Shown one piece after another: positions 1-58,779 of a DNA stretch of 58,779 nt. A program made the position numbers and the translations under genes. How positions within the stretch are numbered: position 1 is the first letter of the stretch; every line of letters starts with the position of its first letter. The stretch is from IMG/VR virus record IMGVR_UViG_3300022851_000005, positions 1-58,779 of that record; one strand, 5' to 3'. The notes under the pieces are model-generated. The model saw nothing but the letters and a program-made list of their open reading frames with translations, was not told the DNA's origin and did not search any database. The stretch comes from a virus.

Positions 1-127
1 ACGGGGCGGGGAAGCTGATCGAGGGGCGACACTTACACATTTCCGACTCGTGGCACCTGACAAGCCCATTTGAGCCTCTAAACTTTGCCGAGTATGAATA
101 CCGCATCAAAGAGCAGCCAGAGAGTAT
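1..127. repeat. Exact terminal direct repeat (first copy)
   Basis: Bases 1-127 are identical to bases 58653-58779. A perfect overlap of this length is what a de Bruijn assembler leaves at the ends of a circular contig when k is 127, so the simplest reading is an assembly overlap rather than a physical terminal repeat. It lies inside one open reading frame that continues across the join. Confidence 0.95.
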
Positions 128-251
128 CAAGGTTGAGGTGTGGTCGAGAGAAGGGGTGGTAATTGTCAAACAAGGCTTAAGTGTTCAAGAGCGCATGGAC
201 TTATTTTCTAGTGGTTGGGTCTTTAAGAAATCCGTAACCATAGAGGTGTAG
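1..251 (+). CDS. Hypothetical protein, 3' part of a gene split by the contig ends
   Basis: The frame is open from the first base to TAG at 249-251 and continues the gene that starts at ATG 58616. Rejoined over the overlap it gives a 95-residue protein. The N-terminal half resembles the short phage proteins that place an aromatic and charged stretch (around SDSWHLTSPFE) before a WSREGVV strand. No function is recognised. Base composition is clearly richer in GC than the replication genes that follow and matches the accessory genes at 57078-58652, so it is the last member of that module. Confidence 0.75.
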   Translation, partial: GAGKLIEGRHLHISDSWHLTSPFEPLNFAEYEYRIKEQPESIKVEVWSREGVVIVKQGLSVQERMDLFSSGWVFKKSVTIEV

Positions 252-346
252 AGCATGAGTAGAACCAAGCACCATCGAAGCCAGAAGCGTCCTTAACTTA
301 GAAAATAAAACACATAAAACATTATAAAAATAATAAGGAAAGATAA

Positions 347-565
347 ATGCAAGTAACAATTAATGATAAAGTCTATAACGTAGCAGAAATGTCACAAGAA
401 GCACAGGTATTAATTCAGAAATGTATTAATATGGAAACTCAAATTGAAGCTCTTAGTATAGCAAAACAAGCTTACAATAATGCTTTAGTAAAAGTAGTTA
501 ATTCTAATAAGCCTGTAGAAAATGATACTGAGAACCCTGAAGATAACAGTGCTAACTCTGAATAA
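347..565 (+). CDS. Small DUF6447-like protein
   Basis: A 72-residue protein with an N-terminal VTINDKVYNV strand pair, a central helix with alternating hydrophobic residues (about 15-50) containing a YNNALVK segment, and an acidic Asn/Glu-rich tail. This pattern resembles the small DUF6447 proteins of phages; the function is unknown. The ATG follows an AAGGAAAG ribosome site and an A-rich leader. It is the first AT-rich gene after the GC-rich module and sits 2 nt upstream of the primase-helicase, so the two are probably cotranscribed. Confidence 0.7.
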   Translation: MQVTINDKVYNVAEMSQEAQVLIQKCINMETQIEALSIAKQAYNNALVKVVNSNKPVENDTENPEDNSANSE

Positions 566-567
566 TT

Positions 568-2229
568 ATGGAGCCACGTTATTTTGTAAAGTTTAGGCAG
601 CCTTGCCCTTGCGGGGAAGGTTCAGATAATACAGGGATCAATAACGATGGTTCCGCTAAGTGCTTTAATTGCTCCAAGTTCTTTATAGACTATGAAGCAA
701 GCACAGAAGGTATAGATATAACACAAAAAGAAGAAAAACCAAAAAGAGAAATACTAAGCTTAGGTCAATTCGATGACATCCCTGAGCGTAAATTAAGTAG
801 AAATACTTGTCAGGCTTATAATGTTAAAGTAATAAAAGGTAATGAAGGTATAGTAAGACATATATATCCTTTATACGATGAAGAAGACAATGAGGTAGCA
901 CAGAAGATTAGGAACTGCGCTGATAAAAGCTTTGATATAAGAGGAGACTTTAAAAGAGCGACTCTATTTGGGCAGTCATTATTTAAAGCTGGTTCAGCTC
1001 GTTACATTACAGTAACAGAAGGTGAGCTAGATGCTATGGCAGCTTATCAGATGACAGGTTCTAAATACCCTTGTGTCTCCATTAGGAGTGGTAGCTCTGG
1101 AGCCTCTAAAGACTTTAAAGCTCAGATGGAATACTTAGAGTCCTTCGACAATGTAGTAATTTGTTTTGACCAAGACAGTGCAGGTAAAGAGGCTGTCAAA
1201 AGCGTATGTAAACTACTTACTCCCGGTAAGGTTAAGATAATGTCGATGCCTCTTAAAGATGCTAGTGATATGCTAGTGTCCAATAGATCTGGAGAGTTCC
1301 TTCAATGCTTTTGGGATTCTGAAAAGTATATCCCTTCAGGTATTGTTAATGTTAGTAAGAATAAAGATAAGTTTTTAAAGAGTATAAAAGAACTTAAAGA
1401 GATATCTTTTATCCCTTACCCTTGGAAAGGTCTTAATATTAAATTAGATGGTATTAATCTAGGTACATTAATTACTTTAACCGCTGGTGCAGGTCTAGGT
1501 AAGACTGCTGTTACTAGAGAACTTGAAGAACATTTACTTAACATTACAGATTTTAATGTAGGTATCATGGCTCTTGAAGAGAATGAGACTCAGACTACTT
1601 TAGGTCTAATGTCTGTCAAAGCAGGTGTACCTTTATTTAGAAAGCATATATTAGCTGAGTATCCAGAAGCTAAACTCGAACAGTTACATGAGACTACCTT
1701 CGGAGGTGATAGAGAAGACAGAGTACATATACATAGTCATCTAGGTATTCAAACTATTGAAGATATCTTTGCTAAGCTTAGATTTTTAATGGTAGGGTGC
1801 GATTGTAAAATTGTAATCTTCGACCACCTTCATATGCTAATCGCATCTCATGGGGGATCAGATGAGCGTATAGTTATTGATGAGATTATGGTAAGACTAC
1901 GTAGTCTTATAGAAGAGACAGGTACAACTCTTATACTAGTAAGCCATCTACGTAGGGCTATGGGTGATAAAGGGCATGAACAAGGTGTTGAGGTATCCTT
2001 AAGCCACCTTAGAGGCTCTCAGTCTATTGCTCAGGTATCTGATGTAGTGATAGCACTAGAGCGTAACCAGCAGGCTGAAGATGATAGGGACGCTAACACA
2101 ACTACTGTTAGAGTACTTAAGTCTAGACATACTGGAGAGACAGGTATAGCTTGTAAGTTATATTTTGATAGGCACTCTGGTAGGCTAGAAGAACTTGGAG
2201 AGGAGTTAGAGTTTGACGAATTTAAATAA
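568..2229 (+). CDS. Bifunctional DNA primase-helicase (T7 gp4-like)
   Basis: A 553-residue replicative primase-helicase, close in length to T7 gp4. An N-terminal zinc ribbon uses Cys13, Cys15, Cys32 and Cys35 for template recognition. The TOPRIM domain shows the TEGELDA motif (Glu151-Asp155) and FDQD (Asp201, Asp203), the metal sites for primer synthesis. The RecA-type helicase has Walker A AGAGLGKT (306-313), an ALEEN motif (335-339), Walker B IVIFDH (Asp419) and the SHLRR motif (459-463). It should unwind DNA at the fork and lay primers for the polymerase at 2765. The start 2 nt after the preceding stop suggests translational coupling. Confidence 0.95.
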   Translation: MEPRYFVKFRQPCPCGEGSDNTGINNDGSAKCFNCSKFFIDYEASTEGIDITQKEEKPKREILSLGQFDDIPERKLSRNTCQAYNVKVIKGNEGIVRHIYPLYDEEDNEVAQKIRNCADKSFDIRGDFKRATLFGQSLFKAGSARYITVTEGELDAMAAYQMTGSKYPCVSIRSGSSGASKDFKAQMEYLESFDNVVICFDQDSAGKEAVKSVCKLLTPGKVKIMSMPLKDASDMLVSNRSGEFLQCFWDSEKYIPSGIVNVSKNKDKFLKSIKELKEISFIPYPWKGLNIKLDGINLGTLITLTAGAGLGKTAVTRELEEHLLNITDFNVGIMALEENETQTTLGLMSVKAGVPLFRKHILAEYPEAKLEQLHETTFGGDREDRVHIHSHLGIQTIEDIFAKLRFLMVGCDCKIVIFDHLHMLIASHGGSDERIVIDEIMVRLRSLIEETGTTLILVSHLRRAMGDKGHEQGVEVSLSHLRGSQSIAQVSDVVIALERNQQAEDDRDANTTTVRVLKSRHTGETGIACKLYFDRHSGRLEELGEELEFDEFK

Positions 2230-2452
2230 TACTAAATTAAAAGATAATAACGGAGACTTTATAGAGTGTAAAGGTTGTAAATTATTTTTATGGGATTCTA
2301 GTCGTGTTAGCTTTTTAGGTACAGAAATATTTCATAGCCTTGAATGTAGGGATTCCTATCTGATTAGATTAGTAGTTGACTTAAATGAAAAGGTAGTAGA
2401 TTTAGAGGCTGAAGTAAGCTATTTAACAAATAAGGAAGTCCCTTATTTATGA
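2213..2452 (+). CDS. Small zinc-finger-like protein with C-terminal coiled coil
   Basis: A 79-residue protein that starts at TTG 2213, seven bases after a clear AGGAG, inside the last codons of the primase-helicase (17-nt overlap). It has Cys19-x2-Cys22 and a later His41-x3-Cys45, an arrangement compatible with one zinc site, followed by a helix rich in Val, Leu and Glu (about 52-72) with heptad character. No family is recognised. The position suggests a replication accessory role, but that is inference only. Confidence 0.75.
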   Translation: MTNLNNTKLKDNNGDFIECKGCKLFLWDSSRVSFLGTEIFHSLECRDSYLIRLVVDLNEKVVDLEAEVSYLTNKEVPYL

Positions 2453-2652
2453 ATAAATGGATAGATGTTAACGACCGCTTACCTACTTCAGATAAAGTTA
2501 TGAAGTATAATGTACGTACTATAGAAGGTAGCTTTCAACCTAAAGAAGGAGAAGGAGTCGTACTAGGTAAACTATATCCTACAGGCTTTAGATTTATTAC
2601 AGGCGATTGGTTTCATGTAACTCATTGGAGACATTATAGTAATGAAATATAA
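2449..2652 (+). CDS. DUF551-like small protein
   Basis: A 67-residue protein with the opening W-I-D-V-N-D-R-L-P and the ending F-H-V-T-H-W-R, which match the conserved ends of the DUF551 family common in phages and prophages. DUF551 has no established function. It overlaps the preceding gene by 4 nt (ATGA) and the following membrane peptide by 11 nt. Confidence 0.8.
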   Translation: MNKWIDVNDRLPTSDKVMKYNVRTIEGSFQPKEGEGVVLGKLYPTGFRFITGDWFHVTHWRHYSNEI

Positions 2653-2743
2653 TAAAGATTTCCCAGATTGGATAGACGACGTGTTAAATCTAACTTTCCT
2701 AATTGTATTAATTATTATACTAGGCGCAATTTTAATCTTATAA
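2642..2743 (+). CDS. 33-residue single-pass membrane peptide
   Basis: ATG 2642 opens a frame of 33 residues ending at TAA 2741-2743. The N-terminal half is polar and acidic (FPDWIDD) and the C-terminal half is an uninterrupted hydrophobic helix of about 17 residues rich in Ile and Leu. It overlaps the end of the DUF551-like gene, as usual for tightly packed phage genes, and fills an otherwise empty gap before the polymerase. It could be a small membrane effector; the length makes the call tentative. Confidence 0.5.
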   Translation: MKYNKDFPDWIDDVLNLTFLIVLIIILGAILIL

Positions 2744-2764
2744 AATAAATAAAAAGAATAATAA

Positions 2765-4549
2765 ATGAAAATACTATTTGATGCTGAAGGGGACGGCTTG
2801 TTCCCTACGAGGCTTTGGTGCTTCTCATTAATTGATATCGACACCAGAGAAATTACAGAATATGGCCCTAAAGATATCGAAGCAGGGCTTAAACATTTAC
2901 AGAAAGCTGATGTGCTTATTGGACACAATATTATAGGTTACGATCTACCTCATATTAAAAGACTTTATGGAGTAGACTTTGAAGGTACTAAGATTATAGA
3001 TACCTTAGTACTATCTAGACTTAATAATCCTATACAAGAAGGACTACATAGCCTTCAAACTTGGGGCGTTAAGATGGGCTTCCCTAAAGTAGAGCATGAG
3101 TGTTGGTCTCAGTATACTAAGGGAATGCAGAATCGCTGCACTATGGATGTAAGGTTAAACCTTAAAGTCTACTTGTATCTTATTAAAAATATGCAACCAT
3201 TCTCTCAGGACTGTATAGACTTAGAACATGAAGTAGCTTATATTATGAGAGACCAACAAATTTACGGTTGGTTGTTTGATATTAGAGGGGCTGAACAACT
3301 ATTAGCTAAAGTACAGGATGAACTAGGTACTATTGAAGATAGAGTTCATGAGACCTTTAAACCTAAACAGTTAGTAGACAAAGTAGTAACACCTAAAATA
3401 AAGAAAGACGGTAACTTATCTAGGAGCGGCTTAAGACCTGAAGAGTTTGAAGCTGTTGAACTTAGTGGAAATAGGAGTCCTTTTAATCGCTATTACACTC
3501 AAGTGTTTAACTTATCTTCTAGATCACAGATAGCCTTATGGCTTCAAGACTTCGGATGGAAGCCTACAGTATTTACTGAGAATAGTAAAGCAGAACATAA
3601 GAAAGATAAGTCTAAGTCTCTTAAGCCTAAGATGGATGAAACAGTCCTTGAAGGTATTAAAGGTATACCAGAAGCCGATTTAATTAACGACTTCCTTGGG
3701 GTCTCTAAGATTAGAGGGTTTCTTGAAAACTGGTTAGACTCTGTAGAAGAAGATGGTAGGCAACATGGACATGTTAATCCTATGGGAGCTGTTACAGGAC
3801 GTATGAGTCATAGTAAGCCTAACCTTGCTCAGGTTCCTAGTAAGCGTAAGAAGTTTGGTATGGAATGTAGAGATTTATTTACTGTACCAGAAGGTTATAC
3901 TTTATTAGGTATGGATGCCCAAGGTTTAGAGTTAAGGATGTTAGCTCATTATATGGATAAACCTTCTTATACACTTACAGCATCTACTGGAGACTCTAAA
4001 TTAGGTACAGACGCCCATACTGTTAACATGAAAGCAGCAGGTTTAACTGACAGAGATCAAGCTAAGACTATGTACTATGCTCTTATATATGGGGCTGGTG
4101 ATAAGAAGATGGGTTCTATTGTAGGAGGAGGTATTCAAGATGGTAAGCTCATTAAGTCTAATCTCTTTGGAGAGCTACCAGAGCTTGAAGATCTTATCTA
4201 TAGAGCACAAGCAGCAGCACAACGAGGTTACATTAGAGGTATTGATGGGCGACTTATTCGTATTAGGGCTGTTTACTCTGCACTTAATACCCTACTACAA
4301 GGAGGAGGGGCAGTGATTATGAAGAGGGCTTTAGTTATATTAAAGAGTAAAGCTGATAAAGCTGGTCTAGATTATCACTTTGTAGGTAATGTTCATGATG
4401 AGATTCAAAGCGAAGTAGCTGATGAGCACGTAGAGGCTTTCAAACTATTAGCTTTAGAAGCTATGGTAGAAGCTGGAGAGTACTATGATATGAAATGCCC
4501 TATGGAAGGTAGTGTAGGTATAGGATCTTCATGGGCTGAGACACACTAA
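2765..4549 (+). CDS. Family A DNA polymerase (T7-like) with 3'-5' exonuclease
   Basis: A 594-residue replicative polymerase. The exonuclease half shows the DAEGD motif (Asp6, Glu8), IGHNIIGYD (Asp60) and a CTMDV motif (Asp128). The polymerase half has GRMSHSKPNLAQVP (345-358), motif A MDAQGLELR (Asp384), motif B with Arg430, Lys434 and Tyr438, and motif C VHDE (His544, Asp545, Glu546). Residue 438 aligns with E. coli Phe762 and T7 Tyr526, so this is a Tyr-type enzyme. It is shorter than T7 polymerase (704 residues). It works with the primase-helicase upstream and SSB at 54987. An A-rich leader lies immediately before the ATG and no strong Shine-Dalgarno is present. Confidence 0.96.
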   Translation: MKILFDAEGDGLFPTRLWCFSLIDIDTREITEYGPKDIEAGLKHLQKADVLIGHNIIGYDLPHIKRLYGVDFEGTKIIDTLVLSRLNNPIQEGLHSLQTWGVKMGFPKVEHECWSQYTKGMQNRCTMDVRLNLKVYLYLIKNMQPFSQDCIDLEHEVAYIMRDQQIYGWLFDIRGAEQLLAKVQDELGTIEDRVHETFKPKQLVDKVVTPKIKKDGNLSRSGLRPEEFEAVELSGNRSPFNRYYTQVFNLSSRSQIALWLQDFGWKPTVFTENSKAEHKKDKSKSLKPKMDETVLEGIKGIPEADLINDFLGVSKIRGFLENWLDSVEEDGRQHGHVNPMGAVTGRMSHSKPNLAQVPSKRKKFGMECRDLFTVPEGYTLLGMDAQGLELRMLAHYMDKPSYTLTASTGDSKLGTDAHTVNMKAAGLTDRDQAKTMYYALIYGAGDKKMGSIVGGGIQDGKLIKSNLFGELPELEDLIYRAQAAAQRGYIRGIDGRLIRIRAVYSALNTLLQGGGAVIMKRALVILKSKADKAGLDYHFVGNVHDEIQSEVADEHVEAFKLLALEAMVEAGEYYDMKCPMEGSVGIGSSWAETH

Positions 4550-4569
4550 ATAAACCTTTGAGAAAACTT

Positions 4570-4824
4570 ATGAGTCATGAGACTTTTGAATTAATATGGT
4601 TAGTGGTAGCTATAATGAGTGTACCCTTATCTTATGTATACCTATACTTTTATCCTAAAGATAAACAGATAGCCTCTTGGATATTCATAGGTTGTTGTTT
4701 TTTACCTATGACACTTATGGCTCTAACTATGGCGGTTATAGTATGGCCTATTATTTTAGGAGTAACAAAGTTTGGAGAGTATGTATCTATTAAAGGTACG
4801 GAAAGACTTAAAAATAAAGGATAG
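4570..4824 (+). CDS. Small two-helix membrane protein
   Basis: From ATG 4570 this is 84 residues with two hydrophobic segments (about 7-28 and 36-66) separated by a short PKDKQ loop, then a basic tail. A TTG at 4558 would add four residues (M-R-K-L), but neither start has a strong ribosome site, so the ATG is preferred. No family recognised. It opens a run of small genes of unknown role between the polymerase and the sulfotransferase. Confidence 0.65.
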   Translation: MSHETFELIWLVVAIMSVPLSYVYLYFYPKDKQIASWIFIGCCFLPMTLMALTMAVIVWPIILGVTKFGEYVSIKGTERLKNKG

Positions 4825-4829
4825 GATTT

Positions 4830-5078
4830 ATGAATCTTAACGTAAGGCTATTAAACTTAAAGAAACTATATGGCCCTAAAAGTTCTCTAAAAGTAACAAA
4901 CAATCAAGACCATGTACGAATGACAGCCTCAGTATATGCAAAGGAGGATCTAGTAGAGTACTCTGTATCTATACCTTATCAAACTAACACAGCCTTTATG
5001 GAGAGTCTATTAGACCAAGCCTTTGATAACTGTATGATGAAATTAGGGAATAAACTAGCAATTAATGAGGGATCTTAA
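4830..5078 (+). CDS. Hypothetical protein
   Basis: 82 residues, starting after AAGGATAGG. The predicted fold is mixed: an N-terminal helix with basic residues, two strands around VRMTASVYA and EYSVSIPY, and a C-terminal helix. No recognisable family. Its TAA overlaps the ATG of the next gene by one base (TAATG), indicating coupled translation. Confidence 0.7.
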   Translation: MNLNVRLLNLKKLYGPKSSLKVTNNQDHVRMTASVYAKEDLVEYSVSIPYQTNTAFMESLLDQAFDNCMMKLGNKLAINEGS

Positions 5079-5455
5079 TGAAAATATTTGATAGTAGTAT
5101 GGGTAATTGGGGAGATAAAGTAAACTTCGTAGATGAAGAGAATGTTTTTGTAGGTTATGATACTGGCCAAAAGTGCTGTGAACACGCTGATTGGATTATA
5201 GCTAATAAGATTGTACCATATAAAGATATGGAGTTTGATTGGGCAACACCTAATACAGAGGGTTATATTTTTGATACTAAATACTTTAACGAAATAGATG
5301 AACCTGACTCAGACGTTTCAGTTATAGCTTTTAAACTTATACACCAAGATCAAGTAGATCTTTACCTACATATATTTAACGTTCATAATGGTTATTATTA
5401 TCATGGCTTTACATTTAAAGATGGTGATAAGGTTATACAAGAGGGTGAATTGTAA
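5078..5455 (+). CDS. Hypothetical acidic protein
   Basis: 125 residues, strongly acidic, rich in aromatic residues (Tyr, Phe, Trp) and containing a YHGFTF segment near the C-terminus. The ribosome site GAGGGATC precedes the ATG, which overlaps the previous stop by one base; its own TAA overlaps the ATG of the sulfotransferase-like gene in the same way. No family recognised. Confidence 0.7.
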   Translation: MKIFDSSMGNWGDKVNFVDEENVFVGYDTGQKCCEHADWIIANKIVPYKDMEFDWATPNTEGYIFDTKYFNEIDEPDSDVSVIAFKLIHQDQVDLYLHIFNVHNGYYYHGFTFKDGDKVIQEGEL

Positions 5456-6045
5456 TGACAGCTATACTACTACATAATCCTAAAGCTATATTCCTTAAGA
5501 CTCCTGAGACCGAATCAGATAAAGTAATAGCTTTATGGCCTGATAGTAATGAGGACAGAGAGATTTCTATTGAATCTCATATACCTAAAAAATATCCTAA
5601 TCACTTTAAGTTTGGATTTGTAAGACATCCCTTTGATAGGTTCGTCAGTTGTTATTATACATATGTTAAAGATTTCGATATACTAATGTCTTTCGAGCAC
5701 TTCATTGATAAGGCCCTATATGAACAGGACTATTATTCTACTTGGTCGCTTACTGTACGCACTCTACCTATGTCTAATGAGTTAAACCTTTTACAACATG
5801 CAGACTTCATAGGTAAGTATGAGAACTTTAAAAAGGATATAGAAGCTATATCTGCATATGTAGGCTTGACAAATACATTAGAACATGTTACAGTAACTGT
5901 AGACAATAAGACATGGGAGGAAGCTATAGGTACACTTAATGAAGAGTACTATAATAAACTATTAGACTATTATAGAACAGACTTCAATACATACTGTTAT
6001 CCTATATTAGAATATGAAGTACTTAATAGCCTGTCCGGGGCCTAG
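5455..6045 (+). CDS. Sulfotransferase-family protein
   Basis: A 196-residue protein with features of PAPS-dependent carbohydrate sulfotransferases. The core motif FVRHPFDRFVSCYY (residues 56-69) carries the Arg57, Pro59, Arg62 and Ser65 that bind the 3'-phosphate of PAPS. The 5'-phosphosulfate loop near residues 13-20 (FLKTPETE) is recognisable but lacks the usual glycine. The C-terminal Y-N-K-L-L-D-Y-Y-R-T-D-F helix is typical of the family. The target could be a surface polysaccharide or other glycan; that is inference. It overlaps the next gene by 32 nt, pointing to a joint pathway. Confidence 0.78.
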   Translation: MTAILLHNPKAIFLKTPETESDKVIALWPDSNEDREISIESHIPKKYPNHFKFGFVRHPFDRFVSCYYTYVKDFDILMSFEHFIDKALYEQDYYSTWSLTVRTLPMSNELNLLQHADFIGKYENFKKDIEAISAYVGLTNTLEHVTVTVDNKTWEEAIGTLNEEYYNKLLDYYRTDFNTYCYPILEYEVLNSLSGA

Positions 6046-6565
6046 CCTTACTAAGGAAGATATAGAATATGGTAAAGGAAAAACAGATAAGCTTATACTT
6101 GTTAATGGGGCTAATGCTCTTTATCCTATTAGTGATAGTAATATCACACGGTATAGTTCGGATGCAAAGTGGGTCAGAATGTACAAGCATTATGATAACA
6201 TCGTGTGTCCCTTTGAAACAGAAGTTACCTCAGAAAGGGTTGACTCCGAGAGAGGAAGAGGTTTTAGTACTACCGTTTTACGCTTAGGACACTGCTCAGG
6301 ATTTGCAGCAGTAAGCTTAGCACTTTTAAGTGGTGCCAAAGAGATATACTTATTAGGTTATGACATGGGTATTATTGATAATCAAGCCCATTTCTTTGGA
6401 GACTATCCAGAGACTCTACACAAAAAGAGTCCATATGAAAAGTTCATAGAAGACTTTGAAGTTTCTAAACAAGACTTGAGTCTCTTTGGTGCCACTATTT
6501 TTAACTGTACAATTGGATCAAAACTAATAACATTCCCTATAAGTAATATTAGGGACGTACTATAA
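6014..6565 (+). CDS. DUF115 / sialyltransferase-like (GT42-type) Rossmann protein
   Basis: A 183-residue protein with an N-terminal CPGPSL loop, a middle RLGHCSGFAAVSLAL segment and KEIYLLGYDMG followed by HFFGDYP. This set is shared by phage proteins variously annotated as DUF115-like, norphogenetic or Campylobacter CstI-like sialyltransferases; the GPSL loop and the SGxxA helix suggest nucleotide-sugar binding. The exact donor and acceptor cannot be told. The gene starts inside the sulfotransferase-like gene, so the pair may decorate or process a surface glycan. Confidence 0.65.
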   Translation: MKYLIACPGPSLTKEDIEYGKGKTDKLILVNGANALYPISDSNITRYSSDAKWVRMYKHYDNIVCPFETEVTSERVDSERGRGFSTTVLRLGHCSGFAAVSLALLSGAKEIYLLGYDMGIIDNQAHFFGDYPETLHKKSPYEKFIEDFEVSKQDLSLFGATIFNCTIGSKLITFPISNIRDVL

Positions 6566-6588
6566 ACTCATAAATAAAAATAATAATA

Positions 6589-7038
6589 ATGAGAAAAACT
6601 TGTAGAAATAAAGGATGTAATAATGTCCTTGAGCCTACAGCCAAGGCAGGCGCTCGTAACGTTTACTGTATACCTTGTGACCGTAAAGGTAATAGGATAA
6701 GGATGCGTAACTTAAGAGCTAAACGAACTGCGGCTAAGGTAGGTAAATTATATTATAGACCTAAACATGGTTGTGTATATGTTATATATAATCCAAACTT
6801 TAAAGGCTGGTTAAAAGTAGGATGTGCTTTAGATGCAGAAGACAGGCTTAATGCTTTTCAGACTGCTGATCCTTATAGAGGCTTTCAGCTTCTTTACTTT
6901 AGAACAGCTTCTAATAAACTAAGATCAGAGACTCAAGTACATGATGAACTAACTAAACTCTATGAACGTAAAGGAGAGTGGTTCTTTGCTAAACCAAATG
7001 ATGTAATAAAAATAATAGGTGAACTAGAATGGAACTAA
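6589..7038 (+). CDS. Zinc-finger GIY-YIG nuclease (T5orf172/MUG113 type)
   Basis: 149 residues. The N-terminus has a probable zinc finger (Cys5, Cys10, Cys27, Cys30) followed by a very basic stretch. The C-terminal domain has the degenerate GIY-YIG pattern CVYVIYNP (62-69), WLKVG (74-78), Arg86, Glu114, His118 and GEWFF (129-133), matching the T5orf172 family. These nucleases can be free-standing homing endonucleases or DNA-processing enzymes. An A/T-only leader lies before the ATG with no Shine-Dalgarno. Confidence 0.82.
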   Translation: MRKTCRNKGCNNVLEPTAKAGARNVYCIPCDRKGNRIRMRNLRAKRTAAKVGKLYYRPKHGCVYVIYNPNFKGWLKVGCALDAEDRLNAFQTADPYRGFQLLYFRTASNKLRSETQVHDELTKLYERKGEWFFAKPNDVIKIIGELEWN

Positions 7039-7232
7039 GTACTATAGCCGCTATATTTCTAGGGGCTTGTATAATAACAGTTATAGAGTGTGTATTAGTA
7101 GATATAGTTATTAAGGCTAAAGCTACTACACCTATGGAATTACTTATGGCTAACCAAGCCGAGGTTGAAAATTGGTTTATAATAGGCTCTATCTGTGTGT
7201 GGGTAGCGATAGGTATTGTTATATGGAGTTAA
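7029..7232 (+). CDS. Small two-helix membrane protein
   Basis: 67 residues with hydrophobic helices at about 5-27 and 48-66 linked by a polar loop with acidic residues. It overlaps the nuclease gene by 10 nt and the next membrane gene by 10 nt. Function unknown; it is one of many small membrane proteins in the rightward block. Confidence 0.65.
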   Translation: MELSTIAAIFLGACIITVIECVLVDIVIKAKATTPMELLMANQAEVENWFIIGSICVWVAIGIVIWS

Positions 7233-7378
7233 TAATTGTATTTTTAGTAGCTCTAAGTATGTCAGCTATACAGTACAAAACTGTACAGGATATAGATTAT
7301 TTTTTATTAACTGGATACGTTACAGTAATTAGCGCTATTTTAATAGGAGTAAGCAAATGCCTGACCTATCTAGTTTAG
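7223..7378 (+). CDS. Small two-helix membrane protein
   Basis: From ATG 7223 this is 51 residues with two hydrophobic helices (about 2-15 and 27-46). A longer reading from 7172 would place a polar extension ahead and overlap the upstream gene deeply, so the internal ATG is preferred. It overlaps the nuclease gene that follows by 22 nt. Unknown role. Confidence 0.6.
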   Translation: MELIIVFLVALSMSAIQYKTVQDIDYFLLTGYVTVISAILIGVSKCLTYLV

Positions 7379-8214
7379 TACCTGATATATACAAACTCAC
7401 AGCTAAACTAAACACAGGAGAAGAAATACTAACTAATCTAGAGGAGCATATTCCTCGGTTTCTTAGTGACATTGAAGAAGCCTTAAGAGGCTGGGCAGTA
7501 CCTCAAGATAGAAGTAGGCAGGACGGGCTACGTATGTCCAATATAGGTAAGCCTAATCGTCGTTTGTATTTTGATATTAATACAGAAGAAGTACCTTTAG
7601 AAGATCCATCACTGCAAATTAAATTCCTATATGGTCATATCATCGAACAGATGGTTATGCTTTTAGTACGCTCTTCAGGACATGAAGTAACTAGAGTACA
7701 GGATGAAGTTATTGTAGAGGGTATTAAAGGTCATATGGATAGTGTGATTGATGGAGAAGTAGTAGATGTTAAGACCGCTTCGCCCTTTGGGTTCACTAAG
7801 TTTGTGACAGGAGCTATAGTAGAAGACGATCCTTTTGGATATATGGCACAGATAGCGGGCTATGAAGCTAACAACGGTACAAGTAAAGGTGGTAATCTAG
7901 TTATTAATAAAGTAACTGGAGAGTTATGTTTATTCATACCTACTCACCTTGATAAGCCTAACATACTTACACGTATTGCTGAAGTTAAAAAGATAAAAGA
8001 CCTTGACACGCCTCCTCCTTTGTGCTATCCTGATATAGCAGATGGGAAATCAGGCAATACTATCGTTAATAGAAAATGTAATTATTGTCCTCACATCGAA
8101 GAATGCCGTAAAGATTCTAATGACGGAATGGGGATACGTAAGTTTAAGTATTCTAACGGTGTTAAATATTTCACCGAGGTTCTTAAAGAGCCTAAAGTAG
8201 ATGAGATTAAATGA
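7357..8214 (+). CDS. PD-(D/E)XK exonuclease (Cas4/RecB-like)
   Basis: A 285-residue nuclease of the RecB/Cas4 class. Catalytic motifs read Glu97 in the GHIIEQ helix, Asp128 in GHMDS, Asp137-x-Lys139 in VDVKT, and Gln165-x3-Tyr169. Four cysteines (Cys223, Cys241, Cys244, Cys250) are placed as in the Fe-S cluster of Cas4-like enzymes. In phages of this type it takes the place of the T7 gp6 exonuclease in recombination and host-DNA breakdown. It is directly upstream of the endonuclease I gene region. Confidence 0.88.
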   Translation: MPDLSSLVPDIYKLTAKLNTGEEILTNLEEHIPRFLSDIEEALRGWAVPQDRSRQDGLRMSNIGKPNRRLYFDINTEEVPLEDPSLQIKFLYGHIIEQMVMLLVRSSGHEVTRVQDEVIVEGIKGHMDSVIDGEVVDVKTASPFGFTKFVTGAIVEDDPFGYMAQIAGYEANNGTSKGGNLVINKVTGELCLFIPTHLDKPNILTRIAEVKKIKDLDTPPPLCYPDIADGKSGNTIVNRKCNYCPHIEECRKDSNDGMGIRKFKYSNGVKYFTEVLKEPKVDEIK

Positions 8215-8444
8215 ACGGGAAAAAATGTAAAGATCTAAGAAAACAAGCAGACTCTATAGTCCTTGAGTGGGTTAAGAGTCTTCTTAGTGAAGAAGATTGT
8301 GATAAGGTTAATATAAATAATCTATATAAGCACCTTCCAGACGAGGATTACTACCATGCAAATAGTAGTAGAAGGCTTAATATAATGAGTCCTCGTTGGG
8401 TCTATAAAAAGCTTAAGGGGGGTAAAGCTATTGCCCTATCGTAA
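8211..8444 (+). CDS. Hypothetical basic protein
   Basis: 77 residues, Lys/Arg-rich at both ends, with a helical middle (VLEWVKSLLSEEDCDKV) and a C-terminal SPRWVYKKLKG segment. It overlaps the exonuclease by 4 nt (ATGA) and the endonuclease I gene by 14 nt, so it probably belongs to the same recombination cluster. No family assigned. Confidence 0.7.
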   Translation: MNGKKCKDLRKQADSIVLEWVKSLLSEEDCDKVNINNLYKHLPDEDYYHANSSRRLNIMSPRWVYKKLKGGKAIALS

Positions 8445-8895
8445 ACCAAAGAAAGAGAGGAAAAAAGAAGTAGGAGTACCTAAAGGATATGATTCTAAGT
8501 TTGAACTATATTTAGATAAGAAAGTATTATCTAATAAATGGTTCTATGTAGCTACTCCTGACCCTGATCCTATTCATTATAGTGTTCCTCATACTTACCA
8601 CACAGATTTTGTTATGGAAGATGGGGATAATATAATATATTTAGAGGCTAAAGGACGCTTCTGGGACTATCAAGAGTATAATAAATATATATGGGTACGT
8701 GAATCCCTCTCAGAGAATGAGGAGCTAGTATTTTTATTTGCTTCACCTCATGCAGCTATGCCTGCTACAAAGAGGCGTAAAGATGGTACTAAGTTCTCTC
8801 ATGCTGAGTGGGCTACTAAGAATAAATTTAGGTGGTATGACGAATTTAATTTACCAGAGGAGTGGAAACTAAATGACCCTAGAACAGATGGTTAA
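8431..8895 (+). CDS. Endonuclease I, Holliday-junction resolvase (T7 gp3 family)
   Basis: 154 residues, nearly the length of T7 endonuclease I (149). The family core is visible: a YDSKFELYL helix with Glu25, HTDF with Asp59, and LEAKGRFW with Glu72 and Lys74, which form the metal-binding active site. It resolves branched DNA before packaging and helps degrade host DNA. Translation starts at TTG 8431, nine bases after a long AGGGGGG ribosome site within the preceding gene. Confidence 0.92.
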   Translation: MPYRKPKKERKKEVGVPKGYDSKFELYLDKKVLSNKWFYVATPDPDPIHYSVPHTYHTDFVMEDGDNIIYLEAKGRFWDYQEYNKYIWVRESLSENEELVFLFASPHAAMPATKRRKDGTKFSHAEWATKNKFRWYDEFNLPEEWKLNDPRTDG

Positions 8896-9016
8896 CTTTG
8901 AGGAGGTATTTATATTTAGCGGGTGGACATATAAGTCATTTGCTACGTTAGTATTGAAACCTATTGGAGTTAGTAAAAAGGATCGTAAGCAATTGAAGAG
9001 GTTTCTAGGTGAGTAA
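8873..9016 (+). CDS. Small 47-residue protein
   Basis: ATG 8873 lies in the tail of the endonuclease gene and the frame runs to TAA 9014-9016, overlapping the next gene by 8 nt. This exactly bridges the gap between two well-supported genes, which is the main argument that it is real. It has a basic C-terminal half (SKKDRKQLKRFLG). No family recognised. Confidence 0.5.
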   Translation: MTLEQMVNFEEVFIFSGWTYKSFATLVLKPIGVSKKDRKQLKRFLGE

Positions 9017-9674
9017 AATACTAGGTACAGTCGCAGAAGTAAAAACTTATAACCTTCGGTGGATAGATACATGTATAAATGTATTAGGAGATAAAGTACC
9101 CTTAGATAAATGGCTATTAGCTCTTGAATACGAAAAACAAATAGGAATTCAATTTGAAGATAAAGATAAAATATACGCAAATGCTAAATATCCTATTCAT
9201 TTTATAGGTTCTTTACCTGAAGACGCCCAAGCAAGAAAGGACGTACCAATCTATACAGGCTTTTTAAAGTATTTTCCTAAAGCCATTGTAGCCGTTACAG
9301 AACTAAGCCTTCAAGGTAATAAGCAGCATCATCCTGATAAGCCTTTACATTGGGATAAAAGTAAATCTACTGATGAACTAGATGCGTTAACTAGACATCT
9401 ATTAGACTCAGGGACTTACGATTCTGATGGAGTTCTTCATGATGTTAAAGTAGCTTGGAGAGCTATGGCAAACTTAGAAAGGAAACTAGATGCGGGTTTG
9501 AAGTTTAAACAAGAACTACCTACTGCTTATAACACAGCCTTAAAAGAAGCTACACATGGTACTGGAAAGCCTAAAGTACGCTTTACGTATACTCCAGATA
9601 ATAAATCATGGCCTAGTCTAGATACATTTTACGACACCAAGGACTTTATTAATAATAGTGATAAGGGGGATTAA
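9009..9674 (+). CDS. dATP/dGTP diphosphohydrolase-like protein (DUF5664-type)
   Basis: A 221-residue protein starting at GTG 9009. The central region (about 77-165) matches the DUF5664 or dATP/dGTP diphosphohydrolase N-terminal pattern: a helix with VAVTELSLQGN, then DALTRHLLDSG, a DSDGVLHD stretch and an AWRAMANLE helix. Relatives include the MazZ-like enzymes that remove competing purine nucleotides in phages with modified adenine, but no PurZ homologue is seen here. It may adjust nucleotide pools together with the ribonucleotide reductase and ThyX. Confidence 0.65.
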   Translation: MSKILGTVAEVKTYNLRWIDTCINVLGDKVPLDKWLLALEYEKQIGIQFEDKDKIYANAKYPIHFIGSLPEDAQARKDVPIYTGFLKYFPKAIVAVTELSLQGNKQHHPDKPLHWDKSKSTDELDALTRHLLDSGTYDSDGVLHDVKVAWRAMANLERKLDAGLKFKQELPTAYNTALKEATHGTGKPKVRFTYTPDNKSWPSLDTFYDTKDFINNSDKGD

Positions 9675-9676
9675 TT

Positions 9677-9940
9677 ATGAGCTTATTACTTCTATTCGCT
9701 GCTCAGTTTGTTAATATATTTCTAAGAGCTTTCCAACAACGTAACGTAGCTCACATGCATTATATACCTATACTTCCAATTAGTACCCTAATGGCCTTGA
9801 CAGAAGTGTTCGTTATTGGTACAATAGCTATTCAGACTATATCTAACCAGATAGGCTGGGAAGAAGTAGCAGCCTTAGCACTAGGAGGCGGTACAGGATG
9901 TATAGTGAGTATGTATTTACATAATAAGGTGTTTAAATAA
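9677..9940 (+). CDS. Conserved membrane protein
   Basis: 87 residues. An N-terminal amphipathic helix with NIFLRAFQQRNVAHMHY is followed by two hydrophobic segments (about 28-56 and 63-80) with a glycine-rich GGGTG turn and the ending MYLHNK. This layout recurs in tailed phages, but I know no function for it. It follows the diphosphohydrolase-like gene by 2 nt and contains a strong internal promoter. Confidence 0.7.
   Translation: MSLLLLFAAQFVNIFLRAFQQRNVAHMHYIPILPISTLMALTEVFVIGTIAIQTISNQIGWEEVAALALGGGTGCIVSMYLHNKVFK
9797..9825 (+). promoter_or_regulatory. Internal sigma-70 promoter, 11/12 match
   Basis: TTGACA at 9797-9802, 17-bp spacer, TACAAT at 9820-9825, inside the membrane-protein gene. 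Transcription would start near 9832 and could boost the topoisomerase-type zinc-finger gene, the phosphatase and the ribonucleotide reductase. Confidence 0.55.
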
Positions 9941-9941
9941 T

Positions 9942-10157
9942 ATGGGTGATATAGCTGATTTTTACTTAGACTCAGCAATGAGCAATGAAGATTTTGATCC
10001 TAGAGATGAGGAGTTTGGAGGTTTACCTGCTTTAGGGTCAGGAGCGTGTCCTAAATGTAAAGGTAGCACAACCTTAAGACAAGGCCCTTATGGGGAATTC
10101 TATGGCTGTTCTTCATTCCCTAAATGTAATGGTACACGAAAAGTACATGGTTGGTAG
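9942..10157 (+). CDS. Topoisomerase-type zinc-finger protein
   Basis: 71 residues. The C-terminal half is a single topoisomerase IA-type zinc finger: C-P-K-C, then GPYGEFYGCSSFPKC. The N-terminal half is acidic (IADFYLDSAMSNEDFDPRD). Such stand-alone fingers occur in phages and may bind single-stranded DNA. It starts one base after the membrane-protein gene. Confidence 0.8.
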   Translation: MGDIADFYLDSAMSNEDFDPRDEEFGGLPALGSGACPKCKGSTTLRQGPYGEFYGCSSFPKCNGTRKVHGW

Positions 10158-10176
10158 TTGATATTAAGGAGTATAT

Positions 10177-10800
10177 ATGAAAACGTTAGTAATAGGAGAC
10201 CTACACGGCCAGAAGAATTTAGCAGAAAAAGCTATAGATACAGGATACCCTGTTATATTTGTAGGGGACTATGTAGATTCTTTTAATAAAGATGCGGTTG
10301 CATGTATCGAGACTCTTAAGTTTGTTCTAGAGTCTATAGAGTCTGGGAAGGCTCAAGGACTTTTAGGTAATCATGAGATGAGTTATATAGATGACTCTAT
10401 GAGATGCTCCGGTTATAATCCCCTAACTCATAATATGATTAGACATTTAGATATTAGTAGCTTAAAGAGTTATATGTATGCTGAGGGATTCTTAATTACT
10501 CATGCAGGTATCAGTCAAAACTTATTAAATAGTAATCATATTAATCTAGATGAGTACTTACTTAAAGAAGATTATAATCAGATAGGGAGAAGTCGAGGAG
10601 GTTCCTCTTTATGTGGAGGTCTCTATTGGTGTGACTGGTCAGAGTTTGATCCTGTTGAAGGTGTTGATCAGATTGTAGGGCATTCTAGAGGTAAAGATAT
10701 ACGAGAGAAAAGTAATAACTTCTGTATTGATGTACTAGAGGATTCTAATCCTAGAGGTTTGTTAATAGAAGATGGAGTAGCAGAAATTCTAGAGTTATAA
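10177..10800 (+). CDS. Calcineurin-like metallophosphatase
   Basis: A 207-residue metallophosphatase of the lambda-phosphatase type. Metal ligands are seen in IGDLHG (Asp8, His10), VGDYVDS (Asp31), GNHE (Asn65, His66), ITHAG and IVGHS. It could dephosphorylate proteins or nucleotides; specificity cannot be read from the sequence. A second, unrelated-looking phosphoesterase is at 56085. The start follows AAGGAG closely. Confidence 0.88.
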   Translation: MKTLVIGDLHGQKNLAEKAIDTGYPVIFVGDYVDSFNKDAVACIETLKFVLESIESGKAQGLLGNHEMSYIDDSMRCSGYNPLTHNMIRHLDISSLKSYMYAEGFLITHAGISQNLLNSNHINLDEYLLKEDYNQIGRSRGGSSLCGGLYWCDWSEFDPVEGVDQIVGHSRGKDIREKSNNFCIDVLEDSNPRGLLIEDGVAEILEL

Positions 10801-10928
10801 TAGAAGAGGTTTCTAGAGCCTTAAAGTCCTCGGCAAGTACAGCCTCTCACATCAAGCTATTAGTGCTGAAATGTTATGCTCAAAGTGTTACGGCGGGGCG
10901 TTTTATAATAATAATAAGGGAAATAGAA

Positions 10929-11327
10929 GTGAATAAAAAATCAGTAAGTCCTAAAAAGTCTTACTCAGATACGTTATACCACGCAAGGGATAGAGAGATT
11001 ATTTTTAATCTTACATATTCAGAATACCTTGAATTATGGTTAGTATCTGGTAAATGGGAATTTAAAGGTACTTCTAAAGGAAGTTATCAGATGTGTAGAT
11101 ATGGGGATACAGGCCCTTATTCTATTAATAACTGTAGAATAGATACTGTAGAAAATAACCAAATGGAAAAGTATACTAAACATGACGGAGGTAATACCCA
11201 AGACATACTTGTAGCATATTTAGAAGGTAGTACTCAAAGGACTATTGCAAATGAATTTAACCTAAGCCAGTCAGGAGTATCTAGAATTATTAATGGTAAG
11301 AGGAGAGTACATGAGCAACGGATTTAA
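10929..11327 (+). CDS. Possible endonuclease-like protein with C-terminal helix-turn-helix
   Basis: From GTG 10929, preceded by AAGGGA at the usual distance, this is 132 residues; an upstream ATG (10863) would add an unlikely leader. The middle has the phage motif M-C-R-Y-G-D-T-G-P-Y-S-I-N-N-C-R-I-D-T, common in small endonuclease-like phage proteins. The last 45 residues form a helix-turn-helix (ILVAYLEGSTQRTIANEF, then QSGVSRIINGK) like that of site-specific recombinases. A homing or regulatory role are both possible. It overlaps the ribonucleotide reductase start. Confidence 0.55.
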   Translation: MNKKSVSPKKSYSDTLYHARDREIIFNLTYSEYLELWLVSGKWEFKGTSKGSYQMCRYGDTGPYSINNCRIDTVENNQMEKYTKHDGGNTQDILVAYLEGSTQRTIANEFNLSQSGVSRIINGKRRVHEQRI

Positions 11328-13209
11328 AATGGATGAATACCAAAAATTTATTCATAAGTCTAGATATGCACGTTATATAGATAAAGAAAAGAGAAGGGAG
11401 ACTTGGGAAGAGACTGTATCTAGATATATTAACTTCTGGATTAATAGGGGACAACTAAAAGATAAAGAGGCAGGAGAATTATACAAAGCTGTAAGTCATA
11501 TGGAAATAACACCTTCTATGCGATGTATGATGACCGCAGGAGCCGCCTTAGACAGAGACAATGTAGCAGGCTTTAACTGCTCTTATCTCCCTATAGATAG
11601 CCCACGCTCTTTCGATGAACTAATGTACGTACTACTATGTGGTACAGGAGTAGGGTTCTCAGTAGAGCAATCCTATGTAGATAAATTACCAGAAATAGCG
11701 GATACATTTCATGACACAGAATCAACAATCGTTGTTAGCGACAGTAAAATTGGATGGGCGTCTAGCTTTAGAGAACTCATCAGTCTCCTCTACGCAGGAA
11801 AAGTACCAAAGTGTGATCTTACAAGGATCAGACCGGCTGGAGCGAAGCTTAAGATCTTTGGGGGCAGAGCTTCAGGGCCTGAGCCTCTCTCCGACCTATT
11901 TAACTTCACGGTGGATATCTTTAAGAGCGCTGCGGGAAGAAGATTTACAGACCTTGAATGTGCTGATATTGTGTGCAAGATTGCGGACATCGTTGTTGTT
12001 GGGGGAGTTAGACGAAGCGCACTCATTAATCTCAGCGACCTTGGAAGCCAAAGAATGCAGAGAGCCAAGTCTGGCCAATGGTGGATCACTAACGGTCACA
12101 GGGCTTTAGCTAATAATAGCGCAGTCTATACAGAGAAACCAGATTTTGAAACCTTTATCGGAGAAATGGCGAGTCTATATGAAAGTAAATCAGGAGAGAG
12201 AGGAATCTTTTCGAGAGTGGCAGCAAAGAAGATTGCAGGAAAGAACGGTCGCAGGGATTCTAATCACGAGTTTGGTACTAATCCATGCTCTGAAATTATA
12301 CTCCGACCTTATCAGTTCTGTAACCTCTCCGAAGTGGTTGTACGAGAAGGAGATACACTTGAAAGCCTTAAAGAAAAAGTAAGGCTTGCTACAATACTAG
12401 GTACACTACAATCTAGTTTAACGGACTTCAGATATCTACGTAAAATCTGGAAGCGTAACACTGAAGAAGAAGCTCTATTAGGTGTAAGCCTTACAGGGAT
12501 TATGGATCACAAAGTACTAAGTGGTTCAGAGTATCCTGATGATGGATCTAATTTATCTGGGTGGTTACATCAACTTAAGGAGGTCGCAATTGAAACGAAT
12601 AAATTATGGGCTGAAAAGCTTGGCGTTAATATTTCTACTGCCATTACTTGTGTTAAGCCTTCTGGCACTGTTAGTCAGTTGGTGGATAGCAGCTCCGGTA
12701 TTCATCCTCGTTTTGCAGATTATTACATCAGAACCGTCAGAGCCGATAGAAAAGACCCACTTGCTCAAGCTATGGAGTCTTATGGGTTCCCTTGTGAAGA
12801 GGATGTTACAAAGCCTACTAACCTTGTATTCAGCTTTCCTATCAAGGCTCCAGAGGGTTCTACAGTAGTAGAGGACTTTAAAGGTATTGATCAACTTAAT
12901 ATCTGGAAAGTCTATCAAGATCATTGGTGTGAGCACAAGCCTTCTATGACTTGTTACTACAATGAGGATAACTTTTTAGATATGGCTCAATGGACTTGGA
13001 ATAACTTTGACTCTTTAAGCGGGGTATCTTACCTGCCTGAATCAGACCATAACTATAAGCAGGCCCCTTATCAAAAGATAACTGAAGAGGAATATAATAA
13101 TCTAGTAGCTTCTATGCCTACAGGTTTTGATTGGGACATTGAAGAACTAGAAGATGAAACTACAGGTACACAAGAGTTAGCGTGTGTGTCGGGAGTATGT
13201 GAAATATAA
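11311..13209 (+). CDS. nrdJ: Class II (B12-dependent) ribonucleoside-triphosphate reductase
   Basis: From ATG 11311, preceded by AGAGGAG, a 632-residue monomeric adenosylcobalamin-dependent reductase of the Lactobacillus leichmannii type (about 739 residues there). The key cysteines are Cys90 (GFNCSYLP), Cys326 in NPCSEI (radical site) with Glu328, Cys337 (QFCNL) and the C-terminal shuttle pair Cys625 and Cys630. It makes deoxynucleotides for phage replication without oxygen, provided the host supplies B12 and a thioredoxin-type reductant; neither is encoded here. It cooperates with ThyX at 53903. Confidence 0.93.
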   Translation: MSNGFKMDEYQKFIHKSRYARYIDKEKRRETWEETVSRYINFWINRGQLKDKEAGELYKAVSHMEITPSMRCMMTAGAALDRDNVAGFNCSYLPIDSPRSFDELMYVLLCGTGVGFSVEQSYVDKLPEIADTFHDTESTIVVSDSKIGWASSFRELISLLYAGKVPKCDLTRIRPAGAKLKIFGGRASGPEPLSDLFNFTVDIFKSAAGRRFTDLECADIVCKIADIVVVGGVRRSALINLSDLGSQRMQRAKSGQWWITNGHRALANNSAVYTEKPDFETFIGEMASLYESKSGERGIFSRVAAKKIAGKNGRRDSNHEFGTNPCSEIILRPYQFCNLSEVVVREGDTLESLKEKVRLATILGTLQSSLTDFRYLRKIWKRNTEEEALLGVSLTGIMDHKVLSGSEYPDDGSNLSGWLHQLKEVAIETNKLWAEKLGVNISTAITCVKPSGTVSQLVDSSSGIHPRFADYYIRTVRADRKDPLAQAMESYGFPCEEDVTKPTNLVFSFPIKAPEGSTVVEDFKGIDQLNIWKVYQDHWCEHKPSMTCYYNEDNFLDMAQWTWNNFDSLSGVSYLPESDHNYKQAPYQKITEEEYNNLVASMPTGFDWDIEELEDETTGTQELACVSGVCEI

Positions 13210-13376
13210 TGTGGGAATATAAAATAGAGAGCTTTGTAACAGGCTCTATAGACGGTAAGACCTCTGCTATTAACCATCATGGTTTAGAGGGTTGGGAGTT
13301 GATCTCAGTAAACGATTTAAAATACTTTGTATTTAAAAGAAAAATAATAAAAACAAAACTAAAGAATAAGGTTTAA
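13209..13376 (+). CDS. DUF4177-like small protein
   Basis: ATG 13209 overlaps the reductase stop by one base. The 55-residue product reads W-E-Y-K-I near the start, N-H-H-G-L-E-G-W-E-L-I-S-V in the middle and Y-F-V-F-K-R near the end, the signature of DUF4177 proteins, which form small beta-alpha-beta units of unknown function. It fills the gap before 13382. Confidence 0.7.
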   Translation: MWEYKIESFVTGSIDGKTSAINHHGLEGWELISVNDLKYFVFKRKIIKTKLKNKV

Positions 13377-13381
13377 TAATA

Positions 13382-13726
13382 ATGAAAAGTAAAGATAATA
13401 ATAATAATAATGTCCCAGATATTTGGGAACCAGTAACTATAACTGATCTACTTAACATGAACTCTCCTACTCCTATGGAGGAAGCTTATAAAAACCTTGA
13501 GACACCTAAAAGTACAATGGACTCTTTAGATCTCTCAGGTACTGAAATAAACCCTGAAGATATTGCTAACTTACTTCAAGGCCCTGATACACGCACATTA
13601 GATTATGATAAGATTACTACAGTAGAACACTTGAAGACAGTATTTAAAGGCTTAGACTTAGTAGTAGACTATAGGTTCGCTAGTGAAGAGCTTAAAAAGT
13701 TTCTTAAGGATAAAGATGAAGCCTAA
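13382..13726 (+). CDS. Hypothetical protein
   Basis: 114 residues. The N-terminus contains five Asn codons made by an AAT microsatellite (about 13397-13411). The rest is acidic and mostly helical, ending in a Lys-rich helix (EELKKFLKDKDEA). No family. An A/T-rich leader with AAGG precedes the ATG. Confidence 0.65.
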   Translation: MKSKDNNNNNVPDIWEPVTITDLLNMNSPTPMEEAYKNLETPKSTMDSLDLSGTEINPEDIANLLQGPDTRTLDYDKITTVEHLKTVFKGLDLVVDYRFASEELKKFLKDKDEA

Positions 13727-13952
13727 AGATACAGAGACTAAACCGCCTATTAAGGAGGCTACCTTTGTAGGCTTTAAGCTTATGATAGTAGACGGTCAGA
13801 TTATGACAGAGATAACTGATGTACCTAATAAACGGATTGCACATCTCTTTAAGCCTTCTGATTGGATACTTCTAAATGCTGCGATCAATGCAGCACGTAG
13901 AGGTGTTAACGATACTGTGAAAGGTATCGAGAGAGAGATAGGGAGTTTTTAA
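13716..13952 (+). CDS. Hypothetical protein
   Basis: From ATG 13716, preceded by AAGGATAAAG, 78 residues overlapping the previous gene by 11 nt; a start at 13683 would overlap more and has no ribosome site. It contains strands around FVGFKLMIVDGQIM and a C-terminal helix LLNAAINAARRG. No recognised family. Confidence 0.65.
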   Translation: MKPKDTETKPPIKEATFVGFKLMIVDGQIMTEITDVPNKRIAHLFKPSDWILLNAAINAARRGVNDTVKGIEREIGSF

Positions 13953-14045
13953 ATGTTATTTGCTTTTGGGTTCGTATTAAGTATACTATACTTATCTCTT
14001 ATTTTAACTGAAATTGAAGCGACTAAAAAATCAAAGGAGGATTAA
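13953..14045 (+). CDS. 30-residue membrane peptide
   Basis: ATG 13953 follows the previous TAA immediately and the frame ends at TAA 14043-14045. The first 20 residues are a hydrophobic helix; the last ten are charged. The ribosome site of the next gene (AAAGGAGG) is embedded in its final codons. Its very short length makes this tentative. Confidence 0.45.
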   Translation: MLFAFGFVLSILYLSLILTEIEATKKSKED

Positions 14046-14046
14046 A

Positions 14047-14244
14047 ATGAAAGTAAAAGATTTACTATGTGCATTAAAAGACATACATCCTGATATGCCT
14101 GTAGTACTGGAAGCAGATCATGGTCATACTACAATGCATAGTACTCACTGCGGTACTATAAGCGTGGAAGACTCTTCTGGATATTATATGGAACACTGTT
14201 ACGATGGTGACGGTAGTGAAGTATTCTTAATAGAAGGTTATTAA
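14047..14244 (+). CDS. Hypothetical His-rich small protein
   Basis: 65 residues from ATG 14047 after a perfect AAAGGAGG. It begins M-K-V-K-D-L-L, then a conserved-looking H-P-D-M-P-V-V-L turn and several His residues (DHGHTTMHSTHCG). The DLLxxLxxxxPDMPV opening is common in small phage proteins of unknown function. It is the last rightward gene; its stop overlaps the stop of the leftward endolysin. Confidence 0.7.
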   Translation: MKVKDLLCALKDIHPDMPVVLEADHGHTTMHSTHCGTISVEDSSGYYMEHCYDGDGSEVFLIEGY

Positions 14245-14609
14245 TAACTCCAAGACCCTTTAAGCATATCGGCTTTGTCTAGGTGTAAAAACCTAGCAGA
14301 GCCTTTCTGATTCCATCCTATTCTTCTACAGCCTAAAGAGTACGCTATACTAGTTAACTCTATAACATCTACTCCTCTCACCTTTATATCAACTGCTAAG
14401 CCCGTAGTATGAGCACCGGGATAGTCTTTCTTTTTCTCTATAGGATGCTCAGGACACCTATAACCACTACTAATAACTATAGGCTTACCAAATGTAAACC
14501 TTACAGTATCTAACCACTCCATAAACTCTTGATTCCAAGCAGAGCCTCCACAATGCTGACAGAGCATTTCAGACTCTTTAAAGTATTTAGATTCTTTCAT
14601 ATTATCCAT
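14241..14609 (-). CDS. M15-family peptidase endolysin
   Basis: A 122-residue peptidase_M15 (VanY/Ply118-like) domain with no signal peptide. Zinc ligands are His67 and Asp74 in GAHTTGLAVD and His109 in FLHLD; SGYRCPEH precedes them. It should cut peptidoglycan cross-links and release progeny, relying on the holin-like protein at 25581 for access. It is the last gene of the late operon, overlapping the 1885-residue protein by 8 nt. Confidence 0.88.
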   Translation of the reverse strand: MDNMKESKYFKESEMLCQHCGGSAWNQEFMEWLDTVRFTFGKPIVISSGYRCPEHPIEKKKDYPGAHTTGLAVDIKVRGVDVIELTSIAYSLGCRRIGWNQKGSARFLHLDKADMLKGSWSY

Positions 14610-17600
14610 ACCTTCGAGCTAATGCCCTAGTTAAATTTGAACCTTTATTCACTTTTATTTCATTAGGGGCTTTATTTATACCTACATTATTAGTACCTTC
14701 AGTTAAACCACCTATAGGAGTTTGCACCTGCCCACCATAACGCTTCTGTAACCTAGCTTTGACATAGCCTCCTTTAGCCTTTTGGACTCTAGGATCACTA
14801 GACATCCCAGCAGCAGCCAACTTTATCTGCTCAGGATCAAAGACTATATAAGAACGTCCTGATCCTTTCTTACTAGAAGACTCTCCCATATTTTTATAAT
14901 CTATCCCATCAAATCCGAGTTCCTTAAGATATTCTTTAAAAGATCTATTAACTCTGTAGCTTTCCATCTCATTAGCAAGATAAGCACCAGCATTAGTATA
15001 TTCTTCCTGTATTGCTCCAGTAGCTTCTTCAAGTGACCCGGTATATATTTTATCCAATCTTTCAATATCTATAGGCCCTACCTCTTTTTCAATAGCCTCT
15101 AAGAAGCTATTAGGTTCTCTTTCTGTACCGAAAGCATCAAGATACTTATCTACAGTATCTAAGTCTACACCTTCGTCTAGAAGGCTATCTACTAGGTTAT
15201 CGTCCTGATCACCCATCAACTTCATATCTATATATTCAAATACCCCGTCCTCTAGATCTTCAGGCACATTAGCATTCTCCCAGAATGTAGGATCAGTATC
15301 TAATTGAGCTATTATCTTATCAGTACTTTTAGGCCCTTTAGAATTAATAGCCTTCCTCATATCCGCAATTATAGCTCTAGCATCCCAATCAGAAACGTCA
15401 TCATTAATTACTAAAGGCTTCTTAATATTAACATAGTATTCTGTTAGAGCTGATTCTGAAGCCGTACCCTTTCTTTCAAACTCTTTTAGTAAAGTAGACT
15501 CACTAGCTCTAGGTACTCCACTCTTATCAGCTACTCCTACATGTTTTAATAGTAGACTTTGAGGCTGGTTTCTATCAGACCCTACATGCGTACTTATCTC
15601 TCTAGGGTTAAACATAGAGATTAAGAAGTCCCTTGCAGGTTCTTGAGAAGTAGTTGCTCTGAATACAGACTTCTTGACTACAGAGTCCTTTAAGAATTCC
15701 TCTGGAGAAACCTTAGTATTTTTAGAGAATACTCTAGATCTAGGGATTGGTTTAATAGCATCCTCTACATCATCAATGAAATCTTTATCAAAACCATACT
15801 CATCTATAATAGCTTGGAACTCTGCTTTCTGTTCGTCTTTTAATATGAAGTCGTCAATCGTTTGAAGCACATCAGTTCTTATATCTGTTTTAGATTCTAA
15901 GTTATCTAAAGCTGCTCTACTTTGAGGTATAACATTCTTATATACATCTGCGTCGTCTAGTTGTCTCCATGAATCAGAGTACTCTGTATCGGATACTAAG
16001 CTCTTTGAAGTATATAGAGAACGGTTATCATCAGCATAGATATTAGATATATCTTCTTTAGTAGCTAAGGCTACCTTAGTACTTACAGGACTCTCTCCTT
16101 TAGATTGCTTAATAATATTTTGTACAATCAAATGAGTCTGATCTTTTTGAGGCTCTAACCCATCGCGTTTAATTATATCTTGAGCCTGCTTAGACTCTAT
16201 AGGTAGTATATCATCGTAGTTACCTGAGTCCTTATTACCTTTTTTCTCTAAGCGAGCTTTAGAGATACTCTTATTAGAATTCATATAAGATACGCGAGTA
16301 GGTACTAAGAAGTCATCTTCATTCAAAGCATTAACCGCTAAACTATCCCCCGCTCTTACTATAGCAGCTTCGTCTATAGAGTTCTTAAAATACTTCTGTA
16401 TTGGAGGTGCCATCTTTTTAACTATACCACCAAGGACATATTGCTGCCTTGTAACCCATCCACCTTCTCTGAATCCCATTCTAGATAAAGGATCTTCTCC
16501 TGCGTCTACTGAGTAAGGATGACCTGTTAACTTATTGATACGCTCAGAGGGATCAGAAGGGGCGTTAGGTACTGATACATAACCACCTTCTGCTTTAAGT
16601 ATTCGTTTATCCTCTTCATCTATATTTCCTTTTTCATCTACTGTATCTAGAGTTTCTAAACTAGTCGCTAACATTTGTCCGTAAGCGTCAAAAATCCCTG
16701 ATATAGTCTCATTTTCTTTACCCTCTACTTCATCATAATCATGACGTAGATCTGAGAACGTTTTACCAAACAAGTTCATTAGCATAGCATCGCTAGGTTC
16801 TTTAGGCATAAAGAGACCAGCCATAATATAAGAGGCCTTGTCTTCTCCTAACTGTTCTTCTAATTGTATATAAGCAGCACCACGCCCTATAAACATAGAG
16901 GCAGCATTAAATTGTTCGTATAGATCTTGCTGTAGCCTAAAATCCTCTTTATGACTGCCTATGTACTGCTCTATAATATCTCCACCAGTCTTCTCAAAAT
17001 TAGGCTGGTAACTTACTAGATCTTGAGACCTTACAACATAACTAGTCGTAGCATTCTTTAGGTTAAATTCAGGATCAACTTTAGTAAACTTAATACCTAA
17101 AAGGTTAGTCATTAACTCAGAAGGTATATCCTTAGTCTGATGGCCTCCTGTTCTGTGTACTTTACCTATAGATGCCTCGTATAGTCCTTTAGCACTCATA
17201 ATAGAACCGGGAGTTACAGAAGCTATAAGGTGGCCTACGGCATCAAAAGCCTGTTCAGATCTATCTTTACCGGGCTCAAAGATACCCTTACCGTTAGCAG
17301 TACGTCCTTCTGGATTAGTAGAAGCGTATATTAAGTCTGTCATAGCAGTAGTAATAATACTACCGGATAGGTAAGGGCTTAATACCTTTTCCATACCCCT
17401 TAAAGCAGCATCAGTTAAATATTCATCAAGATCTTTACCTTGCTTGTTACCGTCATAGATCTCTTGAGCAATAGCAATGAAAGGTTCTGTAATAGTAGAG
17501 TAAGAGTTAAGAAACTGTGTATCATTGGCCCATAGGTCTCCAGTCTCTGAGTCTCTATAGTAGATTCTTTCAGACTCTTTAGACCAAGGAGTCTCAGTAG

Positions 17601-20259
17601 TCTTATCAGCAGCTCTCTTCTCATCAGGAGACATACCATTAAGCGCGGCAGAACCATAACCTACCCCAGCCCATGTACCTGTAGAGCCTATATAGCCTCC
17701 TAGTCTTTTAAGTCCTCTATTACGTATAGTCTCATTACCACTATTAATCTCTTTAGAAGCCTGCTTAATAATATTAACAGATGTTCTTGTGATTTCAGCA
17801 GGGAAAGAAAAGAAGTTACCTACTGGTAATTCCTTTAGGGCTTTAATACCTTTAGGTACTCTATCGTAATTAGGGAATGTATTTTTTATTATCTCGGATG
17901 CTTCAGCCTCTAGTACCTCTATAGGCGTACCGGGATTAGCAGCCTTTAAAGTCTCTAGTTCATTATGGAACCCATGTATTTTAAAGAAGTCATCCGTAGC
18001 CATGTACGTCTGTTCTAGTACTCTATCAGTCTTTTGAACGGCTCCATATCTTTTAGATAGCTCATCTATCTTACCTATAAGAGCATCACCTTGAGCATTA
18101 ACAGCGGTATCCATAAGCTCTCGGAATTCACCTACATTCACAGATGTATTGATTATACCTAGACCTTGGTACTTTTCATACATAGTATTTAAAGCTTTAT
18201 CTCCTCCTTCAAGTATTTCATTCTTAAGCATACCTGTAATATGATCCCCTTCTTTAGAAAAAGGAGACATACCATTAGCCACGCCGAACTGAAGCCCGCC
18301 TAAATAGTTTCTTAATTGTGTAACATGACTATAAATTGTTTTAGTCTTTTGAGAGAAAGCTTTAGCAGCTAGAAATTTACGCCCTGCTGACTTCATAAAC
18401 TTCATCATACCGGGATCGTCACCACCTTCTCTTAGGTTCCAGATCTTACCTTCTTTGTTCTTAATAGCAGAGAGCATCTCTGGAGTAGTATAAAGACCAT
18501 CTAAGGCTGAGTTAGTACCCTCAATCTTAGCACTGAATATCTTATTATCTGGTACGCTCTTAGCATCAAAGATATATTTACCTCGGCCTAGTTTATTCAA
18601 TGTATCTAGAAATTTATAAGTCTCTGTTACTTGAGACATCTTCTGAACAGACAACATTATCTTTTCACTAGGTTCAGTAACTTCTCCGAGTAGTGCTCTT
18701 ACTGGATCATCAATATCCTTCTTACCTTGAAATATACCTTTATTAATTCTAGATACAGCATCAAAATAGTTTCTTTCTTCTTGAGTAGTTTCTCCTAAAA
18801 TATCGCCTACCATAGCCCTACCCATAGCTTCAGATTCTTCTAAAGTTACAGCTCCTGCTTGAGACTTAAAAGCTCTATCAGCAAAGTATCTCTCTGCGTC
18901 TCTTCTTACTTTATCATTAGGCTTATAATTAACGTCCTCAAAGAGTCTATAAGATCTTGTAGTATACTTGCCTATATTGTCTGCAATTATCGCTTTGGCT
19001 TTAGGGTCTACTACATTAGTTCCTAGTATAGTATTAGAAAGATCGTCGATAAGGTCACGGGCTTCTAAGACTTCAGAAGCTATATCCATATCTAGGTCAT
19101 GATACTTAGCAAAAGCCTCTACTCTGTCTTCAGGCTTAACTCCATCTAAAAACTTAATCCCTTCATTGAAAGCCGTATTGATATTAGCTATATTTTTCTC
19201 TACTAAATCAGTAGGGAGTTTATCCATAGCTATCTTCATGCGAGTAGCAATATGCTGAGCTTTCGTATCTAGTTTTCGTTTAGCAGCTTTAGCACCTTGA
19301 AAGGCATCATAGGCTTTAGGTTCTAAGTAACCTCTAGACGTAAAGATCTGTTGTTTAATTTTAGAAATAAATGAAGAGTTCTGGTTGATTATTTGAACAG
19401 GAGCTTCTTGCTTAAAAGAACGTTCTTGTTCTGTAAGCATTCTCCACGAACCTGTCTCTCGATCTTTAACGACCATAGGGCCTATAGGTAGCTCGTCTAC
19501 TTCTTTACCTGAAGGCATAACGGATTTGAGGTAATCATAGACACTACTTGCTTGTAACTTAGTACTCATCTCTGAGAAACTTTTACCCGTTGACCTTTTA
19601 ATCATACCAAACATTTTAGGAGCTGTTTGGAAAGCCGTCTCGAATGTACCTCCTAATATAGCCCCTTCAATAAGTAATTTAGCCCTCTTCTCAAGGATAC
19701 TATTATCCTCTTGAGCGCTTAGTGCCTCGAATAAAGGTTCTGCAAGAGAGTCCTGCATAAGAGGACTAACTATATTAAATATATTTTCATCAGAATCTGC
19801 ATACACTTGGTCTACTACTATACCTGAAGTAACACCAGCAACGAATGAGCCAGATCCTAAAGCTTTTAAGCCTGTAAAAGCAGCACCGCCACCTGTACCG
19901 AATCCAGCAGCCATAGGTATTAACTCACCAATAGTTGAAGCCCACGGAGAATCCTCGCCCCTTGCTCTAAAGAACTCGGCAGCCTCTTCTTGCTTATCAG
20001 ATATAGAGTTTAAGTAGTCCGAGATTTTATTCTCACCAGCTACTATTTCACCTGTATCAGCCACAGCCTCAAGAAGATTACCTCCTAAATCTGAGAAGCC
20101 TACAGCAACTCCTGTAGCAAAGTCCTCAAATGTTCCTGATTGTTGTGCTACTTGAGTTCTAGCTATCTTAGCTTTTAACTCTTCGTCTGTAACGTCTTCG
20201 GGAACATCCTTGTACATTTTCCCATCAATGGTCGCAGTACGCGTTTTAACTTCTTCCAT
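14602..20259 (-). CDS. Giant internal virion protein with C-terminal ART-PolyVal-like domain
   Basis: 1885 residues, in the place of T7 gp16. The N-terminal third contains amphipathic and glycine-rich hydrophobic stretches (about 90-165) suited to membrane insertion during DNA ejection. Around 1220-1275 lies the GGYVSVPNAPSDP...LTGHPYSVDAG motif seen in internal proteins of marine podoviruses. The C-terminus (about 1533-1814) resembles ADP-ribosyltransferases of polyvalent proteins: FRATT at 1533, STHVGS (1556-1561), YYVNIKKPLVI, GFDGIDYKN (1782-1790) and YIVFDPEQIK (1804-1813). It probably travels into the host with the DNA; what it modifies, if active, is unknown. Family assignment of the ART part is by motif only. 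Confidence 0.8.
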   Translation of the reverse strand: MEEVKTRTATIDGKMYKDVPEDVTDEELKAKIARTQVAQQSGTFEDFATGVAVGFSDLGGNLLEAVADTGEIVAGENKISDYLNSISDKQEEAAEFFRARGEDSPWASTIGELIPMAAGFGTGGGAAFTGLKALGSGSFVAGVTSGIVVDQVYADSDENIFNIVSPLMQDSLAEPLFEALSAQEDNSILEKRAKLLIEGAILGGTFETAFQTAPKMFGMIKRSTGKSFSEMSTKLQASSVYDYLKSVMPSGKEVDELPIGPMVVKDRETGSWRMLTEQERSFKQEAPVQIINQNSSFISKIKQQIFTSRGYLEPKAYDAFQGAKAAKRKLDTKAQHIATRMKIAMDKLPTDLVEKNIANINTAFNEGIKFLDGVKPEDRVEAFAKYHDLDMDIASEVLEARDLIDDLSNTILGTNVVDPKAKAIIADNIGKYTTRSYRLFEDVNYKPNDKVRRDAERYFADRAFKSQAGAVTLEESEAMGRAMVGDILGETTQEERNYFDAVSRINKGIFQGKKDIDDPVRALLGEVTEPSEKIMLSVQKMSQVTETYKFLDTLNKLGRGKYIFDAKSVPDNKIFSAKIEGTNSALDGLYTTPEMLSAIKNKEGKIWNLREGGDDPGMMKFMKSAGRKFLAAKAFSQKTKTIYSHVTQLRNYLGGLQFGVANGMSPFSKEGDHITGMLKNEILEGGDKALNTMYEKYQGLGIINTSVNVGEFRELMDTAVNAQGDALIGKIDELSKRYGAVQKTDRVLEQTYMATDDFFKIHGFHNELETLKAANPGTPIEVLEAEASEIIKNTFPNYDRVPKGIKALKELPVGNFFSFPAEITRTSVNIIKQASKEINSGNETIRNRGLKRLGGYIGSTGTWAGVGYGSAALNGMSPDEKRAADKTTETPWSKESERIYYRDSETGDLWANDTQFLNSYSTITEPFIAIAQEIYDGNKQGKDLDEYLTDAALRGMEKVLSPYLSGSIITTAMTDLIYASTNPEGRTANGKGIFEPGKDRSEQAFDAVGHLIASVTPGSIMSAKGLYEASIGKVHRTGGHQTKDIPSELMTNLLGIKFTKVDPEFNLKNATTSYVVRSQDLVSYQPNFEKTGGDIIEQYIGSHKEDFRLQQDLYEQFNAASMFIGRGAAYIQLEEQLGEDKASYIMAGLFMPKEPSDAMLMNLFGKTFSDLRHDYDEVEGKENETISGIFDAYGQMLATSLETLDTVDEKGNIDEEDKRILKAEGGYVSVPNAPSDPSERINKLTGHPYSVDAGEDPLSRMGFREGGWVTRQQYVLGGIVKKMAPPIQKYFKNSIDEAAIVRAGDSLAVNALNEDDFLVPTRVSYMNSNKSISKARLEKKGNKDSGNYDDILPIESKQAQDIIKRDGLEPQKDQTHLIVQNIIKQSKGESPVSTKVALATKEDISNIYADDNRSLYTSKSLVSDTEYSDSWRQLDDADVYKNVIPQSRAALDNLESKTDIRTDVLQTIDDFILKDEQKAEFQAIIDEYGFDKDFIDDVEDAIKPIPRSRVFSKNTKVSPEEFLKDSVVKKSVFRATTSQEPARDFLISMFNPREISTHVGSDRNQPQSLLLKHVGVADKSGVPRASESTLLKEFERKGTASESALTEYYVNIKKPLVINDDVSDWDARAIIADMRKAINSKGPKSTDKIIAQLDTDPTFWENANVPEDLEDGVFEYIDMKLMGDQDDNLVDSLLDEGVDLDTVDKYLDAFGTEREPNSFLEAIEKEVGPIDIERLDKIYTGSLEEATGAIQEEYTNAGAYLANEMESYRVNRSFKEYLKELGFDGIDYKNMGESSSKKGSGRSYIVFDPEQIKLAAAGMSSDPRVQKAKGGYVKARLQKRYGGQVQTPIGGLTEGTNNVGINKAPNEIKVNKGSNLTRALARRYG

Positions 20260-21563
20260 TAACCCACCAAGTCGTTATAACTAGTTGCTTGTCGAAACTT
20301 TTCTATAGCATCTCTAGTTTCCGTAGTATTATTAATAAACTTTGCGGCCAAATCTTTAAACATCTGAGCCTGTTTATTCGGATCTCTTTCACCCATTATT
20401 ATAGCTATATCTATTTTAAGCACTTTATCTAACTGTACTTTCATAAGCTCAATATATAGATCGTTCTTGAACTCATCCTTTAAGTTTTCCTTCTTATCTA
20501 AGAAAACACCTAAAGTCTTAAAAGCTAATGTCATCTGTTCAGGCTTATCAAAGAAAGCAGGGTTTACTCCTTGCTCATTTAATGTTTGAGCTAAAACTTG
20601 TATAGCCTCAGTAGATAGTTGTTCTCTTGCTAAATCTAGAAACCTAGCATTCTTATTAATATCGTTTAAGAAATCCTGTGAGGCTGTACCATCAGGAGCG
20701 TAATTACCTAGATTTTCTTTAGTTACTTCAGACTTTCCTTTATGAGTACCATCTGTATTAAGTCTTTGTTCTTTTGTAATAGCTAATAAAGTACCATCAG
20801 CCATTTGCTGTGTAGTTGTAGTAAAGGTAGATTCAGGAGGCTTGGTATCATATACTTTCTCTACTAGATCAGCAGTAGCTGACCAGTTAAGACTTTTATC
20901 ATAAGAAGACTTAAACAAATCTAAAGCTTTTCCGGGGAGTTCTCCAGAGATTCTAAGGTTCTCTATAGCTTCATTATCAACTTCTTGCTGGCTCTTACCT
21001 CCAAATAGATCTGTCATCTTATCAGCTATCCAACCGCCTACATTTTTAGGTCTAGTGTTTGATAAGTCTATTCTGCTCTGGAAGTCTTCAGGATCTATAA
21101 CCTTTTGAGCTGCTTGTTCTGCTTTAGTAAATAGTGAGGCTTGTTCTGCTCCTAGCTTAGTAGCCTGAACACGCGCAGCAGCGGCCATAGTGTTCTTACC
21201 AGAAGGGGATAGAGTAGCTAAATCAACCCCCTCCATACGCCGAGCTAATATCCTTTCATAATTACTATCTGCAAAGAACGTATCCATTCCTTTTCTTGAA
21301 AGCTCTATAGCGTCTCTAGTCTGTTTAACATAGAGTTTGTTATCATAGTCAGTCTTATTCTTAGCTTTAGACGCCATAATATCAGCGTTCTGATTAAACT
21401 GATCAGCTCTTTTAGATAAGATGCGATTACCTATACCTACTCCTAACTGTATAGCTAGTTGAGCAAATACACTCTTATCATCATCTTTACTATCTTCCCT
21501 TCGCTTATTAGAGTCTTCAAGAAGTGAAGCCCCTAAAGGGGCTATATCAAATCGTTTAGCCAA
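20259..21563 (-). CDS. Internal virion protein
   Basis: 434 residues, mostly helical, with an N-terminal IAPLGASLLEDSNKRRED segment, a glycine-containing IQLGVGIGNRIL helix and long charged helices. Its start overlaps the 202-residue gene and its stop abuts the giant virion protein. In this place of the late operon the ejection proteins (T7 gp15-like) are encoded; the homology is not certain. Confidence 0.65.
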   Translation of the reverse strand: MAKRFDIAPLGASLLEDSNKRREDSKDDDKSVFAQLAIQLGVGIGNRILSKRADQFNQNADIMASKAKNKTDYDNKLYVKQTRDAIELSRKGMDTFFADSNYERILARRMEGVDLATLSPSGKNTMAAAARVQATKLGAEQASLFTKAEQAAQKVIDPEDFQSRIDLSNTRPKNVGGWIADKMTDLFGGKSQQEVDNEAIENLRISGELPGKALDLFKSSYDKSLNWSATADLVEKVYDTKPPESTFTTTTQQMADGTLLAITKEQRLNTDGTHKGKSEVTKENLGNYAPDGTASQDFLNDINKNARFLDLAREQLSTEAIQVLAQTLNEQGVNPAFFDKPEQMTLAFKTLGVFLDKKENLKDEFKNDLYIELMKVQLDKVLKIDIAIIMGERDPNKQAQMFKDLAAKFINNTTETRDAIEKFRQATSYNDLVG

Positions 21564-22164
21564 CTGGCTTCTCCATTAATGATGCTGGTTCTTCTCCACC
21601 TTCTACAGGGGATTCAGCAGATTGACTAGGTTTCTCCATAAGACTAGCTACAGAAGAGTTTTCTATCTTCTTTACTATCTCAGGACTAATAGCTGTCTTA
21701 GGTATTGTTTTAGACTTCGGAGTCTTCTTAGCGATCTCTTGAGATAAGGCATTAGATTTATCTTCCATGTCTTCTTCATCAGGCTCATTATCTATCTTAT
21801 AATCTATCCCTGCTCTCTCTGCTAAAGCCATAAGCATATAGGCTGTAGGCTCTACAAGCATTAGCATTAGATCAGGATTCCATTTACCTGCTGAGAACCC
21901 TGCTGATAATAGGTTCTGAGTAACGTCCATTATAGTAGCTTCGCTTGCATCAATTAATTGCATTATAGGAACGAAGTTCTCTTCTTCTGTTAACTTAACA
22001 AATATTTCCTCTTGAGCCTTTTTAGCACTAGTGAACTTAGGAGCTTGTTCAAAAGCTCGGGGTTGCTCTGGGTCGTGTGTAAGGCTCTCTCCGGGAATAG
22101 GACGATCCATAGTGGACATCTCTTTCGCCATAATAGCTTGGTCGTCATTTTGCATTTCCGACAT
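21556..22164 (-). CDS. Small virion-associated protein
   Basis: 202 residues. A conserved-looking PGESLTHDPEQPRAFEQAPKF segment is followed by helices and FSAGKWNPDLMLMLVEP, a pattern seen in marine phage structural clusters. The acidic C-terminal part carries a repeated ASLMEKP. The first five residues (MSEMQ) are shared with the unrelated protein at 33168. Role unknown, presumably in the virion. Confidence 0.65.
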   Translation of the reverse strand: MSEMQNDDQAIMAKEMSTMDRPIPGESLTHDPEQPRAFEQAPKFTSAKKAQEEIFVKLTEEENFVPIMQLIDASEATIMDVTQNLLSAGFSAGKWNPDLMLMLVEPTAYMLMALAERAGIDYKIDNEPDEEDMEDKSNALSQEIAKKTPKSKTIPKTAISPEIVKKIENSSVASLMEKPSQSAESPVEGGEEPASLMEKPVG

Positions 22165-23222
22165 TATATTCTAAGCTTCCCTGTAGGTGATAAGCCTCTT
22201 TGTAGTGTGTACTGATAAGCATCAGTAGGCTGGTATTGACTCATTTGCATTCTGTTGAAGGTTGTAGCCCCAAAGTCATAACCACTTCTAGTATAATAGT
22301 CTTGAGCCATCTGTATAGAAGCTGGTGAACTATAAGAAGCAACGCCTCTAGCTTTACGATCTTCAATCTCTTCAGGAGTACCTTGTAAGTAGTTATTTAG
22401 GGCGTTTTTTCCAGTAGTGAATATAGCATCCCTAGCTTCCTCTCCTAAATTAAACTTAGTACCAAATACCTCTATATCTTGATTAAGGAAATCAAGCACT
22501 CCTTTACCTTTAGTTTGGGACTCAGCGTACTCTTTAGCTAAGTCATTAGATATCTCTGTCATAGACTTGAACCTATCTACTGGTTCTATCTTACCAAGAA
22601 AATCTTCTCCTGCCATACCTGAAGACTCGAAGTCCTTTACTCCTTTAAGTTTACTAGGCTGTACTGCATCAATCCCCGGAACATCTATATCTACTACATC
22701 GCTTACTGTAGCTACAGGCTTAGGGACTAATGAGGCAGCGAACTCTTTATTTGTTAATTTAAAGGGATCTAGGACTTCGGAGAAACCTTTAGCAGTATCT
22801 CCCATCCAGCCCTGAAAAGCTTCTGTTAATGTACCCTCAGTAGCGACTTTAAGTCCTACTTTCTCTAGAACTTTTCCCCCTACTTTAGATATAAAGCTTG
22901 AGATACCCTCTGTAACACTAGAGAACACATTACCTACAGTGCTTGCAAACTTACCAGCAGTAGATAGTATATTCCCTACTCCCCTAGCAAGAGTACCCAT
23001 AATACCTGTACCTGTTGCTCCTAATAATCCGCCTGTTAAGGCTCCAAAGCCTTTAGCAAGGAGACCCCCTACTCCGGGCATAATAAACATTAGACCTATT
23101 TGGCCTACAATGCCTAGCTTACCTACAACTTTACCTATTTTACCGGCTATTTTTTTAATACCTGAACCGATCTTTTTAAAGACTTTTTTAATACCTTTAA
23201 ATACTTTAGAAAAGAATCCCAA
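22164..23222 (-). CDS. Virion protein with cationic amphipathic N-terminus
   Basis: 352 residues. The first 35 residues are a repeated Lys-rich amphipathic helix (FKGIKKVFKKIGSGIKKIAG), followed by a glycine-rich hydrophobic stretch (about 38-115). This looks like a membrane-active ejection protein, comparable in role to T7 gp14. The second half is soluble and ends with LQRGLSPTGKLRI. It overlaps the next gene by one base. Confidence 0.65.
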   Translation of the reverse strand: MGFFSKVFKGIKKVFKKIGSGIKKIAGKIGKVVGKLGIVGQIGLMFIMPGVGGLLAKGFGALTGGLLGATGTGIMGTLARGVGNILSTAGKFASTVGNVFSSVTEGISSFISKVGGKVLEKVGLKVATEGTLTEAFQGWMGDTAKGFSEVLDPFKLTNKEFAASLVPKPVATVSDVVDIDVPGIDAVQPSKLKGVKDFESSGMAGEDFLGKIEPVDRFKSMTEISNDLAKEYAESQTKGKGVLDFLNQDIEVFGTKFNLGEEARDAIFTTGKNALNNYLQGTPEEIEDRKARGVASYSSPASIQMAQDYYTRSGYDFGATTFNRMQMSQYQPTDAYQYTLQRGLSPTGKLRI

Positions 23223-23246
23223 TTTAAATTACCTCATACTTATTCA

Positions 23247-25541
23247 TTATTCAAACATACTCTTAAATGTATTTACTAGCGTATTTGCCGTTGAGTAGTT
23301 ATTTCTAGAAGCATAGCCTTCATGCGTTAAGGCTGTAGCATATAAATTAGCTACGTTAGCCTGATAGCTTACAAAGTTCTGCTGCTCGAAGGCCGCTTGG
23401 TCTCTTACTTCCTGCCACAAACTATCTAATGCAGACTTCTCTAAACCGAAAGCGTTCAAAGCGTTCTGCTGATTAACTGCATTCTGAGTAGCCGTGTCTA
23501 CTGTGTTTGCTTGACGCCTCCAAGCTATATTAGATTGCTCAATCGCCTGCTTATTAGCAGCGTTCCATTGGTCTCTTTGAAAGTCTTTCTCAGCGTTAAA
23601 CTGATTCATGCTGTTTTCTTGAGAAGTGTTAAACTGCGCCATAGCATTACGCTGTGAAGTGTTATGCATATTTACTTGAGCAGTAAGACTACCCATAAAC
23701 TGATTTATCTGGTTCTCTGAGCCTGCGTTAAACTGTTTAGCTGCGTTCGATGCTGCTTGATTACTTAGTAATGTCTGTTGTTTTAACTGAGAATTTATAA
23801 CTCCTGTCTGCTGCTCATTAGATAGATTAGACATATCCATAGCGAGGAAGTTTTTGGCATTCTCTATTTGTAATCTTGTATTGAAATCGGCTGTAGCTAT
23901 ATCTGCATTAGCTTTAAGAGTAGCGTTCTGTAGAACACCTTGTTGCTCATTAGATAGGTTAGCTAGTGAAGACGTTTCCATCCACTTACTGTTAGATAGT
24001 GCTACCTGTTGACTAAGATCTAATTTAGTAAAGTCCATCCTAGCATTAGTAGCGGCATTAGCTATAGCCGCCTGTTGAGCTGTACTAAGATTAGCAACTT
24101 TCATTTCGCTAGCTAGTTGAGCGTTAATAGTCCCAACTTGTAACTCTGACTGTAAGTTAGCTAACTCAACCTTAGTAACGGCATCTAGATTCGCTTGATC
24201 AGCTTGGCTCATTGATTGAAGGTTAGCTAAGCTAATCTGATTCTTCTCAGACATGTTAGCTATTTCCATCTGATTAGCAAACTGAGCGTTAGCTGATCTT
24301 AAGTCTGCAATAGTAGAATACTTTAACTGAGCGTTCTGAGCATTAAGCTGCCCTTCTACTATATTAGCTTGTGAACCTAACTGAGCATCAGTAATAGCTT
24401 TTTGCTGAGCATTTTGTAGATTTTGAGCTGCTCTTTCCTTAACAGCTTGAGCGTTCCCTTGAGCAAGAGGAAGAGCACTTTGTACTATAGCAGAGAACAG
24501 AGCTGTCTGGCCTACTGTAGAGGCATCCATTCCTCTGGCCATCATCATAGCTTCTACTTGCTGAACAGCAGGAAGAGCCCACGCAGGGGTCTTACCACTC
24601 TCTATGCCAGCAAGGAGCGCATCCATCTGAGTAGTAACTAAAGCCTCTAAAGGAAGCTCTTGAAATACTGTAGCTACTTCAACAGAAGCAATATCAATAT
24701 CTTCTAGATTAGGTAGTCCATCTTCTTCAATCTGGGCTGCAATACCTTGAGCAACATCATCATTAGATATCTGAGCTGCTTTTATTAATTTATCTGCTAT
24801 GTCCGCTTTAGGTGTAGGGCCACCAAATGAAGCAGCCTCACCAGTAATAGTCTTAGTTAAAGAACCTTCTCCTAAAGCTGCATTGTCTATATGATCTTTA
24901 GCAGTCTTAGCGTTCTCTATTTGCTCAGGAGTTAATGTAGCCCCTGTAATAGGGTCTATCCCTATGTCTTGTTGGTTTGCTAGTTCTTTAGATACTTTAC
25001 CTACTGCGGTAATAACGGCTGGAGTGTCTGATAAGATTTCAGGAGTTATAGTAGCAGAGGTTATAGGTTTAGGTGTCCCTGCATAGAGAGTACCAGTGTT
25101 CTTAGCTAGAGGTGTAGGTACTCCAGTAGCTATCTGCTCCGCTTCTCCACTTAATATAAGCGAGTCTAAATCTATAGGAAGCGCAGTCGTCTTAGCACTA
25201 AGGCTTGTTTCTCCTTTAGAGATACTCTCCATAGTAACGCCAGTTCTTTTAGCGCGTTCTTCTGAAATAGAATCGAGTGAAGTAGGATCAGAAGGTTCTG
25301 TAGAGCCACCTGTAGAGCCACCTGTAGAGCCACCTGTAGATCCACCTGTTCCTACATCAAAATCAAATTCAAAATCCCCTATAGTATCTAAATAGCGATT
25401 TGTAGGCATAGGGTCTGCTTTTTCGGAGGGTCGAACGGTAGGTTTACTATTGGACTCAAAATCATATCTCTCATCGTCTTTAGCTCTAGTATCTGAATAA
25501 CGATTCGTAGGCATAGATGTACTGTCGTTAACTTCTCGCAT
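23247..25541 (-). CDS. Gln/Asn/Ala-rich repetitive virion protein
   Basis: 764 residues. The N-terminus has two MPTNRY repeats (about 10-15 and 45-50) and a (GGST)4 linker. From about 370 the protein becomes a long Ala/Gln/Asn-rich helix with recurring ANLSNEQQ-type units, ending in aromatic residues. It is probably an extended coiled-coil virion component among the ejection proteins. A perfect sigma-70 promoter ends 6 nt before its ATG, and no Shine-Dalgarno is present. Confidence 0.7.
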   Translation of the reverse strand: MREVNDSTSMPTNRYSDTRAKDDERYDFESNSKPTVRPSEKADPMPTNRYLDTIGDFEFDFDVGTGGSTGGSTGGSTGGSTEPSDPTSLDSISEERAKRTGVTMESISKGETSLSAKTTALPIDLDSLILSGEAEQIATGVPTPLAKNTGTLYAGTPKPITSATITPEILSDTPAVITAVGKVSKELANQQDIGIDPITGATLTPEQIENAKTAKDHIDNAALGEGSLTKTITGEAASFGGPTPKADIADKLIKAAQISNDDVAQGIAAQIEEDGLPNLEDIDIASVEVATVFQELPLEALVTTQMDALLAGIESGKTPAWALPAVQQVEAMMMARGMDASTVGQTALFSAIVQSALPLAQGNAQAVKERAAQNLQNAQQKAITDAQLGSQANIVEGQLNAQNAQLKYSTIADLRSANAQFANQMEIANMSEKNQISLANLQSMSQADQANLDAVTKVELANLQSELQVGTINAQLASEMKVANLSTAQQAAIANAATNARMDFTKLDLSQQVALSNSKWMETSSLANLSNEQQGVLQNATLKANADIATADFNTRLQIENAKNFLAMDMSNLSNEQQTGVINSQLKQQTLLSNQAASNAAKQFNAGSENQINQFMGSLTAQVNMHNTSQRNAMAQFNTSQENSMNQFNAEKDFQRDQWNAANKQAIEQSNIAWRRQANTVDTATQNAVNQQNALNAFGLEKSALDSLWQEVRDQAAFEQQNFVSYQANVANLYATALTHEGYASRNNYSTANTLVNTFKSMFE

Positions 25542-25547
25542 TACTCT

Positions 25548-25576
25548 ATTATACTCTTAATTTTATTGTTTGTCAA
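25548..25576 (-). promoter_or_regulatory. Perfect sigma-70 promoter, probably leaderless
   Basis: On the minus strand TTGACA (25576-25571), 17-bp spacer, TATAAT (25553-25548), a 12/12 match. Only six bases separate the -10 box from ATG 25541, so transcription should begin at or next to the start codon. It would express the ejection proteins and endolysin as a separate late unit. Confidence 0.85.
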
Positions 25577-25580
25577 GTTA

Positions 25581-25973
25581 TTATTTACCCATTATAGACT
25601 TAACAGTCCCTACAGTCTTACTAGCTAAAGGTACTCCTGCACTTACTGAGAATACAGATATAATCATATATTGGAACCAAGTAGGAGTAGCATCGAGAGC
25701 TATGAATCCTGCTAAAACATACCCATCATACCCCGGAACAAAGCACATTATCACTGGAATGCTTAAAAGTATAAGCACATACTCGTCTTTCCAAGTACCT
25801 TTAAGTCCTTCAGTCCTTACCATATCTGCTTGAAACTCTGAAGCCTCTGCTTTCTGTACACCCTCTATAGTCTTTTGGTGTCTTAACTCTACTAGTTCAT
25901 TCTTTCTAGCTCTGTTGTCCTGAAAAGTCTTTAAAGGACTAATAAGGGCATTTATTAAACTCATCCAAGGCAT
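25581..25973 (-). CDS. Holin-like membrane protein
   Basis: 130 residues: an N-terminal amphipathic segment, a charged coiled middle (RARKNELVELRHQKT), then hydrophobic segments at about 66-85, 87-95 and 97-117, and a Lys-containing tail. This layout resembles the three-helix holins of gene transfer agents and some phages. It lies beside the spanin-like gene, which supports a lysis role; a pure structural function cannot be excluded. Confidence 0.6.
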   Translation of the reverse strand: MPWMSLINALISPLKTFQDNRARKNELVELRHQKTIEGVQKAEASEFQADMVRTEGLKGTWKDEYVLILLSIPVIMCFVPGYDGYVLAGFIALDATPTWFQYMIISVFSVSAGVPLASKTVGTVKSIMGK

Positions 25974-25974
25974 A

Positions 25975-26280
25975 TTATTTCCCTATGCTAAATAGATTAT
26001 TAAACCAAGCAAGGCCTAAAGTGCCTCCTATAGTTAGGATACCTATTACAACCTTTTTAAAAGCTGAAGCTGCGTACTTATTAAAACCATTTTCTATAAT
26101 TTCTATAACATCTTCTTTAGTAGCTACTTTTTCATTCAAAATATCTAAACGTTCATGAAAGGCATTTAGTGATGCTTTATTCTCTACAGCTAATTCTCTA
26201 GCCCTCTCTACATCTGAACGTAAGGCTACCTGCTCTATTTGTAGTTTATTTATTTGCTCTCGCATAAAATTATCTGTCAC
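25975..26280 (-). CDS. Coiled-coil protein with C-terminal membrane anchor (spanin/XhlA-like)
   Basis: 101 residues: a long heptad helix (about 5-65) followed by one C-terminal hydrophobic helix (about 76-97). Such proteins resemble haemolysin XhlA or inner-membrane spanin subunits in reversed orientation. It sits directly upstream of the holin-like gene, so a part in lysis is likely but not proven. Confidence 0.6.
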   Translation of the reverse strand: MTDNFMREQINKLQIEQVALRSDVERARELAVENKASLNAFHERLDILNEKVATKEDVIEIIENGFNKYAASAFKKVVIGILTIGGTLGLAWFNNLFSIGK

Positions 26281-26333
26281 GTTTATCCTTGGTTAATACC
26301 AATAGTATTTAGAGAGTTTATCGGAACCACTCA

Positions 26334-26660
26334 TTAGAGTCTTCTCCAGTATTCATAAGGCCTGTCATTGAATATCTCAGGGTCGTCCCACGTTAATGAA
26401 TCTATCTCCATTGGGTTATCTTTATAACCATACTTCAAATGAAATCCTATGTACGTCCAGAGCCACTTAAAATACCCTTTCCAAGTCCACTCAGCTGTAT
26501 CCGAGAATTCTATCTGCTGTATAACATGAATTATCTCATTGTTGATTGTGCGTATTTTCTCTGCCAAGGTGAATTTTATACGGCTGTTTACTACAGCGCG
26601 ATTAGGGAAGCCACCAAAGCCGTTCTTGCTAAGTGGTAGGGGCCAGAAGCTAACTTTCAT
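26334..26660 (-). CDS. HExxH-like phage protein with first His replaced
   Basis: 108 residues. The centre reads N-N-E-I-I-H-V-I-Q-Q, where relatives in marine phages, as I recall them, have an HExxH helix; here the first His is Asn, so zinc binding and protease activity are doubtful. It ends with an aromatic RPYEYWRRL. Composition shifts towards higher GC downstream of this gene, which lies at the edge of the tail-fibre island. Confidence 0.55.
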   Translation of the reverse strand: MKVSFWPLPLSKNGFGGFPNRAVVNSRIKFTLAEKIRTINNEIIHVIQQIEFSDTAEWTWKGYFKWLWTYIGFHLKYGYKDNPMEIDSLTWDDPEIFNDRPYEYWRRL

Positions 26661-26910
26661 TTTCAGTCTGAGCTGCTAAATGAGCCTGATAAGCCGCGAC
26701 AACTTCGTCAGTATGCACAGCCGAGCAGATTACCTGAACCTCTGCTGACTCATTGCTGTAGTCGTCGCCTGCTGTGACAACGTGCCTATGGTATCCAGAA
26801 GATAACTCCGCGCCATCTTCGAGAACCTTGGTGCAGGTTCTAATCTGTACGCTTTTAAACTCACCACAAATCTCAATCTTGTCTTCAGATACTACTTTTT
26901 CAAGTGCCAT
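26650..26910 (-). CDS. Hypothetical phage protein
   Basis: 86 residues, beginning MALEKVVSEDKIEI and containing YHRHVVTAGDDYS and VVAAYQAHLAA. Similar short proteins are common next to phage tail genes, often just after a fibre. Function unknown. It is GC-richer than most of the genome and overlaps the HNH gene by one base. Confidence 0.65.
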   Translation of the reverse strand: MALEKVVSEDKIEICGEFKSVQIRTCTKVLEDGAELSSGYHRHVVTAGDDYSNESAEVQVICSAVHTDEVVAAYQAHLAAQTENES

Positions 26911-27410
26911 TACGCGGCCTCCTTCTTATATGTTTTATTCAAAACCACATTGCTAATTGTGGCAGATGTCGTGTTATACATTTTAGCAATAGCTGTTTGT
27001 GTCATACCATCTTGATAGAGAACTCGCATCTTCTCCGCTTCTTCAAACGAAAAGTGCCTGCTTTTTAATCCTTGTTGCCTAGCAACCTCTCGTTGTTTTT
27101 CTGATGGACTACGAAGTCCGGTAGCGAAAGCGTGCTTATGGTTTTCAGAGTGATTGCACCACTCAAGGTTTGCCACTCGATTGTCTAACTTGTCACCGTT
27201 AATGTGGTTAACACAGTCCTTGCTTTCGTGCTTATTACAAAACGCTAATGCGACCAAACGGTGAATCGATTGTGTTTTATTGTGAAGTCTTACTGACAGG
27301 TATCCGCTTCCCGTTACGGCTGGTTTTAACCACCTGTTAGTCTTGTAACTCCATACGCGCCCATCCTCGCTGACCGCGTATGCCTCATCGATGTTTTTAA
27401 GTTCTGCCAT
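26910..27410 (-). CDS. HNH homing endonuclease (NUMOD4-HNH_3) with DNA-binding tail
   Basis: 166 residues. An N-terminal NUMOD4-type segment (YAVSEDGRVWS, then GYLSVRLHNK) precedes the HNH_3 core with His50 (HRLVALAF), His69-Asn71 (VNHINGDKLDN), and EWCNHSEN. The C-terminus is a helix-turn-helix-like module (AIAKMYNTTSATISNVV). Free-standing enzymes of this kind mobilise themselves and flanking DNA. It sits right after the tail fibre in a GC-rich island, so it may have carried the fibre tip with it. Confidence 0.9.
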   Translation of the reverse strand: MAELKNIDEAYAVSEDGRVWSYKTNRWLKPAVTGSGYLSVRLHNKTQSIHRLVALAFCNKHESKDCVNHINGDKLDNRVANLEWCNHSENHKHAFATGLRSPSEKQREVARQQGLKSRHFSFEEAEKMRVLYQDGMTQTAIAKMYNTTSATISNVVLNKTYKKEAA

Positions 27411-27459
27411 TGTGTGTTGCTCCTGTCTGTGCCTACCGTCCGGTGGGCATATGGTTTGT

Positions 27460-28785
27460 TTATTCTGTGAGATAAGTAACGGTCACCCAAACGTAATCGC
27501 TAGACGCTCCATTTGTTGCAAGAATGTCGTCCTGATACACGTTTGCCTGATACCCTAAATTGTCCAACTGTCTAAACTGTAGTGTTGTTGAGGCGTCAGC
27601 CGCGAAAATACATAATCCTGTAGCACCCGTGCCAAGCATTCTTACTTGAACATTTCCAATGCAGTCTACAAGGGGGGTGAATGGCATCCCTTGTAGATAG
27701 AGCAAGCCGTTGTTGGTATTGGTTACGGTGAAATTTGATTTCCACGTGATGGTCACGCTGTCACCTGTTTTGACGTAGTAGCCTGTCGCTGTAGTTAGGA
27801 AATTAGATCCTTCGTACAAAGCGCCGCTAAAAGTTCCAGCCTCATAATCATCCAGCAGATTAGCCGCTGCCGTTCCGCCGATGTACGCGCCGCCTGTGAG
27901 GGTTGTTGCGCCACTAACATCAAGTGTTCCTGTGATGTCAGTAGCGCCAGCGGCTAGGGTGCTAGTGCCTATATCAATAGCGCCGAATCCAGAGGTAATC
28001 GAGCCTGAATTCAAAGCGCCTGTTGTGACTAGGTTAGATAGAGTGGTAATAGCCGATTGAGACGCGCCTGTGACTGTAGCTGCGCTGCCGGAAGCATCGC
28101 CCGTGAGAGCGCCTACAAGGCTCGTAGAGGTGATAGAGGTGGCGCCAGTAACCACGCCAGCGTCTACGTTGATAGTTCCGTCCAGAACAATTGCAGAACC
28201 AGAGGCAGGGGTTAAATTCAATGCGCCTGTCGAGGCCGTGATGGTATTGCCGTTGACATTGACGTTATCGACTTGGAGCGCTGTTAGCGTACCTAAGCTG
28301 GTTATCGCGGTTTGAGCTGCGCCAGTCACGGTAGCCGCTGTACCTGATGCGTTGCCTGTTAAGTTGCCCACGAAAGCCGTTGCGGTCAGTACTCCTGTAA
28401 CTCCTAGAGTACCAGCTATAAGTCCATTACCTTTTAGGTGCAAATCTTTAAAGCCTAAAGATGCTGTACCTAGATTAATATCGTTATTAGTTACAGGAGC
28501 TATAACGCCATCTGATACAGTAAACTGCTCTACAGAAACACTGGATACATCTACCCAGAAACCTACATTATTATTACCTGTATCTATCTCTACTTTATTA
28601 AGAGGAGTAGCTACGCCTGCATCGCCTATTACTCCTATTACAGGCCCTTCATTAGCAGTACCATCATGAGAGTGACCAGTAGTATTACTATATGAAGATG
28701 CTAAAGCATCATACTCATTATTATGATCAGAAGCTTCAATGATATCCTCATCACTAAAGCTCGATTGTCTTGTGAATCCTGCCAA
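27460..28785 (-). CDS. Tail fibre / receptor-binding protein, mosaic
   Basis: 441 residues. The N-terminus (FSDEDIIEASDHNNEY, then TGHSHDGTANEGPVI) is the virion-binding module of phage fibres. It is followed by Gly/Thr/Ala-rich fibre repeats; two near-copies start with LTGNASGTAATVTGA and LTGDASGSAATVTGA. The C-terminal 120 residues form a beta-rich head with aromatic residues (YVWVTVTYLTE). Base composition jumps from AT-rich to GC-rich at about residue 131 (near 28390), suggesting that the distal part was acquired by recombination. The start has AGGAGATAAG nearby. Confidence 0.85.
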   Translation of the reverse strand: MAGFTRQSSFSDEDIIEASDHNNEYDALASSYSNTTGHSHDGTANEGPVIGVIGDAGVATPLNKVEIDTGNNNVGFWVDVSSVSVEQFTVSDGVIAPVTNNDINLGTASLGFKDLHLKGNGLIAGTLGVTGVLTATAFVGNLTGNASGTAATVTGAAQTAITSLGTLTALQVDNVNVNGNTITASTGALNLTPASGSAIVLDGTINVDAGVVTGATSITSTSLVGALTGDASGSAATVTGASQSAITTLSNLVTTGALNSGSITSGFGAIDIGTSTLAAGATDITGTLDVSGATTLTGGAYIGGTAAANLLDDYEAGTFSGALYEGSNFLTTATGYYVKTGDSVTITWKSNFTVTNTNNGLLYLQGMPFTPLVDCIGNVQVRMLGTGATGLCIFAADASTTLQFRQLDNLGYQANVYQDDILATNGASSDYVWVTVTYLTE

Positions 28786-28789
28786 GGTC

Positions 28790-30406
28790 TTATCTCCTAT
28801 CCGAAGGCATAAAGGTTACATAGAACCCTGTGATTGTAAAAGGTGTTAAGGCATCTACGCCTGAAAATTGAAAGGAAGCACTGGTTCCAGAGCCTCTTAA
28901 ATTAATACGTTTATTAGGAGATACTGATGCTCCATAGGTCGCTGTACCATATACTGCTGTACCATAGTAGCTAGGGTAAACTACAGTACCTACATCTTGG
29001 AGAGCTGGTTGAATCTTTAAAGGTGTAGAGAAATCATAAGTAACCCTCATCTTAATGTCAGAAGCCCCTTCAGGCTTTACAGACAATAACATATAATGAA
29101 GAGTCTTTAGCATACCAGCATCTCCGAAGTCTATATCAGGAGTACTATAAGCATATCTAATATTAACATTATTAAATGTATCACCTACATCGTGAGAGTA
29201 TACATAGCCATCTAAGTCTCCATGATAGGTTTTCTCTATTCCTAAATTATCATAGTATGAGGCTATAGATGATACTTCAATACCTTTAGTCTCTGACCAC
29301 TCATAGTTTAAAGATCCTGTCTGAGAGTCTAATCTTAATGTACCTATAATTCCTTTTTGTGTAGTTGATTCATTATTTTCATTAGTATAGAATAATCTAT
29401 ATTGGTTTTTATTCCTTATAACACAGCTAGTAAATATAAATGAATCACTGTTTCTAATAATACTAAGAACTAAAGGCTGGATCTTTTTACTTAAAGTCCC
29501 TATCTCTGTATCATCAATCCGTGCTGTCCCTGCTATAGTCCTAAAACCATCATTAGCAAGGAAGATAAGATCACCTCCTACTTCTTGAATTGTATAACCA
29601 CTAACGCAGCCTATATTGTTAGTAACCTGATCCACTCTAATATTTGTTGGGTCATTTATATTCACTAGTTTATATATACTATTTTCACAAAAGATCATAA
29701 GCTCTGTACGGAAACTCTTAATACCTACAATCTTATCATTGATTACGACACTACCAGATCCAGTACCTGAAAAATCACCATCATCGTTATTAGCGCTGTA
29801 ATATAATGTACTTGGAGCATTCGTAGTATCTACTAAGCATAAATGCTTCTCATGTTCTTCTAAATATAAAGCAGCGGCAGGGGTACTTACCTCTTCATAG
29901 TGATAAGTCCTAGATCCTCCTGTACCTTCTATTCTAAACCTAGCAAGCTTATTAGGGCCTGTAGCTATACTAAGACTACCATAAGTAGTCGATGTCCTAC
30001 CTGCTGGGGCTGTCATCATAATGAATTGGGCCCTTCCTTGTACTGGTCTATCTAAAGCCGCTGTACCGGGCATCTGAGCTAAAGTCTTACCACCACTAGT
30101 TGTGTCTTTATTAACCTGTAACCAAGTAATACCGTCTTCAGAGTAGTAAACACTTGTATCTACGCATACTATGACTCCTAATCCATAAGGATATATTCCT
30201 AATATTTTATTAGATGATTCAGGTCTAGTAGACGACCCCTCACCAAATAATGTAAAGCCATTTATTCTTCTATACCCACCACTTAGAGCTACTTCAAAGT
30301 TAACTAACTTAGTAGCTACATTAGGAGTACGTAGTAATTCATAGGCACTACTGATTAAATCTAGGCCTCCTGAAGATACTGCGGTATAGGGTTGCATTTC
30401 AGGCAT
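28790..30406 (-). CDS. Tail nozzle / tubular protein B-like
   Basis: 538 residues, beta-rich, beginning MPEMQPYTAVSSGGLDL and carrying LVNFEVALSGGYRRINGF, the opening typical of podovirus beta-propeller tail proteins. Its place between the adaptor and fibre genes fits the T7 gp12 or P22 gp10 position. It would form the lower tail tube and carry the fibres. Assignment rests on context and the opening motif. Confidence 0.65.
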   Translation of the reverse strand: MPEMQPYTAVSSGGLDLISSAYELLRTPNVATKLVNFEVALSGGYRRINGFTLFGEGSSTRPESSNKILGIYPYGLGVIVCVDTSVYYSEDGITWLQVNKDTTSGGKTLAQMPGTAALDRPVQGRAQFIMMTAPAGRTSTTYGSLSIATGPNKLARFRIEGTGGSRTYHYEEVSTPAAALYLEEHEKHLCLVDTTNAPSTLYYSANNDDGDFSGTGSGSVVINDKIVGIKSFRTELMIFCENSIYKLVNINDPTNIRVDQVTNNIGCVSGYTIQEVGGDLIFLANDGFRTIAGTARIDDTEIGTLSKKIQPLVLSIIRNSDSFIFTSCVIRNKNQYRLFYTNENNESTTQKGIIGTLRLDSQTGSLNYEWSETKGIEVSSIASYYDNLGIEKTYHGDLDGYVYSHDVGDTFNNVNIRYAYSTPDIDFGDAGMLKTLHYMLLSVKPEGASDIKMRVTYDFSTPLKIQPALQDVGTVVYPSYYGTAVYGTATYGASVSPNKRINLRGSGTSASFQFSGVDALTPFTITGFYVTFMPSDRR

Positions 30407-31170
30407 TAAAACTTGATCCTGTCATCATGTATATCATCAGGAGTAGAGTCGATTAGGTTTGTTCTCATCTTCCCTAAAGCCTTCTCATACTTCTTAGTAG
30501 CCATAGAGACCTGTATAGGATCTGCTTTAAATCCCCACATAGGAACTCTTGCGCCTGCGTAGAGAACATTAACCCATCTATCAGGTATAACTAACTGATC
30601 ACTGTGTAGTACTAAGGCAGTAGGTATTGTCCAAGCACTAAAGTATATTCTATATACTGCGTCAGGTATAGGAGACAGTCCAAAGTACCTTGTGTCAGCA
30701 CTTCTTATTACTCTACTAGGTAAATTATATTCATTATTACCTGAAGTTATACTCTCTATATCTTGTTCTTTAAAGAATAAAGACCATCTGTCTTCATCCA
30801 TATAATTTAGGTTCTGATGTTCATAAGGAGCACTAGCCCCTGCTACACCATAGTCGGTAAGATGGAATGTATCCCAATCCACCGACTTAAAATCTGTTCG
30901 TATATCTGCTGATCCTGTCTTTAATAGGTACCACTGTTGACCTATTACGCTCTCAACATATAATGAGCCTCTAAAGGGCTCTTCAGGGTTTCCTTCTATA
31001 AGGAAAGGCCACTGCTCTTCGTCGTTTACTATATCTAAGTAGGATTCATTCACTGCGTCCTTTACAGTAGCGTGAATACCTACAGCACTAGAGAAATTAC
31101 TTGCGCTTAGTTCTACTTCATTATACTCTCTGAGTAGTTTATTAGTTGCTTGTAGGAATGTAGTCGCCAT
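30406..31170 (-). CDS. Tail tubular protein A / head-tail adaptor
   Basis: 254 residues. The sequence resembles T7 gp11-type adaptors: LLREYNEVELSASNF at the N-terminus, VKDAVNESYLDI, EEQWPFL, and a C-terminal helix with MATKKYEKALGKMR. It would join portal to nozzle. It overlaps the nozzle gene by one base and is preceded by a terminator that separates it from the coat gene. Confidence 0.8.
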   Translation of the reverse strand: MATTFLQATNKLLREYNEVELSASNFSSAVGIHATVKDAVNESYLDIVNDEEQWPFLIEGNPEEPFRGSLYVESVIGQQWYLLKTGSADIRTDFKSVDWDTFHLTDYGVAGASAPYEHQNLNYMDEDRWSLFFKEQDIESITSGNNEYNLPSRVIRSADTRYFGLSPIPDAVYRIYFSAWTIPTALVLHSDQLVIPDRWVNVLYAGARVPMWGFKADPIQVSMATKKYEKALGKMRTNLIDSTPDDIHDDRIKF

Positions 31171-31187
31171 TTAGATCCTATAAATAT

Positions 31188-31213
31188 AAAAAAGCCCCTC
31201 CGAAGAGAGGCCC
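31188..31213 (-). terminator. Rho-independent terminator with UUCG loop
   Basis: On the minus strand GCCTCTC, TTCG, GAGGGGC and then six T, directly after the coat gene (its stop is at 31227). It should trim transcription after the coat protein so that coat is made in excess of tail proteins; partial read-through is needed for the genes beyond. Confidence 0.88.
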
Positions 31214-31226
31214 TGTTTAAACGCTA

Positions 31227-32216
31227 TTAGGCGTCGGTAGTGATAGTCCAAAAGATCTTAACGAGTGCATTGTGTCGAAGTACTTTACGTCCGTAGACAT
31301 GAAGACCTCGGCATAAATCACCGAAAGAATTCTGGTGCCGAAGTGTTTCGACATTAAGGATCGTACCTGCTGTTGATACAGCGGACATATGACCTGCTAA
31401 GGCTACGTCTGCATTAGAACCAGCAGTAATGTTGTTGGACTTGTACATCTTGAAGCCGCGAAGCAAACCAGATGTTACTAGACCATTACGCAAAGAACCT
31501 TGACCAGCATTGTAATCAACACTCATCAGCTTCGAAGCGCTTTGAGACAAGATCTCATAGAACTGAGGCTTAGCAACAAACCAGCGATCTTCCTCTGGTA
31601 CGTTGTTGTCGTCTAGTTCACGAGCTGCTCTAGCAATTACGTCTAGAGGATCACTTGAATCAGCAGCAGTAGTGTCAATGTTTACAGCTTCAGTCGCACC
31701 TCCATCAATAGTGGCAAGAGAACCAGCAGTAGCGTCGTCAGCACCAATTACAGTACTACCATTACCGGCAGTTGCTTGTGTGCTAATGTACGATAGGACG
31801 TTAGTGTCCATCTGGTCTTTAAGAGCGTAAGCTGCGGCACTGGCTGCAACTTCCTTGAAGTTAACATGGGACATACGTGTTTCAATATCATCTACGATGA
31901 ACTTAAAAGCGCGTGCTTGGTCAACAACGAGGGTTAACTCTTGGTCTGACAAAAGTGTTTGAGTTGTATCATCACCACGAGTGTAGTCGTAGGTAGTGAT
32001 AGTTGGTTCTTTGATGATGTTTACAGTATCACCGAATGATGCGATTTCGCCCGAATAATCAGTGTTAGTAATACCTTCTACTACCGAAGCCTTTCGAAAA
32101 AAGTTTTGAACCTTTTTAGAATAAACCGAAGGTAGAAAGAAAGTATTAGTCTGACCACTGATTGCGGAGTCAAAATTCGAAATACTCGGGGTACTGGCTT
32201 CTTCAAATTGAGCCAT
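31227..32216 (-). CDS. Major capsid protein
   Basis: 329 residues, with the HK97/P22-like coat pattern: an N-terminal arm (FLPSVYSKKVQNFF), a T-rich E-loop-like region (TTYDYTRGDDTTQTLL), a spine helix (FKEVAASAAAYALKDQMD) and LNVETLRHQNSFGDL near the end. Codon use looks less AT-biased than in its neighbours, as expected for a highly expressed gene. It lies between scaffold and a terminator. Confidence 0.88.
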   Translation of the reverse strand: MAQFEEASTPSISNFDSAISGQTNTFFLPSVYSKKVQNFFRKASVVEGITNTDYSGEIASFGDTVNIIKEPTITTYDYTRGDDTTQTLLSDQELTLVVDQARAFKFIVDDIETRMSHVNFKEVAASAAAYALKDQMDTNVLSYISTQATAGNGSTVIGADDATAGSLATIDGGATEAVNIDTTAADSSDPLDVIARAARELDDNNVPEEDRWFVAKPQFYEILSQSASKLMSVDYNAGQGSLRNGLVTSGLLRGFKMYKSNNITAGSNADVALAGHMSAVSTAGTILNVETLRHQNSFGDLCRGLHVYGRKVLRHNALVKIFWTITTDA

Positions 32217-32239
32217 TGTAGTTTCCTAAGTTATTAAAA

Positions 32240-33049
32240 TTAACCTCTCACAAAAAGGCCTTCTGCAATCGCTATGTCAATCTCCTCTTCATATCTTTCG
32301 AATTGAGCAGGACTTAACTTATTGATTTCAGATTCTCTCCAAACTTTCTTTTCAGGTCTAGTATCAGATCCTGAGTTACGAGTAGGAAGTAAGGTTGCTG
32401 CTTCCTCATCTAGATTTGGACGGCCAGTGTCTTGAACGGTTCCTGTAACGATACCCTTCTCAGATTTGTATAGGCTAATAGCTTTAGCGGCTTTACTACC
32501 ATCATACGGATTCTTATAAATCCAATCCTGAATAAACTCTTCTTGAGCGTTGGCCCAATCGTGAAAATTCTGATCAACCTTAATGGAATCAAAATCAGGA
32601 TGGATACTTCTGATCTCAGCTTGAGCTTCTCTAGCAAGGATTTTACTCTCACGTTCGTCGAGTCGCTGGACTTTATCATTAGTATCTGAAGTCCTGTTAT
32701 GGATCTCAGTCTCTAAGACTGCATAGATCTCAGGGTTCTTTTCTTTGAACTCTGCAATCTCTTCAGCCGTCTTAGGCGGTTGGTATACTGGTACTTGGGC
32801 TTGAGCTTCTGCTTTCACCTGCTTGAGTTCCTGTTGAAGATCACGTAGTTTGTTGTCGTGATGCTTCTTCAGTTCATCATACCGTACTTTGTAAGGGTCG
32901 TCCTTAGCATTTAGATTGGCCGAGTTATCGGGGTCTACTTGCTTAGGGCTCGTAGGGTTAAAAAGCGAATCAGAGCTTACAAACTCTTCTTCATCTACGT
33001 TCTGCCATTCCTTACTTCTATTATAAGGGTTAGCTACTTCGTCGTTCAT
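32240..33049 (-). CDS. Scaffolding protein
   Basis: 269 residues, acidic and helical with a long charged coiled coil (about 55-85, YDELKKHHDNKLRDLQQEL), a PPKTAEEIAEF segment and further helices. Such a protein directly upstream of the coat gene is the assembly scaffold. It is followed by a 23-nt gap and the coat start. Confidence 0.82.
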   Translation of the reverse strand: MNDEVANPYNRSKEWQNVDEEEFVSSDSLFNPTSPKQVDPDNSANLNAKDDPYKVRYDELKKHHDNKLRDLQQELKQVKAEAQAQVPVYQPPKTAEEIAEFKEKNPEIYAVLETEIHNRTSDTNDKVQRLDERESKILAREAQAEIRSIHPDFDSIKVDQNFHDWANAQEEFIQDWIYKNPYDGSKAAKAISLYKSEKGIVTGTVQDTGRPNLDEEAATLLPTRNSGSDTRPEKKVWRESEINKLSPAQFERYEEEIDIAIAEGLFVRG

Positions 33050-33151
33050 ACTATCTCCTAGTGGGGCTTATTCTAAAGTTTGGCTCTATCACACTTGCAC
33101 AAGCGGAATAGAGGGACTTTAGTCTTAAGTTGGCCTCAGAGTTTAAAATTT

Positions 33152-33172
33152 CTTAGGATGTGCCGTCCTAAG
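33152..33172 (-). terminator. Hairpin after the 121-residue gene, possible weak terminator
   Basis: A perfect 7-bp stem (CTTAGGA / TCCTAAG) with a 7-base loop spans the stop codon of the gene at 33168. On the minus strand it is followed by AAATTTT, which is a weak U-tract. It may attenuate the packaging and portal transcript before scaffold. Confidence 0.4.
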
Positions 33173-33533
33173 CCATAGATGTCCCAGAAGCTTTCGCTTC
33201 ATTATGCATCCGTTCTAAGTTCTCAACGCCTATCACCTGTACGGCTTCAGCGCTAAAAACGAATTCTCCATCAGAAAGCCTAGCAGGTATAGAATCACTT
33301 GTTCCGTCTCCTGGGCCTTCTATTGCACCGTCCTTAGAGACCTCTATAGCTCTCATAACAACGGTTTCAAATATCTGTTCTAATTTAGGATCATTAGATA
33401 TAATGTTCATCAAGTACATCTGGGAGTCTTGATCTAAATTCTCATCAAGGAAGTAATCAATAGCTTGGTCTTCAATCGTACTATCAGGCTCAATAGCCAT
33501 CTTCGTCTGGGGGTTTGATTGCATTTCTGACAT
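33168..33533 (-). CDS. Small virion or assembly protein
   Basis: 121 residues. The centre has GPGDGTSDSIPARLSDGEFVFS, a motif found in small proteins of marine phage head modules. The N-terminus (MSEMQ) resembles that of the protein at 21556. About 120 bases of non-coding DNA (33050-33167) separate it from scaffold. Function unknown; context suggests a head component. Confidence 0.65.
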   Translation of the reverse strand: MSEMQSNPQTKMAIEPDSTIEDQAIDYFLDENLDQDSQMYLMNIISNDPKLEQIFETVVMRAIEVSKDGAIEGPGDGTSDSIPARLSDGEFVFSAEAVQVIGVENLERMHNEAKASGTSMA

Positions 33534-33553
33534 TAACTTCTATATCCTCTAAC

Positions 33554-35713
33554 TTACCCAGAAAAACTAGGGCTGCTTGGATCGACAGGAACTCTTGGTG
33601 AGATGTTGCCGTCACCAGCTTCTGATGCTCCAGATGCTTGAGCTTCTGTGCCCATTCCATTAGGTTGTCCCATGCCGGGTTGTTGACCAGCGGGGCCAGC
33701 CCCTGCGCCTCCTTGAGTTCCATTCTGTGCTCCTAAAACTGCTTGAGCTATTGCTATCTCCTCAGGCGTATTTAATAATTCTCTAGGGTCTAAATCTATA
33801 CTATGAGCAAACTCTTTAATTAGAGTAGACATCCTTACATACGGAGCTACTGCTGGGTTAGCTGCTGTCTGCATGAACATAGTGAGTCTTTGAGACCTTA
33901 CTTCTTTCTGCATAAGAGAAGAGGTACCTAAAGCTCTAACTTCTAGATCCTGCTTAATTCCTAATTTACCTCTAAAGAACTGCTGATTCCATCTAAAGAG
34001 ATCAACGCCTAAAGGTTTAAATAAGAAGTCATCTGTATTTTTAACAATAGTTTTTATGTTTAATGAAGCAGCTCCCATTAGCATAGACATGCCAGATGCT
34101 GTTCTAGTCATAGATCCTACGCCTGTATCACCATGAGAGTAGCTAGGGATACCTGTCTGTTCATCAGCTAGTTGTCGTGCTTTATCAAACATAGCTAGGT
34201 TTTCATTTGATGTATTAGGAAACTTAATTCCCATTACTGCTGGCTTATCTGAGCCTGCTTGTCGTCTGAATACTTTGCCGGGATATATTTTAGTAGATTG
34301 ACCTGCTACTAAAGCTGTCTCGTCGATATCAAATATCATTGAACCACTAAGCGCTAGGTTATCTATAGCCATACGCATATGGCCGTTCATTAAGGCTTGA
34401 GAGTCTGACATGTTTTCAGCTACTCCTATACCCCAAATGCTATAAGGATTTCTTTCGTAAGGGCAAGCATGATAAGGAAGTCTTGCAGGGATGAAAGGGT
34501 TGACTACACCTCTTAACATCTGATCGCCACATATCCATACGTTTACTTGTACTTCGTCTAAATCATCTACAGAGTCAGGCACCTTAATACCCATCTCTCT
34601 AGCTGCATCAGCATCAATAGTTCCCCAATACTCTAAGACTTCAAAGCGATTAGATCCTATAGAGGTTGTATCAGAGGAGTCATCAGCTCGTATAGTATAC
34701 TCAAAGTCCTGTACTTCGTAGTTAGGGCCGTCTTGTAATACTTTCCTTAGAGCCTCTTTATCAAAATTAGGAAGACGAACTAGTCCTCTTACCTCTGAAC
34801 GAGTCATCTTTCTTCTTTGTATTAGATAATCACAATCTTCAATAGTAGTACAATGAGGATCTGGATACATATCCCAACAAGAAACAAATTCTATTCTTGG
34901 TACTCGTACATTAACTGGCTGATAGGTTCTAACCCCCTCTTCATCTTCTACCCAGTTATGTAGTACTTTATTATAATTGAAAGGGCCTTTAATCCAGCCA
35001 GTACCTAATAGGCACATTTCAAATATAGTACTTCTAATTTCTGTCTCACCATTAGATTCTTGTATCTGATCGTGAATAAGCTTTTGAAGCTGTCTAGCTG
35101 CTTGCTTAGCTAGGTTTACTTCTGGTACATCAGGAGAGGGTGAAGCACCTTCTTTTAATACAGGGCCTTCAGGACTAGAGTATTTCTCTTCAGAGTCTTT
35201 AAGGAACTTAGTAGCACTTCTAAACGTAGCACCGGGAGCTAATGTTTTACCATCTCCATTGTAGCCTACATCGAAAGGATTCTCTACAATATCTTCTTGG
35301 GTATCTTCTGGTAACTCTACTTGAGTCTCACCATTAGTCTTTAGATGAGCACGCTCTGAAGCCCCTTCAGGAACCTCTGTCTCTTGTATTCCTATAGGAA
35401 ACTGACCAGTACCAAATAGAACATCTATTAGCATACCATAAGCAGCTAATACTTTAGTCTTAGTAACCTTAATGAATACTCTAGACTTTTCATGTTCTCT
35501 AAACTTTACATTCTTTCCGTACTCACCACGGTAATTCTGGTAAGCACTAAGCATATGACGCTCTTTGACCTCTCGGCCTCGCGCTGCTTCTTCGAACCTA
35601 GACTTTATCTCGCCTATTAGAGTCCTCTCAACCTGCTCATCTAACTTTAATTGATGAGATTCTTGATCATCTTCTGGTTGGAATATAAAACTGGAATCTA
35701 CTAAATTAGACAT
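33554..35713 (-). CDS. Portal protein
   Basis: 719 residues, close to P22 portal size (725). N-terminal helices (EIKSRFEEAARGREVKERH) and the YQNYRGEYG segment, a wing with many aspartates, and a central SYSHGDTGVGSMTRTASG stretch are typical of podovirus portals. The C-terminus is a Gly/Gln/Ser-rich tail. It forms the ring through which DNA is packaged and ejected, working with the terminase downstream. Confidence 0.9.
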   Translation of the reverse strand: MSNLVDSSFIFQPEDDQESHQLKLDEQVERTLIGEIKSRFEEAARGREVKERHMLSAYQNYRGEYGKNVKFREHEKSRVFIKVTKTKVLAAYGMLIDVLFGTGQFPIGIQETEVPEGASERAHLKTNGETQVELPEDTQEDIVENPFDVGYNGDGKTLAPGATFRSATKFLKDSEEKYSSPEGPVLKEGASPSPDVPEVNLAKQAARQLQKLIHDQIQESNGETEIRSTIFEMCLLGTGWIKGPFNYNKVLHNWVEDEEGVRTYQPVNVRVPRIEFVSCWDMYPDPHCTTIEDCDYLIQRRKMTRSEVRGLVRLPNFDKEALRKVLQDGPNYEVQDFEYTIRADDSSDTTSIGSNRFEVLEYWGTIDADAAREMGIKVPDSVDDLDEVQVNVWICGDQMLRGVVNPFIPARLPYHACPYERNPYSIWGIGVAENMSDSQALMNGHMRMAIDNLALSGSMIFDIDETALVAGQSTKIYPGKVFRRQAGSDKPAVMGIKFPNTSNENLAMFDKARQLADEQTGIPSYSHGDTGVGSMTRTASGMSMLMGAASLNIKTIVKNTDDFLFKPLGVDLFRWNQQFFRGKLGIKQDLEVRALGTSSLMQKEVRSQRLTMFMQTAANPAVAPYVRMSTLIKEFAHSIDLDPRELLNTPEEIAIAQAVLGAQNGTQGGAGAGPAGQQPGMGQPNGMGTEAQASGASEAGDGNISPRVPVDPSSPSFSG

Positions 35714-35731
35714 TTATACTAATCTTTACCT

Positions 35732-35962
35732 TTAAAGGGGCTTAGAAGTAGAGCGAAATCCGCTTTTGTCCATTGCGTCCATTCGGGATACATTAGACTC
35801 TAGGGAATTACCTTGAGGGCCTTTAGTAACACCATCACCATTCATGCTTTTATATTTAGGGTCTCCTTGGGCAACGGGAGTATTGGTTCCGCCTCGCATA
35901 GTTTTTGCGGTGTCCATTGATACTCCGTTACCGCCGGGAGACTTAATTTCGTTATATTCCAT
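35732..35962 (-). CDS. Small Gly/Asn-rich protein
   Basis: 76 residues, low complexity, with SPGGNGVSMDTAKTM at the N-terminus. It lies between portal and terminase with 18- and 23-base gaps. Small proteins in this position occur in marine podoviruses; function unknown. Ribosome site AAGG is present. Confidence 0.6.
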   Translation of the reverse strand: MEYNEIKSPGGNGVSMDTAKTMRGGTNTPVAQGDPKYKSMNGDGVTKGPQGNSLESNVSRMDAMDKSGFRSTSKPL

Positions 35963-35985
35963 TTAATTAACCTTGCAAGTTTAAT

Positions 35986-37794
35986 TTAATATCCGAACAC
36001 GCTATCAGCGGGCTCTTGGTATTCTGATTTGAATCGTGCCATCCTTTGCATATGTCCTTCCATTCTAGGTCGGCTCATTATAAGATACCTTAAGGCATCA
36101 TAGGCATGATCTGGCGCATTAGTATCTACATCCTCTGGATCGTTCTTAGCAGAGGGTAGAGCTTGTAATTCTTTTATAAGGTTTGGGCAAGATGAGAATA
36201 TTTGCATCTTAGGTCTTCCAGTAGTGGCTATTGCTAACCTCTCATGGAATTGTATCTTACCAGCCTTTCTGTTTTTATCAGCTCTTCTTAGCTTATGTCC
36301 CATAGATACTAGTACTTCACCAACTGTAGGGCCTTTAAAGCCTCCTCCAGATTGATTCCATGCTGCACCGTCTAGGACTCCTTGGACACTCCTTATGTCA
36401 GGAAGTTCCATCTCTCTCATTATAGCACCTAATTGAGAACCTGTCAAGCCTTTTTTGTATAATTCTCTATATATAATCAGGGTGCCGTCTTCTGGATCTA
36501 CTGCTGCCCATATACAGGCGCTCTCAGCGGCATAGCCATAGTCTACTCCTTTATACCTTTCCCAATGAGCAGGTAGTTCAAATGGAGGTATTACATGAGA
36601 TGTAGGGTCAAACTCAGGAAAAGCTGCTCCTTCAGTAACGTCCCAGTTACCTTCTAGTAACTGTTGTCTTAATACAGGAGGCAAAGATGCTAATGTCATC
36701 TCATACTGCCCTGAGTCTAAGTAGGGGTTATCCTTTAGCTTTGAAGGGATAAAGCGCCTAGTTACATACATGATACTACCATCTAGCATCTTAACAGGAC
36801 TACCAAAGGTCTCATTAGCTGGTGCAGGGTCAATGAACATCTTCTTAACCCAATGCCCTCCTGCTCCTCCGGGGTTAGCTGTAGCTCTCATAGCCACTTC
36901 TATACCTGTACCCGAAGCGTCACGTAAACGACTGAATAGATAATTCCAGCAGAATGCAGTAGGCCACTGAGTTAATTCATCAAAGCCTATCCAAGTATAT
37001 GCTTGCCCTTGATACCTATAGACATCACTATCCTTTTCACAGAAACCAAACTCTAATTTAGCCCCTGAAGGGAATGTCCATGTGTTCGTCATTATTTTAA
37101 AAACAGAACCCGGAAAAGCTTTACGATATAACTCATGGGATTTATCAATTAATTCCCTCAGCTCAGGCATAGTACGTCTAATAAGGAGGGCTTTAGCATG
37201 TTTGAAGCTCATTTGTCTAAGAGGGTCTACTAGCATACCATAACTTTTACCTCCTCCTGCTGCTCCTCCAAATAAGACTTGAAGTTCTCCTGCTGATAAG
37301 AAGTCCTCTTGAGGCCCTTTATTAGCTTTAAAGACAATCTCAGATTGGTTCTGAGCTAGTTGATCTCTTACACTCTGAGGAAGTCTATCAAGCTCTTCAT
37401 GAGATACTATACTATCTTTAGCATTACCATCTAGACGAGCTAAAGCATTCTCTTTAGTCTTTATCTTACTAGCTGCTAATTTTACTTTAACCTGTAAAGC
37501 TGCCTTTACTTTCTTTTGTTGTCTTAGTTGAGCCTTAGCATCTTTCTTAGCCTGATCAGAACTATGAAGTATATTACCTCTACTACCATACTTCTTACCG
37601 GGGCGTCTTTGAGGTTCTCCATTTTTCTTTAATTTAAATTTACCCTCTATATCAGTAATATATAGTTCAGGGAATAGCTCCCATAGAGTAATAGAAGGGT
37701 CAGCCTCTAGGATTCTAAACTCAGAGGTCTTTATGTCTTTAAGGTCTTTAAGGAGTATTTCCTCTACTGTAGGTTTAATCTGGATACTCTCCAT
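35986..37794 (-). CDS. terL: Terminase large subunit
   Basis: 602 residues. ATPase: Walker A GGAAGGGKS (176-184), Walker B with catalytic Glu in WIGFDEL (Asp272, Glu273), and a TANPGG coupling motif (305-310). Nuclease: Asp418 in GVDYG, Asp475 in VLDG, and Asp562/Asp566 in DHAYDALRY. It cuts and pumps DNA into the prohead through the portal. The first 160 residues are a long charged region. A perfect internal promoter lies at codons around 455-460. Confidence 0.95.
   Translation of the reverse strand: MESIQIKPTVEEILLKDLKDIKTSEFRILEADPSITLWELFPELYITDIEGKFKLKKNGEPQRRPGKKYGSRGNILHSSDQAKKDAKAQLRQQKKVKAALQVKVKLAASKIKTKENALARLDGNAKDSIVSHEELDRLPQSVRDQLAQNQSEIVFKANKGPQEDFLSAGELQVLFGGAAGGGKSYGMLVDPLRQMSFKHAKALLIRRTMPELRELIDKSHELYRKAFPGSVFKIMTNTWTFPSGAKLEFGFCEKDSDVYRYQGQAYTWIGFDELTQWPTAFCWNYLFSRLRDASGTGIEVAMRATANPGGAGGHWVKKMFIDPAPANETFGSPVKMLDGSIMYVTRRFIPSKLKDNPYLDSGQYEMTLASLPPVLRQQLLEGNWDVTEGAAFPEFDPTSHVIPPFELPAHWERYKGVDYGYAAESACIWAAVDPEDGTLIIYRELYKKGLTGSQLGAIMREMELPDIRSVQGVLDGAAWNQSGGGFKGPTVGEVLVSMGHKLRRADKNRKAGKIQFHERLAIATTGRPKMQIFSSCPNLIKELQALPSAKNDPEDVDTNAPDHAYDALRYLIMSRPRMEGHMQRMARFKSEYQEPADSVFGY
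36419..36447 (-). promoter_or_regulatory. Perfect sigma-70 promoter inside terL
   Basis: On the minus strand TTGACA (36447-36442), 17-bp spacer, TATAAT (36424-36419). Seven bases later there is an in-frame ATG (36411-36409, Met462 of the terminase). It may start an internal late transcript for portal and capsid genes, or a leaderless message for the C-terminal nuclease part. Confidence 0.75.
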
Positions 37795-38074
37795 TATGAA
37801 AGATAGGATGCTTCATAGTTTTAATCATTAACCTCAAGCCTTCATAGGTTATAACTTCACCACTAAATTCCTTTATAAATCTAGCAGCTTCTCTATACGA
37901 TACGCTTTTAAATGCTAAATACTCTAAAGCAGTCTCTAAGGCCTCTAGGGTGTCGTATACGGGGAGTATATAGGAAGGGTCATCAGGGTCTATAGTATAA
38001 CCAAAGGGTATCCTAGCGTGAAGCTTAGGCAGCTTAGAGAATGTACTAGATGCATATTTAGTACTTTTAGACAT
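37775..38074 (-). CDS. Small DNA-binding-like protein between terminase subunits
   Basis: From ATG 38074 this is 99 residues; an ATG at 38080 is also possible because GGAG lies upstream of both. It contains HARIPFGYTIDPDDP and a C-terminal helix-turn-helix-like part (SYREAARFIKEFSGEVITYEGLRLMIK), which resembles the recombinase domain of serine recombinases without the catalytic domain. It overlaps both terminase genes, so it probably assists DNA recognition in packaging. Confidence 0.65.
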   Translation of the reverse strand: MSKSTKYASSTFSKLPKLHARIPFGYTIDPDDPSYILPVYDTLEALETALEYLAFKSVSYREAARFIKEFSGEVITYEGLRLMIKTMKHPIFHNGEYPD

Positions 38075-38483
38075 CCTCATAGTCTCCTTCAATAAAGTTA
38101 ACAGGCTTCTTATCAGGAAGAATAAAGACTCCTCCTTTAATCTCATGATTAACTTCCATTATTTGCTTCTTAGCATGCCCTGCTCTATCAAGTAAATCCT
38201 GAGCTACTGCTATCTTCTCCTTTAGGTTCATAGTAGGAGCATCATTGTCTAGGACATCTATTAAGGTCTTTAAAGCTTTAAGACTTGTATTAGATATAGT
38301 CTCTTCTGCTAAAGCAGTTATCTCCTTTCTTAAGGCTCTAGAGGCTACATAGGGTTCTGTATAGCCAGCAGCTATAGCGGCTTTAATAGGATCAAAGTTA
38401 CATGAAGGTAGATTATCTAATAGATCTACTTGTTTCTGGGTTAATCGTCTTTCAGTATAAGCATTAGTTGGTAAATAGTCCAT
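38067..38483 (-). CDS. terS: Terminase small subunit
   Basis: 138 residues. An N-terminal helix-turn-helix (IKAAIAAGYTEPYVASRAL) for binding the packaging site is followed by a helical oligomerisation region and a short C-terminal tail. It is the first leftward gene, next to the repeat-rich region that could hold the pac site. No Shine-Dalgarno precedes the ATG; a perfect promoter ends six bases upstream, so the message may be leaderless. Confidence 0.85.
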   Translation of the reverse strand: MDYLPTNAYTERRLTQKQVDLLDNLPSCNFDPIKAAIAAGYTEPYVASRALRKEITALAEETISNTSLKALKTLIDVLDNDAPTMNLKEKIAVAQDLLDRAGHAKKQIMEVNHEIKGGVFILPDKKPVNFIEGDYEDV

Positions 38484-38489
38484 ATAGCT

Positions 38490-38518
38490 ATTATACCTCT
38501 AAGTTACGGAACTGTCAA
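38490..38518 (-). promoter_or_regulatory. Perfect sigma-70 late promoter, probably leaderless
   Basis: On the minus strand TTGACA (38518-38513), 17-bp spacer, TATAAT (38495-38490), with six bases to ATG 38483. The geometry is the same as at 25548-25576. It drives the terminase and head genes. Confidence 0.88.
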
Positions 38519-38547
38519 GTCTTAATTGCAAATAAATAAGAAATACC

Positions 38548-38576
38548 TTGACAAATCCTAAATCTACCTGTATACT
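38548..38576 (+). promoter_or_regulatory. Strong sigma-70 promoter, 11/12 match
   Basis: TTGACA (38548-38553), 17-bp spacer, TATACT (38571-38576), pointing right and back to back with the terminase promoter. Transcription would start near 38583 and meet a strong hairpin about 70 bases later without crossing any gene. Confidence 0.82.
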
Positions 38577-38582
38577 ATGGTA

Positions 38583-38700
38583 ATCATGCCTACCAAGCTT
38601 GAATCTAATTATAGAGTAACTATATAGCCCTATATAGTTCTATAAATCCTACTAAGGCCCTATAAGACTCCCTCAGTCCTATAGGGCCTTATTCGTTATT
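38583..38700 (+). ncRNA. Predicted ~115-nt structured small RNA
   Basis: Between the promoter at 38548 and the long hairpin ending at 38690 there is no open frame of note. The transcript would fold into a 9-bp hairpin (AACTATATAG / CTATATAGTT, 38618-38639) followed by the 16-bp terminator stem. It would be the first rightward product after infection. Role unknown: antisense, host-target or replication primer RNA are possible. This is inferred from promoter and terminator placement. Confidence 0.5.
38654..38690 (+). terminator. Long terminator hairpin
   Basis: A 16-bp stem with a single mismatch (AAGGCCCTATAAGACT against AGTCCTATAGGGCCTT) and loop CCCTC, followed by ATTCGTTATTATT. The stem could also act in the opposite direction. 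It would stop the short transcript from 38583. Confidence 0.75.
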
Positions 38701-38713
38701 ATTATCTAATCTA

Positions 38714-38820
38714 GATACTCTACTACCTTTAAGCCCCTCAGATACTCTACAGCTACTCTACTACCTTTAAGCCCCTTAGGGACTATAAAGCCCCTCAGAT
38801 ACTCTACTACCTTTAAGCCC
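38714..38820. repeat. Three direct repeats of about 25 bp
   Basis: The unit TACTCTACTACCTTTAAGCC begins at 38716, 38754 and 38800 with near-identical flanks (GA before, CCTCAG or CCTTAG after copies one and two). Spacing is about 40-45 bases. In a gene-free region beside terS these could be iterons of a replication origin or a packaging site. Confidence 0.75.
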
Positions 38821-38906
38821 ACAACTTGACACTTCTAATTATTCTAATCTTACACGACCACTAGTATATATACGTGTATGTGCCCATGTGCACCTGCCCG
38901 CCCCCT

Positions 38907-39283
38907 AAGCCCCTAAGGGCTTCAGAGCACTCCTCAATCCTTTAAATCCCACCATCCAGAGCTATAGAGCCCTTAAGGGCTACATGTGCTACATGCGCTA
39001 CGTAGACTATAGAGCCCTTTTAGGGCTAAATGTAAAGTAGACTTGACTTTTTAGACTACGAAGCCCTAAAGGGCTTAGGGTATATTTAGCCTCCCTAAGA
39101 TCCCTAAGGATCTCAATAGCTTATAGCCTTTAGGCTAAATCGTAGCAATCCTAGCTATTCCTTACAGGAATACATAGACTATTAAGCCCTTTAAGGGCTC
39201 TATAGCGCGTAATAGCCCTTTAGGGCTCAATAAGGCTTTGAAGCCCTTAAGGGCTCTATAGCGCGTAATAGCCCTTTAGGGCT
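38907..39283. repeat. Cluster of nine AGCCCTWWAGGGCT-type palindromes
   Basis: Inverted repeats built on AGCCC...GGGCT occur at 38907-38922, 38968-38981, 39013-39027, 39061-39076, 39124-39137 (shorter), 39185-39199, 39214-39227, 39242-39255 and 39270-39283; another lies at 40188-40205. Each could form a 5-7 bp hairpin or bind a dimeric protein. No open reading frame of note is found here. Candidate origin, pac site or protein-binding array. Confidence 0.8.
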
Positions 39284-39295
39284 CTATAGCGCACG
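39184..39295. repeat. Tandem repeat of a palindrome pair
   Basis: The block AAGCCC(T)TTAAGGGCT, CTATAGCGCGTAATAG, CCCTTTAGGGCTC is present twice (39184-39228 and 39241-39284) with a 12-base spacer, and the CTATAGCGC part starts a third time at 39284. Identical spacing between palindromes suggests recent duplication or selection for array geometry. Confidence 0.8.
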
Positions 39296-39412
39296 ATAGA
39301 CCGAAGGTCTTTAGAGACTTTTCAGCCCCTAACTTTCCCCTTTCTCCTTTCTTCATGTGTTCTCGCAGGAGTATCGAAGATACCGCGTGAAGAATCACCC
39401 ACCAGAAAAGGC

Positions 39413-39440
39413 TTGACAAATTCCAGAAGCATGGCAATCT
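39413..39440 (+). promoter_or_regulatory. Candidate early promoter
   Basis: TTGACA (39413-39418), 16-bp spacer, CAATCT (39435-39440), about 50 bases before the first rightward gene. The flanks (AAAAGGC before, AAGCATGGC within) are similar to the rightward promoter family at 40638, 45552 and 54907. Confidence 0.6.
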
Positions 39441-39488
39441 ACATCGGCACCACAAATTTCGACCAGCCAATTCCGGCTTTTACCACTT

Positions 39489-39938
39489 ATGAGTACATAT
39501 GACATGACAAACGTAAACGTAGTTGCCTTAGCCGACCTTCCTGATTCAGTTAACTTCAGATTCCCTAAAGGGAATAAGGAGTACATGATACTTGCCCTTG
39601 ATGGTGACACTGTTAGCTATGCTAACCCTGATAAGCCTGATAGTGTTTACACTTGCCCAGCAAGCCATGACGTAGTGGCCTTGAAAGAAGGCGTAGCCTT
39701 TCGTAAAGTGAGCAAAAAGGGTAAATTATCTGCGAAGCAAGCTCGACCAGCGTTTAAAAAGGTGATCACTGCTAAGCAGCGTGAAGCGTCCATTAAGGGC
39801 ACAACACATGTATCGGACTTTAAAGTCCTTGAGGCACGAGTCGCCTCTTTAGAGTCTGGGCAGTCTCAGATACAAGCGAGTCTTAAGACTCAAAGCGAAG
39901 CGCTCGCTGCAATCCTCTTAGCTGTTACAGCTAAATAA
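39489..39938 (+). CDS. First early protein, coiled-coil C-terminus
   Basis: 149 residues from ATG 39489; no clear Shine-Dalgarno. The N-terminal part is beta-rich (ADLPDSVNFRFPKGNKEYMI), the middle is Lys-rich and basic (KKGKLSAKQARPAFKKVI), and the C-terminus is a heptad helix (VLEARVASLESGQSQIQASL). It is less AT-biased than later genes. As the first gene after the divergent region, followed by a terminator, it may be a host-takeover or regulatory protein. No family recognised. Confidence 0.7.
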   Translation: MSTYDMTNVNVVALADLPDSVNFRFPKGNKEYMILALDGDTVSYANPDKPDSVYTCPASHDVVALKEGVAFRKVSKKGKLSAKQARPAFKKVITAKQREASIKGTTHVSDFKVLEARVASLESGQSQIQASLKTQSEALAAILLAVTAK

Positions 39939-39944
39939 CCCTTT

Positions 39945-39967
39945 AGGGGCTTCGGCCCCTTTATATA
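39945..39967 (+). terminator. Rho-independent terminator with UUCG loop
   Basis: AGGGGC, TTCG, GCCCCT, then TTATATA, directly after the first early gene (stop at 39936-39938). It sets this gene apart as a short highly expressed unit. Confidence 0.8.
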
Positions 39968-40005
39968 CTCACACACTCACACACTCCTTAAGGAGCACAT
40001 GCAAG

Positions 40006-40179
40006 ATGAAATCAGTCATAGCGTCGTTATTAACATTGTTAATAGTTATACTTATGTATTTAGGCCATAGGTGGATAACCGAAGGTCATGGTTTAAACCC
40101 TTCTATTGCCTTTACGATAGTAGGGCTAAGTATAGCCTATTTAGGTGTCATATTCTACCGAGACCTGTTTAGGCATTAA
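40006..40179 (+). CDS. Small membrane protein, paralogue of 40404
   Basis: 57 residues with two hydrophobic helices (about 4-20 and 33-50). A GLNPSIAFTIVG segment is shared with the product of 40404. ATG 40006 has AAGGAG eleven bases upstream; an ATG at 39999 gives only a 23-residue frame. Too short for a family call. Early membrane peptides of phages often interfere with host functions or with superinfection, but that is only a possibility here. Confidence 0.55.
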   Translation: MKSVIASLLTLLIVILMYLGHRWITEGHGLNPSIAFTIVGLSIAYLGVIFYRDLFRH

Positions 40180-40263
40180 GAGTCGAAAAGCCCTTAATAG
40201 GGCTTCGTAAGGTGACTAGCCGCCTTATCTGATGATGACAGGCTTAATTAATAGGAGTAACAC

Positions 40264-40371
40264 ATGATAAATATACGTGTTAAAACAGTCGACCACGATA
40301 CACTAGATGTTTATGCTAAAAGTCTTACCTTTAGTATGGAAGAATGGTGGGAAGGTACTATTACTAAATAA
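40264..40371 (+). CDS. 35-residue hypothetical protein
   Basis: ATG 40264 follows AGGAGTAACAC. The product is polar with a SMEEWWEG segment. It lies between the two membrane paralogues. Supported only by a good ribosome site and tight packing. Confidence 0.45.
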   Translation: MINIRVKTVDHDTLDVYAKSLTFSMEEWWEGTITK

Positions 40372-40403
40372 CATATTTTGATTTAGAAATTAAGGAGATT
40401 TAA

Positions 40404-40583
40404 ATGAAAACATCTTTAGCTGTACTGTTAACAGCAACAATAATCTACTTAGTACAAGAAGGGCATTTATGGTTAAATACTTTAGGACTAGAAGGGCTAA
40501 ACCCTGCATTCTCCTTTACATTAGTAGGTGTATGTTCAATAGCCTTACTGGTATTAATGCTTAGGGACAAGTCAAGACTATAA
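40404..40583 (+). CDS. Small membrane protein, paralogue of 40006
   Basis: 59 residues starting after AAGGAGATTTAA. Hydrophobic helices at about 4-17 and 35-52; GLNPAFSFTLVG aligns with the same region of the 57-residue protein at 40006, as do the MK start and the RD near the end. The pair arose by duplication. Function unknown. Confidence 0.6.
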   Translation: MKTSLAVLLTATIIYLVQEGHLWLNTLGLEGLNPAFSFTLVGVCSIALLVLMLRDKSRL

Positions 40584-40637
40584 TAACATGTATATGCACA
40601 GGACTTTTACATGTGCAGAACTGCGCGCCAAAAGAGG

Positions 40638-40666
40638 TTGACATTGGTTGGCTCACGCTGTAGATT
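40638..40666 (+). promoter_or_regulatory. Candidate promoter
   Basis: TTGACA (40638-40643), 17-bp spacer, TAGATT (40661-40666), in a locally GC-rich stretch of a 146-base gap between genes. It would transcribe the small genes from 40730 on. Confidence 0.65.
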
Positions 40667-40729
40667 GATTGGGCTGGCCAGAGTTGAGTCCGTAAACTTT
40701 AGACATTAAATGAGATTAAGGGGATTTAA

Positions 40730-40891
40730 ATGTATAGAAAAGTTACGATAACTGTTATCTTAGATGTCGAGGATGAGTCGCATTGTAATAAGGTGTTGAG
40801 AGCTATGCTCAAACCGCTTGATTCAGATACACCTATGCGTCTTTTAAGAGACTACAGCACAGAAGAAGAGTATGAAAATTTTAAAACTTAA
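40730..40891 (+). CDS. 53-residue hypothetical protein
   Basis: ATG 40730 after AAGGGGATTTAA. It starts with a basic strand (MYRKVTITVIL) and ends in an acidic helix. No family. It is the first gene behind the promoter at 40638. Confidence 0.5.
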   Translation: MYRKVTITVILDVEDESHCNKVLRAMLKPLDSDTPMRLLRDYSTEEEYENFKT

Positions 40892-40907
40892 ATAATAGGG
40901 ATTTAAT

Positions 40908-41144
40908 ATGAAACCTAGTAAATATATTACTATTAAAGGGGGCTATTATAAGCCTAAGGAAGTCATTGAAGGTAACTATAAGCAGGGTACACTCCTTTTT
41001 TATACTTTCGATGTACTTACTAAAGCTGTAAACGGCACTTATAAGCTCCATACAGGTGGTTATTTAGATGGTATTACTTTTAATGATGAAAGTAAGCTTA
41101 AATTTAAGAAAGACGATGTGGTTATATTAGGAGATTTAGTATGA
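40908..41144 (+). CDS. Hypothetical protein
   Basis: 78 residues, Lys- and Tyr-rich, with KGGYYKPKEVIEGN and HTGGYLDGITF, probably all-beta. It overlaps the next gene by 4 nt (ATGA). No family recognised. Confidence 0.65.
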   Translation: MKPSKYITIKGGYYKPKEVIEGNYKQGTLLFYTFDVLTKAVNGTYKLHTGGYLDGITFNDESKLKFKKDDVVILGDLV

Positions 41145-41380
41145 AAGTTAATACTATGGACTTAAGAGTATCTGAAGCAACTGTTATAGATGAAATAAGT
41201 AGAGGACATGGGTTCACTTTTAATGGTAGTAATTACATTAAAATAAATCATAATCAGTCTAAATATTATAACTGTTTAAAGTTACCTGAGGATTTAGATC
41301 TGCAAGGTGATCTAGAAGTATGTAGTATACATACTAGCTCTAGTGTAACCCCATTTAACCTTACATTCGTTATATCTTAA
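41141..41380 (+). CDS. Hypothetical protein
   Basis: 79 residues, starting MKVNTMDLRV, with a FTFNGSNYIKI strand. It is coupled to the preceding gene by a 4-nt overlap. No family recognised. Confidence 0.65.
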   Translation: MKVNTMDLRVSEATVIDEISRGHGFTFNGSNYIKINHNQSKYYNCLKLPEDLDLQGDLEVCSIHTSSSVTPFNLTFVIS

Positions 41381-41398
41381 ATAACTAGAGAGTTTAAT

Positions 41399-41557
41399 AT
41401 GCTAACACTATACGATTTAGAAGTAGGCGATACCTTTGTATGCTTAGAAGGTATTTACACTGTAATGCATAATTGGGGTATAGTTAAAGGGGTATTTAGC
41501 AGTTCAGAAGGTATTTTATGGCTTGGTACAGACGTTATGAAGATAGAAAGTGTTTAA
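41399..41557 (+). CDS. 52-residue hypothetical protein
   Basis: ATG 41399 after AGAGAGTTTAAT. Beta-rich, with DLEVGDTFVCLEGIYTVM, a form like small single-domain SH3-type proteins. Supported by ribosome site and packing; function unknown. Confidence 0.5.
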   Translation: MLTLYDLEVGDTFVCLEGIYTVMHNWGIVKGVFSSSEGILWLGTDVMKIESV

Positions 41558-41600
41558 AACTTAACCCATACATAAATTGTAAAGCTAAAAGGAATTTACT

Positions 41601-41888
41601 ATGGAACTTAAACAGTTAAAATGTGCTAATTGTGGTAAAGAATTCCTACCTAAAGAGGGTATTATACCTTGTGTTATTATTAACAGTACTCTATGTAGTG
41701 ATGCTTGTAGCCAAGAAGGGCTAGAAATGGCTACAGATATATATGAGCAATTACGTATGTTAATATATAATCCAAAAGAGACTGAAGAGTACTTAAGGTC
41801 TTTAAATGATTACGCTATAGATTGTATTACTCAATACATATCAATTATAAATGATTGTATTGCTGATGAAGGCCCTACTATACACTAA
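41601..41888 (+). CDS. Zinc-finger protein, tandem paralogue 1
   Basis: 95 residues. It begins MELKQLKCANCGKEF, a CxxC zinc knuckle, with a second pair near residues 32-36. The first ten codons, the ribosome site AAAGGAATTTACT and the sequence after the stop are identical to those of the gene at 41956, so the two arose by tandem duplication and then diverged. The C-terminal helix (about 50-90) is acidic. Function unknown. Confidence 0.7.
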   Translation: MELKQLKCANCGKEFLPKEGIIPCVIINSTLCSDACSQEGLEMATDIYEQLRMLIYNPKETEEYLRSLNDYAIDCITQYISIINDCIADEGPTIH

Positions 41889-41955
41889 ATAGACTTTAAA
41901 GGTCTTAAAAGATGTGATGAAAGTTTAAATCCTAAATTAATTAAAGGAATTTACT

Positions 41956-42237
41956 ATGGAACTTAAACAGTTAAAATGTGCTAATTGTAATAATAACTTT
42001 GAGCCTAAAGACGGAGAAACAGGGCTTATTATAACTAGCCCTATATGTAGTATAAAGTGTAGTTTAGAGGCTTTAGATAAAGCTAAGGTTACTTTTAAGA
42101 AGTTAGAGGAGATTAAAGGTAATCCTGAAGCCTTTTCAACGTATTTAGAATCTTTAGATACTTTCTCGATGCATTGTATACTTCAATTAATGGCCTCTTT
42201 ACGTAAAATGTCAAGAGAAAATCATATTGTACACTAA
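41956..42237 (+). CDS. Zinc-finger protein, tandem paralogue 2
   Basis: 93 residues with the same MELKQLKCANC start as its neighbour and Cys pairs at CANC and near residues 31-35. The body has diverged strongly, while flanking DNA (including an AGACTTTAAAGGTCT hairpin after the stop) is conserved. Probably a recently duplicated early protein. Confidence 0.7.
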   Translation: MELKQLKCANCNNNFEPKDGETGLIITSPICSIKCSLEALDKAKVTFKKLEEIKGNPEAFSTYLESLDTFSMHCILQLMASLRKMSRENHIVH

Positions 42238-42262
42238 ATAGACTTTAAAGGTCTTAAAAGTT

Positions 42263-42391
42263 ATGCTAAAGTTTACATTAAAAGCTATAAAAGTACGTAA
42301 AAAGCCGCCAGAGAACTTTAAAGGCGGTAAACATAGAGTTGCTATTAAGTACACTCGTAAAGTTAAACATAAAACCATTAAGGAGCTTTAA
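42263..42391 (+). CDS. 42-residue basic protein
   Basis: ATG 42263; about half the residues are Lys, Arg or His (KVRKKPPENFKGGKHR). It ends in codons that carry the AAGGAG ribosome site of the next gene. A small nucleic-acid-binding peptide is conceivable; not recognised. Confidence 0.45.
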   Translation: MLKFTLKAIKVRKKPPENFKGGKHRVAIKYTRKVKHKTIKEL

Positions 42392-42392
42392 T

Positions 42393-42551
42393 ATGTCGCG
42401 AAATAGACCTAAGAAAGGCCAGTGGGTTGTTATTAACTCTTCAATGCATGAACCTAGAAAAGCTAGAGTATCTGGGTTATTAAGTGCTCAGTTTGCTTAT
42501 AAGTTTAAAGGTTTAATATTCTTTTGTCTTTATACAGGAGATTGGAAATGA
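42393..42551 (+). CDS. 52-residue hypothetical protein
   Basis: From ATG 42393, preceded by AAGGAGCTTTAAT. Basic start (MSRNRPKKGQWV), then a strand-rich part with a FKGLIFFCLYTG segment. A longer frame from 42339 lacks a ribosome site. Overlaps the next gene by 4 nt. Confidence 0.5.
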   Translation: MSRNRPKKGQWVVINSSMHEPRKARVSGLLSAQFAYKFKGLIFFCLYTGDWK

Positions 42552-42655
42552 AAAATATAGCAAGTTTTTTATTATTAGGCTTAATTTTTTGGGGTATGAT
42601 ATGTGTTGTATCTATTTTACATCATTTTGCCTTCGGAGGTGGTTTACCGTTATGA
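42548..42655 (+). CDS. 35-residue membrane peptide
   Basis: ATG 42548, preceded by GGAGATTGGAA. A single hydrophobic helix (about 5-24) followed by HHFAFGGG. It overlaps genes on both sides by 4 nt, a pattern that supports translation. Confidence 0.5.
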   Translation: MKNIASFLLLGLIFWGMICVVSILHHFAFGGGLPL

Positions 42656-42801
42656 AAAGTGCGATAGCAGAGTTTTATATGTCTGTACTTCATTATCTTA
42701 AGTCTAATAAGGCTTCGGATACTACAGACTTAGTAGCCAATGAAGTTCTTAATAGCCCTTCAGTAATATTTAATACGGAGATTAACCATTATGAGTCTTA
42801 A
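42652..42801 (+). CDS. 49-residue hypothetical protein
   Basis: From ATG 42652; GGAGGTGG upstream serves as ribosome site. A helix (IAEFYMSVLHYLKSNKA) is followed by a polar tail. It overlaps the first DUF6197-like gene by 11 nt. Confidence 0.5.
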   Translation: MKSAIAEFYMSVLHYLKSNKASDTTDLVANEVLNSPSVIFNTEINHYES

Positions 42802-43111
42802 AAAGAGTTTAATAGAAGTTAAAAGTTTAATAGATACCCCTGAAAAGTGGTGTAAATATAAATATGCTAGGGATAGCAGTGGGATACCTGTAAGTTATAA
42901 ATCTCCTAGAGCTTGTAGTTTCTGTATCTTAGGGGCTGTACGTAGAGTAAGAATTGAAGAGCAGCTTGACGTCTTAAGAGAGCTTAGAAAGTTTATACCT
43001 AATAAACAAACTAATAGAAGGAATTTAAAGTTAAATATTTTTAATGATAATGCTACCCATAATGAGGTTATGGCTTTATTTGATAGAGCAATAAAACTAA
43101 CGCCTGAATAA
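42791..43111 (+). CDS. DUF6197-like protein, paralogue 1 of 3
   Basis: 106 residues. It has the DUF6197 pattern: an N-terminal helix, W near residue 20, ARDSSG, P-x-A-C-x-F-C-x-L-G-A (38-49), FNDNATHNEVMALFDRAI near the end. The family is found in phages and actinobacteria and has no known function. Two more copies follow at 43457 and 43989. The middle (about 50-75) is basic and differs from the other two. Confidence 0.7.
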   Translation: MSLKKSLIEVKSLIDTPEKWCKYKYARDSSGIPVSYKSPRACSFCILGAVRRVRIEEQLDVLRELRKFIPNKQTNRRNLKLNIFNDNATHNEVMALFDRAIKLTPE

Positions 43112-43132
43112 TTACCCCTGCGATTATAGGGG

Positions 43133-43161
43133 TTGACACGAGAGACCAACTGTGATGTTCT
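43133..43161 (+). promoter_or_regulatory. Promoter-like element with conserved CCAACTGTG box
   Basis: TTGACA (43133-43138), 17-bp spacer ending CCAACTGTGA, TGTTCT (43156-43161). The spacer and -10 region match the element at 45552-45580 almost exactly. An inverted repeat (GAGACCA / TGGTCTC) flanks the core, and a hairpin (ACCCCT / AGGGGT) overlaps the -35 box. Such a duplicated element in a 98-base gap is likely to be a regulated promoter. Confidence 0.6.
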
Positions 43162-43209
43162 GTGGTCTCCTCTTCACCACAATCTATATTTATATAAAGG
43201 CTAACGCAT

Positions 43210-43455
43210 ATGATTCAGTTTCAAGGTAAAGTACTTTCCGAGACTAAAGGTAAATATGAATCCTTTTACTACCAAGATGGACTTCTTAAGCTACAAGTTA
43301 TACAGACTAAGGAGTGTAAAAATCCCCTTAAAGCCTGTGAAAAAGCTGTAATGAGTATTCAAGGCATTAAAGCCAATGTGTTCGACTACAATGGCGGTAC
43401 ATCCTTTGGAGGTAATATAGTAGCCTTCGTTCAAGAGTTTACAGAGGTTAAATGA
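43210..43455 (+). CDS. Hypothetical protein
   Basis: 81 residues. Beta-strands (FQGKVLSETKGKYESFYY, LKLQVI) and two cysteines around KECKNPLKACEKA, then a C-terminal GTSFGGNIVAFVQEF. First gene behind the element at 43133. No family recognised. Confidence 0.65.
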   Translation: MIQFQGKVLSETKGKYESFYYQDGLLKLQVIQTKECKNPLKACEKAVMSIQGIKANVFDYNGGTSFGGNIVAFVQEFTEVK

Positions 43456-43456
43456 T

Positions 43457-43777
43457 ATGAATCCCTTTAAAAAGTTAGTAATTAAAAATATATTGATTAA
43501 AGCTAAAGCGGTTATAGCTAACCCGGATAATTGGATTCAGAACTCTATGGCTCAGGGTATAGATGGGTGGCAGACTAGTGTTTCAGATCCTCAAGCCTGT
43601 AAGTTCTGTAGTGTAGGAGCAATCTATAAGGTAAATGGCTCGATGAATAGTGTTACAGAGTTAGCACGTATTGCTTTAGAGAAAAATACCGGAGGTCTTT
43701 CTTTAGATATGTTTAACGATACCCATACACATCAAGAAGTAATGGCTTTATTTGATACGGCGATTAAAAATGCTTAA
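43457..43777 (+). CDS. DUF6197-like protein, paralogue 2 of 3
   Basis: 106 residues. NPDNWIQNSMAQ, then QACKFCSVGAI and FNDTHTHQEVMALFDTAI, aligning with the genes at 42791 and 43989. It starts one base after the previous stop, with GAGG as ribosome site. Confidence 0.72.
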   Translation: MNPFKKLVIKNILIKAKAVIANPDNWIQNSMAQGIDGWQTSVSDPQACKFCSVGAIYKVNGSMNSVTELARIALEKNTGGLSLDMFNDTHTHQEVMALFDTAIKNA

Positions 43778-43819
43778 ATACTATGCAGGAATAGGACACA
43801 GAACGAGAAAGAGAATTAT

Positions 43820-43978
43820 ATGTATATAGAGATTTTACTTAAAGAGGCTAAAAAGGAAAATTTAGACTTTTACAAGCTTTACGCTAGTAGAAAGTTTGGT
43901 TTACCTTATGAAGAGGTCACTCCTATATTAAGAAGGAAAGCTAAAGAGTCTTTACACCACTACTTTTATAGTAATTAA
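43820..43978 (+). CDS. 52-residue hypothetical protein
   Basis: ATG 43820; GAGAAAGAGAA precedes it. Lys-rich and helical (LLKEAKKENLDFYKLYA), with many Tyr and His near the end. It fills the gap between two DUF6197-like genes. Confidence 0.5.
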   Translation: MYIEILLKEAKKENLDFYKLYASRKFGLPYEEVTPILRRKAKESLHHYFYSN

Positions 43979-43988
43979 GGAGAAATAC

Positions 43989-44303
43989 ATGGACTTAGCA
44001 GTTAAAGTTATGTTAGAAAAAGCTAAAAATCTAATACGTAATCCTGATAATTGGACTACAGAAAAATATGCTAGAGATGCTAATGGAGTAAGTGTTAATC
44101 CTAAAAGCCCTGAAGCCTGTAAATTTTGTGTTCTAGGGGCTATTATGAATATACAGGGAGTGAATTGTGATGACCTTGATTATGTTTCCCGTATTTTATA
44201 TAAAGCAACAGGTTATCTTAATATATCTTCTTTCAACGACAGCCATACACATAAACAAGTACTAGAGTTATTAGATAAAGCAATTAAAATAAATGGAGAC
44301 TAA
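43989..44303 (+). CDS. DUF6197-like protein, paralogue 3 of 3
   Basis: 104 residues, starting after AAGGAGAAATAC. NPDNWTTEKYARDANG, EACKFCVLGAI and FNDSHTHKQVLELLDKAI match the other two copies. It is closest to the DUF6197 pattern. The gene is 3 nt upstream of the next one. Confidence 0.72.
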   Translation: MDLAVKVMLEKAKNLIRNPDNWTTEKYARDANGVSVNPKSPEACKFCVLGAIMNIQGVNCDDLDYVSRILYKATGYLNISSFNDSHTHKQVLELLDKAIKINGD

Positions 44304-44306
44304 ACC

Positions 44307-44831
44307 ATGCCATCAAGTTATTTAGAATTTACAGCTCATTTAATGTCGCATATCAGAGTAAATCCTGATAAACATAATGCAATCTTTTTATCCAAAGGTC
44401 GCTATACTGTAAGGCATATAGAACTAGAGGATTCTTCTTTTGATTCTATGATTGAAGGGCTTTTAAACTTTAATAAAAGTGCTGACCATACTAGATGTAT
44501 TATGGTTAAAAGTCCTAATAGTATTTTAAGATCTTTAGCATCCTGTAGACCCATATGTAATAAGTTTATGGGGCCTATGCCTTTAGTAAAGAGTATGTTG
44601 ACCTATTGTGCCCCTATGGAAAACGCTAAAATAGAGACTGTTAACTTTAAAGCAGTAGGAAGACTAGACGAAGCCTATTTAGTCCCTGATAGAAGGCAAT
44701 TAGCTGCTGAAATGGTTAATGATAATAATGACCTAGTAGAGTTGGCTAAAACATCAATGAACTTAGCGAGTGTTACTGTAGGAGGCGCTGTAGCCTTTGA
44801 AGGCGCTCCATTATATGAAGTGAGGAGATAG
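44307..44831 (+). CDS. Hypothetical protein
   Basis: 174 residues, start after GGAGACTAAACC. It is mixed alpha/beta with SKGRYTVRHIEL and RLDEAYLVPDRRQLAAEM. The last 40 residues include an Ala/Val/Gly-rich stretch (NLASVTVGGAVAFEGAP). No recognised family. Confidence 0.65.
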   Translation: MPSSYLEFTAHLMSHIRVNPDKHNAIFLSKGRYTVRHIELEDSSFDSMIEGLLNFNKSADHTRCIMVKSPNSILRSLASCRPICNKFMGPMPLVKSMLTYCAPMENAKIETVNFKAVGRLDEAYLVPDRRQLAAEMVNDNNDLVELAKTSMNLASVTVGGAVAFEGAPLYEVRR

Positions 44832-44832
44832 A

Positions 44833-45009
44833 ATGGACGTATATACTATAGGATTTATAATATTATTAATATGTATAGGATTTATGACTTATTACTTATC
44901 TAAGTATTACTTAATAAGTTTTACTCGTCTTTTTATTTGTTATATTGTATGCTTTTTAGTAGGTTGGTTTAATAAGGAAATTACAGACTTTATAATGAGG
45001 TTAATATGA
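44833..45009 (+). CDS. Two-helix membrane protein, similar to 45319
   Basis: 58 residues; helices at about 5-22 and 32-48; the ending CFLVGWFNKEITDFIM resembles VFFIGWYSNDLVDFYI in the protein at 45319. AGGAGATAGA precedes the ATG. Probable paralogues flanking a lipoprotein gene. Confidence 0.55.
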   Translation: MDVYTIGFIILLICIGFMTYYLSKYYLISFTRLFICYIVCFLVGWFNKEITDFIMRLI

Positions 45010-45068
45010 TTAAAGTAATTAGAAAAGAAGATGTTATGATGGCTTCTATAGAGGTAATAGAGTTATGA
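45006..45068 (+). CDS. Very short 20-residue frame
   Basis: ATG 45006 overlaps the previous stop (ATGA), and the stop overlaps the next ATG, with GAGG upstream. It codes for a 20-residue peptide. It may serve translational coupling more than make a product; listed because the overlaps are exact. Confidence 0.3.
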   Translation: MIKVIRKEDVMMASIEVIEL

Positions 45069-45319
45069 AAACTTTAAGTTTAATGTTACTATTAGTAGTA
45101 GTACTATCAGGTTGTCAATCCTTTAATTCAGATAGACCTAAAAAGATTGAATGTTCTAAAGACCTTACAGTACCTATATCTTCCTGTATAAGTTATAGGA
45201 AACCTTATAAAATACCTACTAAATGTGAAGTAGAAATTGTAGATAGTTGGGGTATAAAGTCCTGTATTACTAGGAATACTCTACGTATAATGTTAAATAA
45301 TACAACAGGAGTTTATTAA
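45065..45319 (+). CDS. Small lipoprotein, paralogue of 58340
   Basis: 84 residues with a signal peptide (MKTLSLMLLLVVVLSGC) and lipobox LSGC, so Cys17 should be lipidated. After it come CQS and a CSKDLTVPISSC segment that is nearly the same as CSKDLSRPLSSC in the lipoprotein at 58340. Phage lipoproteins expressed early can block receptors or superinfection; those made late can be Rz1 spanins. The position in the early block favours the former. Confidence 0.75.
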   Translation: MKTLSLMLLLVVVLSGCQSFNSDRPKKIECSKDLTVPISSCISYRKPYKIPTKCEVEIVDSWGIKSCITRNTLRIMLNNTTGVY

Positions 45320-45510
45320 TGGAAAGTTACTTTAAATTTAAATATATTATAGGTATCATATTACATGTAGTACCTCTAGCACTTATATCGGTTTACTTAA
45401 GTCTTCCTGAATATTTTATACTTGTATTAGTATTTTTTATAGGGTGGTATAGTAACGATTTAGTAGACTTCTATATTAAAACCTTTAAAAAGCTGACTGG
45501 CAATCTATAG
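45319..45510 (+). CDS. Two-helix membrane protein
   Basis: 63 residues with helices at about 9-29 and 32-46 and a basic tail. Similar to the product of 44833 in the second helix. It overlaps the lipoprotein stop by one base. Confidence 0.6.
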   Translation: MESYFKFKYIIGIILHVVPLALISVYLSLPEYFILVLVFFIGWYSNDLVDFYIKTFKKLTGNL

Positions 45511-45551
45511 AATAACGCACATACCTGTATTGAATATCACACGAATAGGGC

Positions 45552-45580
45552 TGGACATTCTCAGCCAACTGTGGTGTTCT
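45552..45580 (+). promoter_or_regulatory. Promoter-like element, second copy of the CCAACTGTG box
   Basis: TGGACA (45552-45557), 17-bp spacer ending CCAACTGTGG, TGTTCT (45575-45580). It repeats 19 of 20 bases of the element at 43142-43165. The 210-base gap from 45511 to 45720 otherwise holds only an ATG-CCT-TAA behind a good ribosome site (45651) and AT-rich sequence before the next gene. Confidence 0.6.
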
Positions 45581-45720
45581 GTGGGAAGTCAGGGCAGCAG
45601 TGCATCACCTGAAAAGAAATACACTCACACGTTTATAAGGAGAAACTGATATGCCTTAAACTAGTAGGATTATATTTTTATATTACTTATTTATCAACAT
45701 AACCTTAAAAGGTATACACA

Positions 45721-46239
45721 ATGAATAAAGCAAATTTTGATTATAGTAGTTTAGAAGCGGATCGAGAAGCCACCTATAGGCAGAAGTTAGGTATAGGTAA
45801 TCTATTTAGTGGTAAAGGCTTTAAATGTCTTCAAGAAGGCGAGAAGCCTGACTGGGCACAAGGAAGACGTATTGCGGCAATGATAACTGATTATCATGCT
45901 AATATATCTAAAGATACTTTAACTCATGGTAGAGTCCAAGAGATTAGAGCACTAAAGAGTCTTCCTAAAGTCTATAAAGACCTTTACGATAAAGATAAAG
46001 TAGGGATGAATACAGTAGACAGAGTAAGTTCTAAAGAAACTAGTGAGCCAGTTAGTACTAAAAAGCCCTCTTCTAATGAGAATCTATTGGTTTTAGATCT
46101 AAATGATCCTGAAGCTGTAGAGAAACTTAGAAAGGCTTTACATATTGATAGTAAAGTATATGAAGACACTGAAGACGATGGGGATAAAGGCCCTAGTAAT
46201 TCAGAGATTGAAAGTGAAGAAGGTAACTTTAACCCCTAA
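45721..46239 (+). CDS. Hypothetical acidic protein
   Basis: 172 residues. The N-terminal half is basic and helical (GRRIAAMITDYHANISKDTL), the C-terminal half is acidic and Ser/Asp/Glu-rich. It follows a 210-base regulatory gap and is followed by a terminator, so it is probably an independent transcript. No family recognised. Confidence 0.65.
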   Translation: MNKANFDYSSLEADREATYRQKLGIGNLFSGKGFKCLQEGEKPDWAQGRRIAAMITDYHANISKDTLTHGRVQEIRALKSLPKVYKDLYDKDKVGMNTVDRVSSKETSEPVSTKKPSSNENLLVLDLNDPEAVEKLRKALHIDSKVYEDTEDDGDKGPSNSEIESEEGNFNP

Positions 46240-46268
46240 GTAATACTTTCCTCTGAAGGTTCTAATAG

Positions 46269-46285
46269 AGCCTTTGGAGGCTTTT
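46269..46285 (+). terminator. Short hairpin terminator
   Basis: AGCCT, TTGG, AGGCT followed by TTTTAG, 30 bases after the stop at 46239. The stem is only 5 bp, so it may be leaky. Confidence 0.6.
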
Positions 46286-46304
46286 TAGATTAAAAGGTAC
46301 CTAT

Positions 46305-46490
46305 ATGGAAATTTTAAAAGATTTTAGAAATGTTTTATACACTATACCTAGTATATATTATTTAGGTATAAATTTGGTTTTAATGTTTATTGTTCTTTTT
46401 GCTGGTTTGGGTTTATTAGTTAATGTAGGTTTAGTTATTACTCAAGTTACCTGTATGTTTTTACACTTTAAAACTAGCGCTAAGTCTTAA
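46305..46490 (+). CDS. Small membrane protein
   Basis: 61 residues, hydrophobic helices at about 17-34 and 38-53, FLHFKTSAKS tail. Ribosome site AAAAGGTACC. No family recognised. Confidence 0.6.
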   Translation: MEILKDFRNVLYTIPSIYYLGINLVLMFIVLFAGLGLLVNVGLVITQVTCMFLHFKTSAKS

Positions 46491-46502
46491 GGAGATATTT
46501 AT

Positions 46503-46709
46503 ATGGAATGGTTTTTATTGTATTTTATAGGGTGTGTAATTGTATTTGGACTTTCTAACGCTTACTGGATAAATATACATAATGTTTATAACGAGCCTGT
46601 AGTGTGGTGTACAAGTTTATTTAGCTTTGTTATGTTACCTCTTTTACTTATACTTTATAATATGGGTAGCTATACTTACTGTGGTTTTAGTTATAAATTA
46701 AAAATGTAG
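46503..46709 (+). CDS. Small membrane protein
   Basis: 68 residues with helices at about 2-20 and 34-52; AAGGAGATATTT precedes the ATG. Follows another membrane gene by 12 nt. Unknown function. Confidence 0.6.
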   Translation: MEWFLLYFIGCVIVFGLSNAYWINIHNVYNEPVVWCTSLFSFVMLPLLLILYNMGSYTYCGFSYKLKM

Positions 46710-46717
46710 AGGCTTGT

Positions 46718-47176
46718 ATGAAAAAATACTTAGTGATAAGAGATGGTGAGAGTACTAGTTTACACAAAAGAGGTGAAACTTATGAAGCTGAAGTAAAAAC
46801 TATTTCAAATAAGTCCCTAGTACTCTTACCATTAGGATGTAATTATTCAATAGAGTTTAAAGTTAATATTTATGGTAAATATTTAAACCCTTTATGGACA
46901 TTAATAATTGAAGATGGAGAAGATGAAATGAAAAGTAATTCTTGTAGTTTAGGATCAGCTCTAGATATTAAAACAGTTGTTACTGTTGACGGTACGGACA
47001 TTAAGCTCTTAGATGTAAAAGGTGTCCTTAATTGTATTAAAAAGGAGCAGAATAGTATAGTTCAATTACAGGACGTACTAATTACAGTTACTTGCGTAGC
47101 TGTTACTCGTATGATAGAGACTCATAAGGCTAATATTTCATTCTTTGTTTCGGAGCTAGATAGTCGTGAGGAGTAA
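46718..47176 (+). CDS. Hypothetical protein
   Basis: 152 residues, beta-rich N-terminus (KKYLVIRDGEST, GETYEAEVKTI) and a helical C-terminal part. It lies directly before the ATP-grasp gene (2-nt gap) with GAGG in its end, so it may belong to the amidoligase operon. Not recognised. Confidence 0.6.
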   Translation: MKKYLVIRDGESTSLHKRGETYEAEVKTISNKSLVLLPLGCNYSIEFKVNIYGKYLNPLWTLIIEDGEDEMKSNSCSLGSALDIKTVVTVDGTDIKLLDVKGVLNCIKKEQNSIVQLQDVLITVTCVAVTRMIETHKANISFFVSELDSREE

Positions 47177-47178
47177 TA

Positions 47179-48015
47179 ATGACCTACTTAAATCCTTATA
47201 TCCTAAGACGTTTAAAACTAGGAAGAACTAGTACACCAGCTATAGCGGCCTTATCTACTACAGGTATTATAAGTCGTAGATATAGTCATCAGATACCCCC
47301 TGAATGTGATCTTGTTATTCGATGGGGCTGTACAGCTAACATTAGACAACAGAATGTAATTAATACTGCTCATGCTATTCATGAAGTTAATGATAAAAGC
47401 TTATTTAGAGTTAAACTAAATGAAGCTGAATTATGTCCTGAGACTTGGAACGCTTCTAATAGACATGGTATCGTATTACCTTGTATTGTAAGACCTCAGC
47501 ACCATAGTAGAGGACTTAGGTTATATTATTGTATGAACCAAGTACAACTACAAACAGCTATTGAGCGTTGCGGTGAAGGTTGGTATGCTTCCGAGTATAT
47601 CCCTAAAGTCGCAGAGTATAGAGTCTTTGTATCTCAAGGTCGATGCATTGCAGTAGCTAAAAAGAATCCAGAGAACTCTGAAGCAATCGCTTGGAACGTA
47701 GCACAAGGAGGAGATTTTGAAAATGTCAGATGGGACGCATGGCCCCTTAAAGCCGTCAAGGTCTCTATTGAAGCATTTAACCTTTCCTCATTGGACTTTG
47801 GTGGAGTCGATATTATGGTGGGTAGTAATGGGAATTGTTATGTACTCGAAATTAACAGCGCCCCTAGTCTAACATCCCCATATAGACAGGAGTGCATGAC
47901 TAAAGCTTTAGACTATATGATTACTAATGGTAAAGAAAGGATACCTTTAATAGAAGAAAGGGGAGGATATCTTAAGTTTATTCACCCTTGTATTAATGAG
48001 AGGGCTAGAGTATGA
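47179..48015 (+). CDS. ATP-grasp amide ligase
   Basis: 278 residues. The C-terminal ATP-grasp core is clear: SEYIPKVAEYRVFVS (138-152), lysines 161-162, NVAQGGDFENVRW, LDFGGVDIMV with Asp211, and YVLEINSAPSLTSPY with Glu224 and Asn226 as metal ligands. Such ligases activate a carboxylate with ATP and join it to an amine. Phage relatives sit in operons with class II amidotransferases and glutamine-synthetase-fold ligases, as here. Substrate unknown. Confidence 0.88.
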   Translation: MTYLNPYILRRLKLGRTSTPAIAALSTTGIISRRYSHQIPPECDLVIRWGCTANIRQQNVINTAHAIHEVNDKSLFRVKLNEAELCPETWNASNRHGIVLPCIVRPQHHSRGLRLYYCMNQVQLQTAIERCGEGWYASEYIPKVAEYRVFVSQGRCIAVAKKNPENSEAIAWNVAQGGDFENVRWDAWPLKAVKVSIEAFNLSSLDFGGVDIMVGSNGNCYVLEINSAPSLTSPYRQECMTKALDYMITNGKERIPLIEERGGYLKFIHPCINERARV

Positions 48016-48230
48016 AAATTATAAAGGAACCCAATAAACCTATAGCTCGCTATCAAAACTTTATAACAGGAGATCATATTACTTTGTATAATAGTAGAAA
48101 TGTTTATAATATAATTATAGGACAAGAAGAAGGAATAGTACAATCAACGTTGGAATGTTTTAATATTATAAGTGCTTTAGAGATTTTTAGTAATCAAGTA
48201 AACAAACTAATAGGACTAAAACATGCATAA
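48012..48230 (+). CDS. Hypothetical protein in amidoligase operon
   Basis: 72 residues with strands (ITLYNSRNVYNIIIG) and a C-terminal helix. It overlaps the ATP-grasp gene by 4 nt and the cyclotransferase gene by 8 nt. A small partner protein is possible; not recognised. Confidence 0.6.
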   Translation: MKIIKEPNKPIARYQNFITGDHITLYNSRNVYNIIIGQEEGIVQSTLECFNIISALEIFSNQVNKLIGLKHA

Positions 48231-48576
48231 ATTAGCAGTGTATGGTACATTAAGGTCTAAAGATTCTTGGTCGGGCGTTTTAAGTACTCAAATATATTTA
48301 GGAAAAGGACTTCTCCCTAACAATATAGCTATTCATGATTTAGGAGGTTATCCTGCTGTACGTATTATTAAAGGAGTAGTAGATAAGCCTACAATCTGCG
48401 AAGTCTATGAAATAGATGATGTAGCTCTTGCTCGATGCGATCAAATAGAAGGCCACCCTAATTTTTATGAAAGACGTTTAGTAGATATTGATGGTTATGG
48501 TGATTGTCTTGTATATTTTTTAGATGATTGTGAGTCTTATCCTCGTATTATTTCAGGAGATTGGTTTGATAAATAA
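48223..48576 (+). CDS. Gamma-glutamylcyclotransferase-like (GGCT/AIG2) protein
   Basis: 117 residues with the GGCT fold signature: VYGTLR (6-11), GGYPAV, CEVYEIDD, and the QIEGHPNFYERR stretch with the candidate acid Glu76. These enzymes cleave gamma-glutamyl amides and release 5-oxoproline. Here it could trim or reverse products of the neighbouring ligases. Confidence 0.85.
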   Translation: MHKLAVYGTLRSKDSWSGVLSTQIYLGKGLLPNNIAIHDLGGYPAVRIIKGVVDKPTICEVYEIDDVALARCDQIEGHPNFYERRLVDIDGYGDCLVYFLDDCESYPRIISGDWFDK

Positions 48577-49459
48577 TAAATTATATAACCTTAATTACTA
48601 TTTAGAAATAGGTAATAATAACTTTAGACATAAAACTAGAAAGGATTCTAATTGTATCTGGATAGCTGCGAGATTTGGTTTACCATTTAATGATTATGGT
48701 AGTGATTGTTATAATCAAATATACTATACAGGATGTCATGGTTTCGTTATTGGTGAGGGTATTGAAGACAAAGATGCTGTAATATCTAGTCTTTATAACT
48801 CTTATAATCAGCCTAAATTAACTACTGAAGATTTAGATCAGTATTATTCAGAGGTTATGCCATATTTTAATGCTTATTTGCTTAAGGATTTTGAATTAGG
48901 TGATAAAGTTATAGCGGTTAATCCTAATTGTGCTGGTAATATGGCTATGATGGCTCTTATTATATCTAGGCAGCCTTGGGAATGTCTAAATTTCTTATCA
49001 GTATATATAAAAGCTCGTAAAGAAGGCTATAATCCTCTTATGGCGGTCTATTTGGGTCAGTATACCAAGTACCATCCTATAATGAGAGGTGATTTAAGTA
49101 GCGATCATGATGTATTTAATAACTATATAGATTTAAATAGACTTTATAAGTTTATTGTAACAGGAAAACCTCATATAAAAAACCTTAAAAGTTTTAATCA
49201 AAAGAGCAAAGAGGGTGTATTCAGTGCTTTTAAAGCTAGAGTGTCAGCGCCTTCTTATCATTTGAATACTTTAGGTTTTAGGGATAAATATAAAATTATA
49301 AAGACCTCTTCCTTTAATAATACACATTTTATGAGCGAAGCTGGAGTAGATCCAGAGTTACAATTTAATCATCTTAATGAGGAGGCAGAAAGAGTTATGA
49401 CTAATTTGAATGATAAAGTATATGAGACCTTAAGAGGTAAACCTAAATGTGCGGTATAG
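48566..49459 (+). CDS. Uncharacterised member of the amidoligase operon
   Basis: From TTG 48566, with AGGAG six bases upstream, 297 residues; an ATG at 48524 would overlap the cyclotransferase much more. The sequence contains RKDSNCIWIAARFGLPFND and YYTGCHGFVIG with Cys residues, and a Lys-rich C-terminal third. I recognise no family. Overlaps of 11 nt upstream and 13 nt downstream bind it to the operon, so it probably acts in the same pathway, perhaps as substrate or scaffold. Confidence 0.65.
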   Translation: MINNKLYNLNYYLEIGNNNFRHKTRKDSNCIWIAARFGLPFNDYGSDCYNQIYYTGCHGFVIGEGIEDKDAVISSLYNSYNQPKLTTEDLDQYYSEVMPYFNAYLLKDFELGDKVIAVNPNCAGNMAMMALIISRQPWECLNFLSVYIKARKEGYNPLMAVYLGQYTKYHPIMRGDLSSDHDVFNNYIDLNRLYKFIVTGKPHIKNLKSFNQKSKEGVFSAFKARVSAPSYHLNTLGFRDKYKIIKTSSFNNTHFMSEAGVDPELQFNHLNEEAERVMTNLNDKVYETLRGKPKCAV

Positions 49460-50814
49460 TAGGAGTAGCAGGATATATATCCTCTGATATTGAAAGACTT
49501 TTTACTTCTTTATTACTTATTGATGTACTCCGAGGAAAGGACAGTACCGGGGTTATTAAAGTAAATAATGATAGCCAAGCTACTACTTATCTTAAAATGG
49601 CAGAACCTTCTCCTTATTTTATAGATACTAAGGAATATCAAAGCTTTATGAATACTTTTCATTCAGTATTAGTAGGACATAATAGAGCAGCAACCTTTGG
49701 TAAAGTTACTCATGAGAATGCCCATCCTTTTATGCATAGTAATATAGTAGGGGTACATAATGGGACGTTATCTGATGTAAGTTTACTTCCTAAGCATAAA
49801 GATTTTGACGTAGATAGTGATAACTTAATATATAGTATTGCTACCGATGGTATTAAAGCTACCTATGAAAAGTTAGATGGTGCTGCGGCTTTAGTATGGT
49901 ATGATATAAGTAATTCTACACTATACTTTTTACGGAATTCTGAGAGACCTCTTCATTATGGTTATTTAGAACGTTACAACACTCTCGTATGGTCTAGTGA
50001 TCCTAATATGCTAAGATATGCTATTAAGAACACAAGAAATTGTAATCTTAAAGATGATAAAGTTTATATGTTTAAAGAAGATACTCTTCATAGCTTTGTA
50101 ATACCTAAAAATACAAAGCATGGACAAGAGATGAAACCTAAACTTAGACCTTTAGAACCTTATATAGACCCTTTCCCTACCACAACATATTATGGAAGGT
50201 ATAGTAATTATAAGCCTAATAATAGTAACATTACAAATGTTAATGTTAAAAGATTACCTAGTCCTACTAATCAAAGTAAATCTGTTAATATATACAGTAA
50301 AGGGCCTTTAAAGATTAGGGATACAATATACGCAATATTAGATTCTTATGAAGATAAAGGAGGTAGATTAGTAGGTTATTCTCATCAAGCCCAAAAGAAA
50401 GTATTAATCTATGTTAATGGACAGAAAGATTTACTAGAGATATGCAAAGGGTTTAAGGATAAAACTCTAGATACTGTAACAATAAGAGGTGTAGTTAACT
50501 GGTTCGGAGCAGTACAAGGTATAGCAGGTGATCCTGTTTTAGACCCTTCAAGTATAAACATACTTTCTAAGGTACTTCCAGAAAAAAAGTTTAAATCTTC
50601 AGCAAAGAAACCTACAGGGGAAGTCGTTAAAATCGGGACTAGCTACCTTGCTGAAGAAGATTGGAATAGGCTAGTATCTCAGGGTTGTAAAGAATGTGGT
50701 GATAAACCCTTATCTCTAAACGCTGACGAGCTTTATTGGGAACCTGATGGTAGTTTCCTATGTTCAGACAACTGTATTATGACCCAAAAAGAGGAGTATA
50801 AATTATGGTTTTAA
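49447..50814 (+). CDS. Class II glutamine amidotransferase
   Basis: 455 residues. The N-terminal Ntn domain starts M-C-G-I-V-G, so Cys2 is the nucleophile after Met removal. RGKDSTG (29-35), GHNRAATFG (77-85), NAHPF (91-95) and GVHNG (102-106) complete the glutaminase site. The C-terminal half is novel to me and ends in a Cys cluster (GCKECG, then CSDNC) fit for zinc. The enzyme should release ammonia from glutamine for a ligase in the same operon. It overlaps both neighbours. Confidence 0.9.
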   Translation: MCGIVGVAGYISSDIERLFTSLLLIDVLRGKDSTGVIKVNNDSQATTYLKMAEPSPYFIDTKEYQSFMNTFHSVLVGHNRAATFGKVTHENAHPFMHSNIVGVHNGTLSDVSLLPKHKDFDVDSDNLIYSIATDGIKATYEKLDGAAALVWYDISNSTLYFLRNSERPLHYGYLERYNTLVWSSDPNMLRYAIKNTRNCNLKDDKVYMFKEDTLHSFVIPKNTKHGQEMKPKLRPLEPYIDPFPTTTYYGRYSNYKPNNSNITNVNVKRLPSPTNQSKSVNIYSKGPLKIRDTIYAILDSYEDKGGRLVGYSHQAQKKVLIYVNGQKDLLEICKGFKDKTLDTVTIRGVVNWFGAVQGIAGDPVLDPSSINILSKVLPEKKFKSSAKKPTGEVVKIGTSYLAEEDWNRLVSQGCKECGDKPLSLNADELYWEPDGSFLCSDNCIMTQKEEYKLWF

Positions 50815-51590
50815 AAGTAGGAGCAGATCCAGAGCTGTTCATTAAAGATAGATCAGGTATTCTTGTTTCCGGATTTTCAATGATTAGGGGGACTAAGGTA
50901 CATCCCTTTCCTGTTAATAAAGGAGCAGTACAGGTCGATGGTATAGCCTTAGAATACAATATTGATCCTGCTACGACTGTCGAAGACTTTGTAAACAATA
51001 ACTGTACAGTAATGAGATCATTAATAAAAATGATACCTCCTAACTTAGAGTTTAATATAATCCCTTGTGTGGATATTACTCCTGACTTTTATAAGTCACA
51101 ACCAGATGAAGCTATGATGTTAGGGTGTGAACCTTCTTATAATGCTTACAGCGAAGACGTAGAAAAAGTAAGTCCTCTATCTCATATTAGAACGGCAGCA
51201 GGGCATCTACATTTAGGATGGACAGACGATACTGAAGCTAATAATGCTCAACATTTCTTCGATTGTTGTGCTCTTGTTAAAGAGTTGGATGTATTTTATA
51301 ATGTTTTAACATTACACTACTCTGATATAGAATTAGAAATGAAGCGTAAAATGCTATATGGTGCTGCGGGTTCATTTAGACCTAAATCTTACGGTGTAGA
51401 GTATAGGGCTTTATCTAATTTTTGGATTAAAGATGAAGAGCTTATGAAAAAAGTGTTTGAAATAGCTCAGACAGTTTTTAATAGGATGCTTACAGGTGAA
51501 AAACTATTATCTGATATATATACAGGTAGAGAATTAGACCGTGTAACTAAAGAACAGATAGAAGAGGTAAGTAGCCTTGTTTCAATTTAA
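50805..51590 (+). CDS. phiEco32-type COOH-NH2 ligase (type 2)
   Basis: 261 residues with the glutamine-synthetase-like layout of this family: GADPELFI (Glu10), VDGIALEYN (Asp45, Glu50), AAGHLHLGW (His134, His136) and SYGVEYRAL (Glu199, Arg201). It should form an amide bond at the cost of ATP. It overlaps the amidotransferase by 10 nt, which fits transfer of ammonia or joint regulation. Substrate unknown. Confidence 0.88.
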   Translation: MVLKVGADPELFIKDRSGILVSGFSMIRGTKVHPFPVNKGAVQVDGIALEYNIDPATTVEDFVNNNCTVMRSLIKMIPPNLEFNIIPCVDITPDFYKSQPDEAMMLGCEPSYNAYSEDVEKVSPLSHIRTAAGHLHLGWTDDTEANNAQHFFDCCALVKELDVFYNVLTLHYSDIELEMKRKMLYGAAGSFRPKSYGVEYRALSNFWIKDEELMKKVFEIAQTVFNRMLTGEKLLSDIYTGRELDRVTKEQIEEVSSLVSI

Positions 51591-52185
51591 TAAAATGGCT
51601 AATGAAGATATAAATAGTAGATATAATAATGCTATAATTTTAGTTAACGGTAGATTATTTATTTGTTATGATTCAGATAAGCATAACTTAGAAGGTAGAT
51701 ACTTAAATGAAGAAAATACTTCTGTGATATCTACAAAACATAACGATATAAATACACAAAGCCCTAAACTAGGTTATTTAAATTATGGTAATCATACTAC
51801 ATATGTATCAAGAATACCTGTAAGATTTTATAGGCATGGTCTTAATGTCCGTAATTTAGTAAGTTTTTCACCTACTGACGGAAGACGTAGAGATACGTTT
51901 AGTTTTTTAGAACATAATACAATCTTCTCTGAAGGTCTACAAAATACTATACATAATAAATACCCTACTTTTAAGCAGTGTATAGTTAAAGTAGGTACAT
52001 TAAAGTCGAGAATAAGGTCTAATGCTTTCGATAGAGAGAGCGCTTTAGTATCTGTAAATGGTGTAATAAATGTATATTTTGGTACTACTAAAGTAGGGAA
52101 AGTAGTAGAGGATATGGTTATTTTAGATGATGAGCATATGTATCTTAAAGAATATTTTGGAGAATTAGATGTCCCTATACACTAG
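51577..52185 (+). CDS. Uncharacterised member of the amidoligase operon
   Basis: 202 residues from TTG 51577 (AGAGG upstream); ATG 51595 is an alternative. Beta-rich, with NAIILVNGRLFICYD and a similar SALVSVNGVINVYFG later, perhaps two copies of one strand unit. No family recognised. Overlaps of 14 and 17 nt tie it to both ligase genes. Confidence 0.62.
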   Translation: MFQFNKMANEDINSRYNNAIILVNGRLFICYDSDKHNLEGRYLNEENTSVISTKHNDINTQSPKLGYLNYGNHTTYVSRIPVRFYRHGLNVRNLVSFSPTDGRRRDTFSFLEHNTIFSEGLQNTIHNKYPTFKQCIVKVGTLKSRIRSNAFDRESALVSVNGVINVYFGTTKVGKVVEDMVILDDEHMYLKEYFGELDVPIH

Positions 52186-53605
52186 TGTATATGATAAAAA
52201 ATTAACAGACGAGTTAGGGCTAGTTAGTCCTGAAGGTGATGTAGGACTAGAAATTGAAGCTGAGGTAATAGAATATATTTCAGACTCTAAAGAACTATCT
52301 TTTTGGAGAAAAGAACAAGATGGATCGTTAAGAGGCCCTAATTATGAATTAGTTTTAAAGAGACCTATACCCCATACTTTAGTACCTAAAGCTCTCCAAC
52401 AGGCTTATGAGTTTTTAAATAAAGGACGCTATCCAGACAGCGATAACTGTGGGGTACATGTACATCTTAATATGACACAGTGTACTATAAGAGAACTTGT
52501 CAATCTCATTGCTGTATACTTTATTTTAGAGCCTTTGTTAATATCTATTTGTTCCCCTACTCGTAAGGGTAATTATTTTTGCCTGTCTGCTTTAGAATCT
52601 CATACTCAATTTGAGACCTTAGAAAAGATATCTAATATAAATTTCTCAATGCTCCGTGATTCTATGAAATATGCAGGTATTAATTTAGGAGCTTTAACAA
52701 GTTATGGCTCCTTAGAATTTAGACACCTTCAGTTCCCTGTAACTGAAGAATTTTTAAATAAATGGGTTGACATTTTATGTGAAATAAAGCATAATATACT
52801 AGAGTTAAGTAAAAGTAAGGACTCAGATATAGTATGTAGACGTATATCTGAAATGGGTATAGTAGACTTTGTAAAAGATTATGCCCCTAGCCTTGCTGAA
52901 CTTTTAGACTTTGAAGATAAAGATTTACTTAATGAATGTAGAATATCTATGAGAAAAGCCCAAGTACCTCTATTTACTATGGCGAGAAATATAGTAAAAG
53001 GAAGTAAGTTTAGGGCTTATAGTGAAGATATTAAAGCTAGTGAAGATACTCTGCCCACATATACTACTCTGCCCACATATACTATACCTGAAAGTTCACC
53101 TACATTTGTACCTGAGGGTAGTTTTGATTTTAGTACACATGTATATACCTCTATATCCTGCATAGATATAAACTTCACAAAGGCTAATGGAGAGAATGTA
53201 AATATTAAGCGTTTAGATAACTTTATGGAGTTATATATTCATACAGACTACGAATTAGGGATAGCTCTTCAAGGTAGAAGATGCTTACTTAACAGAAGTA
53301 AGGTGGAAATATTACATGATAAACTACCTAGAGATTTGATTAATAGTAATAATAATAGAATACTTAGATATCTAGATTCTTTTATAGAAAGAAGAAGATA
53401 TGCTGACTACTTAGAGGCTTATATTGAGTATGTAGTTCCTTTAGGTTTAGAGCTAAATAGAAATAGAGATAATATAGAGAATAGCCCTGTAGGTAGATCT
53501 ATGGGTTCAGGATCAGATTTATCAGAAGCTTTACAACGATATACTACAAGAAACTCTGATGCAGATACTCCTGAGCCTAATCCGCGTTTCATTAATCCTA
53601 CCTAG
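52169..53605 (+). CDS. Amidoligase (Amidoligase_2 family)
   Basis: 478 residues. The first 200 carry the family motifs: GLEIEAE (Glu28, Glu30), EQDGSLRG, YELVL, NCGVHVHLN (His97, His99), RKGNYFC and YGSLEFRH (Glu183, Arg185). These are ATP-dependent ligases of the glutamine-synthetase fold. The C-terminal 200 residues are poorly conserved, Thr/Pro-rich around 290-315 and then helical, ending with a Ser/Gly tail. It closes the operon and holds an internal promoter. Confidence 0.85.
   Translation: MSLYTSVYDKKLTDELGLVSPEGDVGLEIEAEVIEYISDSKELSFWRKEQDGSLRGPNYELVLKRPIPHTLVPKALQQAYEFLNKGRYPDSDNCGVHVHLNMTQCTIRELVNLIAVYFILEPLLISICSPTRKGNYFCLSALESHTQFETLEKISNINFSMLRDSMKYAGINLGALTSYGSLEFRHLQFPVTEEFLNKWVDILCEIKHNILELSKSKDSDIVCRRISEMGIVDFVKDYAPSLAELLDFEDKDLLNECRISMRKAQVPLFTMARNIVKGSKFRAYSEDIKASEDTLPTYTTLPTYTIPESSPTFVPEGSFDFSTHVYTSISCIDINFTKANGENVNIKRLDNFMELYIHTDYELGIALQGRRCLLNRSKVEILHDKLPRDLINSNNNRILRYLDSFIERRRYADYLEAYIEYVVPLGLELNRNRDNIENSPVGRSMGSGSDLSEALQRYTTRNSDADTPEPNPRFINPT
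52767..52795 (+). promoter_or_regulatory. Internal promoter, 11/12 match
   Basis: TTGACA (52767-52772), 17-bp spacer, CATAAT (52790-52795), within the amidoligase gene. It could supply separate transcripts for the genes from 53638, including ThyX. Confidence 0.5.
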
Positions 53606-53637
53606 TTTTAATAATAATAAAAAGAAGATAAAACTTT

Positions 53638-53913
53638 ATGATGATAATAAAATGTTCAATCTGCCCAGCAGAAGACAACATGAGAGAATTAACACGACCT
53701 TGGTTTGAAGATGGTAATACTGATTTATGTCCTGATTGCTATGAAAGCTTTGCAGATGATAATGACTTACTAGTTAGTGAGTATAAAGAACGTAAGGAGA
53801 TAATATTCGATAGACTTAGAGAGAAAACGAAAATAAAAGATAGTATAAAAGTAGATAATGTACTGAAATTAGTTAGTAAAGAAAACACTGAGGATTTATT
53901 GGATGAAAGTTAA
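53638..53913 (+). CDS. Small zinc-binding-like protein
   Basis: 91 residues. C-S-I-C near the N-terminus and C-P-D-C (about residues 31-34) form a probable four-Cys zinc site; the rest is a charged helix. An A-rich leader (AATAATAATAAAAAGAAG) precedes the ATG. It overlaps ThyX by 11 nt. Function unknown. Confidence 0.65.
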   Translation: MMIIKCSICPAEDNMRELTRPWFEDGNTDLCPDCYESFADDNDLLVSEYKERKEIIFDRLREKTKIKDSIKVDNVLKLVSKENTEDLLDES

Positions 53914-54544
53914 ATTAATTTCTCATACTATTCCAGTAGATAATAGTATACCTAAAAATCTATTAGAACTTGTAGCCTATATAGCTAGAGTAAGTAACCC
54001 TAGTTCTCAAATCGAAAATATGAATAGTGGTAAACTTCTAGACTATTTAGAACGTAATAATCACTGGTCTCCATTTGAAATGGTTAATATATGTATTGAG
54101 ATAGAGACTACTCGTGATATAGCTAGGCAAATATTAAGGCATAGATCGTTCTCTTTTCAAGAGTTTAGTCAACGCTACGCAGACCCGAGCGAAGAGGGAT
54201 TGACATTCTCGCTGAGACCTGCCAGAATGCAAGACAGCTCGAACAGGCAGAACTCTACTGAATGTAATGATAAAGACTTAATGGAGTGGTGGGTACAACA
54301 ACAGAAGAAAGTTAAAGATGTAAGTCTTTCAGCTTATACTCAGGCTTTAGAAAAGGGTATAGCTAAAGAGGTAGCTAGAGCATTATTACCTGAAGGTATG
54401 ACAGGTTCTAGACTATACATGAATGGTTCTTTAAGATCTTGGTTGCACTATATAGAGCTTAGAGAAGGTAACGGTACTCAACTTGAACATCAAGAAATTG
54501 CTGTTGAGTGTAGTAAAATTATTCTAAAGCTTATGGAGTCTTAG
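53903..54544 (+). CDS. thyX: Flavin-dependent thymidylate synthase
   Basis: 213 residues, standard length for ThyX. The signature RHR-x7-S is present (Arg79, His80, Arg81, Ser89, in LRHRSFSFQEFSQRY), as are ARALLPEG and RSWLHYIELREGNGTQLEHQ near the C-terminus. It makes dTMP from dUMP with FAD and methylene-tetrahydrofolate, complementing the ribonucleotide reductase. Around 54180-54245 the codon use turns locally GC-rich, which is odd for this genome. Confidence 0.95.
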   Translation: MKVKLISHTIPVDNSIPKNLLELVAYIARVSNPSSQIENMNSGKLLDYLERNNHWSPFEMVNICIEIETTRDIARQILRHRSFSFQEFSQRYADPSEEGLTFSLRPARMQDSSNRQNSTECNDKDLMEWWVQQQKKVKDVSLSAYTQALEKGIAKEVARALLPEGMTGSRLYMNGSLRSWLHYIELREGNGTQLEHQEIAVECSKIILKLMES

Positions 54545-54605
54545 AGTATTAAAAGTCTTGCCCCAGCAGGCGTATTGTAAGTTAATTTTATTAGGAGAAA
54601 GCGTA

Positions 54606-54842
54606 ATGAACCTCAATACAGTTATTATTAATACATATCGTGAGTCAGCTAGAGCAGGACAAAGAGGATTGAAAAAGCTTCAGCGTAAAGTATATGCTCA
54701 CCGTAATCGAGTAGAGTTTTTAGAGAACTTTATTAAACTACGTCAGATGGATGGAGAACTACAAGCTGTAGAACTTAGAATTAAACAAGAACGTCTTGGT
54801 GCTTGGGTGTCTAGGGATATTACTCATTTTGAAGAGGTATAA
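54606..54842 (+). CDS. Small basic helical protein
   Basis: From ATG 54606, preceded by AGGAGAAAGCGTA, 78 residues of helix with many Arg and Lys (ESARAGQRGLKKLQRKVYAHRNR) and heptad spacing later. A start at 54558 lacks a ribosome site. It lies just before the single-stranded DNA-binding protein and may bind nucleic acid; not recognised. Confidence 0.62.
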   Translation: MNLNTVIINTYRESARAGQRGLKKLQRKVYAHRNRVEFLENFIKLRQMDGELQAVELRIKQERLGAWVSRDITHFEEV

Positions 54843-54906
54843 AGTTACTACATGTTATAACTACCAAGGAGTAATAAGTATAACTTTATTAAAATAAAAA
54901 TAGGGC

Positions 54907-54935
54907 TTGACATTCCCTGCCAAACATGTCATGAT
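54907..54935 (+). promoter_or_regulatory. Candidate promoter of the SSB gene
   Basis: TTGACA (54907-54912), 17-bp spacer with GCCAAACATG, CATGAT (54930-54935). The flank TAGGGCTTGACATTC is close to that of 45552, and GCCAA recurs in the spacer at the same place, so it appears to be a variant of the CCAACTGTG family. Confidence 0.55.
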
Positions 54936-54986
54936 GTGAAACACGAATGACGAAAGATCTTCGTACTAATAAAAATTAAAACAACT

Positions 54987-55430
54987 ATGGAGATATCCAA
55001 ACATATGTTACTATATGGTATAGCTTATTGGGCAGCTATTAAAACACCCAATACTAAATTTCAACCTCAGTATACTATTAACGTAGTACCAGAGGATGAG
55101 CAGGACTTAGAAGAGTTAAAGACTAAAGGTTTTAAAACTAAACCTGTAGGCCCTAATAATGAAGAGTCTGTAGTTATCCGGCGTTACGTTGAGGGTAAGA
55201 AAGGGCTTAATGAAATGCCTAAACTTAGGGATGCACACAATAACCCTATTGATGTTCAAGTAGGTAATGGCTCTAGAGTATGTGTTCAGTATAAAGAGTT
55301 CTCAGGTGTAGGTGCTTTTGGGCCTTATCAAGGACTTGATTTACAGGCAGTTCAGGTTATGGATCTAGTAGAGTACTCTGGAGCAGATGGCTCAGAGTTT
55401 CAAGACTTTGATCCTGATTCAGAACTATAA
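54987..55430 (+). CDS. Single-stranded DNA-binding protein (T7 gp2.5-like)
   Basis: 147 residues. An OB-fold-like strand pattern (GIAYWAAIKTPNTKFQPQY, GNGSRVCVQYKEF, GLDLQAVQVMDLVEY) is followed by an acidic tail ending FQDFDPDSEL, the typical partner-binding tip of phage SSBs. It should protect ssDNA and bind polymerase and helicase. ATG 55005 has GGAG ten bases upstream and is an alternative start six residues in. Confidence 0.75.
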   Translation: MEISKHMLLYGIAYWAAIKTPNTKFQPQYTINVVPEDEQDLEELKTKGFKTKPVGPNNEESVVIRRYVEGKKGLNEMPKLRDAHNNPIDVQVGNGSRVCVQYKEFSGVGAFGPYQGLDLQAVQVMDLVEYSGADGSEFQDFDPDSEL

Positions 55431-55657
55431 AGTAAACCTCCTTTAGATAAAGGAAATTCAAGCAGGCCCTGAATATTATAAACCTGCACCTTTGTACTCT
55501 GATTAATCGGCAGAGACTATATAGCATACTGGCCCTGCTTAAACCAGTCCATTAAAATAAGAGAAGTAGCTTAAGAGTAAAGCGGCGGCTAACCGGCTGT
55601 GCATAGTAGGTGCAAACACTACTCTTCTCACCTTTAAAATAACTATAGGATTTTAAA
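55431..55657 (+). ncRNA. Structured intergenic region, possible regulatory RNA
   Basis: 227 bases without a gene. Hairpins can be drawn at CCTTT/AAAGG (55440-55453), GCAGG/CCTGC (55462-55487), CTCTG/CAGAG (55497-55515), ACTGG/CCAGT (55528-55548) and AGAAGTAG/CTA-CTTCT (55562-55628); AAGCAGGCC (55460) could alternatively pair with GGCCCTGCTT (55531). A CAGAGACTATA stretch recalls the group I intron R element, but no matching S element or exon pair is seen. Likely a leader or processed RNA between SSB and the next gene. Confidence 0.4.
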
Positions 55658-56065
55658 ATGACACTACGAGTGAATAGTCACGGCGGAGAATGCTGTGGAA
55701 TCCGTCACGTTTATGGTTTTTACGATTACGATTACGATCATTTTAACTTAGATGAAATCTATGATGAACTCTATAATTTAGCTCTAGTACAGACCAGTTC
55801 TAAATATACAAATGACTTCTCAAGTCGTTTAGTAGAGGTAGTACTAACAAATGCACAGCCTCTAGAGTTCCATCAGGCATGCATAGACATAGGGTTCGTA
55901 GTTGTTAATTGGTTTGTTAATCATAATTCAGGTAATACTTGTATGATATACCATATTGCTAGAGATCCTGAAAGCGGTTCCTTACCTATAAGGACTCAAG
56001 CCCAATCTTTAGCATTAGTTAACCGTACATTATTAACTCGTAAAGATATTGATAAGCAACCTTAA
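55658..56065 (+). CDS. Hypothetical protein with NSHGGECCG motif
   Basis: 135 residues. It starts M-T-L-R-V-N-S-H-G-G-E-C-C-G-I-R-H, a motif recurring in phage proteins of unknown function, followed by a Tyr/Asp-rich YDYDYDHF segment and a C-terminal mixed domain. Cys and His near the start might bind metal. TATAGG precedes the ATG. Confidence 0.65.
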   Translation: MTLRVNSHGGECCGIRHVYGFYDYDYDHFNLDEIYDELYNLALVQTSSKYTNDFSSRLVEVVLTNAQPLEFHQACIDIGFVVVNWFVNHNSGNTCMIYHIARDPESGSLPIRTQAQSLALVNRTLLTRKDIDKQP

Positions 56066-56084
56066 TTAACTCAGGTATTTTTAA

Positions 56085-56597
56085 ATGAACAAGTGGATAA
56101 TAAGTGACCTGCATCTAGGACATAAAAGTATCCTAGAATTTGAACCTAATAGACTAGGAGAGAAAGTAGATAGTGTAGAAGAGCATGATGATATCTTAGA
56201 AGTAAGATACAGAGCTACTGTACAACCTAAAGATACATGTTATTTCTTAGGTGACGTAGCCTTCTCAGCTAAAAAGCTAGAGAGTATTAAGAACTGGCCG
56301 GGGCGTAAAGTATTAATACGAGGGAACCACGATGATAAATCAGAGGAACTCTATAGACATATATTTACTAAAATCTATGGAGTCCTTAAAATTGATAGGG
56401 TCTGGTTCAGTCATGCACCTATACATACTCAAGAGCTTAGAGGGTGTCCTAGTGTACATGGTCATGTTCATAGTAATATAATTCTTGATGGGTATCATAG
56501 ACCTGATAAGCGCTATAGAGCAGTATGTGTAGAACAGAATCAAGGATGGCCTGAAAGTTTTGATAGAGTTATTGAGGAGGTAAAATCTAATGGATAA
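56085..56597 (+). CDS. Calcineurin-like phosphoesterase
   Basis: 170 residues of the YfcE/MJ0936 or UDP-sugar hydrolase-like type: SDLHLGH (Asp8, His10), LGDVAF (Asp57), RGNHDD (Asn81, His82), FSHAP (His110) and VHGHVH (125-129). All metal ligands are in place. Substrate unknown; possibly nucleotides or cyclic nucleotides. Distinct from the phosphatase at 10177. Confidence 0.88.
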   Translation: MNKWIISDLHLGHKSILEFEPNRLGEKVDSVEEHDDILEVRYRATVQPKDTCYFLGDVAFSAKKLESIKNWPGRKVLIRGNHDDKSEELYRHIFTKIYGVLKIDRVWFSHAPIHTQELRGCPSVHGHVHSNIILDGYHRPDKRYRAVCVEQNQGWPESFDRVIEEVKSNG

Positions 56598-56733
56598 TGA
56601 AACATATGAGGATTTTATGTCTCTTCTTGATCAACTTCAAAATTCTTTAACCGAATTGAATTTTATGATTTTTTCTAAGAGGCAAGAAACTATTCTAGAT
56701 TCTTTAGAAGAAGATAAAGAAAAAGATTCTTAA
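56590..56733 (+). CDS. 47-residue acidic helical protein
   Basis: ATG 56590 overlaps the phosphoesterase stop by 8 nt, with GAGG upstream. Product helical with an acidic end (LEEDKEKDS). No family recognised. Confidence 0.5.
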   Translation: MDNETYEDFMSLLDQLQNSLTELNFMIFSKRQETILDSLEEDKEKDS

Positions 56734-56736
56734 AGT

Positions 56737-56822
56737 TTTGGGGATATTACGGCAGCAAAGTATAGAGGATACTCTTATAAAAGTTAGGAATGATAAAATT
56801 CAGCCCGTCCTAGCATCCCAAA
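56737..56822 (+). other. Multi-hairpin element before the tRNA
   Basis: TTTGGGGAT (56737-56745) can pair with ATCCCAAA (56815-56822) with one bulged G, closing two inner hairpins: TATAGAG-GATA-CTCTTATA (one bulge) and TAGGA ... TCCTA with GAAT-GATAAA-ATTC inside. This is a three-way junction that ends seven bases before the tRNA. It may be a processing signal or a decayed RNA gene. Confidence 0.35.
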
Positions 56823-56829
56823 TTCAATA

Positions 56830-56906
56830 GGGCCGATAGCTCAGTTGGTTAGAGCTTCTCACTCATAATGAGACGGTCGTAGGTTCAAGTCCTACTCGGC
56901 CCACCA
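56830..56906 (+). tRNA. tRNA with CAT anticodon, probably tRNA-Ile2 (lysidine type)
   Basis: 77 bases with a full cloverleaf: acceptor GGGCCGA/TCGGCCC, D arm GCTC/GAGC, anticodon arm TCTCA/TGAGA with loop CTCATAA, T arm GTAGG/CCTAC with loop TTCAAGT, and an encoded CCA. CAT can mean Met or, after lysidine modification by host TilS, Ile reading ATA. The GGTCGTAGGTTCAAGTCC part and acceptor resemble bacterial tRNA-Ile2. The phage uses ATA very often, which would explain carrying it. Confidence 0.93.
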
Positions 56907-56910
56907 AAAT

Positions 56911-57010
56911 GCGGGGTTGTCGTGATCGGCAATAGATAGAAGTTCTTATAATCAGCGCTGAGCCTAAGAGTTTCTGGAATGTCAAGGTTTGATTCCTTGG
57001 CCTCGCTCCA
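56911..57010 (+). ncRNA. tRNA-like RNA with CCA end but no ordinary anticodon arm
   Basis: 100 bases starting four bases after the tRNA. A 7-bp acceptor (GCGGGGT/GCCTCGC), unpaired T and CCA, and a 5-bp T arm (CAAGG-TTTGATT-CCTTG) are canonical. A D-like arm (TGTC-GTGATC-GGCA) follows the acceptor. In place of the anticodon arm stands a 10-bp stem (56939-56948 with 56965-56974) with a 16-base loop containing the self-complementary TCAGCGCTGA. It may be a decayed class II tRNA or a tRNA mimic. Confidence 0.6.
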
Positions 57011-57022
57011 TATTTAAAGGAA

Positions 57023-57060
57023 TGACTGCGCCCGTCTGACAAAAGACAGTCACTATTTTA
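57023..57060 (+). terminator. Hairpin with weak U-tract after the RNA genes
   Basis: TGACTG (57023-57028) pairs with CAGTCA (57047-57052), with GTCT/AGAC inside, followed by CTATTTTATATA. A plausible end for the tRNA transcript, and the border between AT-rich genome and GC-rich module. Confidence 0.55.
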
Positions 57061-57077
57061 TATAAAGGTATATAAAT

Positions 57078-57254
57078 ATGAGTAACGGAGATAACGAGAC
57101 TATACAGGCGCTAAAGGCTGCGCTGCGGGAGGCTGATTGCCCCGAGTCCTGTCACAACGGCGGGATTTACTTTGATTTAGGTCATGGTGATTTTGATTTA
57201 GAACGCTGCCCTTGGTGCGCTAACCGTGATGAGTTAATAGGAGAATCAGAATGA
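57078..57254 (+). CDS. 58-residue Cys-containing protein
   Basis: ATG 57078. A CPESCHNGG and a later RCPWC give four Cys suited to one zinc site, separated by an acidic stretch. First gene of the GC-richer module that runs through the contig join to 251. It overlaps the next gene by 4 nt. Function unknown. Confidence 0.6.
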   Translation: MSNGDNETIQALKAALREADCPESCHNGGIYFDLGHGDFDLERCPWCANRDELIGESE

Positions 57255-57589
57255 GTTTAGAAATATGCTTCGAATGTGACTCCCGAGGGGCAGAGATCAA
57301 GCGCCTAACCGCTGAACGTAACGCGCTGCGGGAGCAGTTGAAAAAACAGTTGGAAGATCGAATAACACTGCCAACAGTACCGCCTGCAGGGCTATTGCTA
57401 TCAATGGCAATTAGGTTCGACCACGGACTAGGAGTACAGGGCTATTATGATGATCCTGTGTTCGGGCCACCATCGCACCAAAAGCGGCTAGAAAGCACCA
57501 TAAGAACAATGCATCAATTGTATGAAGAAGTTTCGGGCAGCGGTTTCTTTACTTATCCCATACCACAGGATAACGGGAGTGATGTATGA
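57251..57589 (+). CDS. Hypothetical protein with N-terminal coiled coil
   Basis: 112 residues. CFECDSRG at the N-terminus, then a heptad helix (AEIKRLTAERNALREQLKKQ), then a Pro/Gly-rich part and a helix. Layouts of this kind are common in accessory phage genes. 4-nt overlaps on both sides. GC-rich relative to the genome. Confidence 0.65.
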   Translation: MSLEICFECDSRGAEIKRLTAERNALREQLKKQLEDRITLPTVPPAGLLLSMAIRFDHGLGVQGYYDDPVFGPPSHQKRLESTIRTMHQLYEEVSGSGFFTYPIPQDNGSDV

Positions 57590-57792
57590 ACTACACCTAC
57601 ATACTAGGCGGCAGCCTAGAATTAAACGTCGAATACAGCGTGACAAAAGACGAACCAGACGTGAACTATTTCAGCGAGGTGGTTATAGAGACGGTCTATC
57701 TGCCTGACGGGTCGGAGTTTGAGATTGATGATATTAGAATCGGCAATTATTCGCTTGAGGCTTTGATGAAAGAATCGGCCAATGACGCATAA
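57586..57792 (+). CDS. Hypothetical small protein
   Basis: 68 residues, acidic, beta-rich (NYTYILGGSLELNVEY, EVVIETVYLPDGSE) with a C-terminal helix. It resembles accessory phage proteins of unknown function. Coupled to the preceding gene by 4 nt. Confidence 0.65.
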   Translation: MNYTYILGGSLELNVEYSVTKDEPDVNYFSEVVIETVYLPDGSEFEIDDIRIGNYSLEALMKESANDA

Positions 57793-57837
57793 CGGGATTA
57801 ACTTTGCTGATTAACAACATAATACGAGGTTTATAGT

Positions 57838-58095
57838 ATGAAAGATATGCCACGGGTGATACACGTTCACGTTTACGAGGACTACCTGCCTCACTTCGAG
57901 GATCAAGGAAAAGTTTGGCGAGTGTCAGACCATAAACCGCCAGCAGATATTGATTGTCACACTACGCCTTGGGTCGATAAGGCTCTGGTGGATGAGTTGA
58001 TAGAGGCCGCTGAGTATTGCATCAAGCAGCACGACTCTTACGATATTGAGGATTTAGCCAAAGCCATAGCAGCCATACAGGGAGAGGGGGAATGA
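57838..58095 (+). CDS. Hypothetical acidic protein
   Basis: 85 residues with IHVHVYEDYL at the start and a C-terminal helix (KALVDELIEAAEYCIKQHDS). The ATG follows GAGGTTTATAGT. Overlaps the next gene by 4 nt. GC-rich module. Confidence 0.62.
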   Translation: MKDMPRVIHVHVYEDYLPHFEDQGKVWRVSDHKPPADIDCHTTPWVDKALVDELIEAAEYCIKQHDSYDIEDLAKAIAAIQGEGE

Positions 58096-58343
58096 GTATT
58101 GAAAAAACAAATTATTTAGGCGGCCCTGTTGCCATGTTTATGGCGGGAGCGTTTCCGTCAGATATTGCGGATAAATTCGGCACATCTCAGAGTGTGGCGG
58201 CTAATGAGATTAGGGCTCGCATCACCGCCCTAGAGGATGCTATTAAGGCGCACAGAAGTTCTTTCAGCGAAAGTGGATTTGACGACGATAGCCTATGGGC
58301 TGTATTGGGAGAGACACCAACAGCATTAGAGGAATCCAAGTGA
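58092..58343 (+). CDS. Hypothetical protein with helix-turn-helix-like stretch
   Basis: 83 residues. FPSDIADKFGTSQSVAANEIRARI looks like a simple helix-turn-helix, then an acidic tail. It might be a small DNA-binding protein of the accessory module. Overlaps the lipoprotein gene by 4 nt (GTGA). Confidence 0.6.
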   Translation: MSIEKTNYLGGPVAMFMAGAFPSDIADKFGTSQSVAANEIRARITALEDAIKAHRSSFSESGFDDDSLWAVLGETPTALEESK

Positions 58344-58597
58344 AAACACTGGCACTACTTGCGCTCACACTAATACTGGCGGGCTGCCAAAGCAACGGAA
58401 AGTTACCATGCTCTAAGGACTTGAGCCGACCGTTGTCGTCCTGCCCACTGCCTAGAATACATAAGGGCCCTGAAGCAGAGTGGACTACGTTTAGATGTGA
58501 CTTCGCTACGATAACGGTAAGATCCTCAACGGTTGACGGCAGAGACTACTGCGCCTGCTTGGAAACAAAGAACAAACATAAGAGACACTGCCGCTAG
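58340..58597 (+). CDS. Small lipoprotein, paralogue of 45065
   Basis: From GTG 58340, 85 residues with signal peptide and lipobox LAGC (Cys16), then QSNGK and CSKDLSRPLSSC. The same arrangement (GCQS, CSKDL, P-x-S-S-C) occurs in the AT-rich lipoprotein at 45065, though base composition differs greatly. Four more Cys lie in the C-terminal part. Surface-exclusion or spanin roles are possible; not proven. Confidence 0.72.
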   Translation: MKTLALLALTLILAGCQSNGKLPCSKDLSRPLSSCPLPRIHKGPEAEWTTFRCDFATITVRSSTVDGRDYCACLETKNKHKRHCR

Positions 58598-58615
58598 GTG
58601 GCTAAAGGAGTAGGT

Positions 58616-58779
58616 ATGAACACAGAAGAACAGATTGAGATTGTAAAGGCTAACGGGGCGGGGAAGCTGATCGAGGGGCGACACTTACACATTTCCGACT
58701 CGTGGCACCTGACAAGCCCATTTGAGCCTCTAAACTTTGCCGAGTATGAATACCGCATCAAAGAGCAGCCAGAGAGTAT
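58616..58779 (+). CDS. Hypothetical protein, 5' part of the gene crossing the join
   Basis: ATG 58616 after AAAGGAGTAGGT. The frame continues at position 1 after the 127-base overlap and ends at 251, giving 95 residues. The first residues are MNTEEQIEIVKANGAGKLIEG. Unknown function. Confidence 0.75.
   Translation, partial: MNTEEQIEIVKANGAGKLIEGRHLHISDSWHLTSPFEPLNFAEYEYRIKEQPES
58653..58779. repeat. Exact terminal direct repeat (second copy)
   Basis: Identical to 1-127; see that entry. When merged the circle is 58,652 bp. Confidence 0.95.

Follow-up and report, generated by a model that had tools for sequence, protein, structure and literature searches.

A complete phage amidoligase cassette in a marine-type phage genome, with a ligase modelled as glutamine-synthetase-like and two conserved partner proteins

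INTRODUCTION

A seven-gene 'peptidoglycan modification cassette' has been described as common to the phages RIO-1, phiEco32, 7-11, PA11, tf, MR299-2, LUZ24, PaP3 and CW02 (PMC5498523). Seven ORFs of this module are found in phiM6 (PMC6256558), and the LUZ24-like phage U17 also carries it (PMC11945000). A role in peptidoglycan modification is a proposal only in these three papers, and all of them trace the idea of the cassette to Iyer et al. 2009 and Hardies et al. 2013, in keeping with the description of the present locus as a phage amidoligase set in an earlier note on this DNA. For the phiEco32-like phage SU10, an ATP-grasp protein, a glutamine amidotransferase and a YtfP-type protein from the early region were seen by mass spectrometry (PMC4281155), which indicates that cassette products are made during infection. 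For phages that carry these genes a single physiological claim is in print, concerning Phage-ZRK32 (PMC10945688). Our literature search found no description of a deletion of the cassette, no phage-encoded RimK glutamylation and, as the earlier note had said of experimental function, no gene-level experiment on the cassette.

Two other described pathways can be set beside this gene set. In the Puu pathway of E. coli, PuuA is a glutamine-synthetase (GS)-like gamma-glutamylputrescine ligase and PuuD is a C26 hydrolase. For the side chain of butirosin, BtrJ is an ATP-grasp enzyme and BtrG is a GGCT-like protein.

RESULTS

Layout and distribution of the cassette

The window, meaning the whole stretch of 58,779 nucleotides analysed here (IMG/VR record IMGVR_UViG_3300022851_000005), is a complete phage genome that ends in an exact copy of its first 127 bases. 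It is the genome of a marine-type phage, with a terminase nearest to those of HMO-2011-type marine podoviruses (61% to Pelagibacter phage HTVC115P). Positions 47179 to 53605 hold eight plus-strand genes without gaps, in the order K-h-Y-w-N-C-U-A (Table 1), and every junction overlaps by 4-17 bp, bearing out the head-to-tail arrangement noted before. The five enzymes named in the earlier note are all present at the position given there, on the plus strand, and profile searches, a check that it had proposed, find each named domain with both Pfam and PHROGs, all five Pfam matches exceeding the curated cut-offs. Its inventory was correct for these enzymes and left out the 72-aa ORF h, w and U, the latter two being conserved members of the cassette. 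The observation was real and correctly placed; the cassette itself was already known.

Table 1. Genes of the cassette and the adjoining ThyX gene, in window coordinates
Gene	Product	Position	Strand	Family matches
K	ATP-grasp ligase, RimK / alpha-L-glutamate ligase type, 278 aa	47179..48015	+	PF08443, phrog_2599
h	72-aa ORF, overlaps both neighbours	48012..48230	+	no Pfam or PHROGs match above chance
Y	Gamma-glutamyl (amine) cyclotransferase, GGCT/AIG2 type, 117 aa	48223..48576	+	PF06094
w (X310 family)	Conserved cassette protein, 311 aa (297 aa from TTG 48566)	48524..49459	+	
N	Class II (Ntn) glutamine amidotransferase (GATase), C-terminal Cys4 zinc-ribbon-like motif, 455 aa	49447..50814	+	PF13522, phrog_4736
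C	phiEco32-like COOH-NH2 ligase, 261 aa	50805..51590	+	PF14395, phrog_3815
U	Conserved cassette protein, 202 aa, TTG start	51577..52185	+	phrog_11055
A	Amidoligase_2 ligase, ~190-aa C-terminal extension, 478 aa	52169..53605	+	PF12224, phrog_7469
ThyX	ThyX, adjoining the cassette	53903..54544		

The locus almost certainly represents the known phage amidoligase cassette in complete form. A class II GATase, a COOH-NH2 ligase, an Amidoligase_2 protein and an ATP-grasp ligase stand in one run, U lies between two ligases in the order N-C-U-A, and the genome holds a gamma-glutamyl releasing enzyme in the form of GGCT; the known cassette likewise has these four enzymes, a U-type protein and GGCT. Profiles built without the window virus recover every member tested, with E-values from 6e-16 to 2e-104, which places membership far beyond chance. 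The N-C-U-A block is present in 77 of the 85 loci studied, window included (one or two cultured phages are counted twice), while the eight others are either rearranged (LUZ24-like DL54, Privateer and two loci with N-U-A-C) or partial or truncated at a contig end. In most loci K comes after A, giving the usual order N-C-U-A-K, whereas in the window K, h and GGCT come before N; several other loci also have K before N. Among 50,697 phage records, 317 contain a relative of the C ligase, as do no fewer than 387 IMG/VR stretches, and the same cassette is carried by the cultured phages PA11, CW02, LUZ24, phiEco32, RIO-1, phiM6 and Privateer. The cassette is a widespread multi-enzyme set of podovirus-type phages, among them lytic ones that infect Pseudomonas and E. 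coli and grow in laboratory culture. HTVC115P, the closest cultured relative of the window by TerL, is without it, so the cassette is dispensable in that group.

In relatives, the genes for primase/helicase and DNA polymerase lie downstream of the cassette. When the sequence of the window is followed across its terminal repeat, primase/helicase (at 568) lies downstream here too, and the window shares with the known cassette the layout of one early operon adjoining primase/helicase. ThyX adjoins the cassette in some relatives as it does here. The enzymes are without clear signal-peptide or membrane segments, the single hydrophobic stretch lying inside A at 110, and this is consistent with a location in the cytoplasm.

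Active sites and ligase folds

Loss of catalytic residues, which the earlier note had named as grounds for rejecting its reading, was not seen: judged from their sequences, all five named enzymes appear to have kept them, so that objection does not apply. The C ligase (PF14395 1.4e-7; phrog_3815 3.1e-63) has D8, E10, D45, E50, H134, H136, R192, E199 and R201 invariant in 51 of 51 sequences. Its AlphaFold2 model (pLDDT 91.6) has a glutamine-synthetase-like fold, matching glutamine synthetase, plant glutamate-cysteine ligase, YbdK and gamma-glutamylmethylamide synthetase (GmaS) with probability ~1 at TM-scores of only 0.4-0.56; model and sequence together point to a GS-like fold with the corresponding metal/phosphate residues. 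The A ligase (PF12224 4.8e-5; phrog_7469 8.9e-47) keeps E28, E30, E32, E60, H97, H99, R132, E183 and R185 in 49/49 and repeats the metal/phosphate residue order of C, E.E...E...HxH...R...ExR. Comparison of the A and C profiles gave no global alignment and recovered nothing beyond the HxH stretch (0.7% probability), so the kinship of A and C rests on the residue pattern together with the classification of Amidoligase_2, which we take to be a GS-like class. PDB sequence searches with C, A and U gave nothing useful. The earlier note had counted three independent ligase folds. The GS/YbdK-like model of C and the same residue order in A make two fold classes (ATP-grasp and GS-like) more likely than three, where we infer the GS-like placement of A.

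K matches the RimK profile (PF08443 6.8e-8; phrog_2599 3.7e-22), and its family profile matches solved RimK/alpha-L-glutamate ligases at 5.6e-10, S6 alpha-L-glutamate ligases being the nearest among them. Residues K73, E146, R148, K162, D211, E224 and N226 are invariant in 40/40, so that the metal residues D, E and N are present with the ExN motif of the RimK type. In R2K.3 ATP-grasp enzymes ExGD replaces ExN in the last strand (PMC4431377); K has E224-x-N226 in all 40 sequences. The Pfam R2K_3 score of K is nonetheless above its cut-off. In N (PF13522 1.1e-14; phrog_4736 2.4e-80) the Ntn amidotransferase residues Cys2 (the nucleophile), R80, N105-G106 and D123 are kept. A C-terminal CxxC...CxxC (Cys4) motif is found in at least 38 of 40 relatives, with the last Cys shifted by one residue in the window, and could indicate a nucleic-acid or protein target rather than an envelope precursor.

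Conserved partners U and w

Searches with the single U or w sequence returned the window virus only, because these sequences diverge too fast; family profiles, unlike single sequences, do recover the relatives of both. Profiles built without the window virus find w at 6.1e-16 and U at 3.9e-37, and the w family is present in 56 of the 64 loci with enough upstream sequence. The best ribosome-binding site for w is the AGGAG that precedes TTG 48566, which is the likely start. The AF2 model of U (pLDDT 91) gave no confident match among PDB folds, with weak KOW/EF-P-like small-barrel matches only, and its matches in BFVD are unnamed phage proteins only. Among the loci compared, h was seen in the window virus only.

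GGCT and the C26 hydrolase

Y matches PF06094 at 1.5e-14, and its YGTL/YGSL motif (YGTL in the window) and Glu76 are kept in 20/20. Clustering of neighbouring genes revealed that most relatives encode a 213-aa protein upstream of N, which hits Peptidase_C26, the family of gamma-glutamyl hydrolases, at 4.1e-19 and class I GATase at 1.9e-5. The motif Q.HPE is present in 66/66 of these C26-like proteins and GICRG[GA]Q in 54/66, and the gene lies about 0.9 kb upstream of N. The C26-like gene occurs in 44 and GGCT in 20 of the 51 whole records. Unlike most relatives, the window is without the hydrolase: a whole-record search did not find it, and since the 127-bp terminal repeat marks the genome as complete, the absence is real. 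Neither the C26 hydrolase of most relatives nor the growth claim for Phage-ZRK32 had figured in the earlier note.

GGCT and the C26-like gene were compared across the 54 rows whose data were usable. LUZ24, phiEco32, RIO-1, phiM6 and T2S2 are among these, and for these five the data did not always cover the whole record. GGCT is present in 9/9 rows without C26, window included, and in 15/45 rows with it, so that 15 records have both (Fisher p=0.00025, ignoring kinship). Without record G009, in which the cassette abuts a contig end, the values are 8/8 and p=0.0006. At least seven changes of C26 state fall on the ligase tree, which is poorly resolved, and testing C26 against GGCT by a phylogenetic sign test leaves a single independent pair on well-supported branches, which gives the test no power. 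With few independent events, the pattern is weak once kinship is considered. The presence of GGCT wherever C26 is missing suggests that both may do the same job of opening a gamma-glutamyl amide, and Pfam matches to GGCT and C26 do not prove activity on such amides. One further record (G013), whose contig starts inside N, is without both genes.

DISCUSSION

A multistep amide-forming pathway is likely, as the earlier note proposed. The GS-like matches of C, the relation of K to alpha-L-glutamate ligases and the C26/GGCT pattern count for a gamma-glutamyl pathway, and we consider gamma-glutamyl chemistry reasonably probable. On balance we lean towards an early cytoplasmic pathway built on glutamate and glutamine, with an envelope precursor as its most likely acceptor, and we infer its substrates, order of steps and target as follows. 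N would act on glutamine to release either ammonia or a gamma-glutamyl group; C, with the GS-like A, would form a gamma-glutamyl-type amide by ATP-dependent coupling of a glutamate-type carboxylate with an amine; and the RimK-type K would attach at least one L-amino acid, glutamate being the likeliest. The gamma-glutamyl group would then be removed, in the window by GGCT, leaving 5-oxoproline, and in most relatives by the C26 gamma-glutamyl hydrolase instead. U and X, the family of w, would act as conserved partners. The acceptor would most likely be a host envelope precursor, such as the peptidoglycan stem peptide, and its change may shut out later phages or set up lysis; a peptidoglycan precursor as the actual target is a tentative suggestion. 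The analysis adds to the known cassette the conserved proteins U and w, the GS-like fold modelled for C, a TTG codon as the probable start of w and the C26/GGCT pattern. Gamma-glutamyl amides, two putatively interchangeable release enzymes and two conserved partners would make the question of the product assayable, after more than 15 years.

Other readings place the same enzymes elsewhere. K, with C and A, might glutamylate or peptide-tag a host protein such as a ribosomal protein or RNA polymerase early, with GGCT, C26 and N trimming the tag. The S6 ligases nearest to K, the early position of the genes and the Cys4 motif of N, which suggests contact with a macromolecule, would all fit, and R2K-type phage ligases have been proposed to tag host proteins (PMC4431377). 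K has ExN, however, and not the ExGD of R2K.3, a tag peptide or acceptor gene was not recognised in the cassette, and simple glutamylation needs no two further GS-like ligases, so we regard tagging as rather unlikely. A role in salvage, in which auxiliary metabolic genes run a gamma-glutamyl or glutathione-like cycle that aids nitrogen assimilation by host or phage, draws on Phage-ZRK32, whose genes include an amidoligase, a GATase, GGCT and a 'glutathione synthase' and which was reported to raise host growth on nitrate/ammonium (PMC10945688). That work tested the phage and not the genes, to which no mutation tied the effect (PMC10945688), and the cassette is widespread in lytic phages. Salvage also leaves U, X and the strict N-C-U-A synteny unexplained, and we think it improbable.

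The neighbouring ThyX gene, here and in some relatives, and the position upstream of replication genes could be read as signs of DNA base hypermodification, with the ligases attaching an amino-acid amide to a modified base. DNA modification in phages with the cassette is nevertheless unlikely, because the DNA of U17, a carrier, is cut by 11/16 restriction enzymes (PMC11945000) and the cloning of tf DNA used ordinary RsaI, HpaI, EcoRV and SmaI digests (PMC3517423). Matches to a hydroxymethylase or base transferase were also absent among the subset of window ORFs scanned, and we give this reading very little credence.

The gamma-glutamyl pathway favoured here could take a protect-and-release form: one or both GS-like ligases would gamma-glutamylate an amine intermediate, the other ligases would extend or transfer it, C26 or GGCT, evolutionarily interchangeable, would deglutamylate it, and U and X, which have no known counterpart, would handle the substrate or a carrier. 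We offer this version as a speculative one. The cassette resembles the Puu pathway in pairing a GS-like gamma-glutamyl ligase with a C26 hydrolase, the latter present in most relatives and not in the window. The oxidising enzymes PuuB and PuuC were not recognised, and the cassette has three ligases and a class II GATase. With butirosin BtrJ and BtrG it shares an ATP-grasp enzyme, a GGCT-type enzyme and an add-and-release gamma-glutamyl logic. Genes for an acyl carrier protein and the antibiotic core were not recognised, and the GS-like ligases and the GATase of the cassette are additional to the butirosin pair.

Completeness and second recovery of the genome

The window begins and ends with the same 127 bp, an exact direct terminal repeat. 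The genome, about 58.65 kb long, is therefore complete, and gene absences, such as that of the gamma-glutamyl-hydrolase-like gene C26, are real. The COOH-NH2 ligase and the conserved cassette proteins U and w are each identical to those encoded on a 30-kb IMG/VR contig (L008, IMGVR_UViG_3300023240_000078); this is a second recovery of the same virus or of one nearly identical to it.

Cassette GATase and ATP-grasp copies

At its C-terminal end the class II GATase of the cassette has a zinc-ribbon-like Cys4 motif, which at least 38 of 40 relatives share; a search for a role of this motif in the cassette GATase found nothing. At the related locus L035, a single 736-aa frame (7743-9950) starts with a part resembling a prohead protease/capsid protein and continues into the cassette GATase, of which it holds the C-terminal half; this contig looks chimeric. 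Three other related loci (L068, L072 and L084) each carry two ATP-grasp copies, one at either flank of the GATase-ligase-U-Amidoligase_2 block.

Other genes of the window

The sulfotransferase-family gene sits in the phage replication region, where it is unusual. The phage also has two metallophosphoesterase genes, located apart from each other.

Features of the window
Feature	Position	Match
Direct terminal repeat	1-127 and 58653-58779	
Sulfotransferase-family gene	5455-6045	PF03567, 3.4e-13
Metallophosphoesterase gene, first	10177-10800	
Class II GATase gene	49447-50814	
Metallophosphoesterase gene, second	56085-56597
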